This document shows, piece after piece, positions 1 through 45,628 of a stretch of DNA of 45,628 nt. A program made the translations under genes and the position numbers. The stretch is taken from positions 1 through 45,628 of the IMG/VR virus record IMGVR_UViG_3300046167_000068. One strand, 5' to 3'. The notes under the pieces were generated by a model. The model was not told the origin of the DNA and searched no databases. It saw nothing but the letters and a program-made list of their open reading frames with translations. Within the stretch, counting starts at the first letter, position 1. Each line of letters begins with the position of its first letter. This stretch comes from a virus.

Positions 1-1
1 T

Positions 2-160
2 ACCAAGAAACCAACCTATACTAAGGAGGAGTTGATGCTAATAGGTAGGTGGAATGTTATTTGTAATTCACCTAGACCTGAACTTCCTATCGGTGAAACA
101 GAAACCATACCTATAAATATAAATGAATTTGTGTGGCTTAAAAAAGAAGGGTTCGTATGA
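2..160 (+). CDS. C-terminal fragment of a small phage protein (cut by window edge)
   Basis: An open frame runs from the first bases to a TGA at 158-160 and gives 52 residues ending in VWLKKEGFV. No start is needed because the frame is open at the window edge; an internal ATG at 35 would give a 41-residue version, and a GGAGG-like sequence just upstream (27-31) makes that reinitiation site conceivable. Its stop overlaps the ATG of the next gene in an ATGA arrangement, which supports translational coupling. I recognise no family. Confidence 0.5.
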   Translation, partial: TKKPTYTKEELMLIGRWNVICNSPRPELPIGETETIPININEFVWLKKEGFV

Positions 161-399
161 TGAATAGGGATAGCTTCAATCAATGGTTAGATACATGCCC
201 CACTGATGGTTGGCGTGTGGTGTCGGATACCTATGGCTTAATTCATGTAGCCTATGGTATAGAAGAAGATCATGAATGGGTGGAGGAATCTTCATGGTCT
301 CAATTTAAGTTAGCAACACTATGGTTTTTGTTTGGTGGTGTTGTGTCTTTAGGCGTGTTCAGTATGTTTATATCGTTCATGTCTTGGTGGTTAAATTAA
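157..399 (+). CDS. Small protein with C-terminal membrane helix
   Basis: An 80-residue protein. The first half is polar and acidic with several tryptophans. The last 30 residues (about 50-78) form one hydrophobic helix ending in MSWWLN, so it is probably a C-tail-anchored inner-membrane protein. The start is an ATGATG pair at 157/160 overlapping the upstream stop; GAAGGG lies 5-8 bases upstream of both. It belongs to the leftmost early run with the following two-helix membrane protein. Function is unknown; small early membrane proteins of phages often act in superinfection exclusion or host takeover, but nothing here proves that. Confidence 0.55.
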   Translation: MMNRDSFNQWLDTCPTDGWRVVSDTYGLIHVAYGIEEDHEWVEESSWSQFKLATLWFLFGGVVSLGVFSMFISFMSWWLN

Positions 400-416
400 T
401 AAATGAAAGGAATAAT

Positions 417-707
417 ATGACAAGTTTTATTATAGATTGGTGGAATTTGATAATGGATCATGAAAGAAATCCATTGTCTAATATTAAAGATTTAAGGGTA
501 CGGCATTTAGTTATGCAGATACTCGCATGGATGTGGTGTATTGTGTTCACTGCAATGACAGGTACTTGGATGTATCTAGGTGTGAATATTTTATTCCATG
601 CACTCTTATTGTGTGGTATCTTTATAACTGTATCAGTATTTGAAGCGGCTAAACGTAAGCCTCAAATCTTTTATACTTTACGTGGTAAAGGTGGAGAACA
701 CGAATAA
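417..707 (+). CDS. Small membrane protein, two predicted helices
   Basis: A 96-residue protein starting at ATG 417, preceded by GAAAGGA. A longer in-frame extension back to 321 would overlap the previous gene and lacks a ribosome site, so 417 is preferred. Residues about 28-75 are strongly hydrophobic with a short polar break, consistent with two transmembrane helices. The N-terminus is amphipathic and the C-terminus basic. I do not recognise a family. It sits 17 bases behind another small membrane protein and 30 bases before the Cys-rich 560-aa gene. Confidence 0.6.
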   Translation: MTSFIIDWWNLIMDHERNPLSNIKDLRVRHLVMQILAWMWCIVFTAMTGTWMYLGVNILFHALLLCGIFITVSVFEAAKRKPQIFYTLRGKGGEHE

Positions 708-737
708 TTAAACTATTAGTAAAAGAAAGGAATAGCT

Positions 738-2420
738 ATGAGCTATGAAATTAGAATTGTGAATAGGGAGTTAGCTAATAACTCTCAGTTTATACCTGAT
801 AATGTGCAACACTTGGCGTTGATACCTGATTACAAACCCTTCAGTGTTGATGATGACGACATGATCATCGAGTTCAATACACCTACAGGTGCTTTCATTG
901 AGGTTGGTGATGTCAAATTCAGAATTAGTTTTGGCCACGACCCACAGTCAAATGGGTTTGTGGTCAAGCGTATCTTGGATAGTAAACACAGTGACCCTGT
1001 CATACAAGCATGGGGTGACTGGACATTACCTGCAAGGCAACCTGATGGTGCTTTGCATCAATGGTTGTCAGAGAACATAGGGTACGTACACAACTCTACC
1101 TTAGAGATAAACGCTTTACCTCATAGGTTATCTTTGTTTGCACCTATACGTTCTAAGAGAAGGCATGGTTATATTAGTATCTATCAGAACAGTGATAAGT
1201 ATATAGCTGATCTACATACGCCTATGAAGCCTGGAAAAGCTATATCTACTATAGCACCAGAGCTAGACAACAAGACTGTTGATAGGCTAGTCACTGAATT
1301 TCTTGATGCCTTTGCACACAGAGAGTACACAGTCAAAACGTCCAGTAAGCCTGATGACTTTCGTAAGGTGTATACAGGTAAGATGGTGGGTACACAGAAT
1401 GTAAATACTACAGGTACTTACAAGTCACTAGCGTCTAGTTGTATGAGGTATACCTTTGATGATGGGGATGGTCCGATGAACCTACCTATACATCCAACCG
1501 AGGTGTATGGTTCTGGTGATTTCAATATTATATGGGTTGAAGATGCTAGGGGTTTCATAGGTGGTCGTGTCGTTGTCTACATGAAACATGACTCAGGTAT
1601 ACCACAACCATCTTGTGTTTATGGGGCTTGTCAGCAAGCATTAGATATGCTAAAAGATCATCTGGATAGTATAGATGCTTGTGATGTCTATGACTCTGAT
1701 TGGACAGGCGCTAGACTATCAGCTATCAAAGACTATGATACTCAGGCTTACATCGGCCCATACCTAGACCTAGAGCCTAGATCTTTAGACCCTCAAATAT
1801 TACCTGATGGTACTAAAGACAGTGAGGGTAATCCTAACACTAAAGAATACCTAGTTATAGGTTGTGGTGAACTTGATGGTAATGGTTACCAAGGCATATA
1901 CAGTGACGATATTCATCGTTGCTACAACTGTGAAGAGAATGTGCATGAAGATGAGTCACGTTACTCTGAGTACACAGGTAATGTATACTGTGACTGTTGC
2001 TTTCACGATGAACACTTCTATTGCGATTGGTCTGATGAGTACTATCACAATGACCAGCACATATGCGTATGGTATACTACTAGCGATGGTAGTAGAAGAT
2101 ATCATGATGTTGCAGAAGGTTGTGATGGTTATACATGGTGTGAACGTGAGGGTGAGTACTGGGATTCTGATGAGGTAATATATGTAGAGTCTGAGGATTC
2201 ATTTGTATCTCCCCCATTGTTTGAAGCACAATACTTTTGTTCTGATTGGGATGGAGAAGTGTACCACAATGATCAGATGGTTAGTACTATTGAAGATGAG
2301 ACTGTAGCTAAAGATGAAATAGATGGTCACAACTATAATAGTGATAAATATAAATATGTAAAGAATGACTTCGGTATATACATGAAGTCTTATGAAAAGG
2401 AAAACAATAATGAAAAATAA
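738..2420 (+). CDS. Cys-rich early protein with zinc-finger-like repeats, unknown function
   Basis: A 560-residue acidic protein with a good ribosome site (AAAGGAAT) before ATG 738. Residues 1-380 are mixed alpha/beta with an SSCMRY motif near 234 and a VYGSGDFNIIW stretch. The C-terminal third (about 390-540) is rich in Cys, Tyr, Trp and Asp. It holds CYNC (395-398) and CDCC (418-421) pairs, followed by several degenerate units resembling CDWSDEYYHNDQ and CSDWDGEVYHNDQ. This looks like tandem zinc-ribbon or treble-clef units, the later ones having lost part of the Cys set. Large proteins with a similar tail occur in other tailed phages, but I cannot assign a role. Its end overlaps the peptidase gene by 11 bases. 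Confidence 0.75.
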   Translation: MSYEIRIVNRELANNSQFIPDNVQHLALIPDYKPFSVDDDDMIIEFNTPTGAFIEVGDVKFRISFGHDPQSNGFVVKRILDSKHSDPVIQAWGDWTLPARQPDGALHQWLSENIGYVHNSTLEINALPHRLSLFAPIRSKRRHGYISIYQNSDKYIADLHTPMKPGKAISTIAPELDNKTVDRLVTEFLDAFAHREYTVKTSSKPDDFRKVYTGKMVGTQNVNTTGTYKSLASSCMRYTFDDGDGPMNLPIHPTEVYGSGDFNIIWVEDARGFIGGRVVVYMKHDSGIPQPSCVYGACQQALDMLKDHLDSIDACDVYDSDWTGARLSAIKDYDTQAYIGPYLDLEPRSLDPQILPDGTKDSEGNPNTKEYLVIGCGELDGNGYQGIYSDDIHRCYNCEENVHEDESRYSEYTGNVYCDCCFHDEHFYCDWSDEYYHNDQHICVWYTTSDGSRRYHDVAEGCDGYTWCEREGEYWDSDEVIYVESEDSFVSPPLFEAQYFCSDWDGEVYHNDQMVSTIEDETVAKDEIDGHNYNSDKYKYVKNDFGIYMKSYEKENNNEK

Positions 2421-3360
2421 TCTAGTAGATATGTTGCAGTACATGCGACCTGAAGGTGCTAAGACACAGAAAGAATTCTGTCTTGAGTATCTCGAACCTG
2501 TGTTTGGTAAGCCTGACCCCTATGGTAATTACATATGCCAAGTTGGTGTTAAGCCACGTCTATGCTTTACGGCACACCACGACACAGTACACAAGGCTGA
2601 GGGTATGCAGAAGGTTGTTGTATCTAACAACATAATATCTGTAGCTGACCCCAAGGTATCAAGCTGTCTAGGTGCTGACTGTACCACAGGCATATGGCTT
2701 ATACTCAAGATGATTGATGCAGGTGTAGAGGGTACATACGTAGTCCATGCAGCTGAAGAGATAGGTTGTCAGGGTAGTAAGGCACTAGTCTATGACAATC
2801 CACCTTGGTTAGATCATACTGATGCTGTTATATCTTTCGACAGGTATGGTACTAAGTCTGTAATCACACACCAGATGGGTATGCGTACTGCATCTAACAA
2901 GTTTGCACAGTCCTTTGCTACCGCACTCAGTATGCCACAGTTAGTAGCCGATGATGGTGGTTCTTACACAGACAGCAATGAGTATGCTCATGTAGTACCT
3001 GAGTGTACTAACATCAGTGTGGGTTACTACAATCAACATACAGCTAAAGAGACACAAGATATGTCTTATGCAGAGTTGTTACTCAGTAGTTTGTTACAAG
3101 CTGACTGGACAAAGATTGTCATTGATCGTGACCCTACAGTACAAGAGTGTATCTATACTAAGTATGCGCTCAATGATGACTACTATTACTCTCACAACCC
3201 TGATGCTACAGAAGAACTCGTCAACCTAGTGTTAGATTACCCTGATAGGATTGCTGATATGCTGGCTACCTATGGTTATACTGCTGAAGAGATCATGAGA
3301 GAGTGTAACATCTCACCTGATTACTTCGTCAATGACTATGTAGCTACTCGTTATATGTGA
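2410..3360 (+). CDS. M28/M20-clan metallopeptidase-like protein
   Basis: A 316-residue protein. ATG 2410 is preferred over 2392 because AAAAGGA lies 8 bases upstream; it overlaps the previous stop. Every metal-ligand position of di-zinc exopeptidases of clan MH can be seen: HHD at 56-58 (His57-x-Asp type), the bridging Asp90 in LGADCTTG, the catalytic/ligand pair Glu116-Glu117, Asp144 in SFDRYG, and His210 in NQHTAKE. Cys91 replaces the second Asp often found in GADD. It therefore most likely hydrolyses small peptides or amino-acid conjugates in the cytoplasm; no signal peptide is present. The phage role is unknown, perhaps peptide scavenging or disarming a host factor (inference). Confidence 0.8.
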   Translation: MKNNLVDMLQYMRPEGAKTQKEFCLEYLEPVFGKPDPYGNYICQVGVKPRLCFTAHHDTVHKAEGMQKVVVSNNIISVADPKVSSCLGADCTTGIWLILKMIDAGVEGTYVVHAAEEIGCQGSKALVYDNPPWLDHTDAVISFDRYGTKSVITHQMGMRTASNKFAQSFATALSMPQLVADDGGSYTDSNEYAHVVPECTNISVGYYNQHTAKETQDMSYAELLLSSLLQADWTKIVIDRDPTVQECIYTKYALNDDYYYSHNPDATEELVNLVLDYPDRIADMLATYGYTAEEIMRECNISPDYFVNDYVATRYM

Positions 3361-3371
3361 CACGTTGTCAC
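3357..3371. promoter_or_regulatory. 15-bp inverted repeat at the peptidase stop codon
   Basis: GTGACACGTTGTCAC has perfect 6-bp arms (GTGACA/TGTCAC) around CGT and spans the TGA stop of the peptidase gene. There is no following T-tract, so it is not an intrinsic terminator. It could be a repressor or recombinase site given the integrase 120 bp downstream. Function is not established. Confidence 0.3.
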
Positions 3372-3377
3372 AGAGGG

Positions 3378-3405
3378 TTGATTAATTCTAATTAATATGT
3401 ATTTT
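3378..3405 (+). promoter_or_regulatory. Possible weak promoter for integrase
   Basis: A TTGATT hexamer at 3378-3383, 16 bases, then TATTTT (about 3400-3405), in very AT-rich sequence upstream of the integrase. Both boxes match the sigma70 consensus only in part. The iterated palindromes begin right after it, the position expected of an operator or of arm-type integrase sites. Low certainty. Confidence 0.25.
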
Positions 3406-3409
3406 ATAG

Positions 3410-3484
3410 TACTTAAAGTATACTTAAGGTTACTTTAAGTTTACTATTAATATCTATTATTAATTAATAATAATACTTAAAGTA
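3410..3484. repeat. Four copies of an 11-bp palindromic repeat upstream of integrase
   Basis: The unit TACTTAAAGTA, a perfect odd-length palindrome, occurs at 3410-3420 and 3474-3484. Degenerate copies lie between: TACTTAAGGTT at 3421-3431 and TACTTTAAGTT at 3431-3441. The first three are spaced 10-11 bp, so they lie on the same face of the helix. The array fills the 133-bp gap before the integrase start at 3494, otherwise only AT-rich sequence. This is the layout of operator sites or of arm-type integrase/excisionase binding sites. No tRNA 3' end that could mark attP was recognised. Confidence 0.55.
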
Positions 3485-3493
3485 AGGAAAGAT

Positions 3494-4582
3494 ATGAAGT
3501 ATACAACTAAGACTAGTCGTAAGAACGGCAGTACGTCTTGGGTATTTAGACCACCTCAAGACGTAGTGTCAGCAGGTATAGTTAAGTCTCAGACATTTAG
3601 AGATGGTAGAACTGCAAGGGTAGAGATACCAAAGCTATTAGATAAGATAGATGCCTTTCGTAAAGGTGAGTTAGTAGCAGGTGATATAGGTAGGTTATCA
3701 AACCTAAATCAAATAGTAGGTTACTACTTTAAAACCAAACACTTTAATTCTTTGTCGCCCAATACCCAAGATAACTATACCCACAATCTCAAGTGTATCT
3801 GTCGTACAGAAATATATGGTAAAGAGTTTGGTAGTTTTAGAATTGATAGAGTTACAACTCCAGTATGTACTGAAGCCTATGATACTTGGGAAGAAAATGT
3901 AAGTACTAACACAGCCAATGAGTATAGTAGGTCTCTATCTATGATCATGAATTACTGTCGTTCATTAGGCATTGTTAACAACAACCCTGTAACTCATGTT
4001 AATAAGAGAACTCATGAGACACGTTCAACTACATGGAATAATGAACAGGTTGAGAAGTTCTGTGATGTAGCCTTCTCAGATTTTAAGTTTAGAAACATAG
4101 GCCTTTGTGTTCTGATGGCTTATGAGTGGGCGCAAAGACCTATTGATATCTACACTCTCAAGTGGGACAACATACATTTTGATATCAACATGGTAAAGAT
4201 ACGTCAAAGTAAACGTGGTGCTACAGTTGAGCTACCATTAGAAGAACCTTTGACTTCCATGTTACTACAACAGAAAGGTGACTGGGACTTCCAAGAATAT
4301 GTAGTACCCTTTCAGAGGCCTTCAGATGGGGCATACAGGGCGTTTGACCATGCCTCTGCAGGTGTACTAGTCAGACAGATTAAGGAGCTGTCAGGACTAC
4401 CTTCTGATCTACGTGTGGGTGATCTTAGAAAGACAGCCATCAACCAGATGATTGACAGTGAGATAGACCACCTTGCAATCATGTCTGTTACAGGGCATAA
4501 GAATGTGGCAAGTCTTAACCCATATGTTAAACACAATTTAAAAGCGGCTAAGTCTGCATTGAGTAGGAGAAGTAAGGAATGA
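3494..4582 (+). CDS. int: Tyrosine recombinase / phage integrase
   Basis: A 362-residue site-specific recombinase that would insert and excise the phage genome. Residues about 65-165 look like the SAM-like core-binding domain, and about 180-355 the catalytic domain. Catalytic residues visible are Arg215 (EWAQRPID), Lys240 in the beta-hairpin, Arg312 (GDLRKTA), His335 (TGHKN) and nucleophile Tyr344 (NPYVKH). The usual first His of the HxxR box is Asp310 here. Length is normal for this family. The start at 3494 has AAGGAAAG upstream and follows the palindromic repeat array. The stop overlaps the next gene by ATGA. Its presence argues for lysogeny, although no repressor gene was recognised in the window. 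Confidence 0.93.
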   Translation: MKYTTKTSRKNGSTSWVFRPPQDVVSAGIVKSQTFRDGRTARVEIPKLLDKIDAFRKGELVAGDIGRLSNLNQIVGYYFKTKHFNSLSPNTQDNYTHNLKCICRTEIYGKEFGSFRIDRVTTPVCTEAYDTWEENVSTNTANEYSRSLSMIMNYCRSLGIVNNNPVTHVNKRTHETRSTTWNNEQVEKFCDVAFSDFKFRNIGLCVLMAYEWAQRPIDIYTLKWDNIHFDINMVKIRQSKRGATVELPLEEPLTSMLLQQKGDWDFQEYVVPFQRPSDGAYRAFDHASAGVLVRQIKELSGLPSDLRVGDLRKTAINQMIDSEIDHLAIMSVTGHKNVASLNPYVKHNLKAAKSALSRRSKE

Positions 4583-5361
4583 TAATTGCATGGTGGAGTG
4601 CTGGTGTAACTAGTGCAGTGGCAACCAAGTTAGCCATAAATGAATTTGGTATTGATAATGTTATGCCTATATATTTTAAGATAGATAGTGCGCATGAAGA
4701 TAATGTTAGGTTCAAGTCTGAATGTGAGGAGTGGTATGGTAAAGAAATAGAAACATATCAATCCGAGAAACATAAAGATCAGTTTGAAGTTATAGTCAAC
4801 GATAAATATGTGAATGGCCCAGGTGGTGCAAGGTGTACGCTTGTGCTCAAGAAAAGGGTTAGGCAAAAAATTGAACGTGAACTCGACTACGATGGGCAAG
4901 TCTTTGGCTTTGAATATAGTAAGAAAGAAGTTAATAGAGCTATAAGGTTCAGTGAACAATACCCTTCAGCTAAACCCCTATTCCCTTTGATAGAACACAA
5001 AATGAATAAGCCTGAGTGTTTATACTATTTAGAAGATGCAGGTATTGAAAGACCTGAGATGTATAAGTTAGGTTATAAGAATAATAACTGTATTGGCTGT
5101 GTCAAAGGTGGTGCAGGGTACTGGAATAAAATACGTGTTGATTTCCCTGAGTCCTTTCAGAAGATGTCCGAAGCAGAAAGAATTGTAGGACACTCATGCT
5201 TACGTGGTACATTCCTTGATGAGCTTGATCCAGACAAAGGACACAAACAAAAAATTATAATGCCTGATTGTGGTAACTTTTGTGACCTTGAGTTCGAAGA
5301 CATACTTCACCCAAAGGTAGATGAGATACTTGATGAACCAACTAAACTAAGAAAGATATGA
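4579..5361 (+). CDS. PP-loop ATPase, phosphoadenosine phosphosulfate reductase-like
   Basis: A 260-residue member of the adenine nucleotide alpha-hydrolase/PAPS-reductase superfamily. A PP-loop lies at the very N-terminus (WWSAGVTSA, residues 5-13), a variant of SGGxDS with Ala and Thr substitutions. Conserved cysteines occur at 86 (GARCT), 171/174 (CIGC), 207 and 231/235 (CGNFC), suggesting metal or Fe-S binding or sulfur transfer. Phage proteins of this type are usually annotated PAPS reductase; the real substrate is unknown and could be nucleic-acid or nucleotide thiolation rather than sulfate assimilation. It is translationally coupled to the integrase (ATGA) and precedes a small gene and thyX. 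Confidence 0.75.
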   Translation: MIIAWWSAGVTSAVATKLAINEFGIDNVMPIYFKIDSAHEDNVRFKSECEEWYGKEIETYQSEKHKDQFEVIVNDKYVNGPGGARCTLVLKKRVRQKIERELDYDGQVFGFEYSKKEVNRAIRFSEQYPSAKPLFPLIEHKMNKPECLYYLEDAGIERPEMYKLGYKNNNCIGCVKGGAGYWNKIRVDFPESFQKMSEAERIVGHSCLRGTFLDELDPDKGHKQKIIMPDCGNFCDLEFEDILHPKVDEILDEPTKLRKI

Positions 5362-5373
5362 GGAGAATAAATA

Positions 5374-5586
5374 ATGGATGTTCAAGATAGACTAAGGCTA
5401 GCCCACATGTCAGTGTGTAAAGCTGAGAATGAAAGGATGCGTGAGGTATTCAACATGAGAACCTATAAGGAAGGTGATCAGTGGACAGCTCAAAGAAACA
5501 GGCAGTCAACTGGTGCTAAAGGTGGTAGACACAAGAGTCTTAAAAGACTTTGGGTTAAAGAAAGGAAATCAATATGCAATCAATAA
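5374..5586 (+). CDS. Small basic protein of unknown function
   Basis: A 70-residue protein with a strong ribosome site (GAGGAG) before ATG 5374. The N-terminal half is predicted helical; the C-terminal half is strongly basic (KGGRHKSLKRLWVKERK), compatible with nucleic-acid binding. It overlaps the start of thyX by 13 bases. No family recognised. Confidence 0.55.
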   Translation: MDVQDRLRLAHMSVCKAENERMREVFNMRTYKEGDQWTAQRNRQSTGAKGGRHKSLKRLWVKERKSICNQ

Positions 5587-6209
5587 AATCAATTTACATT
5601 GACCACATGGGTAGTGATTTATCTATAGTCAATGCGGCAAGAGTTAGCTATGGTAAAAACCATGATACATTTGACGAAGATAAGGATGCTAAACTAATAC
5701 GTTTCCTTGCTAAACATAAGCATATGTCCCCATTCGGTCATGCATTTGCTACCTTCCATATAGTAGCACCAGTGTTTGTTGCACGTCAGCTAGTGAAGCA
5801 TAAGTTCCTACGTTGGAATGAGATCAGCCGTAGATATGTGTCAACAGAACCTAAGTACTTCGAGCCTACAACATGGAGAGCTGGGGTACTAGATAAAAAA
5901 CAAGGTAGTAGTGAGAGTACTATTATAAGTGATATACATATCAGTACTACCTTAGACTATGTTACATCACTGTATAAACATCTTCTTAAATCTGGTGTAT
6001 GCGAAGAGCAAGCACGTATGGTACTACCTCAGAGTACAATGACTGAGTGGTATTGGAGTGGTAGTCTCGATGCCTTTGCAGATATGTGTAACCTAAGATG
6101 TAGTAAAGACACACAGTTTGAAACACGTATAGTTGCAAAACAAATAGATACTAAGATGTCTGAACTATTTCCAGTATCATGGGAGGCATTGAGAAATGTT
6201 CACAGTTGA
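5574..6209 (+). CDS. thyX: Flavin-dependent thymidylate synthase (ThyX)
   Basis: A 211-residue ThyX that would methylate dUMP to dTMP using methylenetetrahydrofolate, FAD and NADPH, supplying dTTP for phage replication. The signature motif is present as KHKFLRWNEISRRY, where the family consensus is RHRxxSxNExSxRY; both Arg of RHR are Lys and the first Ser is Arg. Upstream HMSPFGHAFATF matches the ThyX N-terminal His/Phe region, and QARMVLPQSTMTEW matches the late QxxR substrate-binding region. Length is normal. The start has GAAAGGAAA upstream. The stop overlaps the next gene by 14 bases. It works with the RNR and MazG genes further along the same strand. Confidence 0.92.
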   Translation: MQSIKSIYIDHMGSDLSIVNAARVSYGKNHDTFDEDKDAKLIRFLAKHKHMSPFGHAFATFHIVAPVFVARQLVKHKFLRWNEISRRYVSTEPKYFEPTTWRAGVLDKKQGSSESTIISDIHISTTLDYVTSLYKHLLKSGVCEEQARMVLPQSTMTEWYWSGSLDAFADMCNLRCSKDTQFETRIVAKQIDTKMSELFPVSWEALRNVHS

Positions 6210-6441
6210 ATTTGAAAAAGATTATTCTGTCGTTACTAGTATGGATGAACAGAATAACTTTGATGATATTGAAATGTATCTTGAGAACAATGGTGTTGTT
6301 TTCTTAAGACAATACGTAGAAGAAATAGACACACACCAGGTGATTGAAATATCCTATAAACAATTACTTGACTTGTGGTCTTCCATGAGGCAGACTGAAG
6401 GCCTATTTAAACTAGAACTAATCGGAAAGGAAAAACGATGA
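6196..6441 (+). CDS. Small acidic protein of unknown function
   Basis: An 81-residue acidic protein that begins inside the end of thyX (14-base overlap) and overlaps the next gene by 4 bases (ATGA). It is predicted alpha/beta, with no Cys and no membrane segment. No family recognised. Tight overlap on both sides supports that it is expressed. Confidence 0.55.
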   Translation: MFTVEFEKDYSVVTSMDEQNNFDDIEMYLENNGVVFLRQYVEEIDTHQVIEISYKQLLDLWSSMRQTEGLFKLELIGKEKR

Positions 6442-6836
6442 GTAAATCACAACATGAATTAATTATGACACACCTTAGAACAACTAAGGGTATTACAGTA
6501 CGTGAGGCTATGATAGATTATAGCATCAGTTGCTTAACCAAACGTATACAAGAGCTACGTAAGCTTGGTCACGACATACTTAGTGTCAAGAAGAAGCACC
6601 CTGTTACAGGTCAACGTTATGTACGTTACGTATTGCAAGGGGAAGATGTCATGACACTATATCTTTGGCCACCTGTCATCATGTACCTACTAGGTATGAT
6701 GCTAGTCATAGGTATGTTTGAATCAATGAATGATGACAATAAAGGTACATATAAGCTAGCTATTCTCTGGCCTTTTGTTTCAATCATGTTTATATATGAG
6801 ATGATGAGGGATATAATTAATGGCGATAGGAGATAA
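6438..6836 (+). CDS. HTH-domain protein fused to a two-helix membrane tail
   Basis: A 132-residue protein. Residues 5-66 look like a winged helix-turn-helix (a TTKGITVREAMIDY helix, then CLTKRIQELRKLGHDI as recognition helix, then a VTGQRYVRYVL wing), as seen in small phage HTH proteins. Residues 72-95 and about 103-125 are hydrophobic helices. A second ATG at 6651 (codon 72) carries a strong AAGGGGAA ribosome site 6 bases upstream, so a separate 61-residue membrane protein could be made from the same frame. The 3' end overlaps the primase-helicase gene by 17 bases. Confidence 0.65.
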   Translation: MSKSQHELIMTHLRTTKGITVREAMIDYSISCLTKRIQELRKLGHDILSVKKKHPVTGQRYVRYVLQGEDVMTLYLWPPVIMYLLGMMLVIGMFESMNDDNKGTYKLAILWPFVSIMFIYEMMRDIINGDRR

Positions 6837-8427
6837 CCCACACTTAGCTTGTCCGTATACAGATTGCGGTTCAAGCGATGCGTTTAATTGGAATGATGAT
6901 GGCTATGGTCAATGTCATTCTTGTAGTAGATCATATCCATCTAAGGATATGTCACAAACATATGATTGGGTCAAGCAGGAGTACCCTCTCAAGGAAAGGA
7001 GAAAGCCTATGGAAATACCCGTAACGGGTGGAACTTACAATGGTATCAGGTCTATTGACCCTGATGTTTGTGAGCTTTTTGGAATACAATTACAGACTGG
7101 TGATAAAGGTGAAGCAGTCAGGTATGCGTACAAGTACCCACACACAGTCAAGTACAGGCTAGTGTCAGACAAGTCTAAGACGTGGACTAAAGATAGAGGT
7201 ATGGGTATGAATCATTTGTTTGGCCCAGAGTTTAACTCAGGCTCAAGCAAACGTATCTACCTTACTGAAGGTGAGTTTGATGCGGCAAGTCTATACCAAA
7301 TACTAGGTAAGACATTTCCAGTTAAGTCACTACCTAGTGCATCTATTGGTGAGAAGTTTATCAAGCACAATCATATCTACTTATCCTCATTCAAAGAGAT
7401 CATCTATGCAGGTGAGCTTGATGATGCAGGACGTAGAGCTGCAGATAAACTATACTCTGCATTCCCTGATAAGTTCTGGTATGTACCAATGTCTAAGCAC
7501 AAAGATGCCAATGACTTCTTACAGTCAGGTGATGGTGATGATCTAATGTGGGCGGCACGTAAGCCTCAACGTTATTCACCAGAGAACTTCTTCTGTTCTG
7601 ATCAAGATGTAGAAGATGCTATCCTTAATGAGAACCCATATGAGTATGTACCTACAGGTCATACAGGTCTTGATGATAAGATCAGAGGTATGGTCAAAGG
7701 TGGTATCACATTCATCAAAGCACCAAGAGGTACTGGTAAGACAGAGGTGATACGTTACTTCGAGACAGGCCTACTGCGTGACGAAGAGAGCCGTGTTGCT
7801 TTACTACACATGGAAGAGATGAAGTCTACTACCTATAGATCAATGGCTACATATCAACTAGGTGTCAACGTCAGGACTAAAGATGATGCTAAAGAAAACA
7901 ATGTGTCTGAACAAGAAGTTATCACCGCCGCTAAGGAGATGACTAAAGGTGAACGTACTATTATCTTTGAGATGATGTCGCATGATGATCCACTAAAGCT
8001 ACTTGATTACATACGTCTTGCGGCTACTGTGTATGGTGCAGGGTTTATATTCATTGACCATGTTCAACGTCTTGCTTATCTATCTAGCTCAGGTGTTGAT
8101 GGTGCTACAAGTGTACTTACTACGTTAGGTTCACGAGCCGCACAGTTAGCCAAGGAGTTAAACATTGGTGTGATCTTTATATCACAGGTGAATGATGATG
8201 GACGTACAAAGTATGCGGCTTCACTAGAAGAAGAAGCAATCATTTGTATTAAGATTGAACGTGATGTCGAGACTGAAGATGAGGTGCTACAAAATACCAC
8301 AACCTTTATTGTTGACAAGAACAGACCATTCGCTAAGTTAGGTAATGCAGGTTCAGTATATTATGATCCAGACACTACGATCTTATCTGAAGATGCACCA
8401 TATAATAGGAGTGACATTGCGGCATGA
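6820..8427 (+). CDS. T7 gp4-like DNA primase-helicase
   Basis: A 535-residue bifunctional replication protein. An N-terminal zinc-binding domain has Cys11, Cys16, Cys32 and Cys35. A TOPRIM primase core follows with the Glu in YLTEGEFDAAS (about 150-152) and the acidic pair in AGELDDAGRR (about 199-202). A RecA-like helicase domain carries Walker A APRGTGKT (about 301-308), Walker B GFIFIDHVQRL, and a later ISQVNDDGRTKYAAS segment. It would unwind the fork 5'-3' and make primers for the neighbouring family A polymerase. Slightly shorter than T7 gp4 (566). The start overlaps the HTH gene, and the stop overlaps the polymerase start by ATGA. Confidence 0.93.
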   Translation: MAIGDNPHLACPYTDCGSSDAFNWNDDGYGQCHSCSRSYPSKDMSQTYDWVKQEYPLKERRKPMEIPVTGGTYNGIRSIDPDVCELFGIQLQTGDKGEAVRYAYKYPHTVKYRLVSDKSKTWTKDRGMGMNHLFGPEFNSGSSKRIYLTEGEFDAASLYQILGKTFPVKSLPSASIGEKFIKHNHIYLSSFKEIIYAGELDDAGRRAADKLYSAFPDKFWYVPMSKHKDANDFLQSGDGDDLMWAARKPQRYSPENFFCSDQDVEDAILNENPYEYVPTGHTGLDDKIRGMVKGGITFIKAPRGTGKTEVIRYFETGLLRDEESRVALLHMEEMKSTTYRSMATYQLGVNVRTKDDAKENNVSEQEVITAAKEMTKGERTIIFEMMSHDDPLKLLDYIRLAATVYGAGFIFIDHVQRLAYLSSSGVDGATSVLTTLGSRAAQLAKELNIGVIFISQVNDDGRTKYAASLEEEAIICIKIERDVETEDEVLQNTTTFIVDKNRPFAKLGNAGSVYYDPDTTILSEDAPYNRSDIAA

Positions 8428-10265
8428 TAGTATTTGATGTAGAAGCTGATAACCTTTTGGAAGATGCTACTAGAATACATTGTCTATCTTATACCGCTGA
8501 TGGTTCAAGCCCTGTAACCCTGTTCAAGTATGATGATATGCGCAAGCTATTGTTATCTCAGAAAGGATTGATTGGTCACAATATAATTGGCTATGATGTA
8601 CCTTTACTTGAGAAGCTACTTGGTATTAGGATAAGAGCTAGACTGTTCGACACCTTACCTATGTCTTGGGTTCTTAATTACAACAGAGCAAAGCATGGAC
8701 TTGATAGCTTTGGTGAAGACTTTGGTATACCTAAACCTGTAATAGATGATTGGCAAAATCTTACTCAAGAAGAGTATGCCCATCGTTGTTCAGAGGATGT
8801 ACGTATCAACTGGGCATTATGGAATAACTTAGTCAAACGATTTAAGTTTATCTATAACGACAATATATTACTTGATAAGTTCTTTAGGTACTTAGAGTTC
8901 AAGATGCGTTGTGCATCTATAGCTGAACGTACAGGTTGGAAGCTTGATAAGTCTTTAGCTAACTCTAGTATTACAACCTTGATTGAACAACAAGAATCAA
9001 GGGTGGCAGAACTTAAGACCGTTATGCCTAAACGCAAGATAATGACAATCAAACGTAAGCCAAAGGTATGCTTTAAGAAAGATGGTACACCTTCTTCTCA
9101 TGGTCAGAAGTGGTTCGATCTTCTGTCAGAGCATGGACTACCTAGCCACCACGATGAGCCTGTCTCTATTGTCAAAGGTTGGGAAGAACCTAATCCTAAT
9201 TCGTCCGACCAAGTTAAAGATTGGTTGTATTCTTTAGGTTGGAATCCTTGTACTCATAAGTATGTCAAAGAAGATGATGGTAGTGAGAGAACTATTCCTC
9301 AAGTACGTAAGGATGGTGAGCTTACTGACTCAGTCAAGTTACTAGCAGAGACTAACAACTCTGTGTCTGTTCTTGATGGTCTTACTGTTATTCAACACAG
9401 ACTGTCTATCTTTCAAGCATTTGTTGAGTGTGAACGTGATGGGTATGTTAAGGCAGGTATTGCAGGTCTTACTAATACTTTACGCTTCAAGCATAGGAAG
9501 CCATTAGTAAATCTACCAGGTGTTGATAAGCCTTGGGGTAAGGAGATACGTGGTTGCTTGATAGCTGATGATGGTTATGTACTGTGTGGTGCTGATATGA
9601 CATCCCTTGAGGATACGACTAAGCGTCACTACATGAAACCTTACGACCCAGATTATGTTGAAGAGATGTCTAAGGAAGGCTTTGATCCTCATCTTGACCT
9701 AGCTAAACATGCAGGTGCTGTGACTCAAAAACAAATTGATGATCACAACTCAGGTAAAACTTCACTCAAGTCCTTACGTAAGAACTACAAGGTGGTGAAC
9801 TACTCTGCTACCTATGGTGTTGGTGCGCCTAAGTTATCACGTACTACAGGTATGCCAGTGTATGAAGCAGCTGCTTTGTTATCTGCATATTGGGATCGTA
9901 ATTGGTCAGTCAAGGCTTTCTCTGAGTCTCAACTAGTTCGTACAATCAACAACGAGATGTGGGTACAGAATCCAGTCAGTAAGTTCTGGCATAGTCTTAG
10001 GTATGAGAAGGATGTATTCTCTACCCTTAACCAATCAACAGGTGCTTACTGCTTTGACAAGTGGGTGGCATACTACATGACGAAACGTCCCAATATACTT
10101 GGGCAGTTTCACGACGAGTCAATTAACCAAGTTAAGGTAGGTGATGAGAGTGATCATACTGCAACACTTAACTGGGCTATTGAAAAAGTTAACCAAGAAC
10201 TCAAATTAAATGTTGACCTTGGTATTGACGTACAGTACGGTAACACGTATAGTGAAATACATTAA
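8424..10265 (+). CDS. Family A DNA polymerase with 3'-5' exonuclease domain
   Basis: A 613-residue replicative polymerase. The exonuclease domain shows Exo I D5-x-E7, Exo II around Asn53/Asp58 (GHNIIGYD) and Exo III ending at Asp125 (HRCSEDV). The Tyr of YxxxD is replaced by Arg121, with His120 at DEDDh spacing. The polymerase domain shows motif A GADMTSLED, motif B KVVNYSATYG (Lys, Tyr and YG in place; Tyr as in T7) and motif C FHDES. A Lys-rich insert lies between exo and pol (about 205-285). Shorter than T7 gp5 (704). It overlaps the primase-helicase by 4 bases and is followed by the broken ssDNA-binding gene. Confidence 0.94.
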   Translation: MIVFDVEADNLLEDATRIHCLSYTADGSSPVTLFKYDDMRKLLLSQKGLIGHNIIGYDVPLLEKLLGIRIRARLFDTLPMSWVLNYNRAKHGLDSFGEDFGIPKPVIDDWQNLTQEEYAHRCSEDVRINWALWNNLVKRFKFIYNDNILLDKFFRYLEFKMRCASIAERTGWKLDKSLANSSITTLIEQQESRVAELKTVMPKRKIMTIKRKPKVCFKKDGTPSSHGQKWFDLLSEHGLPSHHDEPVSIVKGWEEPNPNSSDQVKDWLYSLGWNPCTHKYVKEDDGSERTIPQVRKDGELTDSVKLLAETNNSVSVLDGLTVIQHRLSIFQAFVECERDGYVKAGIAGLTNTLRFKHRKPLVNLPGVDKPWGKEIRGCLIADDGYVLCGADMTSLEDTTKRHYMKPYDPDYVEEMSKEGFDPHLDLAKHAGAVTQKQIDDHNSGKTSLKSLRKNYKVVNYSATYGVGAPKLSRTTGMPVYEAAALLSAYWDRNWSVKAFSESQLVRTINNEMWVQNPVSKFWHSLRYEKDVFSTLNQSTGAYCFDKWVAYYMTKRPNILGQFHDESINQVKVGDESDHTATLNWAIEKVNQELKLNVDLGIDVQYGNTYSEIH

Positions 10266-10283
10266 CAGAAATGGAGTCCAATT

Positions 10284-10787
10284 ATGGCAACAAGAAGATT
10301 AAAATTAACAGGTATAGGTGAGTGGGCAAAAGTATTTGCTGCTAACAGAGATATGCTAGGGTATGATGGTGTTTATAGAGAGTGCGATGGTGCATGTACT
10401 ATTGATGTCATCTTAGATGAAGAAAATTAAGCTGCACTTAAAGCATCTCGTTCTATTAAGAAGGGTAAGCCTGATCCAGAAGGAAGAGGACATATAATTA
10501 GATTTGTCCGTAAGTTTAATACAGGACGTGATTGGGACAGTGGAGCACCTGAAGTTGTTAAGTCAGATGATACTCCTTGGGACTATGACATAGATGGCAC
10601 TATAGGTAATGGTTCTACTGTGGAAGTATTACTATCAGTCTATGATACCAAGATGTCAGGTGTAGTTGGAACACGTTTAGATAAGGTTAAAGTCTTAGAG
10701 CATGTTAAATATGTTCGTGACGAGGGTGATTCTCCTCCACCTTCAACTGATTCTAAACCTGTGGCTGGGAACGAGGTACTGTTCTAA
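10284..10787 (+). pseudogene. T7 gp2.5-like ssDNA-binding protein interrupted by an in-frame TAA
   Basis: Translating from ATG 10284 (TGGAG upstream) gives 48 residues ending DEEN. Then comes TAA at 10428-10430, and the same frame continues for 118 more codons to TAA at 10785-10787. Both halves read like one phage ssDNA-binding protein: an N-terminal FAANRDMLGYDGVYRE part, then RSIKKGKPDPEGRG, TPWDYDIDGTIGNGST and an acidic C-terminal tail ending GNEVLF, as in gp2.5-type proteins. The family usually has Leu-Ala at the stop position, so a TTA-to-TAA change explains it. No good restart ATG lies just downstream. Either a real nonsense mutation or a base error; an SSB is normally essential. Confidence 0.8.
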
Positions 10788-10796
10788 GCACAACTT

Positions 10797-10839
10797 GTGG
10801 GGTAGGTGTTTCCTTTCCTTTCTTCCTACCCCACTTTTT
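10797..10839 (+). terminator. Intrinsic terminator after the ssDNA-binding gene
   Basis: A perfect 10-bp stem, GTGGGGTAGG (10797-10806) with CCTACCCCAC (10825-10834), an 18-base pyrimidine-rich loop and a TTTTT tract (10835-10839). It starts 9 bases after the ssDNA-binding stop and ends 15 bases before the next ATG, so it would lower or gate expression of the downstream nuclease genes. Confidence 0.85.
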
Positions 10840-10854
10840 AACTGAGGAGTTAAT

Positions 10855-11718
10855 ATGAAAACAATAGATACACTAATAAAAGATCTTGAAGATGTACTCT
10901 TAGGAGTTGGTGGTTGGAATGAAGCCATTAGCACTGAGATGGGCAAAGCTGTGTCTGATACAGCACTTGCAAGATTTAGTAAACCACAAGCACCGAGAGG
11001 ATACTTATCCTTATCTGGTGTTGGTACTGACTGCGACAGAAAGTTGTGGTACAAAGTAAACAAAGCACAAGAAGGTATCAAACTTAAGGCTGAAAAGTAC
11101 TTGATGTTTTTTTATGGTGATATGATAGAAGAGCTTATACTAGCTATGGTAAAAGCCTCTGGTCATTCTTGTGTAGGTATGCAAGACAGACTGTCTGTGC
11201 ATGGCATTAAGGGGCATCGTGATGCTGTTATAGATGGTATGACTGTAGATGTTAAGACAGCTAGCCCTTACTCGTTTAAAAAATTTAAAGAGGGTAAGCT
11301 AAGAGAAGAAGATCCATTTGGATATGTATCTCAGTTGTCGTCCTATGTTTATGCAGGTAAAGAAGACCCACTTGTAACAAACAAAAAAGAAGGTGCATTC
11401 CTTGTGATCAATAAGGTTACAGGTGAGATGTGTCTAGATAGGTATGACTTCAGTAAAGAACTGAAGACTAAGAAAAAGGATATGCTACATGCTAAATCTT
11501 TGGTTGCAGGTAAAATACCTGATGAACGTATATCACCAGTACCTGCCAGCAAAACTAGTCCTAATACTAAGTTAGATAGGTCATGTATTTACTGTGACTT
11601 CAAGAACCTTTGTTGGCCTAATGCACGTAAGTTCCAATACTCTTATGGTGTTGAGTACTTAGTACATGTTGAGAAAGAACCTAATGTAGAGGAGATCTTT
11701 GATGTCGAGGGCGGGTAA
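10855..11718 (+). CDS. RecB/Cas4-like PD-(D/E)XK exonuclease with Fe-S cysteines
   Basis: A 287-residue nuclease. The catalytic core reads GHRDAVIDG (Asp123/Asp127) followed by VDVKTAS (Asp132, Lys134), with the downstream Gln160 of YVSQLSSY typical of RecB-family nucleases. Four cysteines, Cys60 (GTDCDRKLWY) and Cys244, Cys247, Cys253 (CIYCDFKNLC), match the one-plus-three spacing of the 4Fe-4S cluster in Cas4/AddB-type nucleases. It probably takes the role of T7 gp6 in recombination, primer removal or host DNA breakdown. GAGGAG precedes ATG 10855. The stop overlaps the next gene by 17 bases. Confidence 0.88.
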   Translation: MKTIDTLIKDLEDVLLGVGGWNEAISTEMGKAVSDTALARFSKPQAPRGYLSLSGVGTDCDRKLWYKVNKAQEGIKLKAEKYLMFFYGDMIEELILAMVKASGHSCVGMQDRLSVHGIKGHRDAVIDGMTVDVKTASPYSFKKFKEGKLREEDPFGYVSQLSSYVYAGKEDPLVTNKKEGAFLVINKVTGEMCLDRYDFSKELKTKKKDMLHAKSLVAGKIPDERISPVPASKTSPNTKLDRSCIYCDFKNLCWPNARKFQYSYGVEYLVHVEKEPNVEEIFDVEGG

Positions 11719-12046
11719 AGCCAAAGGTAGAACAGGTCAACAAGAAGTCAGGGATAAGTTACTTGAAACATTCCCTGAGTTTGAACCTGATGACATCAAG
11801 TCAACTACTATGGGCGACTCAGGTGAGGACATACAGTTGTCACCAGCCGCACGTAAAGCTATGCCTATTACAATAGAAGTTAAGAGGCGTAAGTCTGGCT
11901 TCAAGACTGCGTATGGTTACATAGATCAAGCAAGTAATCATGCCAAAGGTGAACCTGTAGTTTTTTATAGATCCGATAGACAACCGTGGATAGTTATGAT
12001 AAGTATAGATCATTACATGGAGCTATTAAGGAACTGGAAAAAATGA
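11702..12046 (+). CDS. Small PD-(D/E)XK endonuclease (Holliday-junction resolvase-like)
   Basis: A 114-residue protein. ATG 11702 is chosen (GGAG about 8 bases upstream); a TTG one codon earlier is possible. It shows an acidic residue in the first helix (Glu16 region), then MGDSGEDIQLS, then the ITIEVKRRK E-x-K signature and a late QASNHAKGEPVVFYR segment. This is the architecture of small PD-(D/E)XK nucleases such as resolvases. It likely resolves branched DNA before packaging, as T7 endonuclease I does. It overlaps the Cas4-like nuclease upstream and the next gene by ATGA. Confidence 0.75.
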   Translation: MSRAGKAKGRTGQQEVRDKLLETFPEFEPDDIKSTTMGDSGEDIQLSPAARKAMPITIEVKRRKSGFKTAYGYIDQASNHAKGEPVVFYRSDRQPWIVMISIDHYMELLRNWKK

Positions 12047-12279
12047 GTGTTAAAATTTGGGGTATAATATCTGGGCCAACATCTAGAGATGATACTCCTG
12101 ATAGTGATGATTGGCCTGATGATGCTAACTTCGTATTAGTATGTAAGGCAGAAATGAATGGTGATGTGTTTGATGGTAATTTTTATTTTGAAGAACTCAA
12201 TGACGCATACGAATGGTCATCTTATTTCTATGACAGTATAGAACCATTAATAATATCAGGATACACAAATGATTCTTGA
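12043..12279 (+). CDS. Small acidic protein of unknown function
   Basis: A 78-residue protein. ATG 12043 overlaps the upstream stop (ATGA). An extension back to 11986 is possible but would lie inside the nuclease gene. Very acidic (DDTPDSDDWPDD) with a FDGNFYFEELNDAYEW aromatic stretch. No recognised family. Its 3' end lies directly before a sigma70-like promoter. Confidence 0.55.
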   Translation: MSVKIWGIISGPTSRDDTPDSDDWPDDANFVLVCKAEMNGDVFDGNFYFEELNDAYEWSSYFYDSIEPLIISGYTNDS

Positions 12280-12303
12280 CTTGTTCATCAACTTAAATAT
12301 AAC
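12276..12303 (+). promoter_or_regulatory. Sigma70-like promoter for the MazG-RNR-glutaredoxin block
   Basis: TTGACT (12276-12281), a 16-base spacer, then TATAAC (12298-12303). The same -10 and spacer length occur in the promoter before the capsid gene. Transcription should start near 12310, after the AGGAG of the TTG-start small ORF, so the first efficiently translated gene from this promoter is probably the one at 12475. No phage RNA polymerase is in the window, consistent with use of host polymerase. Confidence 0.5.
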
Positions 12304-12317
12304 TAGGAGCTTTCACT

Positions 12318-12482
12318 TTGCTCTATGAGATTAATCTAATAATTAAGGTTGACCCCACTGCAAACTTTTTAGAGGTTGACCCTAAGTATAATCTTGCCGT
12401 ACTAGGTGAGGTAATCCGAGATCATCTGTATGATATAGATGACATAAATGTAACTGACTGTGAGGTAAAACAGCATGACTAA
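12318..12482 (+). CDS. 54-residue protein with TTG start
   Basis: An open frame beginning at TTG 12318 with AGGAG at 12305-12309 (8-base spacing). It encodes a protein starting MLYEINLIIKVDP and ending CEVKQHD, and stops at TAA 12480-12482, overlapping the next gene by 8 bases. No ATG exists in this frame. The alpha/beta acidic composition resembles neighbouring small phage proteins and the frame fills an otherwise empty gap. Function unknown. Confidence 0.55.
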   Translation: MLYEINLIIKVDPTANFLEVDPKYNLAVLGEVIRDHLYDIDDINVTDCEVKQHD

Positions 12483-12684
12483 AATAACTATTGACGAACA
12501 AGAATTTGATACTAAAGATTTTACAGATGCACAAAATGAGATTGTGTCTATCTTAAACTTAGGTCAAAACTCTATTACACTTATTGACCATATGGTACAA
12601 TGTGTAAGGGCTATTCAAAATATGAAGACTAATGAACTTAAAGATTCATTAGGTATCAAAGATGAAGCCGAAGATAAAAAATAA
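12475..12684 (+). CDS. Small acidic protein, possibly DUF6447-like
   Basis: A 69-residue protein beginning MTKITIDEQEFDTKDF, with GAGGT upstream. The start resembles small phage proteins of the type MxKITIDGxEYD (DUF6447-like from memory; not verified). The C-terminal half is helical and possibly coiled coil, ending in a charged tail. First gene safely inside the transcript from the 12276 promoter. Confidence 0.6.
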   Translation: MTKITIDEQEFDTKDFTDAQNEIVSILNLGQNSITLIDHMVQCVRAIQNMKTNELKDSLGIKDEAEDKK

Positions 12685-12709
12685 AAAGTAATTTAATAAA
12701 GGAAAGAAT

Positions 12710-13027
12710 ATGGCTATTGGTTTTAGAGAATACCAAATAAAAGCTGCAAGCTTTGCTATTTATCCTGCAACTCACAAAGTCCTATACCCTACGTTGGGTC
12801 TTTGTGGAGAAGCTGGTGAGGTAGCTGAGAAAGTTAAGAAGCAAGTACGTGATGGTACTTTTAACAGGCATGAAGTAGCTAAAGAATTAGGTGATGTACT
12901 ATGGTACTTAGCTAATCTTGCTAATGATATAGGTTATAACCTTGATGAGATTGCCGACATAAATATCGAGAAATTATCCAGTCGTAAGAACAGAAACAAA
13001 ATACAAGGGTCAGGAGATAATAGATGA
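12710..13027 (+). CDS. mazG: MazG-like nucleotide pyrophosphohydrolase
   Basis: A 105-residue all-helical NTP pyrophosphatase. The metal-binding EExxE/ExxD-type motifs are visible as GLCGEAGEVAEKVKK and KELGDVLWYLANLA. One MazG domain, of the length usual in phages. It would hydrolyse (d)NTPs or alarmone-type nucleotides to the monophosphate plus PPi, acting beside RNR and ThyX in nucleotide supply. AAAGGAAAG precedes ATG 12710. The stop overlaps the RNR start (ATGA). Confidence 0.88.
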   Translation: MAIGFREYQIKAASFAIYPATHKVLYPTLGLCGEAGEVAEKVKKQVRDGTFNRHEVAKELGDVLWYLANLANDIGYNLDEIADINIEKLSSRKNRNKIQGSGDNR

Positions 13028-14931
13028 ACAACACACTACCAACGGATTATCAATCCTTTATACATAAGTCACGTTATGCTCGTTGGCTTGATGATGAAGG
13101 ACGTAGGGAGACATGGAGTGAAACAGTGGATCGCTACATGAAGAACCTAGTACGTCCAGCATTAGGTGATAACCCTAAGCAGATAGCTGAGATTGAACAG
13201 GCCATATTAGGACTAGAAGTTATGCCTTCTATGAGGGCATTAATGACAGCCGGTCCAGCTTTAGCTCGTGATAATACAGCAGGTTATAACTGTTCATACT
13301 TAGCAGTAGATGATGTCAAAGCATTTGATGAAGCTATGTTTATCCTACTGTGTGGTACTGGTGTTGGCTTCTCTGTTGAACGTCAGTCAGTTACTAAGCT
13401 ACCAGAAGTACCTGAGCTTTTGTATGAAAGTGAAACTACTATCGTAGTTAAAGATAGTAAAGAAGGTTGGGCTAAATCACTACGTCAAATGATTGCATTG
13501 CTTTATAGTGGTGAGATACCAAGATGGGATGTATCTAAGGTACGACCTGCAGGTGCAAAGCTAAAGACATTTGGTGGTAGAGCATCAGGCCCAATGCCTC
13601 TGATTGATCTATTCAACTTTGTTATCAAAACATTTAAAGATGCTAAAGGACGTAAACTATCATCACTAGAATGTCACGACATAATGTGTAAGATTGGTGA
13701 GGTAGTTGTAGTTGGTGGTGTACGTAGGTCAGCTATGATTTCTCTATCTAATCTATCTGATGATCGTATGAGACATGCTAAGTCAGGCTCATGGTGGGAC
13801 AATGATCCTCAACGTGCCTTGGCTAACAACTCTGTGTCATATACTGAGAAGCCTGACAGTTTATCTTTCATGCGTGAGTGGATGGCTTTAGTTGAGTCAG
13901 GCTCAGGTGAACGTGGTATCTTCAACAGACAAGCATCTAAGAAACAAGCGGCTAAGAATGGAAGACGTGACCCTAACTTTGAGTTCGGGACTAACCCATG
14001 TAGTGAAATAATTTTACGGCCTAATCAATTCTGTAATCTAACAGAGGTAGTTGTAAGAGCTACTGATAATACAGAAGACTTAGAACGTAAGGTACGTATA
14101 GCTACTATCTTAGGTACAATACAATCATCATTCACTAAGTTCCCATACTTACGTAAGTCATGGCAGAACAATACTGAAGAAGAAAGATTACTTGGTGTAT
14201 CTATGACAGGTATCATGGATAACCCTTTAACCACAAAAGCTAACAAAGGACTGGAGAAAACTCTTGAACACCTCAAACAAATCGCCGTTGCTACTAATGC
14301 TAAGTGGGCTGAACGCCTTGATATCCCTGTCAGTACTGCTATCAGCTGTGTTAAACCAAGCGGTACTGTCAGCCAACTGGTTGACTCTAGCAGTGGCATA
14401 CACGCTCGTCACTCAGCCTATTATATTCGCACTGTACGTGGAGACAACAAAGACCCGTTGACACAGTTCATGATGGATCAAGGTATACCTAATGAGCCAG
14501 ACGTAATGAAGCCTGACCAGACTACTGTGTTTAGCTTTCCTATGAAAGCTCCAGAGGGTGCAACAGTCACTGCTGACATGACTGCTATAGAACAGCTAGA
14601 GATGTGGTTAGCCTATCAACGATCATGGTGTGAACACAAACCCTCTGTTACTATTAACGTAAAGAATAACGAGTGGTTTGAGGTAGGTGCATTTGTATAT
14701 AAACATTTCGATGAGATGTCAGGTGTATCATTCTTACCATTCAATGAACACACGTATCAGCAAGCACCTTACCAAGATTGTTTAGCTACAGACTATCACA
14801 TTCTTTTAGACAAGATGCCCGATAGTATTGATTGGGATAAACTATCTGAGTATGAACAAGAAGATAATACTGCAGGTAGTCAAACACTAGCATGTAGTGG
14901 TGATAGCTGTGAGATAGTTGACTTAGTTTAA
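13024..14931 (+). CDS. nrdJ: Class II (B12-dependent) ribonucleoside-triphosphate reductase, monomeric
   Basis: A 635-residue monomeric adenosylcobalamin-dependent RNR that makes dNTPs. Its cysteines align by spacing with the Lactobacillus leichmannii enzyme: Cys326 in NPCSEI (thiyl radical Cys, with Asn324 and Glu328), Cys337 eleven residues later and Cys90 (NCSYL) as the active-site disulfide pair, and the C-terminal shuttle pair Cys624/Cys629 (CSGDSC). CGTGVGFSVERQ and VKPSGTVSQLVDSSSG are further family motifs. Somewhat shorter than the 739-residue reference. It needs B12 from the host and is followed immediately by a glutaredoxin that can rereduce it. It overlaps MazG and abuts the glutaredoxin. 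Confidence 0.95.
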   Translation: MNNTLPTDYQSFIHKSRYARWLDDEGRRETWSETVDRYMKNLVRPALGDNPKQIAEIEQAILGLEVMPSMRALMTAGPALARDNTAGYNCSYLAVDDVKAFDEAMFILLCGTGVGFSVERQSVTKLPEVPELLYESETTIVVKDSKEGWAKSLRQMIALLYSGEIPRWDVSKVRPAGAKLKTFGGRASGPMPLIDLFNFVIKTFKDAKGRKLSSLECHDIMCKIGEVVVVGGVRRSAMISLSNLSDDRMRHAKSGSWWDNDPQRALANNSVSYTEKPDSLSFMREWMALVESGSGERGIFNRQASKKQAAKNGRRDPNFEFGTNPCSEIILRPNQFCNLTEVVVRATDNTEDLERKVRIATILGTIQSSFTKFPYLRKSWQNNTEEERLLGVSMTGIMDNPLTTKANKGLEKTLEHLKQIAVATNAKWAERLDIPVSTAISCVKPSGTVSQLVDSSSGIHARHSAYYIRTVRGDNKDPLTQFMMDQGIPNEPDVMKPDQTTVFSFPMKAPEGATVTADMTAIEQLEMWLAYQRSWCEHKPSVTINVKNNEWFEVGAFVYKHFDEMSGVSFLPFNEHTYQQAPYQDCLATDYHILLDKMPDSIDWDKLSEYEQEDNTAGSQTLACSGDSCEIVDLV

Positions 14932-15179
14932 TGTGGATAGTAATAACTAGAAACCAATGTAACTTCTGTGATGCCTCTTTACAATTACTAAGAGGTGTTG
15001 CAGGAAGTCAAGTAACAACATATAATGTGCAGTCAGCAAGTAGTAAATGGTTGTTGACTTTAATGCGTAAATCAGGGTACACTACAGTACCACAAATATT
15101 TAAACCAGATGGCACTCACCTTGGGGGCTACACAGAACTAAAGGAATACCTAGATGAAACCAGTAAGAAAAAACTTTAG
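14931..15179 (+). CDS. grx: Glutaredoxin
   Basis: An 82-residue thioredoxin-fold redox protein with the N-terminal CNFC active site (Cys10/Cys13), the cis-proline segment TTVPQIF and the GGYTEL glutathione-site segment. It shares one base with the RNR stop (TAATG), so it is probably coupled and serves as electron donor to the RNR. Its 3' end overlaps the next gene by 26 bases. Confidence 0.92.
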   Translation: MWIVITRNQCNFCDASLQLLRGVAGSQVTTYNVQSASSKWLLTLMRKSGYTTVPQIFKPDGTHLGGYTELKEYLDETSKKKL

Positions 15180-15600
15180 CAGAGCATTGTACCAAGCTTA
15201 CGATAAGAAAGCTAAAGATACATTGGTTAAACTTTTGGAATCAAAAGGACATACTATAGTTAATACCGAAGAAAACTATTTTGTAGATGTCGTCTCTCAG
15301 AAAGATGGATATACATATTTCAATGAGGCTGAAGTCAAAGTAGCTTGGAAAGAAGATTGGCCTACACATTGGTCTGAGATCCGTATACCAGAACGTAAAC
15401 AACGTTTACTGGATAAGTATGATGGTACAAATGGGGTATTAAATTTCTATGTATTCCGTGAGGATATGAAACAAGTATGGCGTATCAAAGATACCTTGCT
15501 AACTCAAGAAAGTTTAGCAGAAGCTAAGGGTAGATACATACAAAAAGGTGAACTGTTCTTTCACATTCCTTATACATCAGCAGAGTTGGTGAATACATAA
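15154..15600 (+). CDS. Possible PD-(D/E)XK-fold protein
   Basis: A 148-residue protein. A basic N-terminal helix is followed by NYFVDVVSQKDGYTYFNEAEVKVAWK, read in pieces as Asp45 and Glu60-x-Lys62, then a helix PERKQRLL. This order (helix, D, ExK, helix) is that of PD-(D/E)XK nucleases, and similar proteins are common beside RNR/DUF3310 in marine phages. Catalytic activity is not certain. Its start lies inside the glutaredoxin gene; the stop overlaps the next ATG by one base. Confidence 0.6.
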   Translation: MKPVRKNFSRALYQAYDKKAKDTLVKLLESKGHTIVNTEENYFVDVVSQKDGYTYFNEAEVKVAWKEDWPTHWSEIRIPERKQRLLDKYDGTNGVLNFYVFREDMKQVWRIKDTLLTQESLAEAKGRYIQKGELFFHIPYTSAELVNT

Positions 15601-15869
15601 TGGCTAAATGGAAAGAGTTTCACATAATGAAAGATCAAGAGACATTTGATCCAGTAGAACGTCCTGCACACTATAACCAAGATGGTATAGAATGTATTGA
15701 TTATATACGACAAGTGCTTGGGTTAGATGGGTTTATTTCTTACTGTCACGGCAACATGATTAAGTATCAACATAGATATAGATACAAAGGTAATGGTGTA
15801 GAGGACATGAAGAAAGCAGAATGGTATCTTAAAAGAATGAATGAAGCACTGGCAGAAAAATATAAATAA
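15600..15869 (+). CDS. DUF3310 protein (T7 gp1.7-like nucleotide kinase family)
   Basis: An 89-residue protein with the DUF3310 hallmarks RPAHYNQDGIECIDYIRQ, GNMIKYQHRYRYKG and KKAEWYLKRM. DUF3310 is related to the C-terminal part of T7 gp1.7, a nucleotide kinase. It probably acts on nucleotide pools or as a small DNA-associated factor. ATG 15600 overlaps the previous stop; a second ATG at 15627 with GAAAGAG upstream could be the real start. Confidence 0.85.
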   Translation: MAKWKEFHIMKDQETFDPVERPAHYNQDGIECIDYIRQVLGLDGFISYCHGNMIKYQHRYRYKGNGVEDMKKAEWYLKRMNEALAEKYK

Positions 15870-15878
15870 GGGTGATAC

Positions 15879-16112
15879 ATGGGCAGACCAACTAAAGCAG
15901 AGCAGAATAATTTACCACCTCTAGAAGAGGAAGCCAAGGCCTACACTAAAAAGAATAGGCCAAAAGAAAAACCCCTAACCTCTCGCCTATACCTGACAGG
16001 TCAAGCCTTGTCGGGTATACTAGCAAGTGGTAGGGGTGCTGGTCGTACTGAGGAAGTTAAACGTGAAGCTTATGGTTGGGCTGATCACATACTGGAAGAT
16101 GATGATGACTAA
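15879..16112 (+). CDS. Last early gene, small charged protein of unknown function
   Basis: A 77-residue protein with a Lys/Glu-rich, probably disordered N-terminal half and a C-terminal helix ending EDDDD. AAGGGTGA precedes ATG 15879. It is the final rightward gene; its TAA (16110-16112) overlaps the stop of the convergent 1128-aa late gene by 4 bases. A large hairpin at 15971-16037 inside this gene looks like the terminator of the opposite-strand late transcript, so the coding sequence is doubly constrained. No family recognised. Confidence 0.6.
   Translation: MGRPTKAEQNNLPPLEEEAKAYTKKNRPKEKPLTSRLYLTGQALSGILASGRGAGRTEEVKREAYGWADHILEDDDD
15962..16037 (-). terminator. Late-operon intrinsic terminator embedded in an early gene
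   Basis: Inner stem: 15988-16000 pairs with 16006-16019 (13 pairs, one bulged base, one wobble, 5-base loop). Outer stem: ACCCCTAACC at 15971-15980 pairs with GGTAGGGGT at 16029-16037 (one bulge). On the minus strand the hairpin ends in AGGGG followed by TTTTTCTTTT, a clear T-tract; on the plus strand no T-tract follows. It lies 70-150 bases beyond the last late stop codon. Confidence 0.7.
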
Positions 16113-19100
16113 TTTATTTGTCTTGCTTGTGCAGAGTTAAGTTGCATAAGTTCCATTCTTCTTTCTAGTTCAACTTCTATACTAGTAGAATCATTTATAT
16201 AATCATCTGGTGAATCAAACTCACCACCTGATAAATTTTGTGCACTAAATTTTTTAATCTCATCTGAACTTTTATCTAATGAATATGCATTCCTTATATA
16301 TCCAGCAGCTGCTTTCGGAGCAACATTAACCAACTCATTAAAATATTGTTCTGACATATTTTCTGCTGTTGTAATACTACTCCTTACAAATCTTTGTAAT
16401 CTATCCCTCTGTTCATCTGGAGTTAAGTCTTCCCACGATCTTGTTTTGTTATACTCTTTTAAAGGTTTAGATATATAATCTTCAAAATCTTTATTCATTG
16501 TCTTAGATAATATGCCTCTAACCATATAATCTAAGTGTGCATTCTTAACTGTCTTCTTACCATATAAAAGAAACTCTTTTAAACCTAAGTTATTTATATT
16601 TTTTTGTAGTGTATTAGGTGTTTTCTTAGACTCTATACCTAAAAGTTGTTTGGTTATTGGGTTTATAGACCTTACTGGCCCACCACCTATAGGATCAAAC
16701 AGTGTAGGTGCTTTCTTACCATCAAGTGTTTGAGTATATTGAAGTGTGTCAGTTAGAAATAACGCTGAGTTATATTCTGGTAACATACGAACAAGCCTAT
16801 TAAAAGATTCTGTCTCTGTTACTATAGCATCTAGAAAATTAACTTCTTTTTGTACACCATCACCTAACATTAAACTTCTTGTATAAGGCATGTATCCAGA
16901 CTCAGGATTTATCTGACCTTGCATATCTCTTAGTACTGTTGTTGGATATGTAAAAGTAGAAGCTACATCAGCAAGCCTTGTACTAAGTCCTCCCCATTCA
17001 CCACTATCTAAGGCACTTGAAATATCTCTTGAAAGACCTTTATCAAAACCCATATTACCTAATCCACCTAAAACCTCAAGTGTATCTCTTCCTATCTCTG
17101 ACTTTTTTGGTACAGGTAAATCGTAACGTAATCTCACCATCAAGTCAGCAAGAAGATAGTGCGCTACTAAAGGCCCAGATGTACGGCCCATTTTTTTAGT
17201 CTCACCTTCATCTCCAAAAGATATATCTGAAAACTTAGTTTTCATACCTATAGCTTTACCTTCCTCATCAAACTCAACTTGAGAAGCTCTAGCCATATAA
17301 GCACCGCTAAGTAGAGTAACTCCAGTAAGTTGCCTAGCTAACCTTGTAGAGGTATCTTTAAGAGGGTTTGCATACATCTTATCAAAGTTTCTAAATGCCC
17401 CAGTCATAATACCTACAGGTGTATAGTCGTTAATAAACTCTATATGATTAGCAACATACCTAGGAAAAGGTATACCACCTACACCTGAAATTACAAAAGG
17501 TAATTTTCTGTGCCCATCAATAAAAAGTTTAGGTATACCACCGGCATCATCTCTTTTATAACCCTTCTGAAATACAAAGTCTAAACTATCATATACAGCT
17601 TTTTCTTTCATACCTTGATTAGGTAAGTCTAGTAAGCTGTTACCTTTAGATAAAAATTCTTTTAGGCTAGATCCCGAATCTATTAATTGACGATCTAAAG
17701 AAGCGTAGAAAGCAGCTTGTTTAAAACGAGTATCAACAGAACTGTTAATAGTGTTTACAAAAGAACCTACTTTACCTACTAAACTTTGAGAATCAACTGA
17801 GACTTCAGCCCTATTTATATCGTAAAATATCTTCTGATACTCTTCTGGAAAATCTCTTGCAAACATTTCTTTAGCTAGCATTGCATCTTGTTTATTCCAA
17901 GACATACCCCTTAAGGTTGATGTAGCTGCATAGAATGTACTACGAGGTACTTTATTACCTGTAGCAAATTGATAACCCTTTACTAAAGTCTGCCTAGTAA
18001 TTTCCTCAAATGCATCTATACCTAATCTAGCTGTTGAGAACATTGTATTAGCTGCAGTAGTACCTAACTGTGAAGTCATGAATGCTATACGTACTGAATC
18101 TGATGCTTTAAGGCCTTCATATATAGCCATTAAAGGCTTAGGTATTTTACTTTCAACACCTACAGCAGCTGATATTTCTTTAGAAAGTTTTTCATTAAAG
18201 GTAGTTATACCTTGTTCAGAAAAATTCTCCATCTTATTTACTACATCAGACAGTGTATCTTTTTTTATTTTTCTAGATATCATACCAGCCTGACCTAAAA
18301 CTCTACCAGCTTCAGAAAGATCCGAAAGAAATATATAACTAAACTCTTCTTTTGTTAAACCATAGTTAGATATAATATCGTTTACATCTTTAGTCGCTAT
18401 AGTACCAGCTTCTAAAGCATCAGCTAATGCACTGGAAACTCTCTGGTTAGGTTGTAAATTTATTTTTTCAGATAGATCAAAAGCAGCTGCAGTAATACCT
18501 TGTAGTGTATGCTTAGATAAACCTGTAGTTACATTTTTATTTGGTCCTTCAGTAAGTATTGTAGACTTTAAGTCTGCACCTTTAGCAACCTTGTCAGGAT
18601 CAAGTGGGTCTAATTTTAATTTCTTAAGATCACGTTGCTCTAGTACCGAAACTAAACCATTCATCTTATTTAATATATCGTTAATTTTTCTTCTACCCTG
18701 TGGTGTAGCCACAGATTTTAAATTATTAACAGCTTTTTTTGCAAACTTCTTTTTATCTGCTGCTATATTTAGGCTTTGTTTAGTTAAAGATTCACTAACC
18801 TGATCACCTTGCTTTATCATCATACCTCTAGAAAAACCAGAAGTAATACCACCAAAAGCTGAATTAAGCCCTGTAGCTAGGGCTTTCTGACCTGCAGACA
18901 TACCTTCATAATTTTCTATAGTAGCTTCTCTTGCACCCTCTTGTGCTTCTATTTGACCATAACCCACAGCACCTTCTACTACAGCACCTGTGCCAAAACC
19001 TTTTGCAGCTTCTTTTGCGAACTGTTTAGAAAGTATTTTTTTAACGGCTAATCTTGTAGCAATTTGTGTAGATTTACCAGCAGCCATACCTGCCCACTTA

Positions 19101-19495
19101 GTAAAGCCACCAGTAAACACACCAGCTAATGTTGCAGGAGATGTTAGAAGTCCCTCTAAGTAATCACCAGCACCTTTAAGTTTTCCAGTACCAACACCTT
19201 CTACGTTATCCCATGTCTGCATAAGCCTACCGAAAGCTGCTTTATCCTCTTCTCTAGCATTTTTATCTTTAGCAAAATATAAATCTTTAAGTGCTGTAGC
19301 TTCATTAGTATCTTGTTTACGCATATGCTCAACGTACTCATCAATCATAAAATCAACACCCTTCTTACGAAGTTCATCAGTACTATAATTTTTTCTTGAG
19401 CTAGATAAAAACCTTACAAGATCTTTTTGAAAATTTTTATTTTCTTTTAGATCAACTATTTTTTTATCTTTAACATCTTGTGTATAATCATTCAT
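16109..19495 (-). CDS. Large internal virion / DNA-ejection-type protein
   Basis: A 1128-residue protein, the last gene of the late unit. The size, position after the lysozyme and Gln-rich virion genes, long helical stretches and a Gly/Ala-rich hydrophobic segment near residues 115-225 fit the ejection proteins of short-tailed phages (compare T7 gp16, 1318 residues). That class leaves the capsid with the DNA and forms a conduit through the envelope. I see no lytic transglycosylase signature at the N-terminus; a separate lysozyme gene lies nearby. Assignment rests on size and context, not on a recognised domain. Confidence 0.65.
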   Translation of the reverse strand: MNDYTQDVKDKKIVDLKENKNFQKDLVRFLSSSRKNYSTDELRKKGVDFMIDEYVEHMRKQDTNEATALKDLYFAKDKNAREEDKAAFGRLMQTWDNVEGVGTGKLKGAGDYLEGLLTSPATLAGVFTGGFTKWAGMAAGKSTQIATRLAVKKILSKQFAKEAAKGFGTGAVVEGAVGYGQIEAQEGAREATIENYEGMSAGQKALATGLNSAFGGITSGFSRGMMIKQGDQVSESLTKQSLNIAADKKKFAKKAVNNLKSVATPQGRRKINDILNKMNGLVSVLEQRDLKKLKLDPLDPDKVAKGADLKSTILTEGPNKNVTTGLSKHTLQGITAAAFDLSEKINLQPNQRVSSALADALEAGTIATKDVNDIISNYGLTKEEFSYIFLSDLSEAGRVLGQAGMISRKIKKDTLSDVVNKMENFSEQGITTFNEKLSKEISAAVGVESKIPKPLMAIYEGLKASDSVRIAFMTSQLGTTAANTMFSTARLGIDAFEEITRQTLVKGYQFATGNKVPRSTFYAATSTLRGMSWNKQDAMLAKEMFARDFPEEYQKIFYDINRAEVSVDSQSLVGKVGSFVNTINSSVDTRFKQAAFYASLDRQLIDSGSSLKEFLSKGNSLLDLPNQGMKEKAVYDSLDFVFQKGYKRDDAGGIPKLFIDGHRKLPFVISGVGGIPFPRYVANHIEFINDYTPVGIMTGAFRNFDKMYANPLKDTSTRLARQLTGVTLLSGAYMARASQVEFDEEGKAIGMKTKFSDISFGDEGETKKMGRTSGPLVAHYLLADLMVRLRYDLPVPKKSEIGRDTLEVLGGLGNMGFDKGLSRDISSALDSGEWGGLSTRLADVASTFTYPTTVLRDMQGQINPESGYMPYTRSLMLGDGVQKEVNFLDAIVTETESFNRLVRMLPEYNSALFLTDTLQYTQTLDGKKAPTLFDPIGGGPVRSINPITKQLLGIESKKTPNTLQKNINNLGLKEFLLYGKKTVKNAHLDYMVRGILSKTMNKDFEDYISKPLKEYNKTRSWEDLTPDEQRDRLQRFVRSSITTAENMSEQYFNELVNVAPKAAAGYIRNAYSLDKSSDEIKKFSAQNLSGGEFDSPDDYINDSTSIEVELERRMELMQLNSAQARQIN
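16202..16239 (+). terminator. Weak candidate terminator for the early operon
   Basis: TGGTGA (16208-16213) and TCACCA (16221-16226) form a 6-bp stem with a 7-base loop, extended by ATCA/TGAT across a 2x2 mismatch and followed by AAATTTT. It lies 90 bases past the last early stop, inside the antisense of the 1128-aa gene. AT-rich and short, so only tentative. Confidence 0.25.
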
Positions 19496-19506
19496 ATTTA
19501 ATAAAC

Positions 19507-20523
19507 CTAGTTTTTTCTTTCATTACTTAAATCAAAAACATCATAAGCTGTATTTAATCCGTCCGCAGATGATACTGTACTTTTACTAGAGGTAAAAGAT
19601 AAGTTATTGTTATTTATATTAGATGAAGGTAAACCTTTTAAATTATTACCTTGAGCTATAATAGGATCAACAGCTTGTTTAAGTGCAGGAGTAAAGTCTA
19701 ATTTATCTACGCCTTGAGTACTGTTTACAACTGATTCTGTAGCATCACTTATAATTTTTCTTAATTGTTCTCCAGTGTCAGTATTAAATGCCGTTGGATT
19801 TATAAATATACTTCCATCAATATCTTTTTTAATTAATGATCCAAAAGTAGGTTGAAGTTCTGTCATAACTGAGTTTCTTATTTTATCATAATCTGAAACA
19901 GATACAGCTGATGTTGCACCAGTAGTTAAGTTACCAGCTCCAGGATAAAAACTTTCTGATTCCTCTTTAGTATTACTTAACCAGTCTGAAAGCATTACAT
20001 CTACTTCTTCAAATTGATCCAAGTCACTTATAGCATATATAGATGACATTAATGAAGCTTCTTGACCACTATCATTAGACATATCTTCTCCACTAGTTAG
20101 TGCAGCTGCAATAGCAACAGCTTGAGCTTGAGGACTATTCTTATCCCCTAACATATCTTCAACTCTTTTTACTAAACTAGGAATCCATTTTGAAGAAAGT
20201 TTACCCTCACCTTTATTCTTATTATATACTGATAATACTGATTCAGCTTCTCCACTCTTAATTATATAAGAAGCTACATTTTCTGGTATCTTCATATTAA
20301 GAAGATCTTGTTTGGTTACACTTAATTCCTCAGCAGATTTTTTATTTTCTTTAGAGTTTTTACCATACAGCTTTAGTAGCTCTAACCTAGACATCTTTTT
20401 TGATTCTAAAAACTGATCTTCAAGAAGATCTTGTCTTCTTCTTGCAAGACTTAAATCTGCTTCCTTCATTCTCATGTCTTGGACTTCAGTTAAAGCCCTG
20501 TTAATTCCACCCCATTTACCCAT
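19507..20523 (-). CDS. Late virion-associated protein, predicted helical
   Basis: A 338-residue protein. Residues 10-75 are a charged helical stretch with heptad character; the rest is alternating helix and Ser/Asn-rich linker, with a low-complexity Asn/Ser tail (NINNNNLSFTSSK). It lies 11 bases before the 1128-aa gene, and its start shares one base with the upstream stop (TAATG). Position suggests an internal virion/ejection protein. No family recognised. Confidence 0.55.
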   Translation of the reverse strand: MGKWGGINRALTEVQDMRMKEADLSLARRRQDLLEDQFLESKKMSRLELLKLYGKNSKENKKSAEELSVTKQDLLNMKIPENVASYIIKSGEAESVLSVYNKNKGEGKLSSKWIPSLVKRVEDMLGDKNSPQAQAVAIAAALTSGEDMSNDSGQEASLMSSIYAISDLDQFEEVDVMLSDWLSNTKEESESFYPGAGNLTTGATSAVSVSDYDKIRNSVMTELQPTFGSLIKKDIDGSIFINPTAFNTDTGEQLRKIISDATESVVNSTQGVDKLDFTPALKQAVDPIIAQGNNLKGLPSSNINNNNLSFTSSKSTVSSADGLNTAYDVFDLSNERKN

Positions 20524-21053
20524 TACATATTCCTCCGTGACATAAGACCCATTGGTTTTTCTTCAGGAATATCCTCTGGCATATCTTCCATAGTTGTTTC
20601 TTTAGATCCCTCTAACGTAGATAGATCAACGTCACTTGGATCATCTTTTATTTCGTCAAGTATTTTAGAAGCTTGTCTTTCTTGTATATTATAATCTATT
20701 TCTTTCTGTGTTGATTCTAAATCAGGGTCTTCAAGACCTTCTTCATAGTCAATACCCGCTATATCCGCATTAGATTTTATTAACTCATGTATAATTGGAC
20801 CTATGATAAGACTAACGTCAATACTATGTTTACCCATAGCAACAGCTGCACGTAATATTCCTTCAGTAAGTGTCACGACATCTACACCTAACTCTAACAT
20901 ATTTAAAGAAGCTTTAAGTTTCTCAGGTTTATTTAACCTTTCTATGTGCCAAAGAACAGCGTCCTCTGGAGCTGTATACTCAGGTGGATTTTCCCAAGGT
21001 GAGTTCTTTGGTTCTGAGGTCAATGACTGACCAGGTATAGGTGCACTAAACAT
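20523..21053 (-). CDS. Marine-phage virion protein with PIPGxSLT / PWExPP motif
   Basis: A 176-residue protein beginning MFSAPIPGQSLTSEPKNSPW with a following ENPPEY. A PIPGxSLT...PxNxPWExPP N-terminus is something I associate with small virion-associated proteins in several marine tailed phages (from memory). The middle is helical; the C-terminal half is very acidic and Pro-rich, probably disordered. It lies between the lysozyme and a helical late protein. Function unknown. Confidence 0.6.
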   Translation of the reverse strand: MFSAPIPGQSLTSEPKNSPWENPPEYTAPEDAVLWHIERLNKPEKLKASLNMLELGVDVVTLTEGILRAAVAMGKHSIDVSLIIGPIIHELIKSNADIAGIDYEEGLEDPDLESTQKEIDYNIQERQASKILDEIKDDPSDVDLSTLEGSKETTMEDMPEDIPEEKPMGLMSRRNM

Positions 21054-21072
21054 TATTCTTGTCCTTTATGTT

Positions 21073-21822
21073 CTACTTTGTAAATAGATCAAGCTCTGCT
21101 TTACGTCTTTTAGTAAGACCTTCGTTAACTTTATTACCTACTTTGTTATATTCTAACATCATCATAGATATCTCTTCGTTGCCACGAGTACCACCTTCTA
21201 TTAGATTATTTAAACCACCAGTACCATTATTAAATGCAAAACTTGTTAGTGCTCTAACTTGATTTTCATTCCAATTATACCCATGTTTGTTATTTATTTT
21301 ATTTACTTGAGCCTCAAACTTTTTAGTTTCTACATTTAATCTATTAACTGCTTCCTCATAAGTTATAACTTCATCAGCACTTTTAGCTTTTGTACCAAAT
21401 CCTATAGAGTATTGTGGTCCATCTTTATAAGCTTTGTAAGATTTCTTACGAGAATTTTCAAAACTAGCTATAAAATTAGCAGTTGAATTAGCTTCACCTT
21501 CTTCAACAATACTTAAACCTGCGGCTTCACCTGTAGGTAAATCAGTAGCATCTTCTTTTAATTTTAATAAACTTAAATCTTTACTCTCATCATATATTTT
21601 ATTAAAAGTTTCTGTTAAAAAATCATCTTCAAGTAAAGAGTCTGCAACATCATTATACTTAGTACTCCTCTTAGGTACAAGAGAAGCACCTAGTTTATCA
21701 GAGTCATCTTCATCAATAAAACGAGAACGTTTTCTACCTGAAAGACCTTTACGTTGATAACGCATCTCAGCTTCTTCACGAGCAGTAGTTAATAGATCTT
21801 TATATTGTAATGCACTAGCCAT
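21073..21822 (-). CDS. GH24 (T4-type) lysozyme with N-terminal extension
   Basis: A 249-residue protein. Residues 105-249 form a glycoside hydrolase 24 domain: Glu122 in SFENSRKKSYKAYKDG, Asp134, Thr144 in YSIGFGTKA (the E-D-T triad of phage lysozymes), then NQVRALTSFAFNNGTGG and the closing GLTKRRKAELDLF. The first 100 residues are an acidic/basic extension absent from free lysozymes. Its place among ejection-type genes suggests a virion-borne muramidase that opens peptidoglycan during DNA entry, although an endolysin role is possible since no other lysozyme is present. Confidence 0.85.
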   Translation of the reverse strand: MASALQYKDLLTTAREEAEMRYQRKGLSGRKRSRFIDEDDSDKLGASLVPKRSTKYNDVADSLLEDDFLTETFNKIYDESKDLSLLKLKEDATDLPTGEAAGLSIVEEGEANSTANFIASFENSRKKSYKAYKDGPQYSIGFGTKAKSADEVITYEEAVNRLNVETKKFEAQVNKINNKHGYNWNENQVRALTSFAFNNGTGGLNNLIEGGTRGNEEISMMMLEYNKVGNKVNEGLTKRRKAELDLFTK

Positions 21823-21841
21823 TTTTATTTCCTAATTGTAA

Positions 21842-23923
21842 TTATTTGTTAGAGAAAAACCCTGCGCCAATTTTAATTATACTTGACCACATATCACCCT
21901 CTTCCTCTTCAGCTCTAGCTGTAGCATACTCTGCATATTTTTTATCAGCTAATATAATATCTAATACACGATCCTTAGAAGCTTCAGAACCTTTATATGC
22001 ATAGTCCATAAGGTCACGTTCACGTTGCCATATCTGATCAAGAGTACCTTGAGTAAATGCATTAGCTGCTTGAGCTTGTTGCATATTAGCTTGGTTCTGT
22101 GCTTGTGAATTATATGTAGCTACGTTCTGTCTCCACTTAGCATTAGCTTGAGCAATTACTAAAGCATTCTGTGCATTAAATTGTTGACGTTGATTTTCAA
22201 CTTGAGCATTAAACTGTTGAGCAGCATTGGTTACACCAGAGTTAAATTGATCTGTTGTATTAAGCTGAGTAGCATTAAATTGTTGTACTTGGGTTTGTAA
22301 GTTAGCCATAAACTGCTTAGTCTGTGTGTCAGATGCAGCATTAAATTGTTTAGCCGCATTTTCAGCTGCTTGATCTGTAAATAAAGATTGTATAATTTGT
22401 TGAGATTTAAACATCTCTGTTTGCTGTTGATTATTTAAATTAGTCATATCCATATCTAAGAAAGCTTTAGCATTTTGTACTGCAGCTTGTTGTTGGTTAG
22501 ACAGGTTTTGTTGTTCTAAGTTAGCAACAGATGCTGCTTGAGCCATCACCATAGCTTGATTATTATTTAAATTACTAAGGTTAATCGTATTAGCATTACG
22601 TGAGTTCTCAAGCGCAATAGATTGTTCAGCTGTAAAGTTCATATTAGCTATATCAGATATCTTAGCTGAGTTAGCAACACGAGCTTGAAAAGCTTGATCA
22701 AATTCTTGTCCTATAAATGTAGCACGTTGTTGTGCGGCTAACATAGAACGTTGTTGTCTATTTGACAAGTTTTGCATTTCAAAACCTGCGACAGTTTGTG
22801 CATCCTGCATAGCTATAGGTAATGCTGATTCCATCGCCGCTTGTATAATAGCTTGACCTGCCATTGATGAAGCACCTAAACCTCTAGCCGCCATCTGAGC
22901 ATTAGCATTACGCATTGCTCCAGCTGCCCATGTAGGTGTAGCTCCACCTTCAAAGTCTTTCATAAGATTATCAAGCTGACCTTTAACAGTAGCTTTATCT
23001 GATGGTGTAGCAGTAGCTGCTTGTATCTGTTCACTAAATGCAGATGCTTTAGCTGCATCAGCTACACCTGATATTAATTCACCCTGTTGTATTTCTCTTT
23101 GTACTGGATTATCCATAACTGTAGCTGCACCTTGAGCCGCAGTTATAGTTGATACATCAGTGGTTGTAGGATCTTGTGTAGCAGCTTGTACTACACCTTC
23201 AGCAGATACAGTACCTGTAGCAGCTTTAGAAGCGTCTGTAGCCGCCTTAACAGCATCTGCAGCTGTAGTAGCAGTCATAGTAGAAGCAGTGACTGGAGTA
23301 GCTCCTTCAGCTATATTAGTAGAATCCAAAGTAGCTGGGGTTACCATAGCACCTGGACTTGTAAGTGCACCTGTACCTGTAGCTATAGTACTACCTGCAA
23401 GGTTAGTATCTACAGTAGCAACATCAGGTGACTTAGCTAATGAACCTGGGTCAATAATAGCCTGAGAAACTAACTTACGAGTACCACTAGCTAAATCAGC
23501 AGTACCACCTTCTTGAGCATCTTGCATAGTTTTATTTAGTGTAGCTAACTTTGCATTTAGAGCCGCAGATATTTTTTCTGCACCATATGTTACCCCAGGT
23601 TTTGGTGTGGCATTAGCTGCTTGTATTTTTAATCCAGTCTTAGCTATAGTGTCTAATCCTGGAGAGCTGCCAGCTCCAGATATATTTGCAGTAAGCGCTT
23701 TTGTATATTCCACAATAGCAGCTGCATCTTTATCTACAACAGCTTCAGCAGCTCTCATGGCTGCTTCTGATTCATAAACCTGACCTTCTAATTCTGGTTT
23801 AGATGAGGTAAATTTAGGTAACTCTGGTGCAACTTGACCACCATCACTGCCTCCACCACCAAAGACAGCTTGATCTCTGAAGTGAACACTTGGCATAAGA
23901 GGGTTATAAAGATGTCTGCTCAT
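21842..23923 (-). CDS. Gln/Asn/Ala-rich internal virion protein
   Basis: A 693-residue protein of very biased composition. Residues 50-300 are Ala/Thr/Gly-rich. Residues 320-650 carry degenerate repeats of the types NLSNQQQ and QQFNAQ, predicted to be a long helical rod. The C-terminus (660-693) ends in a hydrophobic segment, IIKIGAGFFSNK. The gene starts 3 bases after the HlyC-like gene and precedes the lysozyme, so it is probably an ejected core protein. The N-terminus is glycine-rich (FGGGGSDGG). No enzymatic motif seen. Confidence 0.6.
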   Translation of the reverse strand: MSRHLYNPLMPSVHFRDQAVFGGGGSDGGQVAPELPKFTSSKPELEGQVYESEAAMRAAEAVVDKDAAAIVEYTKALTANISGAGSSPGLDTIAKTGLKIQAANATPKPGVTYGAEKISAALNAKLATLNKTMQDAQEGGTADLASGTRKLVSQAIIDPGSLAKSPDVATVDTNLAGSTIATGTGALTSPGAMVTPATLDSTNIAEGATPVTASTMTATTAADAVKAATDASKAATGTVSAEGVVQAATQDPTTTDVSTITAAQGAATVMDNPVQREIQQGELISGVADAAKASAFSEQIQAATATPSDKATVKGQLDNLMKDFEGGATPTWAAGAMRNANAQMAARGLGASSMAGQAIIQAAMESALPIAMQDAQTVAGFEMQNLSNRQQRSMLAAQQRATFIGQEFDQAFQARVANSAKISDIANMNFTAEQSIALENSRNANTINLSNLNNNQAMVMAQAASVANLEQQNLSNQQQAAVQNAKAFLDMDMTNLNNQQQTEMFKSQQIIQSLFTDQAAENAAKQFNAASDTQTKQFMANLQTQVQQFNATQLNTTDQFNSGVTNAAQQFNAQVENQRQQFNAQNALVIAQANAKWRQNVATYNSQAQNQANMQQAQAANAFTQGTLDQIWQRERDLMDYAYKGSEASKDRVLDIILADKKYAEYATARAEEEEGDMWSSIIKIGAGFFSNK

Positions 23924-23926
23924 AAT

Positions 23927-24343
23927 TTAAACTTTCTTAGTATGTCTGGTGGCTGAATCGTGCAGTCTACGCCAGTTTATCTTTTCTTTTCTTGTGTAGG
24001 TATTGTGGTATTCTTTACGTAACATAGACATAATCTGTCTTGTATTACCATAGGGTGCTATAAACTCTATACCCCAAAGCTCTTGCTTACTATCTTCTAC
24101 GTAATCTTCTTCTGTAATATAATATTCGTCATTAAGAAAATCTTTACCTGCTTCTTTATCCAACCAACACCATGTTATTAAACCTATAGGCTTGTTGTCT
24201 TGATAGTATATACGAATACGGTTATGTTTAATAGGAGCTATCAGATATCTGTAGATGTCTTCTACATTATAAACCTTATGCCATTTACTTTGTCTAAATA
24301 ATTCTAAACCATCTGCTAGAGCTTTATTATTATCTATTTGCAT
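23927..24343 (-). CDS. HlyC-like toxin-activating lysine acyltransferase
   Basis: A 138-residue protein that can be aligned by eye along much of E. coli HlyC. YLIAPIKHNRIRIYYQDNKP matches the LPAIRANQYALLTRDNYP region. ITWCWLDKEAGKDFLND matches SWANLSLENEIKYLND, and LWGIEFIAPYGN matches KWFIDWIAPFGD. The catalytic His of HlyC (His23) corresponds to His22 (KWHKVY), and the catalytic Asp92 to Glu93. HlyC moves a fatty acyl group from acyl-ACP to lysines of an RTX toxin; no RTX protein is present, so the target may be a virion or exported protein encoded nearby (inference). The start ATG overlaps a TATAATG. Confidence 0.75.
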   Translation of the reverse strand: MQIDNNKALADGLELFRQSKWHKVYNVEDIYRYLIAPIKHNRIRIYYQDNKPIGLITWCWLDKEAGKDFLNDEYYITEEDYVEDSKQELWGIEFIAPYGNTRQIMSMLRKEYHNTYTRKEKINWRRLHDSATRHTKKV

Positions 24344-24384
24344 TATACTAGTTTAACTCAAAAACACTAAAAAGTCAAGTTAAT

Positions 24385-24897
24385 TCAGTCAGCTAAAGGG
24401 TTATCTAGTGCTCTTTGTAGTTTAGCATTAAGTCTATCTTCCAGTTCCTTCATGGAAGATGTCTGTGATACTCTTACACGTTCTCTTTGATTCTCGAATC
24501 GTACCTCAGCATCGTCTATCATGGAACGTACTTTGTCTTCATTATCACGTACCATATCTTCTACTCTATCAGTCTGTTGTTCGATACGTAATAGATCATC
24601 CTTTAGACCGTTCTTAATATCTCTAGTGTACTCTACACTTTCTTCAACCTTTTCAGATATACCAGATACTTTAGCATCCATCACATCCATCTGTTGTTGA
24701 TATGCACCTAAGTCTAACCCTGCAACTTCTTCTATCTTTTGGTATAGAGTGAAGCCACCATACAAACCACCAACTACTGTAGACAAGAAAGCTATTATAG
24801 CTAGTACTGAACTTGCTGTTAGTTTTACACCACCAGCTTTTATTTCTTTATCTGCAAGTTTATCAATATCGGTTACATCTACAAAAGGTTCTATCAT
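24385..24897 (-). CDS. Inner-membrane protein with long coiled coil
   Basis: A 170-residue protein: a short N-terminal segment, one transmembrane helix (about 28-50), then a long charged helix (55-165) with heptad pattern and no Cys. The topology (N-terminal anchor plus periplasmic or cytoplasmic coiled coil) is that of inner-membrane spanins and of several phage envelope proteins. The stop ends the exported cassette; it overlaps the next upstream gene by one base. Confidence 0.6.
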   Translation of the reverse strand: MIEPFVDVTDIDKLADKEIKAGGVKLTASSVLAIIAFLSTVVGGLYGGFTLYQKIEEVAGLDLGAYQQQMDVMDAKVSGISEKVEESVEYTRDIKNGLKDDLLRIEQQTDRVEDMVRDNEDKVRSMIDDAEVRFENQRERVRVSQTSSMKELEDRLNAKLQRALDNPLAD

Positions 24898-25313
24898 TAG
24901 TTCTCAAAGTCCATACCACCTGACTGTTGCAGGTTCTTCAATGCTTCTAACTCATTACGTAGTTGTTGTATCTCTAGTCTACGTTGAGCTAACTCTACCT
25001 GATACAAGTCGTCACAATTAATACGAGACTTAGGTTTATCAAGAGGTATAACAACACGGGCATATAATCCTACATCTTTACTTTGGTGCGCAAAACTTGA
25101 TGGACTAAATGTACCACCTACATTATTGACTACACCTGTAACACCAAACTCTAAGTTTACACCACCACCTACAGCATTACTACAGTCTAAGTTACCTGCC
25201 CTAAATCTATCTGACTGATAGTTCATTGGTGGGTTAGGTAGTGTTAGAGCTAGGTTGTTACTCTCAGCTACTGCTGAACTAGCTACGACACATAATGCCA
25301 ATGCTAATCTCAT
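24897..25313 (-). CDS. Exported protein with C-terminal coiled coil
   Basis: A 138-residue protein with an N-terminal signal peptide (MRLALALCVVASSAVA, predicted cleavage before Glu17; no lipobox). The mature part starts with a Gly/Asn-rich beta-like region holding Cys44 and a DVGLYARVVIPLD strand with a later Cys, and ends in a charged helix LEIQQLRNELEALKNL. The ATG overlaps the stop of the upstream exported gene. It could pair across the periplasm with the neighbouring membrane-anchored coiled-coil protein. Function unknown. Confidence 0.6.
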   Translation of the reverse strand: MRLALALCVVASSAVAESNNLALTLPNPPMNYQSDRFRAGNLDCSNAVGGGVNLEFGVTGVVNNVGGTFSPSSFAHQSKDVGLYARVVIPLDKPKSRINCDDLYQVELAQRRLEIQQLRNELEALKNLQQSGGMDFEN

Positions 25314-25696
25314 GCAGGTTCACCATCAATACGTGAGCATATCCTAGAGACAACCAAAGTTCTTGAGTCTGTCTTTTTTCTTACCTTTGATGTAGTACAA
25401 ATATATGTAGCTTCATCTAAATCTAACTCACGTATATACACAATAAAATCTTTACGTTCTTTATAACCTACTTTAATGATTCTATACTTAGATGAGAATG
25501 GTAGATTTGTAAAGTTTAAATCAAACAAATCTATCTGATAATACTCTACATCTTCCCGTGAGTTAAACAAAGACATCTCTGCTTTAACTACACCTGCAAC
25601 ATACGTAGGCTTTAACATTGGGTAGGCTGGTGTCATTTCATGTGCAGAAACAACAGTAGCCCAACCCATAAACGCTATGATTAGTTTATTTAGCAA
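25310..25696 (-). CDS. Secreted single-domain beta protein, TTG start, possibly chaperone-like
   Basis: From TTG 25696 the frame gives 128 residues with a proper signal peptide: MLNK, a hydrophobic core LIIAFMGWATVV, and SA-HE cleavage. A longer ATG-started version (from 25798) would lie inside the pilin-like gene and bury the signal, so TTG is preferred; no clear ribosome site is visible, so coupling to the gene upstream (11-base overlap) is likely. The mature part alternates beta strands (KAEMSLFNSRED, EYYQIDLFDLNF, KDFIVYIREL), faintly like the first Ig domain of PapD-type pilus chaperones. Two cysteines are present. The assignment is speculative; the export signal is clear. Confidence 0.55.
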   Translation of the reverse strand: MLNKLIIAFMGWATVVSAHEMTPAYPMLKPTYVAGVVKAEMSLFNSREDVEYYQIDLFDLNFTNLPFSSKYRIIKVGYKERKDFIVYIRELDLDEATYICTTSKVRKKTDSRTLVVSRICSRIDGEPA

Positions 25697-26186
25697 TACA
25701 AGTAGCCTGTACAACTGCAGTGTACGTACCTCCCGGCAAAGGTTTAGCTGAACCGTAGACTGCACTTGATGCAGTAGAGAACCATGTTGAACCTGCAAGA
25801 GTTAGGTTAAAGATAGTGGTACTATCTACTACAACTTTTGCATCATTATAAGCTGACATTCCTGACACAGAAGTTTTAGTTACACTTGTACTTCCTGTCC
25901 ATGCAAGTGTATCTGTAAGGTTGGGTGAAGAGCTAAAGGATGTAGGGTGAGTTATGTTTGCAGTGTATGAGTCTGCAATAGATACATCAAACCTAATCAC
26001 AGGTAGTACACCACCATCTGAAGGTGTTGTGCTTAACTTACTGGCAATAGGGTTGCCGTATACACCAGCTTTATCTGCTTGAATAACACACTTGGCGGCT
26101 ACGCTTCCTGTAATATCTACAGTAGCAAATGCTGGTAATGCACAAAGTGATAGTAGTGCTGTTAAATATTTCATTGTATTCCTCAT
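25686..26186 (-). CDS. Exported pilin-like / spore-coat-U-like protein
   Basis: A 166-residue protein with a signal peptide (best start Met5: MKYLTALLSLCALPAFA, cleavage before Thr22). The mature domain is Ser/Thr-rich and beta-stranded, with Cys33 near the start and Cys163 at the end. Its last strand, PLPGGTYTAVVQATC, resembles the closing strand of fimbrial and spore-coat-U subunits (PxGxYxxxVxV). The fold is probably an Ig-like pilin sandwich with a disulfide between the termini. The neighbour below is a secreted Ig-like protein and the neighbour above another exported protein. Such a gene is unusual in a podovirus late operon. Confidence 0.6.
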   Translation of the reverse strand: MRNTMKYLTALLSLCALPAFATVDITGSVAAKCVIQADKAGVYGNPIASKLSTTPSDGGVLPVIRFDVSIADSYTANITHPTSFSSSPNLTDTLAWTGSTSVTKTSVSGMSAYNDAKVVVDSTTIFNLTLAGSTWFSTASSAVYGSAKPLPGGTYTAVVQATCIAK

Positions 26187-27055
26187 TTGTTATACTGCAT
26201 GTCTACCATTTTTTCATGTAGTACTTGTTGGGCTAAATTGTTTCGTAAAGCTTTCTTGTTGTCGGGTATAGTTCCATCTTTTAATCCAGCTGCATCGTTT
26301 AGTGTACCGCCGTTTATCTTAGCATTATAATACATATTGATATTAGTTTGTTTGTTTAAGGCTAATATTATATCGCTTTGATTCTGTGCCTTGAATAGTG
26401 TAAGAGCATTAGCTGAGGCAGTCAATCCCATCTCTATGCGTGTCTCTTCTTCTTCCTCTTCTTCATCTAGTATAAGTTTACCATCTTCGTCATACTGAAA
26501 CTCTTCAGCTTCTAGTGTATCTATAACTGCATCATCTTCTAGTGCATCATATACTACAACCTCTGGTATCTCAGGCATAGGCTTAACATAACCTGCACAA
26601 GATGGGTCAGACTGTGGATCATAGCATTTGTCTAACCTGTAGTTGTATATTACAACAGCATCTTTAACAGTTCCTTCACCCTCAACTTCAACAAACCCAG
26701 TACCCCATTTAGATGCTGGTATATTTGAAAGAGGGAAAGACTTAACAATAGTATTTCCGGGTACGCCAGACCAGTCATCAGTCTCTCTAAATGTATAACC
26801 ATCTCCACTTGCGTTGTGATTACCTACATGTACCTTCATGTCTGCATGTGGGTCTTTTACTGTAGTGTATCTATATAGTAATCCATTTATATCTACACCA
26901 GCAATACTAGGTAATATAGAATCCATAGACCAACCTAATGCACCTGATGCCGCATTACCTGTAGCTCCATACGTATATGGTTCAGAGTAGGAGTAAGAAG
27001 GCAAGAGTACTAAAGATAACACCCAAGCCAATCTTAGTTTCACTGTTTTCATCAA
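26183..27055 (-). CDS. Exported protein with poly-Glu segment, unknown function
   Basis: A 290-residue protein with a clear signal peptide (MMKTVKLRLAWVLSLVLLPS, then YSYSEP). The mature part has a Gly/Asn-rich beta region (residues 25-135), a small Cys pair around CYDPQSDPSC, a strongly acidic hinge (EEEEEEET near 205) and a helical C-terminus. Its first 74 bases overlap the 3' end of the upstream gene in another frame, so the same DNA encodes this signal peptide and the upstream protein's C-terminal membrane helix. No family recognised. Confidence 0.6.
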   Translation of the reverse strand: MMKTVKLRLAWVLSLVLLPSYSYSEPYTYGATGNAASGALGWSMDSILPSIAGVDINGLLYRYTTVKDPHADMKVHVGNHNASGDGYTFRETDDWSGVPGNTIVKSFPLSNIPASKWGTGFVEVEGEGTVKDAVVIYNYRLDKCYDPQSDPSCAGYVKPMPEIPEVVVYDALEDDAVIDTLEAEEFQYDEDGKLILDEEEEEEETRIEMGLTASANALTLFKAQNQSDIILALNKQTNINMYYNAKINGGTLNDAAGLKDGTIPDNKKALRNNLAQQVLHEKMVDMQYNK

Positions 27056-27539
27056 ACATCCTATTGATTACATTATTTTGATCTCGTTCGATCTCATCTT
27101 TAACTGCTTCCATATCCCATGCTAGTCTAGCTTGATCACCAACTAATCCATCTTTAGGGCATGGTGTACCTGCATTCATCATAGCATCAAACACTCTTTC
27201 GTCTTGACACATTACCGATACTGCGGCTACCTTCATGCCCATGTCATACATAGTCTTAGCATTCTTGAGCTTCTCACAGTTCATGTCACGTACTGTACGA
27301 CCTGCTGAGATACCGAGTATCTGTGTCTGTACTGCCCCTGCTACACCTACAGTACATAAGTCAGAGTTACTTGCGCTGATTTGTGGAGAAATTGCAGAAG
27401 GTGGTGGGCTGTTGATTGTAGTATCCATAGAACCATTTGAAGTTATGGTACTATTAGTGTCAGTACGTATTGTGTCATCATCATCGGCATATGCAATACT
27501 ACCGATTAGTAAGGTAAATAGTATAAGTAAGAGTTTCAT
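26982..27539 (-). CDS. Exported, C-terminally membrane-anchored protein
   Basis: A 185-residue protein with a signal peptide (MKLLLILFTLLIGSIAYA, cleavage before DDDD), an acidic and Ser/Thr/Asn-rich linker, then a helical domain with four cysteines (LCTVG, NCEKL, MCQDE, PCPKD), likely two disulfides. It ends in a hydrophobic helix (IGLGVIFSTLAFLLLL). The topology predicts a periplasmic domain held to the inner membrane by its C-terminus. Start and stop overlap both neighbours. Function unknown. Confidence 0.6.
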   Translation of the reverse strand: MKLLLILFTLLIGSIAYADDDDTIRTDTNSTITSNGSMDTTINSPPPSAISPQISASNSDLCTVGVAGAVQTQILGISAGRTVRDMNCEKLKNAKTMYDMGMKVAAVSVMCQDERVFDAMMNAGTPCPKDGLVGDQARLAWDMEAVKDEIERDQNNVINRMFDENSETKIGLGVIFSTLAFLLLL

Positions 27540-27802
27540 TTCTCTGCTTGTTCTGCCATTCTTTCAACTAGGTTACGAATAGCTTTAATGTTTTCGTCAA
27601 TACGTCCTAGAGAAACAGCTTGTGATTGTACTGTCTTCTCTAGGGTATTAATACGAGTTTCTTGGCGAACTAAATCACGAGCATTATTTTTGACGGATGA
27701 GTCTAATGAAGACACATACCATACAAGTGATATAGTTTGTAGTACGATAGCTACGATTAACGTAACTGGTACTGACTTAGAAAGATGCCAACTCTCAGTC
27801 AT
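27536..27802 (-). CDS. Small membrane protein with coiled coil (holin/spanin-like)
   Basis: An 88-residue protein: a short cytoplasmic N-terminus, one transmembrane helix (about 11-31), then a heptad helix to the C-terminus (TRINTLEKTVQ, ENIKAIRNLVERM). The form resembles phage accessory lysis or envelope proteins, but one helix plus coiled coil is not enough to call a holin. It overlaps the upstream gene by one base and the downstream gene by 4 bases. Confidence 0.5.
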   Translation of the reverse strand: MTESWHLSKSVPVTLIVAIVLQTISLVWYVSSLDSSVKNNARDLVRQETRINTLEKTVQSQAVSLGRIDENIKAIRNLVERMAEQAEK

Positions 27803-28047
27803 TAGCTTGCTGTATAACCATTGCCAGCAGTAATAGCGGCATTAGTTGCAGTCATACTTTCGTCTGTCCAGTAATCTTTAGCAACCATTAGTTCTAGGTG
27901 CTGAGTATTACGATCCACACAGTCTTGTCTGTCTGCTGCATCATCATCTGCCATAGCATTACCTGCTATCACGTCATTGATAAGTGCAACTGAGTCACCC
28001 ATTGCTGAGTAATTCTGTGCGATTTGTTCTGTTGTTAATTCATCCAT
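27802..28047 (-). CDS. Small protein downstream of the S74 fiber
   Basis: An 81-residue acidic, Ala-rich helical protein with one Cys and no signal or membrane segment. It lies 4 bases behind the S74 fiber and one base overlaps the next gene. The position suggests a fiber-related or virion accessory role. No family recognised. Confidence 0.5.
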   Translation of the reverse strand: MDELTTEQIAQNYSAMGDSVALINDVIAGNAMADDDAADRQDCVDRNTQHLELMVAKDYWTDESMTATNAAITAGNGYTAS

Positions 28048-28051
28048 TGTT

Positions 28052-30985
28052 TTATCCTTCTAGGGTTGCGATCCGTGCTTCTAGTGCATCGTTCTTTGCT
28101 GATAATTCTTGTAGTGCTTTGACTAAGTGCCAAGTTAAGTTATCAGGGTCTACGGAGAGAACACCTGTGCTTTCTTCTTTAACACATTTAGGAAGAATAG
28201 CTTGAATCTCTTGTGCTATAGCCCCTACTTGAACACCTTTTGTTTGAATAGCATCTGAGGCATCAAGTTCTGTAATCTCATCTGCTGTACGATACTCAAA
28301 ATTACGGACTTGAATCTGGTTAATTTCATCAAGGCCAATGGTGCTATCAACAATGTTTTTCTTTAACCTACGATCAGAAGTTGTAGCCCAGCTTGAAGAG
28401 TTGTTGCCTTGATATACTCCACCACCACTCGGATCAATAAACCCTGTACTATCGCCTTTATCTAATGAGCTAGTATTACCTGCACTTAATACAATAGCAC
28501 CTGTTCTTCCCCCAGCACTAGCAGCCGCAAGATAACCCATATATATGTTAAAACTACCTGTAGTAATATTATCACCACACATGTGCCCTCCTACAAATGT
28601 ATTAAACTGACCAGTAGTTAAATCTATTCCTGCCGCTTCACCAATACCAACATTACGTCTTCCTGTAGTCATGGTAGGCAATGCCGAATAACCTACAGCA
28701 GTGTTTCCAAAGTTACTTGTTAAACTTTGACCTGCAAATGCTCCAATAAAAGTATTGTCGCTTCCACCTGTATTAGAATGACCTGCTTTAAAACCTAAAC
28801 CAGTATTATAATTTCCGTTAGTATTAGCTTCAAAAGATTCACGACCTACAGCAGTATTAAATTGACCATCAATATTATATTTTAAAGCAATGCTTCCATA
28901 GGCTGTATTATAAGAGCCTGTGGTGTTTGTAGATAACGTTCCTCCACCAAAAGCCGCATTATTAAATCCAGTAGTATTAGAATAAAGCGACTGATACCCC
29001 ACTGCCGTGTTGTTGCTTGCGGTGGTGTTGTAGGATAATGCTCCAGAACCTATAGCTGTGTTTGCCCCACCTGTTGTATTGTGTCTCATAGCAGGTTGTG
29101 CGCTACCATCATAGCCACCAACAGCCGTATTACCATTTGCTGTAGTATTGTCAGCTAAAGCATACCTACCTATGGCTACGTTACCAACACCAGTTGTATT
29201 GTCCTCTAAAGCTGATTTACCAACTGCAACTACATCTGTGCCAGTAGTATTACTTTTTGCCGCATTCATTCCAACCGCTGTATTGTCGGATGCGGTGGTG
29301 TTGCTTTCTAATGCAGAACGACCAACCGCCACATTGTATCCACCTGTAGTATTGGCGTACATAGCAATATCACCTAATGCTGTATTCTCTCCGCCTGTAG
29401 TGTTTGAGCGTAGAGATTGTCTACCTGTAGATGTATTAAACTGACCAGTAGTATTGCTATAAGCCGCTTGATAACCAACCGCTGTGTTGTTGGATGCGGT
29501 GGTGTTAAAATGTAAAGCATCCCTACCAATCGCTACGTTGGTTGCACCCGTAGTGTTATAAAACAAACTTGCTTGTCCCATAGCAGTATTACTTGAAGCT
29601 GTGGTGTTTGATGATAAAGAATGATCACCAACAGCCGTATTATAATTTCCTGTAGTGCTGGCATCTAATGCGTTTACACCTAGAGCAACGTTACTCTCAC
29701 CTGTGGTGTTGGCACTTAAAGAGTGGTAGCCTAATGATACGTTTTTATCGCCTGTTGTGTTTGCATCACCTGCTAGTCCACCAACGAATGTGTTTTGTAT
29801 GCCTGTGGTTACTGCATTACCTGCGGCGGCTCCGACTGCTGTATTGTACATATTAGCACTGTTTGTACTATTTTGATTGTATAATGCACCGTAACCTATA
29901 GCTGTAGACTGTGCGCCTGTCGTTTCTCGATACAGTGCAAACCCACCTAAAGAAGTATTATAATCACCTGTAGTAACAGCATACATAGCTCTGCTACCTA
30001 CAGTTGTGTTGTTAAAACCTTCAGTATTGCTATACCCAGCCTCATACCCAACTGCTGTGTTGTTGCTTGCAGTGGTGTTTAAACCAAGTGCAAGTGCGCC
30101 ATGCGCTGTGTTATATGAGCCTGTAGTATTCTGGGCTAGGGTAGCTCTACCAGTAGCAGTGTTGTCTGTGCCAGTAGTATTGTTTTCCAGAGCAGTTCTG
30201 CCTGTAGCCGTAAGAGTCCCAGTAGTATTAGCATACCCAGCCTTCCATCCAACAGCCGTGTTGTTACTTGCGGTGGTGTTGGACAGTAGTGCATTGTAGC
30301 CAATACCTACGTTATTCTCACCAGTCGTATTTGTTAGAATTGCCCCATAACCAACAGCTACGTTATTGCTTGCAGTAGTATTTGCTTCTAGTGACCTTCC
30401 ACCTAAAGCTACGTTAGTTCCCCCAGAGGTGTTTGCTGTCATTGCATCACGACCAATGGCTGTATTATTCCCACCAGAAGTTAGACTATCCAAAGCAGTA
30501 TTACCCAACGCCACGTTGCCAGATCCAACAGGATAGTTTCCGTCTAGCTTGATCGTGCCGCCGTCTACTGAAACATTACCAGCAACTGTAAGGCCGTCTG
30601 TTACGGCTGTGCCAGTTACGTCAATGCCTGTTGATGTTGTGGTTAGTTTGGTTGCTCCACCATAATAAAGTTGAACTTGTGCGCCATCAGTGCCTTTAAA
30701 ATAATTAGCACCGCTAATATTAGTTAACCTAACTGCACTACTTCCTTGTATAAGTAAGTCACCATCACCCACATCTGAAATATAAGATGTATTACCAGTA
30801 TGATAAATCTGTAGGTCATCTGAATCACCTAGACGTATCTTTACGTTATCACCTGCGTCTATGTTACCAGTAAACGTGGGACTAGCCGTGGGTGCAGCAC
30901 CAACAACTTCCGCAACAGAAATCTGTCCATCTGCTAGTTCAGCATTGTCAGATATTAAATTTGCTAATGTTCTTGCCTTACTCAT
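28052..30985 (-). CDS. Repeat-rich tail fiber with C-terminal Peptidase S74 auto-chaperone
   Basis: A 977-residue fiber. Residues 1-150 form a short fiber head (FTGNIDAGDNVKIRLGDS and DGTVAG-like strands). Residues about 155-820 consist of tandem 14-25-residue units of the kind NNTAVGYxAxxxNTTG, resembling the left-handed rolls of trimeric autotransporter heads, so a trimeric beta stalk is likely. The last 110 residues are an intramolecular chaperone: Ser870 and Lys875 in TSDRRLKKN give the S-x4-K catalytic dyad, with a later VGAIAQEIQAILP. This domain trims itself after assembly. It follows a fiber-assembly chaperone-like gene and precedes a small late protein. Probably a second receptor-binding fiber. 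Confidence 0.88.
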   Translation of the reverse strand: MSKARTLANLISDNAELADGQISVAEVVGAAPTASPTFTGNIDAGDNVKIRLGDSDDLQIYHTGNTSYISDVGDGDLLIQGSSAVRLTNISGANYFKGTDGAQVQLYYGGATKLTTTSTGIDVTGTAVTDGLTVAGNVSVDGGTIKLDGNYPVGSGNVALGNTALDSLTSGGNNTAIGRDAMTANTSGGTNVALGGRSLEANTTASNNVAVGYGAILTNTTGENNVGIGYNALLSNTTASNNTAVGWKAGYANTTGTLTATGRTALENNTTGTDNTATGRATLAQNTTGSYNTAHGALALGLNTTASNNTAVGYEAGYSNTEGFNNTTVGSRAMYAVTTGDYNTSLGGFALYRETTGAQSTAIGYGALYNQNSTNSANMYNTAVGAAAGNAVTTGIQNTFVGGLAGDANTTGDKNVSLGYHSLSANTTGESNVALGVNALDASTTGNYNTAVGDHSLSSNTTASSNTAMGQASLFYNTTGATNVAIGRDALHFNTTASNNTAVGYQAAYSNTTGQFNTSTGRQSLRSNTTGGENTALGDIAMYANTTGGYNVAVGRSALESNTTASDNTAVGMNAAKSNTTGTDVVAVGKSALEDNTTGVGNVAIGRYALADNTTANGNTAVGGYDGSAQPAMRHNTTGGANTAIGSGALSYNTTASNNTAVGYQSLYSNTTGFNNAAFGGGTLSTNTTGSYNTAYGSIALKYNIDGQFNTAVGRESFEANTNGNYNTGLGFKAGHSNTGGSDNTFIGAFAGQSLTSNFGNTAVGYSALPTMTTGRRNVGIGEAAGIDLTTGQFNTFVGGHMCGDNITTGSFNIYMGYLAAASAGGRTGAIVLSAGNTSSLDKGDSTGFIDPSGGGVYQGNNSSSWATTSDRRLKKNIVDSTIGLDEINQIQVRNFEYRTADEITELDASDAIQTKGVQVGAIAQEIQAILPKCVKEESTGVLSVDPDNLTWHLVKALQELSAKNDALEARIATLEG
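28550..30520 (-). repeat. Coding tandem repeats in the S74 fiber
   Basis: Roughly 2 kb of imperfect repeats encoding NTTG/NNTAVG units. At DNA level near-identical blocks such as GTGTTGTTGCTTGCGGTGG (plus-strand sense) recur near 29005, 29280, 29485, 30055 and 30255. They could drive unit gain or loss by recombination. Confidence 0.75.
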
Positions 30986-30996
30986 GTTTTATATCC

Positions 30997-31416
30997 TTAT
31001 GTTGGCTTTGTAGGCCATGTTACTGTATTCGGAAAACCTGCTTGCTCTGGTAAGTTAAGCAAGTCAGTTCGATATTGTGTCCACTCTGCTTGTTTAACAT
31101 CTGTAAGTTCAGCCCAACGTAGAGGGTTAGTAACTAGAGGGTCTACTTCATTAACTAACTTATCATCACGTTGGCCTCTTAGACTTGCCGCTAGTTCTGC
31201 ATCTAGCTCATCTTGAGTAGGTGCTACATATGCTTCAAAATCTGTGCCTATAAGTTCAAGCAATACGCTGTTGTCTACAGTCATATCTGTATCATCAGGC
31301 ATTAATCCATAGGGTATCCAACCGTGTTCTGGATGATTAATCTCTACTTCAAACGCAGTATTCTCTGCGTTAAGTGATTGTGCGTTACGCACTTCTGTTA
31401 TTGTTACGGTTGGCAT
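30997..31416 (-). CDS. Tail fiber assembly chaperone-like protein
   Basis: A 139-residue protein with an excellent ribosome site (AGGAGG). The N-terminal half is a small beta domain (NHPEHGWIPYGLMPDD). The C-terminal half contains WTQYRTDLLNLPEQAGFP followed by NTVTWPTKP, the W-xx-YR-xxL...P-xx-xxWP pattern of phage tail (fiber) assembly chaperones. It sits between the two fiber genes, as expected of a helper for one of them. Confidence 0.75.
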   Translation of the reverse strand: MPTVTITEVRNAQSLNAENTAFEVEINHPEHGWIPYGLMPDDTDMTVDNSVLLELIGTDFEAYVAPTQDELDAELAASLRGQRDDKLVNEVDPLVTNPLRWAELTDVKQAEWTQYRTDLLNLPEQAGFPNTVTWPTKPT

Positions 31417-31444
31417 AAACGCCTCCTATTGTTATTGATGTTCA

Positions 31445-33304
31445 TTAAGATATTCTTACCCATAATGTAGCGAAGTTAGCATCACCTTTACCCATACATC
31501 TCCATGTTCCACTGGTAACTGGAGAGCTGACAAAACCACCATTCGAATGCGCCCATTTATAAAAAGTACCAAAAGAACGTGTATCTCCGGGGGAGGCGTT
31601 AGAGTGATTGTTACGAATAAATGCATAAGTACCAACAGCACCAAGAGCTGTACTACCACCAACACCTGTTAGGTTAGAGCCATCGCCGTATAGACTTCCT
31701 GAGAAGTATCCGTCTTTGAATTTTGAGTTGGAAGAGCCTAAATCAACAGTACCGTCACTATCAACATTCGCTTCCATTGGTATAACGCAGTGAGTTCCAA
31801 ACTGTAGACCTCCGTGATCTGCCACAGTACCGCTGATTGTTAGATTGTTTGAGTTCAGTACCCCAATACTACCTGCAATTGTGTCGTCTTTAGCAAAATG
31901 AGCAATAGCTCCGTCACTTGATTTACGATTAAAATGTGCGGAATAATTATTATTAGCACAATAAAAGTTACGACCATCTGGGCGAAGGCTTGTTCCTACT
32001 GTATTACTGCTAGCTGTAGTTTGACCCACCAACAAGTTACCTGATGAGTCAATGCGCATACGTTCTGAGCCAGCGTTTGTTAAAAATATTAGGCTAGCCT
32101 CTGAACGTACAGCTAAATCTCCCACGCCGCCTGAACCAAGGCCGTTAGCACTACCTATATACCCTGCTGTCCCTGATGTGTTAACCCAAGAGGTGTAAGA
32201 GTTTGTAGCACCTTCAAATGTAGCAACGAAAGAGTCGCCAGTGTTTTTGACATGCAAGCGTCTACTAGGTGAACTCGTACCAATACCAACGTTTCCTGAT
32301 GAGTCTATGCGCACGGCTTCTGTGCCGTTAGGTCTAAACACAATAGGATTGTTGTCTGTGTGTAACAACAAGTCATTAGCTGCATAACTGCCAGATATAG
32401 AAGCCCCATCACCAACGTAAACTTCTGTGTTATAACGGGTAAAACCACTGAGGTAGAGGTCTTTAAAGCGAGATGTGCTAGAACCTAATGAAACAACACC
32501 ATCAGCCGTTGTGTTGTCCATGTCTCGTGGAATAACATCACTATCTCTAAACTTTAAACCTCTAGTGTCATTACCAAATACAATGTCGCCACCTTCAGAT
32601 CTAATACTACCTACCTTTGTGCCTGACTTGAAAAGTCTTATTAAGTCACCATCTGAACCTGTACGGTTGATGTTTACTGTAGCGTTAGCATTTGCTGTGG
32701 CACTGTAGAAAGCAAAGCCTGCTCTACCATCATCACGCAAGTTATGTCCATTATCAGCCGCACTGTTTGCACTATTGTTCCAAACTACATCATCAGTAGT
32801 ACCCACCAACAAGTTGCCTGATGAGTCGATGCGGAGGCGTTCTGAGCCGTCAACACTAAATCGTATGTCAGAGCTTGCTTTTGAGTTTGACCTATCTGAA
32901 AAGAAATACAAAGAAGTATCACTCACAAGTATTTCACCTGTGTTTCCAGAGGATGTGTCTTCAAGTTTTAACTGATAGCCTTCATCCTTTAAATGCATTA
33001 AGTTAGTAGGATTATTAGTACCAATACCTAAATTTGCTCCTGATAAAAACATATCACCGCCATTAGAACCTAATGCCGCTATTTGCCCAGAACTATCGTG
33101 GAAAGTTAGATGATTTGCTGACGTTGTTACATCAACCTTAGTGTTAATTGGGCGACCACCCCCTGTGGAACCTGCGATTTCTAATGCCGCAGGATATGAA
33201 CCTACACTACTTGTAGTGCCTAAATCTAAACTTTCAGCACTAGCATCCCAGAAGAACTTAGCAGTTGTGCCTGTGTCCTCGTAGAAAGCTGATGTCTCCG
33301 CCAC
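31445..33304 (-). CDS. Tail fiber, C-terminal fragment (third piece of a frameshifted gene)
   Basis: 619 residues. The apparent start MAETSAF is an artefact of a frameshift: the real reading passes from GGGDISF in the preceding frame into YEDTGTTAKFFWDAS here. One extra base in the GGGGACATCAGCTTTCTACG stretch near 33288 would explain it. The body is beta-rich with repeated ERLRIDSSGNLLVG-type units at three places and SNSKFKDGYFSG segments. The last 100 residues (SPGDTRSFGTFYKWAHSNGG region) have no repeats and are likely the receptor-binding tip. No S74 domain is present. Confidence 0.75.
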   Translation of the reverse strand: MAETSAFYEDTGTTAKFFWDASAESLDLGTTSSVGSYPAALEIAGSTGGGRPINTKVDVTTSANHLTFHDSSGQIAALGSNGGDMFLSGANLGIGTNNPTNLMHLKDEGYQLKLEDTSSGNTGEILVSDTSLYFFSDRSNSKASSDIRFSVDGSERLRIDSSGNLLVGTTDDVVWNNSANSAADNGHNLRDDGRAGFAFYSATANANATVNINRTGSDGDLIRLFKSGTKVGSIRSEGGDIVFGNDTRGLKFRDSDVIPRDMDNTTADGVVSLGSSTSRFKDLYLSGFTRYNTEVYVGDGASISGSYAANDLLLHTDNNPIVFRPNGTEAVRIDSSGNVGIGTSSPSRRLHVKNTGDSFVATFEGATNSYTSWVNTSGTAGYIGSANGLGSGGVGDLAVRSEASLIFLTNAGSERMRIDSSGNLLVGQTTASSNTVGTSLRPDGRNFYCANNNYSAHFNRKSSDGAIAHFAKDDTIAGSIGVLNSNNLTISGTVADHGGLQFGTHCVIPMEANVDSDGTVDLGSSNSKFKDGYFSGSLYGDGSNLTGVGGSTALGAVGTYAFIRNNHSNASPGDTRSFGTFYKWAHSNGGFVSSPVTSGTWRCMGKGDANFATLWVRIS

Positions 33305-34994
33305 CTGATATTTTTATTCGTTGTTTAAGTGGGTCTGTACCTGTATTTGTATAAAAACCAAGACCAGCACCGCCACTAACATAAGAGCCTATTGAGCCTA
33401 GACCTGTATCAGTTTCAAAATGTAATTGTAAACCTGATGTTGAGGGAGTTGTATCAAATGAGGAAGTTACGCCATCTACAGTCAACCCATCGCTGGTCAC
33501 TGTGCCTGTGATATTGAGATTACCTGTATGTGTTGGCTGAACATAACGTGCATCTGATGCAGTCTTAGTGTAATGATCTGCTAATGCAAACGTACCATAA
33601 GCTACAATATCAACTACATCATTTACTGATGCACCTGACGCTAATGTAATGCTTGTACCATTTGTAGCTGTGAAGTCTGTGCCAGATAATAGTTTAACAC
33701 CATTGAGGTACACATCAATATAGCCAGTATCATACGTAGCAGCAAATACAGTTTGACCTGCTGTAGCTGTGTATGTGGTACGTTCTGATGTACCATTAAC
33801 CGCAGAACCAGCAGCTTGCCAACCAGAACTACTACGAACAAACATAATGTTACTTGTAGTATTAAAGTATAATGCACCTGTAATAAGTGCATCACCATCA
33901 TTGTCTACTGTAGGAGCAGATGATTTAGCACCTAAGTATCTATCATCAAAGTTATCATAAGAAGCTGCCGCCGCATTCTGGCTAACCAAGGCCGCCGCCG
34001 CTGAATTAGCGGATGAAGTTGCTGAAGTTGCCGCATTGGTTGCACTTGTAGCTGCATTCGTCGCCGAAGTAGCGGCAACAGTAGCTGAACCTAAGATACC
34101 ATCTACATACGTTTTATTAGTGACATCAGTACCAGCAGTAGGTGTAGCAAGACCAGTGATCTTATTGTTACCCATTGCCAATGCACCAGACATCGTATCG
34201 CCTGATTTAGCTACACGAGTATCACGCTGTGTATCTGTGTATACTTTTGTAGATACATCTTGTGCTGATGTAGGATTACCTACTCCAGTAATTTTATTGG
34301 TACTCATTGCGATAGCACCTGTCATAGTGCCACCAGCTTTAGGTAGTTTAGTCGCAATAGAGTTTGTTACTGTAGTGCTGAATGCATCATCATCATTGAG
34401 AGCATCAGCTAATTCACCTAGTGTATCTAGCCCTGCACCTGCATCACCAATCAGAGTAGATATTTCATCATCTACATACTTTTTAGTTGCGGCATCTAAG
34501 TCTGCACTTGGTGCTGTTAGATTAGTAATAGTAGCAGATGTACCAGCATTCATATTAAGATTGCCGTTGACTACTAAATTAGTGAATGTAGATGTGCCAG
34601 AACCTGCGGTTACATTACCTGTTAGGTTGCCAGTGACGTTACCTGTAACATTTCCTGTATGTACCCCTGCCGTGTTACCAGTTACGTTGCCAGTTAAGTT
34701 ACCTGTGATACCACCTGATGAAGACAATGTAGTAAATGCACCAGTAGATGCAGAGTTAGCACCTATCGTAGAACCGTCTATAGAGCCACCGTTAATGTCA
34801 GCAGTAGCTAGAGTAGCTTGGCCTGTTGTAGAGATCGTTGTGAAGCTACCTGCGGCTTTTGTAGAAGCACCTATAACAGTACCATCTATGTTACCGCCAT
34901 TAATATCTACAGTGGCAAGAGTTGATGTACCAGAAGCTCCTAATGTAGTGAATGCACCTGTGCTTGGAGTAGTTCCACCTAGTGCTAGCACCAT
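33258..34994 (-). CDS. Tail fiber, middle fragment (second piece of a frameshifted gene)
   Basis: 578 residues. The apparent start MVLALGGTTPSTGAF is internal: the upstream frame already encodes the same DINGGTIDGA repeat unit and would continue here as LGGTTPSTGAFTTLG if one base were removed near 34985. The content is stalk repeats (DINGGNIDGTVIGAS), a GNLTGNVTGN run, a KYVDDEI/VYTDTQ/TYVDG series typical of phage fibers, an Ala/Ser coiled-coil-like stretch (ATSATNAATSATNAAT), then a beta region ending KISGGGDIS, where the second frameshift occurs. The 3' end overlaps the next fragment by 47 bases. Confidence 0.75.
   Translation of the reverse strand: MVLALGGTTPSTGAFTTLGASGTSTLATVDINGGNIDGTVIGASTKAAGSFTTISTTGQATLATADINGGSIDGSTIGANSASTGAFTTLSSSGGITGNLTGNVTGNTAGVHTGNVTGNVTGNLTGNVTAGSGTSTFTNLVVNGNLNMNAGTSATITNLTAPSADLDAATKKYVDDEISTLIGDAGAGLDTLGELADALNDDDAFSTTVTNSIATKLPKAGGTMTGAIAMSTNKITGVGNPTSAQDVSTKVYTDTQRDTRVAKSGDTMSGALAMGNNKITGLATPTAGTDVTNKTYVDGILGSATVAATSATNAATSATNAATSATSSANSAAAALVSQNAAAASYDNFDDRYLGAKSSAPTVDNDGDALITGALYFNTTSNIMFVRSSSGWQAAGSAVNGTSERTTYTATAGQTVFAATYDTGYIDVYLNGVKLLSGTDFTATNGTSITLASGASVNDVVDIVAYGTFALADHYTKTASDARYVQPTHTGNLNITGTVTSDGLTVDGVTSSFDTTPSTSGLQLHFETDTGLGSIGSYVSGGAGLGFYTNTGTDPLKQRIKISGGGDISFLRGHRHNC
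34605..34710 (-). repeat. GNxTGNVTG coding repeat in the fiber stalk
   Basis: About six copies of a 12-base unit coding TGNV/TGNL in tandem. Short in-frame repeats like this are common in phage fiber stalks and could change length by slippage without altering the frame. Confidence 0.6.
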
Positions 34995-35670
34995 CTATCG
35001 TACCACCATTAATATCTGCTGTAGCGGCTACTAAAGATGTATTAGCATTAAGTGTAGTGAATGTACCTGCTACTGGTGTAGCTGAACCAATTACAGCATT
35101 ATCAATAGCACCTGAGTTAAGGTCAACTGATGTAATAGTTGTAGTACCTACAAGTGTTGATGTACCTGTAACAGTTAAATTGTTGTTTAGTGTAGCACTT
35201 GTGAATGTAGCAGTTGTAGGTGAAGAAGCACCTAAGATAGTTCCATCAATATTACCTGCATTAATATCTACAGTAGCTATTGTAGCTGTGCCTTGTAAGT
35301 GTAGATCTTTAAACTTAGCTGAATTTGAACCTAAGTCTATATCATTAGTTGTAACTGGAACTATAACACCATCTTGGAAACGTACTTGTTCTACAGCCGC
35401 TGAAGATACTTCTACGAATACACCAACTCTATTGTTTGACGTATCAATAACAACTTTGTTTAGTGCATCAACATCACCGATAAGCGGAATGTATCCACCT
35501 TCTCCTGTTGAGCCATCGTGCTTGTGTCCACTTGATGCAGCAAATGCGTCACGGAGTTTATTATACTCAGCGTTAATAGGGGCTGCACGTAGTGTAGCTG
35601 TTGGTACTATGTCTGCTATAGACTGTCTTACGTAACCTGCCAAAGTATCATCTCCTGTCGGCTGTCTCAT
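34900..35670 (-). CDS. Tail fiber, N-terminal virion-attachment fragment (first piece of a frameshifted gene)
   Basis: 256 residues. The N-terminus (MRQPTGDDTLAGYVRQSIAD, then LRAAPINAEYNKLRDAF) followed by SSGHKHDGSTGEGGYIPLI is the conserved attachment end of marine podovirus fibers. DIDLGSNSAKFKDLHLQG and DIN/DLNxGxIDGT repeats follow. The last 30 residues (TRWNYSKHRCIHYIR on) are out-of-frame: the repeat continues in the next fragment after a +1-base shift near 34985. It overlaps the tail nozzle gene by 23 bases. The intact gene would run 35670 to 31445, about 1400 codons. Confidence 0.8.
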   Translation of the reverse strand: MRQPTGDDTLAGYVRQSIADIVPTATLRAAPINAEYNKLRDAFAASSGHKHDGSTGEGGYIPLIGDVDALNKVVIDTSNNRVGVFVEVSSAAVEQVRFQDGVIVPVTTNDIDLGSNSAKFKDLHLQGTATIATVDINAGNIDGTILGASSPTTATFTSATLNNNLTVTGTSTLVGTTTITSVDLNSGAIDNAVIGSATPVAGTFTTLNANTSLVAATADINGGTIDGASTRWNYSKHRCIHYIRSFWYINSCHCRY

Positions 35671-37189
35671 ACGTCAAGGCTATTGCCTGTATAGTATGAC
35701 TTGCATTTGTATTGTTTGTAACATAATTTACTGAAACAGAGTTACCTGACCCAGATATGTTGGTAAGAGTTTTAGGTGATGGATTACCATCATATATACC
35801 ACCTGCTCCATATATAGCTGTACCATAAACTGAAGCTGCACCCTCTGTACTAAACTCATAGTTAGTTGGGTTTACTGTGTTTGTGTCATCATAGTCGTAA
35901 GATACACCAACAAACACTTCTGTATTACCTTCAGACTTAAGGTATGTATTTACTTTATGTATTACCTTACGTACCTCTGGATCTTGCATGTAAAAGTAGG
36001 GAGTTTGATATAGGCTAAATATATCTTGTCCGTCAAAACTATTACCTCTTTCTTGGCGATGTACTTTACCAGAACCATCACCATGTATTACATGTTCAAA
36101 CTGTCCTATGTATCCACTATCAACACAGTTAGCTTCTATACCAATCAACTGGCTATACTCAAAGATACTCTGTTTATTCTGACTCTTACGTATTCCACCT
36201 ATCAAAGATAGAGATGAGTCATTCTTAAAAAAGAATCTAAACTGTGACTTCTTCCTAAGTACTACAATAGCAATATCTATAATTTGTTCTGATAAGTAGT
36301 AGTTATCGAAGATAGACTGTATCTCTTTAGATACGGTAGCAAGTTCAACATCACCAATTTTATCAGTACCAGAAATAGGACGTATACCATCTGGCCCTAA
36401 GAAGAGTAAGTCACCACCAAATTCTACCACAGAATCAGGAGCAAGGCAACCCATATTTGAAGTAACATTTTCTAATACAAAGTTAGCTGCATTATTACCT
36501 GTCAGTCTTTTTATATTATTAGCACCAAAGATATATAATTGGTTACGGAACTTTTTAATAGCTGTTATAGTATAACCTACATTAATAACACCAGCACCAT
36601 TAGCAGGGCTAAAATCTGTAGCATTTAAAGGAGCACTAAAAAATAAATTAAAAGGTTCACTTGAGTCACCACACAAGAAAACGTGAGAGGCAAATTCTTC
36701 TGAGTACTTAGGATCATCTGGAGCTTGAGCATGAGTTATTTGTGTGTAGTTAGTTCCGTCATATATTGCCGCTGGATTAAAACCATCCGTAAGAAGTAAT
36801 ACTTCGCCTGACCAGTTATAACTAGTAAATCTAATTCTAGATACATTAGTCATATCAGGGTTACCAGCTTCAGGTATAGCTACCCAAGAATCATTTGAGT
36901 CCTGCCATCTATATAAGTAGTCATGCCCAGATGTAGGTTTTCTACATGCAAATATACCATCATGTAAGTTACCATTTACTGCTACACCTAGTACAGGACC
37001 TGTCCCTGGTACAGTACCATATTCATTAGAATAACCACTAATACGACGATACCCACCGGCTAGGGCAGGTTCATAGTTAATCATTCTGATAGCACTACCT
37101 GATAAGTTTGAAGCTTGAGTTAGAGGATCAACATTAGTGATTAACCCTCCAGAACAAACTGACAGGTATGTACTTAATTTATCTACCAT
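35648..37189 (-). CDS. Tail nozzle / packaged-DNA stabilisation-like protein
   Basis: A 513-residue beta-rich protein immediately after the tail adaptor (start adjoins its stop). Repeated short blades (ITAIKKFRNQLYIFGANNIK, GGDLLFLGPDGIRPIS, RIRFTSYNWSGEVLLLTDGF) suggest a beta-propeller, as in the nozzle proteins of short tails (T7 gp12, P22 gp10 class). Length is nearer the P22 type than the 794-residue gp12. It would close the portal channel and carry the fibers, whose gene overlaps its 3' end. Confidence 0.75.
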   Translation of the reverse strand: MVDKLSTYLSVCSGGLITNVDPLTQASNLSGSAIRMINYEPALAGGYRRISGYSNEYGTVPGTGPVLGVAVNGNLHDGIFACRKPTSGHDYLYRWQDSNDSWVAIPEAGNPDMTNVSRIRFTSYNWSGEVLLLTDGFNPAAIYDGTNYTQITHAQAPDDPKYSEEFASHVFLCGDSSEPFNLFFSAPLNATDFSPANGAGVINVGYTITAIKKFRNQLYIFGANNIKRLTGNNAANFVLENVTSNMGCLAPDSVVEFGGDLLFLGPDGIRPISGTDKIGDVELATVSKEIQSIFDNYYLSEQIIDIAIVVLRKKSQFRFFFKNDSSLSLIGGIRKSQNKQSIFEYSQLIGIEANCVDSGYIGQFEHVIHGDGSGKVHRQERGNSFDGQDIFSLYQTPYFYMQDPEVRKVIHKVNTYLKSEGNTEVFVGVSYDYDDTNTVNPTNYEFSTEGAASVYGTAIYGAGGIYDGNPSPKTLTNISGSGNSVSVNYVTNNTNASHTIQAIALTYETADRR

Positions 37190-37900
37190 CTAGCCAAAAC
37201 TCTTAGTTATAACATTAGAACCTTTTGGTATTACAGTAGATAAAAGAGAATCTTTACTATCTACAACAAGCCTTCTCATAGACTTAATACCTACTTTAAA
37301 CTTGTCCTTGTGTAATTGTGCTGATTGTTCATTAGATCTAAAGTGCATTAAGTACATCATAGCACCATCAATAATAACATGTTTAAATCTATCAGGTATA
37401 ATACACACATCAGTACTTAAAGATAAATCGTTTGGAAACTTCCAGTATTTATATTCAATAACGTAAGCTACATCAGGTACTGGAGTAACACCAAACTTTT
37501 CTTCTTGTGTCTTATAAACATTTAATGGTTTTGTATAACCACCTGTACCAGAAGTATCATCATCAGCTCTACGAGTTGACAAGTACTGTTCATATGATAG
37601 TGGTTTTAAAACACCTGGATCTGTTGTATTAGTATTTTTTAAATAAAAAGATTCCCAATCAGCTTTTGAATAGTCTGAAGGGAAATCGTAAGTCTTCGTA
37701 CCTACTGATAGTGTTTGTTCATAGGTTACTAACGTGAAGGGCCACTCTTGAGCCTCTTGTAGTATTTCACGTATAGAAGAATTAATAGAATCTTTAGCTA
37801 GTGATTGTACGTTTTTAGTTGTAGCAAAATCTATCTCACTAATTTCAACCTCGTTAAGACGACGAAGTAATTCATTCACTAGGTTTATATAAGTCGCCAT
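37190..37900 (-). CDS. Tail adaptor (tail tubular protein A, T7 gp11-like)
   Basis: A 236-residue protein. The helical N-terminus LVNELLRRLNEVEISEIDF, then SINSSIREILQEAQEWPFT, the YDFPSDYSK strand and the late MMYLMHFRSNEQSAQLHKD helix are the usual signature of gp11-type head-tail adaptors. It would form the ring under the portal. It lies after the capsid terminator and directly before the nozzle gene. Confidence 0.8.
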   Translation of the reverse strand: MATYINLVNELLRRLNEVEISEIDFATTKNVQSLAKDSINSSIREILQEAQEWPFTLVTYEQTLSVGTKTYDFPSDYSKADWESFYLKNTNTTDPGVLKPLSYEQYLSTRRADDDTSGTGGYTKPLNVYKTQEEKFGVTPVPDVAYVIEYKYWKFPNDLSLSTDVCIIPDRFKHVIIDGAMMYLMHFRSNEQSAQLHKDKFKVGIKSMRRLVVDSKDSLLSTVIPKGSNVITKSFG

Positions 37901-37930
37901 GTCATTTCCTACGAGATTTTAAATGTATAT

Positions 37931-37960
37931 AAAGGGGCTAACACTAAGCCAGCCCCCTTA
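37931..37960 (-). terminator. Intrinsic terminator behind the capsid gene
   Basis: On the minus strand AAGGGGGCT (37959-37951) pairs with AGCCCCTTT (37939-37931), about 9-10 bp with one G-T pair and an 11-base loop, followed by TATATACATTT. The downstream tract is only moderately T-rich, so readthrough into the tail genes is likely, giving high capsid and lower tail expression. Confidence 0.6.
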
Positions 37961-37970
37961 AAGTATTTTA

Positions 37971-39044
37971 TTATGCTAAGTTATATTTAGCTGTGACCAA
38001 CGCTTCTGGACGTAAGATCTTGCGTCCGTAAAGATGCATACCACGGCAGATGTCAGCGAATGAATCTGGATCACGGTATGTTTCTGTTTTGTTGATTTGC
38101 TCTGCAGTTGCTACAGCTGAATCATGACCAGCTACGATAACACCGTAGTTAGCATTTTGGTTAGCTGTGTTTGTAGTTCCTGCACCAGTACCTACTGAAG
38201 GTAAGTTACTTGAAGTATATACACGGAAGCCGTGGAAGTTGTTCAAGACTAGACCGTTACGTAATCCACCTGACTCACCGAAGTCTGCGTTAAACAAACG
38301 TGAATCTTCATCACGAAGGACTTCCATCATGATAGGATCAAGTACAAGCCATCTACCTGCAGTGTCTACTTGGTTCTGATCTAACAAACGACCCATACGT
38401 GAAATCAACATTGCTGGTGATACGTATGCTGTTGGTAGAGCAGTTGCTCCTGGTAAACGTGCTGCAACTGGGATCGAGTGATCACCTGCTGAAGTTGTAG
38501 TAATGTTTCCGAAGTCACCTTTTTTCAGCTTGTTAGCTGCAAGTAATTCGTCTGAACCAGCAGCTGTATTAGCTTTAGTTCCATTTACTGCATCGTTGAC
38601 TGCAGCTGCATTAGCATGTAGAGCAGACTGTTTATAACCACTTAAGTAACCCAATACTTCTTGGTCATGCTGATCAGCCAAGCGGAAAGCCGCACGATTG
38701 GTAGCCATGTCCATGAAATTAACATGAGAGTGTGCTTCTTCGATGTCGTCGATTTTAAATGCAAAGTAGTTTGCTTTATCTACAACAAGTGAAAAATCAG
38801 CATCAGCTAAATCTTGTGCAGCAATAGTTGTGCCACGCTTGTATGCTGATACGCTTACTTCAGGTTCTTTGATAATTTTTACAGTGTCACCTTGCGATGC
38901 AATTTCACCGAAATAATCAGAGTTAGTTATGTCGCCACAAACTGTGGACTTGCGGAATGCAAGTTGTACTTTTTTAGAATAAATTACGGAACTAAAGTTA
39001 CCATTCGGTAAGTTTGTATATCCGCTTGCGGATGCAAATGCCAT
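37971..39044 (-). CDS. Major capsid protein (HK97-fold)
   Basis: A 357-residue protein in the fixed head order scaffold-capsid-adaptor. The N-terminal arm (FSSVIYSKKVQLAFRKSTV), E-loop region (GDTVKIIKEPEVSVSAYKRG), the FAFKIDDIEEAHSHVNFMD helix and a late GVIVAGHDSAVATAEQINK strand are typical of podovirus capsid proteins. AAGGAG lies before the ATG. It has its own upstream promoter, a 270-base leader and a downstream terminator, consistent with the highest-expressed late gene. Confidence 0.9.
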   Translation of the reverse strand: MAFASASGYTNLPNGNFSSVIYSKKVQLAFRKSTVCGDITNSDYFGEIASQGDTVKIIKEPEVSVSAYKRGTTIAAQDLADADFSLVVDKANYFAFKIDDIEEAHSHVNFMDMATNRAAFRLADQHDQEVLGYLSGYKQSALHANAAAVNDAVNGTKANTAAGSDELLAANKLKKGDFGNITTTSAGDHSIPVAARLPGATALPTAYVSPAMLISRMGRLLDQNQVDTAGRWLVLDPIMMEVLRDEDSRLFNADFGESGGLRNGLVLNNFHGFRVYTSSNLPSVGTGAGTTNTANQNANYGVIVAGHDSAVATAEQINKTETYRDPDSFADICRGMHLYGRKILRPEALVTAKYNLA

Positions 39045-39078
39045 TATAATTCTCCTTGAATGTTTGGCTTATGATAAA

Positions 39079-39109
39079 GAGGTAAGTACGAGTTAAAGGT
39101 ACATACCTC
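39079..39109 (-). promoter_or_regulatory. Stem-loop in the capsid mRNA leader
   Basis: GAGGTAAGTAC (39079-39089) and GTACATACCTC (39099-39109) form an 11-bp stem with one mismatch and a 9-base loop. It lies 35 bases before the capsid ATG, followed by TTTAT. Could stabilise or gate the leader. Confidence 0.4.
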
Positions 39110-39166
39110 AACTCAGAGAAACTAAACGTGAAGCAAAGAGGCTGATACTTTTCTAGGGTGCGTTAT

Positions 39167-39190
39167 GATAACAGTCGGCCAACCATTATC
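39167..39190 (-). promoter_or_regulatory. Second stem-loop in the capsid mRNA leader
   Basis: In the minus-strand RNA, GATAATGGT (39190-39182) pairs with ACTGTTATC (39175-39167), nine pairs including two G-U, loop TGGCCG. An overlapping palindrome GTTATGATAAC lies at 39162-39172. The rest of 39045-39326 contains no gene, and I see no tRNA in it. Confidence 0.35.
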
Positions 39191-39295
39191 TAAACGGGCC
39201 TGTACTTAATCAGGTAGTTCTTATTTGTAGTTTAAGTTTTATTGGTTGTAGGCAAGAGAGGTAGTCCACAAGGGAGGCTCTTGTTCCTGCCGATA

Positions 39296-39323
39296 GTTAT
39301 ACTTCAGATAAACATAATGTCAA
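39296..39323 (-). promoter_or_regulatory. Strong sigma70-like promoter for the capsid gene
   Basis: On the minus strand TTGACA (39323-39318), a 16-base spacer, then TATAAC (39301-39296). Eleven of twelve consensus positions match. It begins 4 bases after the scaffold stop codon and would give a leader of about 245 bases before the capsid ATG. Confidence 0.7.
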
Positions 39324-39326
39324 CAC

Positions 39327-40274
39327 TTAACGTGCATTTCCTGAAATATCGTAGACAAATTTACCATTGCGCATAGCTTTGTTAATATTGTCTTGGTTTT
39401 CTTCAAATTCTTTACTAGACATTCTTGCTACATCAGACTCACGGATTTGTCCACCAGCCTCATCAGCGTCTACTTTAGTCTTTGAAGTTCTACTAACCAT
39501 AGAAGCTGCTGCTTTTTTACTAGCTTTCTTAGCTTCTTTAGTTAATCCTTTGTCAACCTTATACAGGTCGATAACTCTAATTACAGAACGTGGATCATCT
39601 GCATTCTCATAGACAGCATCTTGTACCCACTTAGGTTGTTCTTCTGCCCAGTCATGAAAACTATCTGACTCACGTATTGTAATAAAATCTGAATGAGACT
39701 CTAAGATAGTAGCCTCTGCTGACTTACGCATAGTCTCATCATTCATTTTGTCTAACTGTTGTAGTCTTGCTTCAGCTTTACTAAATAATTGTTGAGCTTT
39801 CTTAGCAGCTATAGTCTCTACTATTCCAGCAATATCAGGATGTTCGGATGCCCATGCATCTATATCTTCATCAGACTTAGGTGGGATAATATTCTCACCC
39901 TTCATACGAGCCTCTAAGTCTTCAAACTTTTCTTGCCAGTCTTTTTCTTTTTCAGACATATGACGACGAAGATCACCATATCTTTTCTTGAAGGATTTTT
40001 CTTCTCGACTTAACCCCTCATCAGACTCCGATGCTTCGGCTTCCTCTTTGGCTTCTTCTTGTTTGGAACTACTTGCATCCGATACTTCGGTTGCCTCAGA
40101 TCCTTCGCCATCGGATTCTTCTTCAATAGTTTCACCACGAGCCTCTGCTTCTAAACGTTTTATCTCTTTTTCTTCAGCTTCCATAGCTGCACGTTTTTTA
40201 TTATTATTATAACCCCTATCTACAAATCCTGCAGTCTTCGGGGTTTCCATTGTACTTAGTTCTGGCATATCCAT
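39327..40274 (-). CDS. Capsid scaffolding protein
   Basis: A 315-residue, highly charged, helical protein. An acidic, disordered N-terminal third (EEAKEEAEASESDEG) is followed by long helices (SFKKRYGDLRRHMSEKEKDW on) and a basic C-terminal part (KEAKKASKKAAA). The composition and the place directly before the major capsid gene fit a scaffold that directs procapsid assembly and leaves before packaging. ATG 40274 is the longest start; ATG 40268 has better spacing to AAGG. Confidence 0.8.
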   Translation of the reverse strand: MDMPELSTMETPKTAGFVDRGYNNNKKRAAMEAEEKEIKRLEAEARGETIEEESDGEGSEATEVSDASSSKQEEAKEEAEASESDEGLSREEKSFKKRYGDLRRHMSEKEKDWQEKFEDLEARMKGENIIPPKSDEDIDAWASEHPDIAGIVETIAAKKAQQLFSKAEARLQQLDKMNDETMRKSAEATILESHSDFITIRESDSFHDWAEEQPKWVQDAVYENADDPRSVIRVIDLYKVDKGLTKEAKKASKKAAASMVSRTSKTKVDADEAGGQIRESDVARMSSKEFEENQDNINKAMRNGKFVYDISGNAR

Positions 40275-40290
40275 TATCCTTATGTTGGGG

Positions 40291-40341
40291 TCAGCATTAT
40301 TGCTGAGTAGCCTTATTATTGTTTGGATACCTTATAGGTAT
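40291..40341 (-). other. Two small hairpins between scaffold and the 633-aa gene
   Basis: TCAGCATTATTGCTGA (40291-40306) and ATACCTTATAGGTAT (40327-40341) are perfect 6-bp-arm inverted repeats with 4- and 3-base loops. No T-tract follows in the transcript direction, so they are more likely RNA processing or stability elements than terminators. Confidence 0.35.
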
Positions 40342-42243
40342 TTATTTTTTACTTGGTTTCTTCATTAGTCCACCTTTAGCTCTACCACCTCGTGCCAGTC
40401 CTCTAGAATCAAACTGACCTGATTTTGTTCTTGCTTCAATGGTTCTTTGTGACCTTGCCCTATCTGCCATTTTTTCTGATTTTGACTTTTGGCTTTGAGT
40501 TCTTGAAAGTGCTTGACCTGTTGTAGTCTGACCACGGTCTCTAGCTCTTCTAATCTCAGCTTCAGTAGCAACATTACCAGCATCTTTTTGAGCTTTCAAT
40601 TTAGCTAATGTTGCAGATTCTTTTCTTCTAGCTTCAGCTGCTACAGCTTGACGTTTTGCTTCTGCATCAGTAGTAATTTTTAGTCTTCTTTCTTTTGTGG
40701 CAGCTTTAGCTTGAAGCTCTTTGTTGTTTGCATCTATTGCAGCTTTAAGCTCATCTTTTTTCCACTGTGGCATATTCTGTAAGTCAGCAACACTATGGAA
40801 ACCATTACCTCTAGTGCCTTTAACATCATCAAGAAAACCTTTACCCATAATTTGATTTACTAATGTTATAGTATAACCTTCACCATTTTGAGTATCAGCA
40901 AAAGCTCTTTGTTCTTTAGTCATACTAGCTTTATAAGACTCTCCAGCCTTGACTGCAGATTCAGCTCGAACGGAATCACCAATTAAATTTGCTATATTTT
41001 CCATAGCTTTAATCTTATTGATTGTTGCTTTTCTTTCCATCTTCTGACCAATAACCATAGCTGGCCCCCACCCTGGAATAGCAACACCTAAACCTTTAGC
41101 TAAACCACTTATTTTTTCTTGAGGTTTAGATAACTCTTTCATATAAGCATCAAAGTCTTCTGGATTAGACCAATCAAGTTGTTCAGTAGCTTGTACCCTC
41201 CAACCTTTTTCAACGTAAGGTGTAGACATTTCAGTCCCACCTATACCATCCATATTATCTCTATCTCTAGTAGGTTCTAATTCAGGTACACAACTATCTG
41301 ATTCTTCATCATATACTGTACCTGGTGCACATACTGGAGTTGTAGGAGCTACAGGAGCTACAGGAGTTTTTTGTTCTTCAGGCGATTTAGGGACTCCTGG
41401 GCCTTGGTAAAAGTAAGATCCACCTGGGATACCATACATAGAAGATAAAGATGTAGGTGAAACAGCATAAGATTTTGTTTGTTCCGAGTTTAAGCTTAAT
41501 GGTTTAACTTGATCTGGTCTTACAGTAGTACCTAAGCCTGTCATTGATAATGGATCTAGATAAGTACCTTCAGAAGCTTTAATAGGTTGTTGATTAGTTA
41601 CTGGATTAGTTGTTTGAGCTGGAGCATTCTGTGATTGCATCTGTGCAGGTTCATTAGTAGCTGGGGTACGATTAATAGTAATACCACGTTTAGCTAACTC
41701 ATCCATAATTCCAGGATTATTCTTAGTCATTTGCATAAACTGACCAATAACTTGATCTATACGAGTTGGATCATTATAAGGAGATTGCGCCATACCACCA
41801 GTAGCAAAACCTACAGTCAACCCACCTTCGTTTAGTTTTTGATTTACTAAAGGATCATTCATTGCAGTATAGACCATCTTATCCATAAGACCGCCATTAG
41901 CTACACCTGTTCTCATCATCTCTTCGAGACCAGCTAAATCACCTTCAGTCATACCTTGAGAAGGTTCAACAGGTTCGCCACCTATTCTACCATCCTCTTC
42001 CATGTTTTGCAAGCCCATCTTAGCTTCATTACGCATATCCTCAAACACACGAACACCAAAGTATCTTACCACATCGGCAGGTACTACGTACTCACCTTCA
42101 GACAACTGAGCCGGTATATCATCACGGACTTCACTGGCAAGAGATCCTGAAGGTATTTCATTACCTGATACAGGATCACGATCCATTCCGTCATCTGCAA
42201 TACCACCTTCTTCAAACATACTCATTTGTCTATTCATTATCAT
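40342..42243 (-). CDS. Virion-associated protein with SEGEYVVPADVVRYFG motif
   Basis: A 633-residue protein. Residues 30-85 contain IPAQLSEGEYVVPADVVRYF and FEDMRNEAKMGLQNM, a motif I associate with head-region proteins of marine podoviruses, pelagiphages included (from memory). The middle is Gln/Pro/Thr-rich and disordered, with a Cys pair in CAPGTVYDEESDSC. The C-terminal 150 residues are a basic Ala/Lys/Arg coiled coil and tail (GLARGGRAKGG). Start: ATG 42243 overlaps the upstream stop (ATGA), but ATG 42237 has better spacing from AAGG. Function unknown; probably head assembly or an internal protein. Confidence 0.65.
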   Translation of the reverse strand: MIMNRQMSMFEEGGIADDGMDRDPVSGNEIPSGSLASEVRDDIPAQLSEGEYVVPADVVRYFGVRVFEDMRNEAKMGLQNMEEDGRIGGEPVEPSQGMTEGDLAGLEEMMRTGVANGGLMDKMVYTAMNDPLVNQKLNEGGLTVGFATGGMAQSPYNDPTRIDQVIGQFMQMTKNNPGIMDELAKRGITINRTPATNEPAQMQSQNAPAQTTNPVTNQQPIKASEGTYLDPLSMTGLGTTVRPDQVKPLSLNSEQTKSYAVSPTSLSSMYGIPGGSYFYQGPGVPKSPEEQKTPVAPVAPTTPVCAPGTVYDEESDSCVPELEPTRDRDNMDGIGGTEMSTPYVEKGWRVQATEQLDWSNPEDFDAYMKELSKPQEKISGLAKGLGVAIPGWGPAMVIGQKMERKATINKIKAMENIANLIGDSVRAESAVKAGESYKASMTKEQRAFADTQNGEGYTITLVNQIMGKGFLDDVKGTRGNGFHSVADLQNMPQWKKDELKAAIDANNKELQAKAATKERRLKITTDAEAKRQAVAAEARRKESATLAKLKAQKDAGNVATEAEIRRARDRGQTTTGQALSRTQSQKSKSEKMADRARSQRTIEARTKSGQFDSRGLARGGRAKGGLMKKPSKK

Positions 42244-44294
42244 TTACCTTTTTTATAAGAAGGATTGTATTCATCCTTCATTTCTTTTTTTGCTTCTAAG
42301 TTTGTCCATTGATCCCCGTACTGTGAGTCTTGGGTTTTTTCAGGGGGTAAAATTTTTCTTTGTTTAGCACTTAAGTTCATTCTATCTGTAACATTACGTG
42401 CTTCTACTTCACCTGAGTTAAGTTCATAAATAATATGTTCTTTTTCTTCTAAAGGTTTAAACCCTAAAGGATCAAAATATTTTTTAGGTTCTATAGGCTC
42501 TGTAGGTTTTTTAGTTACAAGGCGTTTTAAGGTAGGTAGGTCGTTATATTTATCTAAATCTTTTTTATATTGTTTTGCAGCTTTTCTGTAGTCTCTCCAA
42601 ACCTGTTTACCTTTATCAGATTCAGAAGCTATTTTAACCAGTACGCTTACAGCATCAGTTTCATCAGAAGTACCAGAATCAAAGTTTTCTGCTCTTTGTA
42701 TTACATGTTGCATTTCATGAAGTATTGTTGATTTCCAAACATCATCACTTAGGTTAGGGTTCATAGCAATATAACCATAGTTTGGTTCAAAGTAACCCAA
42801 TACTTCTTCATACTTAGGATTATTAAAAAACTCCCTATCTGTTATAACAGCTACATTTTTTAAGTTCGGATACTGTTCAAATAAAACTGGGTGTTCTATA
42901 ACTTCATCTAAACTAGTCCAAGTTTTTTCAATTTTATATCCAGGGTTAGCATTTTCAAATTTAATTTTTTCTTCTGGAGAAAGGTTATAGTATCTTAATT
43001 TTTCTGATACAAAATCTTCTACGTCATAACTAGGGTCTTCACCTACAACAGTTATATCTCTATTTTTTATATTAAGTTTTGAATCATCTATTTCAAACCT
43101 TAACATTCCATCTCTACCTCTAAAATATTCACCACTGTTATCTAAAGATTTTAAAGTTTTCTTAAAATATTTTGGGTGCTCTATCATTAAAGATATTGCG
43201 TTTGATTGAGCTATTTGTGCTGTATCATTATAAAAATAATACTCTGGACTCTTTAAAGCTACTTCAGGTATTTCTGGGCTTTTAGGATCTAACTTCTTAA
43301 TCTTTTGTAACATATCAAAATCTAAATCAACTTCATCAGATAATACTTTTTGTTTAAAAACTTCAAACTCAGAGTTAAAAGAATTTGTAATCCTATCTAC
43401 ATCAGGTGCATTTTTTGCATTAAGTCCACCAAAAATTCTTAGTGAACCTTCAGGTACTTTAACTAAAGATGAACCTACACCCATACCAGCAGTAGCATCA
43501 AAGACATCAGCTAAATTTATATCATCACCAGATACTTTACCTATTGAAGCCCCTGATATTTTAGATACTGTATCGTAAACTCCTTCAGCAACTGACTTAC
43601 CTACACCATAAATTTGTCGTATACTAGGTAACTCAGCACCTTCTTCCCACCATTCTTTAGCCGCTTCAACTACAGGTTCAAGATTTTCTTTCCAACGTTC
43701 AGCACCTGTTCTATTATCTTCAGGTTTAGATGTACCAAATATAGTGTAGGTTTTACCTAGCCTATCTATGAACATGTGTCCACCATCAGACTCACCTAAA
43801 TACTTATCATCATCTCTTGCATCTAATAAACTCAGTGGTCTACTATCAAGATCACTAACTGTAATTGGAGCTACTAGTTCTTCTTGAACTTCTGTTTTAT
43901 TCTTGTTAAGACCGAAAGCACTTTCTGTTTGATCTTTGAGACTAGCTGCCCCACCTTTGAAATAACCATATGCTTCTCCTGTTTCTTTTCTAGTTTTTGA
44001 TCTGTCTATAGCATAATCTATTGCATCTTTTTTAGATTTAAATTTAGGTAGTTTTTCTCCTGTAAGGTAATCTATAGGTCCATACTCTATAACATATTCC
44101 CTTAATTGATCTTCAGTATATTGATCACCACTTTCAGATACAGTTGGCATAGTATACCAATCCCCATCAACCTCAAATGTTGTAGATCTTTCAGAATAGT
44201 CTTCACCTGTCTTTGGATCATTCCAAATAATTCTACCAGATACTGTTTTATTTCCAGTATTATATGGAGTCTGAGTAAGAGTTTTATCCCCCAT
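42240..44294 (-). CDS. Late protein with zincin-type HExxH motif
   Basis: A 684-residue protein. The N-terminal 110 residues (WYTMPTVSESGDQYTEDQLR on to KDAIDYAIDRSKTRK) match a domain type I associate with phage virion proteins. The C-terminal third has AMNPNLSDDVWKSTILHEMQ completed by HVIQ: His526-Glu527-x-x-His530, a zincin metallopeptidase-like motif, with acidic residues downstream (DSGTSDETD) that could give the third ligand. A role in head maturation, or as a cargo effector injected with DNA, is possible (inference). It lies between the 64-aa and 633-aa late genes. Confidence 0.65.
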   Translation of the reverse strand: MGDKTLTQTPYNTGNKTVSGRIIWNDPKTGEDYSERSTTFEVDGDWYTMPTVSESGDQYTEDQLREYVIEYGPIDYLTGEKLPKFKSKKDAIDYAIDRSKTRKETGEAYGYFKGGAASLKDQTESAFGLNKNKTEVQEELVAPITVSDLDSRPLSLLDARDDDKYLGESDGGHMFIDRLGKTYTIFGTSKPEDNRTGAERWKENLEPVVEAAKEWWEEGAELPSIRQIYGVGKSVAEGVYDTVSKISGASIGKVSGDDINLADVFDATAGMGVGSSLVKVPEGSLRIFGGLNAKNAPDVDRITNSFNSEFEVFKQKVLSDEVDLDFDMLQKIKKLDPKSPEIPEVALKSPEYYFYNDTAQIAQSNAISLMIEHPKYFKKTLKSLDNSGEYFRGRDGMLRFEIDDSKLNIKNRDITVVGEDPSYDVEDFVSEKLRYYNLSPEEKIKFENANPGYKIEKTWTSLDEVIEHPVLFEQYPNLKNVAVITDREFFNNPKYEEVLGYFEPNYGYIAMNPNLSDDVWKSTILHEMQHVIQRAENFDSGTSDETDAVSVLVKIASESDKGKQVWRDYRKAAKQYKKDLDKYNDLPTLKRLVTKKPTEPIEPKKYFDPLGFKPLEEKEHIIYELNSGEVEARNVTDRMNLSAKQRKILPPEKTQDSQYGDQWTNLEAKKEMKDEYNPSYKKGK

Positions 44295-44478
44295 TGACCT
44301 GATCTCTTAACTGTTTTATTTTACGTAAAGCAAATGCTTGTCCTTGTAATCTAAATAGTTCTTCTGCTCTACTAGACTGTTCCATTACTCTATGAACCTC
44401 TGAGATTCTTCTGTCTATTTCTTCTAGAAAAGAATCCCATAAAGCTTTATCATTTACAAAAGGTTTTAAATTATTCAT
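44284..44478 (-). CDS. Small helical protein after portal
   Basis: A 64-residue helical protein (DRRISEVHRVMEQSSRAEEL, then FRLQGQAFALRKIKQL). The ATG overlaps the portal stop, and its stop lies inside the start of the next gene (11-base overlap). Similar short proteins sit after portal genes in other marine podoviruses. Function unknown. Confidence 0.6.
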   Translation of the reverse strand: MNNLKPFVNDKALWDSFLEEIDRRISEVHRVMEQSSRAEELFRLQGQAFALRKIKQLRDQVNGG

Positions 44479-45628
44479 GCAGCACCTTGTCCAGTATTAG
44501 CTGAAAAGCCAGGTTCTCCTGGAGTAGGCACTGAGCCTGTCCCTATAGTACCACCACCAGCTCCTGTAGGATCTCCTGCCTGTGCACCAGCTGGTCCACC
44601 TTGAGGCTGTCCTGGGGCTTCTGGTTGAGGCTCAGGAGGATTAGCTTCCTGCCACTTCTTAAGCATCTCTGCTTGTATTGTAGCATCTGACATTGAATTA
44701 ACTAATTTATCAGGGTCAAGTTCCATAGACTTAGCTATTTCACGAATGATGTAGTCCATCTTAGCAAATGGTGCTAGTACTGGATTCTGTACAACTTGTA
44801 AGAATTGCATTAGTCGTTGGCTACGTACTTCATTAGCCATTAAGCTTTCTGTACCACGAGCCTTAACATCAAGATCACCTTTGATCTCTTCATCATAATC
44901 AAACTGCATGTTGAAGTTAAAGAATGCTTTAGCCATAGGACCAAGTAAATAATCATCTACATTCTTGACTACATTACGTATACTTCCGTTAGCCGCAGAC
45001 ATAAGCATTGAGATGCCAGAAGCTGTACGGCCTACACCTGACACACCTGTTTGACCATGTGCGAAAGAAGGAAAGCCTGTTGATTCATCTGATAGTACAC
45101 GAGCTTTATCAAACATCTGCATGTTTTCATTAGAAACATTTGGAAACTTAGTTCCAAAGATTGCTTGTCCAGGTGCTCCACCCTGTCGTCTAAAGACTTT
45201 TCCAGGGTATACAGATAGATCTTGACCTGGGGTTAAGTTAGTTTCATCAACCTCTATAATCATATTACCAGATAAAGCAGCATTGTCAACAGCCATTCTC
45301 ATGAAACCATTCATAAGAGTTTGAGTATCATCCATGTTTTCAGCAATACCTATACCAAATAAGCTATAAGGACTTACTTCATAAGGTACAGCATAGTATG
45401 GTATTAGTGTAGGTGTAAATGGATTCATCACTAAACGTAATACTTGACCATTACAAATCCAGATGTTTACTGAGACTTGATCTAAATCTTTAAGATCACT
45501 TGGTATATCTACATCATGTCCTTCAAGAACTTCTGTATCTACATTACCCCAAAACTCTAGAACTTCATAACGTTCTGCTTTAGCCTCATTAGAGTCATCT
45601 TCCATAGCTTGTTCCCACCACTCTTTAG
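44475..45628 (-). CDS. Portal protein, C-terminal part (cut by window edge)
   Basis: At least 384 residues; the frame stays open to the window edge (KEWWEQAMED precedes the first visible Met), so the true start is outside. Typical portal segments are visible: PYEVSPYSLFGIGIAENMDD, TLMNGFMRMAVDNAALSG, SFAHGQTGVSGVGRTASGIS, and the crown/barrel helices MAKAFFNFNMQFD and NEVRSQRLMQFLQVVQNPVL. The C-terminus is Pro/Gly/Gln-rich. It forms the dodecameric DNA gate at one capsid vertex. The terminase genes would lie beyond the window. Confidence 0.88.
   Translation of the reverse strand, partial: KEWWEQAMEDDSNEAKAERYEVLEFWGNVDTEVLEGHDVDIPSDLKDLDQVSVNIWICNGQVLRLVMNPFTPTLIPYYAVPYEVSPYSLFGIGIAENMDDTQTLMNGFMRMAVDNAALSGNMIIEVDETNLTPGQDLSVYPGKVFRRQGGAPGQAIFGTKFPNVSNENMQMFDKARVLSDESTGFPSFAHGQTGVSGVGRTASGISMLMSAANGSIRNVVKNVDDYLLGPMAKAFFNFNMQFDYDEEIKGDLDVKARGTESLMANEVRSQRLMQFLQVVQNPVLAPFAKMDYIIREIAKSMELDPDKLVNSMSDATIQAEMLKKWQEANPPEPQPEAPGQPQGGPAGAQAGDPTGAGGGTIGTGSVPTPGEPGFSANTGQGAA

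Follow-up and report, generated by a model that had tools for sequence, protein, structure and literature searches.

Clustered palindromes at an integrase/replication promoter and, in relatives, at a late promoter are probable operator sites in a group of marine phages

The window analysed here is the whole of a 45.6-kb virus contig (IMGVR_UViG_3300046167_000068, 45,628 nt). Within it, four palindromes of the form ACTTWAAGT, each with at most one mismatch, lie in a 133-nt gap between a peptidase gene and an integrase gene. We consider it probable, with appreciable room for doubt, that this array represents the operator sites of a putative regulator, likely a repressor and probably encoded by the phage, that would control the integrase/replication operon and the late operons. 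The array is conserved among relatives and overlaps a promoter. Genomes for which both regions were in hand have two arrays, and the motif tends, with exceptions, to co-vary between the two arrays of one genome.

The sites occupy positions 3411 to 3419 (ACTTAAAGT), 3422 to 3430 (ACTTAAGGT, one mismatch), 3432 to 3440 (ACTTTAAGT) and 3475 to 3483 (ACTTAAAGT), and the first three follow each other at distances of 11 and 10 bp. Written as 11-mers, they are two exact copies of TACTTAAAGTA at 3410 and 3474, a minus-strand copy with one mismatch at 3431, and a copy with two mismatches at 3421. The original prediction of four palindromes in front of the integrase, three of them 10-11 bp apart, is borne out, since none of 5000 dinucleotide shuffles of the gap contained four or more sites at up to one mismatch (shuffle mean 0.28). 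Any other 133-nt stretch of the window holds two sites at most. At up to two mismatches, the count for the whole window is mildly raised (53, compared to a shuffle mean of 39.5, with 3 of 100 shuffles reaching it). A motif-free count of repeats in the gap is not above chance, because the gap has a GC content of only 21%, and the case therefore draws its strength from the relatives. The gap had also been called the only sizeable one in the early region. It is real, but the stretch from 10266 to 10854 likewise lacks long open reading frames on the coding strand; it holds small ones, of which the one at 10620-10787 is present in 30 of 31 compared loci.

The array belongs to a larger element, which consists of promoter-like hexamers, the left sites, an AT-rich dyad and the right site. 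It is bordered by the end of the M28-like peptidase gene (2392 to 3360, plus strand; PF04389, phrog_4191). A palindrome TGTGACA-CGT-TGTCACA (3356 to 3372) overlaps the peptidase stop codon and lies just upstream of the -35 position; a similar TGTGACA-N3-TGTCACA palindrome is found at the same spot in 21 of 43 non-redundant regions (among the matches listed). By eye, one is also seen near the late promoter of phage CRP-9. The -35-like hexamer TTGATT (3378 to 3383, plus strand), placed in agreement with the position of TTGA[CT] in relatives, is followed after a 16-bp spacer by a -10-like TATTTT (3400 to 3405, plus strand), which is weak in the window and was assigned from the relatives. Both hexamers are weak, and a generic promoter scan of the window missed them. 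Between the third and fourth sites is the AT-rich core (3441 to 3474), an imperfect dyad with overlapping palindrome arms at 3455-3465 and 3462-3472. A ribosome-binding-like AAGGAAAG (3484 to 3491, plus strand) precedes the start of the tyrosine integrase (3494 to 4582, plus strand; PF00589 with E 5.8e-15, phrog_1 with E 1.7e-31), the first gene after the array.

The window appears to come from a mosaic phage. Its polymerase is closest to that of roseophage CRP-6 (54%), its capsid to that of CRP-13 (87%), and its integrase to those of HMO-2011-type phages (at most 39%). To judge from these gene comparisons, this mix matches the recombinant 'group II' contigs described as combining CRP-6 replication with HMO-2011 morphogenesis modules (PMC8528129), and the hosts are therefore likely to be roseobacter-like.

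An integrase scan gave eight distinct loci of close relatives, seven of which reach upstream, and the array is kept in all seven. Loss of the repeats in relatives with the same integrase, which the original prediction had named as the observation that would speak against it, is thus not seen. In two loci (L005 and L006, integrase 96%), the spacer has changed, while the sites are retained, with one extra on the right. The wider family was drawn from the best 80 of 213 relatives in a polymerase scan and the best 80 of 189 in a peptidase scan. Among the matches listed, 118 loci that include the peptidase together with its downstream flank reduced to 46 non-redundant regions, made up of 43 regions and three named phages without the array. 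Sites at up to one mismatch number 123 in the 46 regions behind the peptidase, against 9.8 expected (among the matches listed). At least three sites are present in 30 of the 43 regions and none to two in 13, again among the matches listed. By eye, ten of the 13 carry drifted palindromes (ACCTTAAGGT in L112; ACTTAAGT in L136, L153, L154, L157 and L164; others in L072, L129, L145 and L172). L042 has a different inverted repeat, L175 has no palindrome that could be recognised by eye, and in L176/L074 the array is displaced by 0.9 kb further on.

The build of the element is regular. Among the matches listed, 46 of 55 neighbouring pairs of sites in the 30 regions with at least three sites are spaced by 10-12 bp; the left sites of these regions are mostly ACTTAAAGT (48 of 63) and their right sites mostly ACTTTAAGT (38 of 52). 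In 27 of 36 site-bearing regions, the first site is preceded by TTGA[CT] at a distance of 20-40 bp, compared to 4.8% in mononucleotide shuffles. By eye, the -10 of most of these 27 regions reads TATTTT, TATAAT or TATAAC, and the first site therefore overlaps or follows it.

Several neighbouring features deserve mention. Relatives of the peptidase are present in 21 of 22 array loci and in none of nine others, although the array loci were mostly picked via the peptidase. A 560-aa protein that adjoins the peptidase (738-3360 in the window for this stretch) lacks a Pfam or PHROG match, and has relatives in 19 of the 22 array loci and in none of the nine others compared. ARAGORN detected an intact tRNA-Arg(TCT) gene immediately after the array in 12 of 13 scanned loci (L140, L157, L153, L136, L131, L132, L164, L127, L122, L115, L118 and L130); in all of these except L140 it is followed by the integrase, and L120/L027 have a degraded tRNA. 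A micro-ORF ending in DDPHDD-x-THWIGK was seen by eye before the integrase of L036, L055, L113 and L117 and in CRP-6 (1240-1300). It reaches up to or into the start codon of the gene that follows, which suggests possible translational coupling.

A second array of similar build is found at the late promoter of relatives. A pattern scan of viral contigs returned 108 stretches, and the array set, after a further scan was added, contained 72 arrays that do not adjoin the peptidase. Most of these (59 of 72) are found no more than 500 bp upstream of one and the same 84-aa gene, with which the late/lysis block opens. All 29 non-redundant late regions have TTGACN-N16-18-TATAAT or TATAAC, with a perfect TATAAT in 27, compared to 4.2% in shuffles. 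The first site starts 30-36 bp from the beginning of the -35 hexamer in 19 of the 29 regions, usually just behind the -10. The window contig ends before the late region, so that the late array is documented in relatives, foremost in L209, the nearest one (integrase 99.7% identical), which has it at 7639-7733, with TTGACT-N16-TATAAT just upstream and an endolysin gene further down. Between the early and late operons of L209 (6192-7865) there is also a 1.4-kb AT-rich stretch without long open reading frames, and another TTGACA-TATAAC promoter-like pair occurs just before the late genes.

This leaves 13 arrays in places other than the flank of the peptidase or the region ahead of the late gene. 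The integrase side has four of them (L203, L221, L263 and L270), three resemble unrelated repeats by eye (L197, L198 and L214), and L239 and L282 form the remainder. Four arrays that are alike precede another gene (L193 at 12686, L231 at 560, L243 at 865 and L264 at 2874), and from their position they may mark a third kind of target. A stricter tandem pattern is absent from 18 of 28 records, including all seven named phages tested. In G001 and G002, phages of the group that lack the peptidase, there is no strict array, but inspection of both found a looser one at the late promoter, and the late genes that adjoin the late array are also present.

The two arrays of one genome tend to use the same word. 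In a set of 17 non-redundant genomes out of 30 pairs, the two arrays of a genome have more palindromic words in common than arrays of different genomes do (mean similarity 0.30 with the own partner, 0.16 with others), a difference reached in 5 of 5000 permutations, with relatedness reduced by de-duplication only. Thus, both arrays of L112 carry ACCTTAAGGT, both of L152 and L154 carry ACTTAAGT, and both of CRP-9 carry ACTAATAGT. The own late array is top-ranked with a real match in just four of the 17 genomes (L152, L121, L112 and CRP-9), because most genomes have the common ACTTAAAGT. No palindromic word is common to both arrays of L042, L162 and L072 in this test; by eye, the variants at the two arrays of L162 and L072 are alike, whereas L042 is a misfit.

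Cultured phages add to this. CRP-9 has the element before its thyX/primase-helicase/polymerase operon (5072-5270) and again before the late operon, upstream of 54902, and it keeps the build of the array with sites that contain no TTAA. It has no match to the window integrase, which suggests that the element may serve lytic timing as much as lysogeny. The late promoter of CRP-13 reads TTGACA...TATAAT-ACTTATAGT, and by eye the late side of CRP-1 has CACTTTAAGTG-like sites. With the looser tandem pattern, CRP-9 was the only one of five named phages with a second array, which was absent from CRP-13, CRP-1, CRP-3 and CRP-6. FZCC0023 is the recorded host strain of all three of CRP-9, CRP-13 and CRP-1, yet by eye their motifs differ. 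The simpler reading of different motifs in one host strain is that a phage factor, rather than a host factor, binds the sites.

Several similar palindromes at a promoter, the same sites at a second promoter of one genome (as seen in relatives) and a site specificity that co-varies between the promoters of one phage are all observed, as expected of a phage repressor/operator system. A DNA-binding regulator, probably of phage origin, would bind the roughly 9-bp palindromes, one helical turn apart, in left and right groups around the AT-rich dyad. Its sites lie across the -10 box of the presumed integrase/replication promoter or immediately behind it, and an array of like build stands at the start of the strong late promoter. 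Judged by this position, the regulator would most likely, when on its sites, obstruct RNA polymerase at the two promoters, perhaps with looping of the DNA, and replication and late genes would be held until it is removed or titrated. In phages with an integrase, the regulator might act in lysogeny, and the non-standard lysogeny switch that had been suggested for the window is possible.

Neither gene co-occurrence nor a fold search found the cognate regulator. The first-early 179-aa family (A3, pLDDT 83.6) and the first-late 84-aa protein (A4, pLDDT 77.7) have no structural match at E 0.001. The only widespread genes that track the peptidase-side array are those for the peptidase and the 560-aa protein, in a comparison biased by loci that were mostly chosen via the peptidase. 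The HTH_39 protein (6438-6836), which had been proposed as a binder, is unlikely to be the general one, because relatives occur in only 6 of the 22 array loci compared. Its open reading frame runs on into a membrane-like segment, the relative of which is a separate open reading frame in L058 (7225-7413).

An alternative that we regard as unlikely, though worth serious attention, is that the array acts as RNA. Once transcribed, it would form a hairpin at the 5'-end, which might stabilise the mRNA, serve as a cleavage site or, like the put RNAs of HK022, act on RNA polymerase. The array begins near the predicted transcript start of two operons, and in several relatives 20-30 bp of pairing is possible between its left and right arms. 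In 32 of 42 cases (p 1.6e-5), the arms of one genome complement each other better than arms combined from two genomes, an excess that is strongest in the inner 20 nt of the core (38 of 42, p 1.2e-7) and weaker in the outer part (29 of 42, p 0.02), with p values that ignore relatedness. Across 30 regions, the core folds better than shuffles on average (mean z -1.42), but it does so at p<0.05 in only 9 of the 30. The fold of the window element fails to reach significance (z -1.13, matched by 31 of 200 shuffles), and so does that of its core taken by itself (p 0.19). Moreover, pairing requires neither single sites that are palindromic nor their spacing of 10-12 bp (46 of 55). Plain operators have no need of complementary core halves, a feature that counts against the operator reading. 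The complementarity could stem from a hairpin function or from self-perfection of a quasi-palindrome, as quasi-palindromes tend to perfect themselves by template switching.

The element could also be a transcription-primed replication origin, made up of a promoter, an AT-rich dyad close to where the replication operon begins and the sites as initiator-binding repeats, which we judge to be improbable. The 21% GC gap does adjoin the replication genes, and the succession of promoter and AT-rich stretch is like that of the primary origin of T7. However, a like element is present at the late promoter, and the GC skew does not change sign lastingly around the site.

The original prediction had left the choice between operators and arm-type recombination sites, and only its first half is supported, by the conserved promoter overlap, the recurrence at the late promoter and the co-variation. 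An attP with arm-type integrase sites that flank a core appears highly improbable, despite a suggestive layout. The array directly precedes the integrase, and its groups of sites, for the most part inverted relative to each other, flank an inverted repeat that varies. In L074 it stays with the integrase, even though another gene separates it from the peptidase, and in 11 integrase-bearing regions it is adjoined by the tRNA-Arg gene, tRNA genes being a usual kind of att target. On the other hand, three of the 43 groups (18 loci) retain the array although no integrase was detected in them, and CRP-9 retains it too; in L032, L044 and L058, no integrase is among the open reading frames read between array and polymerase. 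It is also present with integrases from which the first 60-70 residues are missing (L036, L028 and L027). Conversely, 11 loci in which the integrase has the N-terminal domain and a different upstream gene have no such array in front (L068, L069, L070, L071, L073, L076, L077, L078, L083, L089 and L090). The second array at the late promoter does not fit an attP either, and no tRNA T-arm with a complete stem occurs in the window, although an attB other than a tRNA gene is possible. In CRP-3, with an integrase about 25% identical to that of the window, integration is reported to have been mapped to a tRNA-Met gene (PMC6918029), and att is about 1.7 kb downstream of the integrase; a tRNA-like stretch is found there (L018) at about 3195, between the printed primers 2829 and 3642. 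A search for prophages by integrase alignment in genome contigs gave five phage-like MAG contigs at 32-35%, but no prophage and no attB.

Binding by the host cell-cycle regulator CtrA, for which a TTAA-N7-TTAA consensus is described in other alphaproteobacterial phages (PMC9437464), is very hard to credit for the array. The window does have a TTAA-N7-TTAA-N7-TTAA triple at 3413-3438, its sole one (0 of 1000 gap shuffles), and near relatives retain it. Across relatives as a whole, however, the TTAA distances range from 9 to 13 bp and 11 is not favoured, the array of CRP-9 preserves its build although its sites contain no TTAA, and motifs differ by eye among phages of one host strain. CtrA cannot explain the array family; control of the window's own lineage by it is possible.

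We thus prefer to see the array as a set of operators. More tentatively, and with greater doubt than belief, the arrays may belong to a new class of switch, in which a fast-diverging phage regulator without a recognised fold would act on groups of sites around an AT dyad conserved in structure, at replication and late promoters. Such a switch, with many specificity groups in marine phages, would serve lytic timing and, where there is an integrase, lysogeny. The titles and opening parts of abstracts in the openly licensed literature yielded no paper that describes these arrays and no study of gene control in HMO-2011-type phages, and the terms promoter, repressor, palindrom- and intergenic do not occur in the main text of PMC8528129. 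HMO-2011-type phages are called dominant and widespread in the ocean (PMC9038755). As the group of the window has an HMO-2011-type capsid module, the paired arrays provide a sequence handle on their gene control. With the cultured pair CRP-9/FZCC0023, they make two questions testable, namely what times replication and late genes, and by what means members that have an integrase but no recognised repressor might maintain lysogeny.

Among known systems, the phages with CtrA sites (Brevundimonas phage Delta, the PhiCbk group and Pasto) share clustered TTAA sites in intergenic promoter regions with the phages considered here, but the TTAA-N7-TTAA spacing is not conserved in the latter; the former infect Alphaproteobacteria, whereas our host assignment is an inference (PMC9437464). 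Pasto has the peptidase gene in common (40%), without an array behind it. The relation to CRP-9/CRP-13-type roseophages is closer, with the same capsid module, a CRP-6-like polymerase and, in CRP-9, paired arrays. As with the stoperators of mycobacteriophage L5, where one repressor binds several sites scattered over the genome, a single repressor would act at several places, but the sites here are clustered at promoters. The immunity operators of lambda (OL/OR) and 434 are palindromic sites at two promoters per phage, with a specificity that differs between relatives. Here, too, several palindromic sites overlap two promoters and specificity varies among related phages. In contrast to lambda and 434, the sites flank an AT-rich dyad, the promoters are those of the integrase/replication and late operons, no CI-like gene was recognised, and the array is also found in phages without a detectable integrase.
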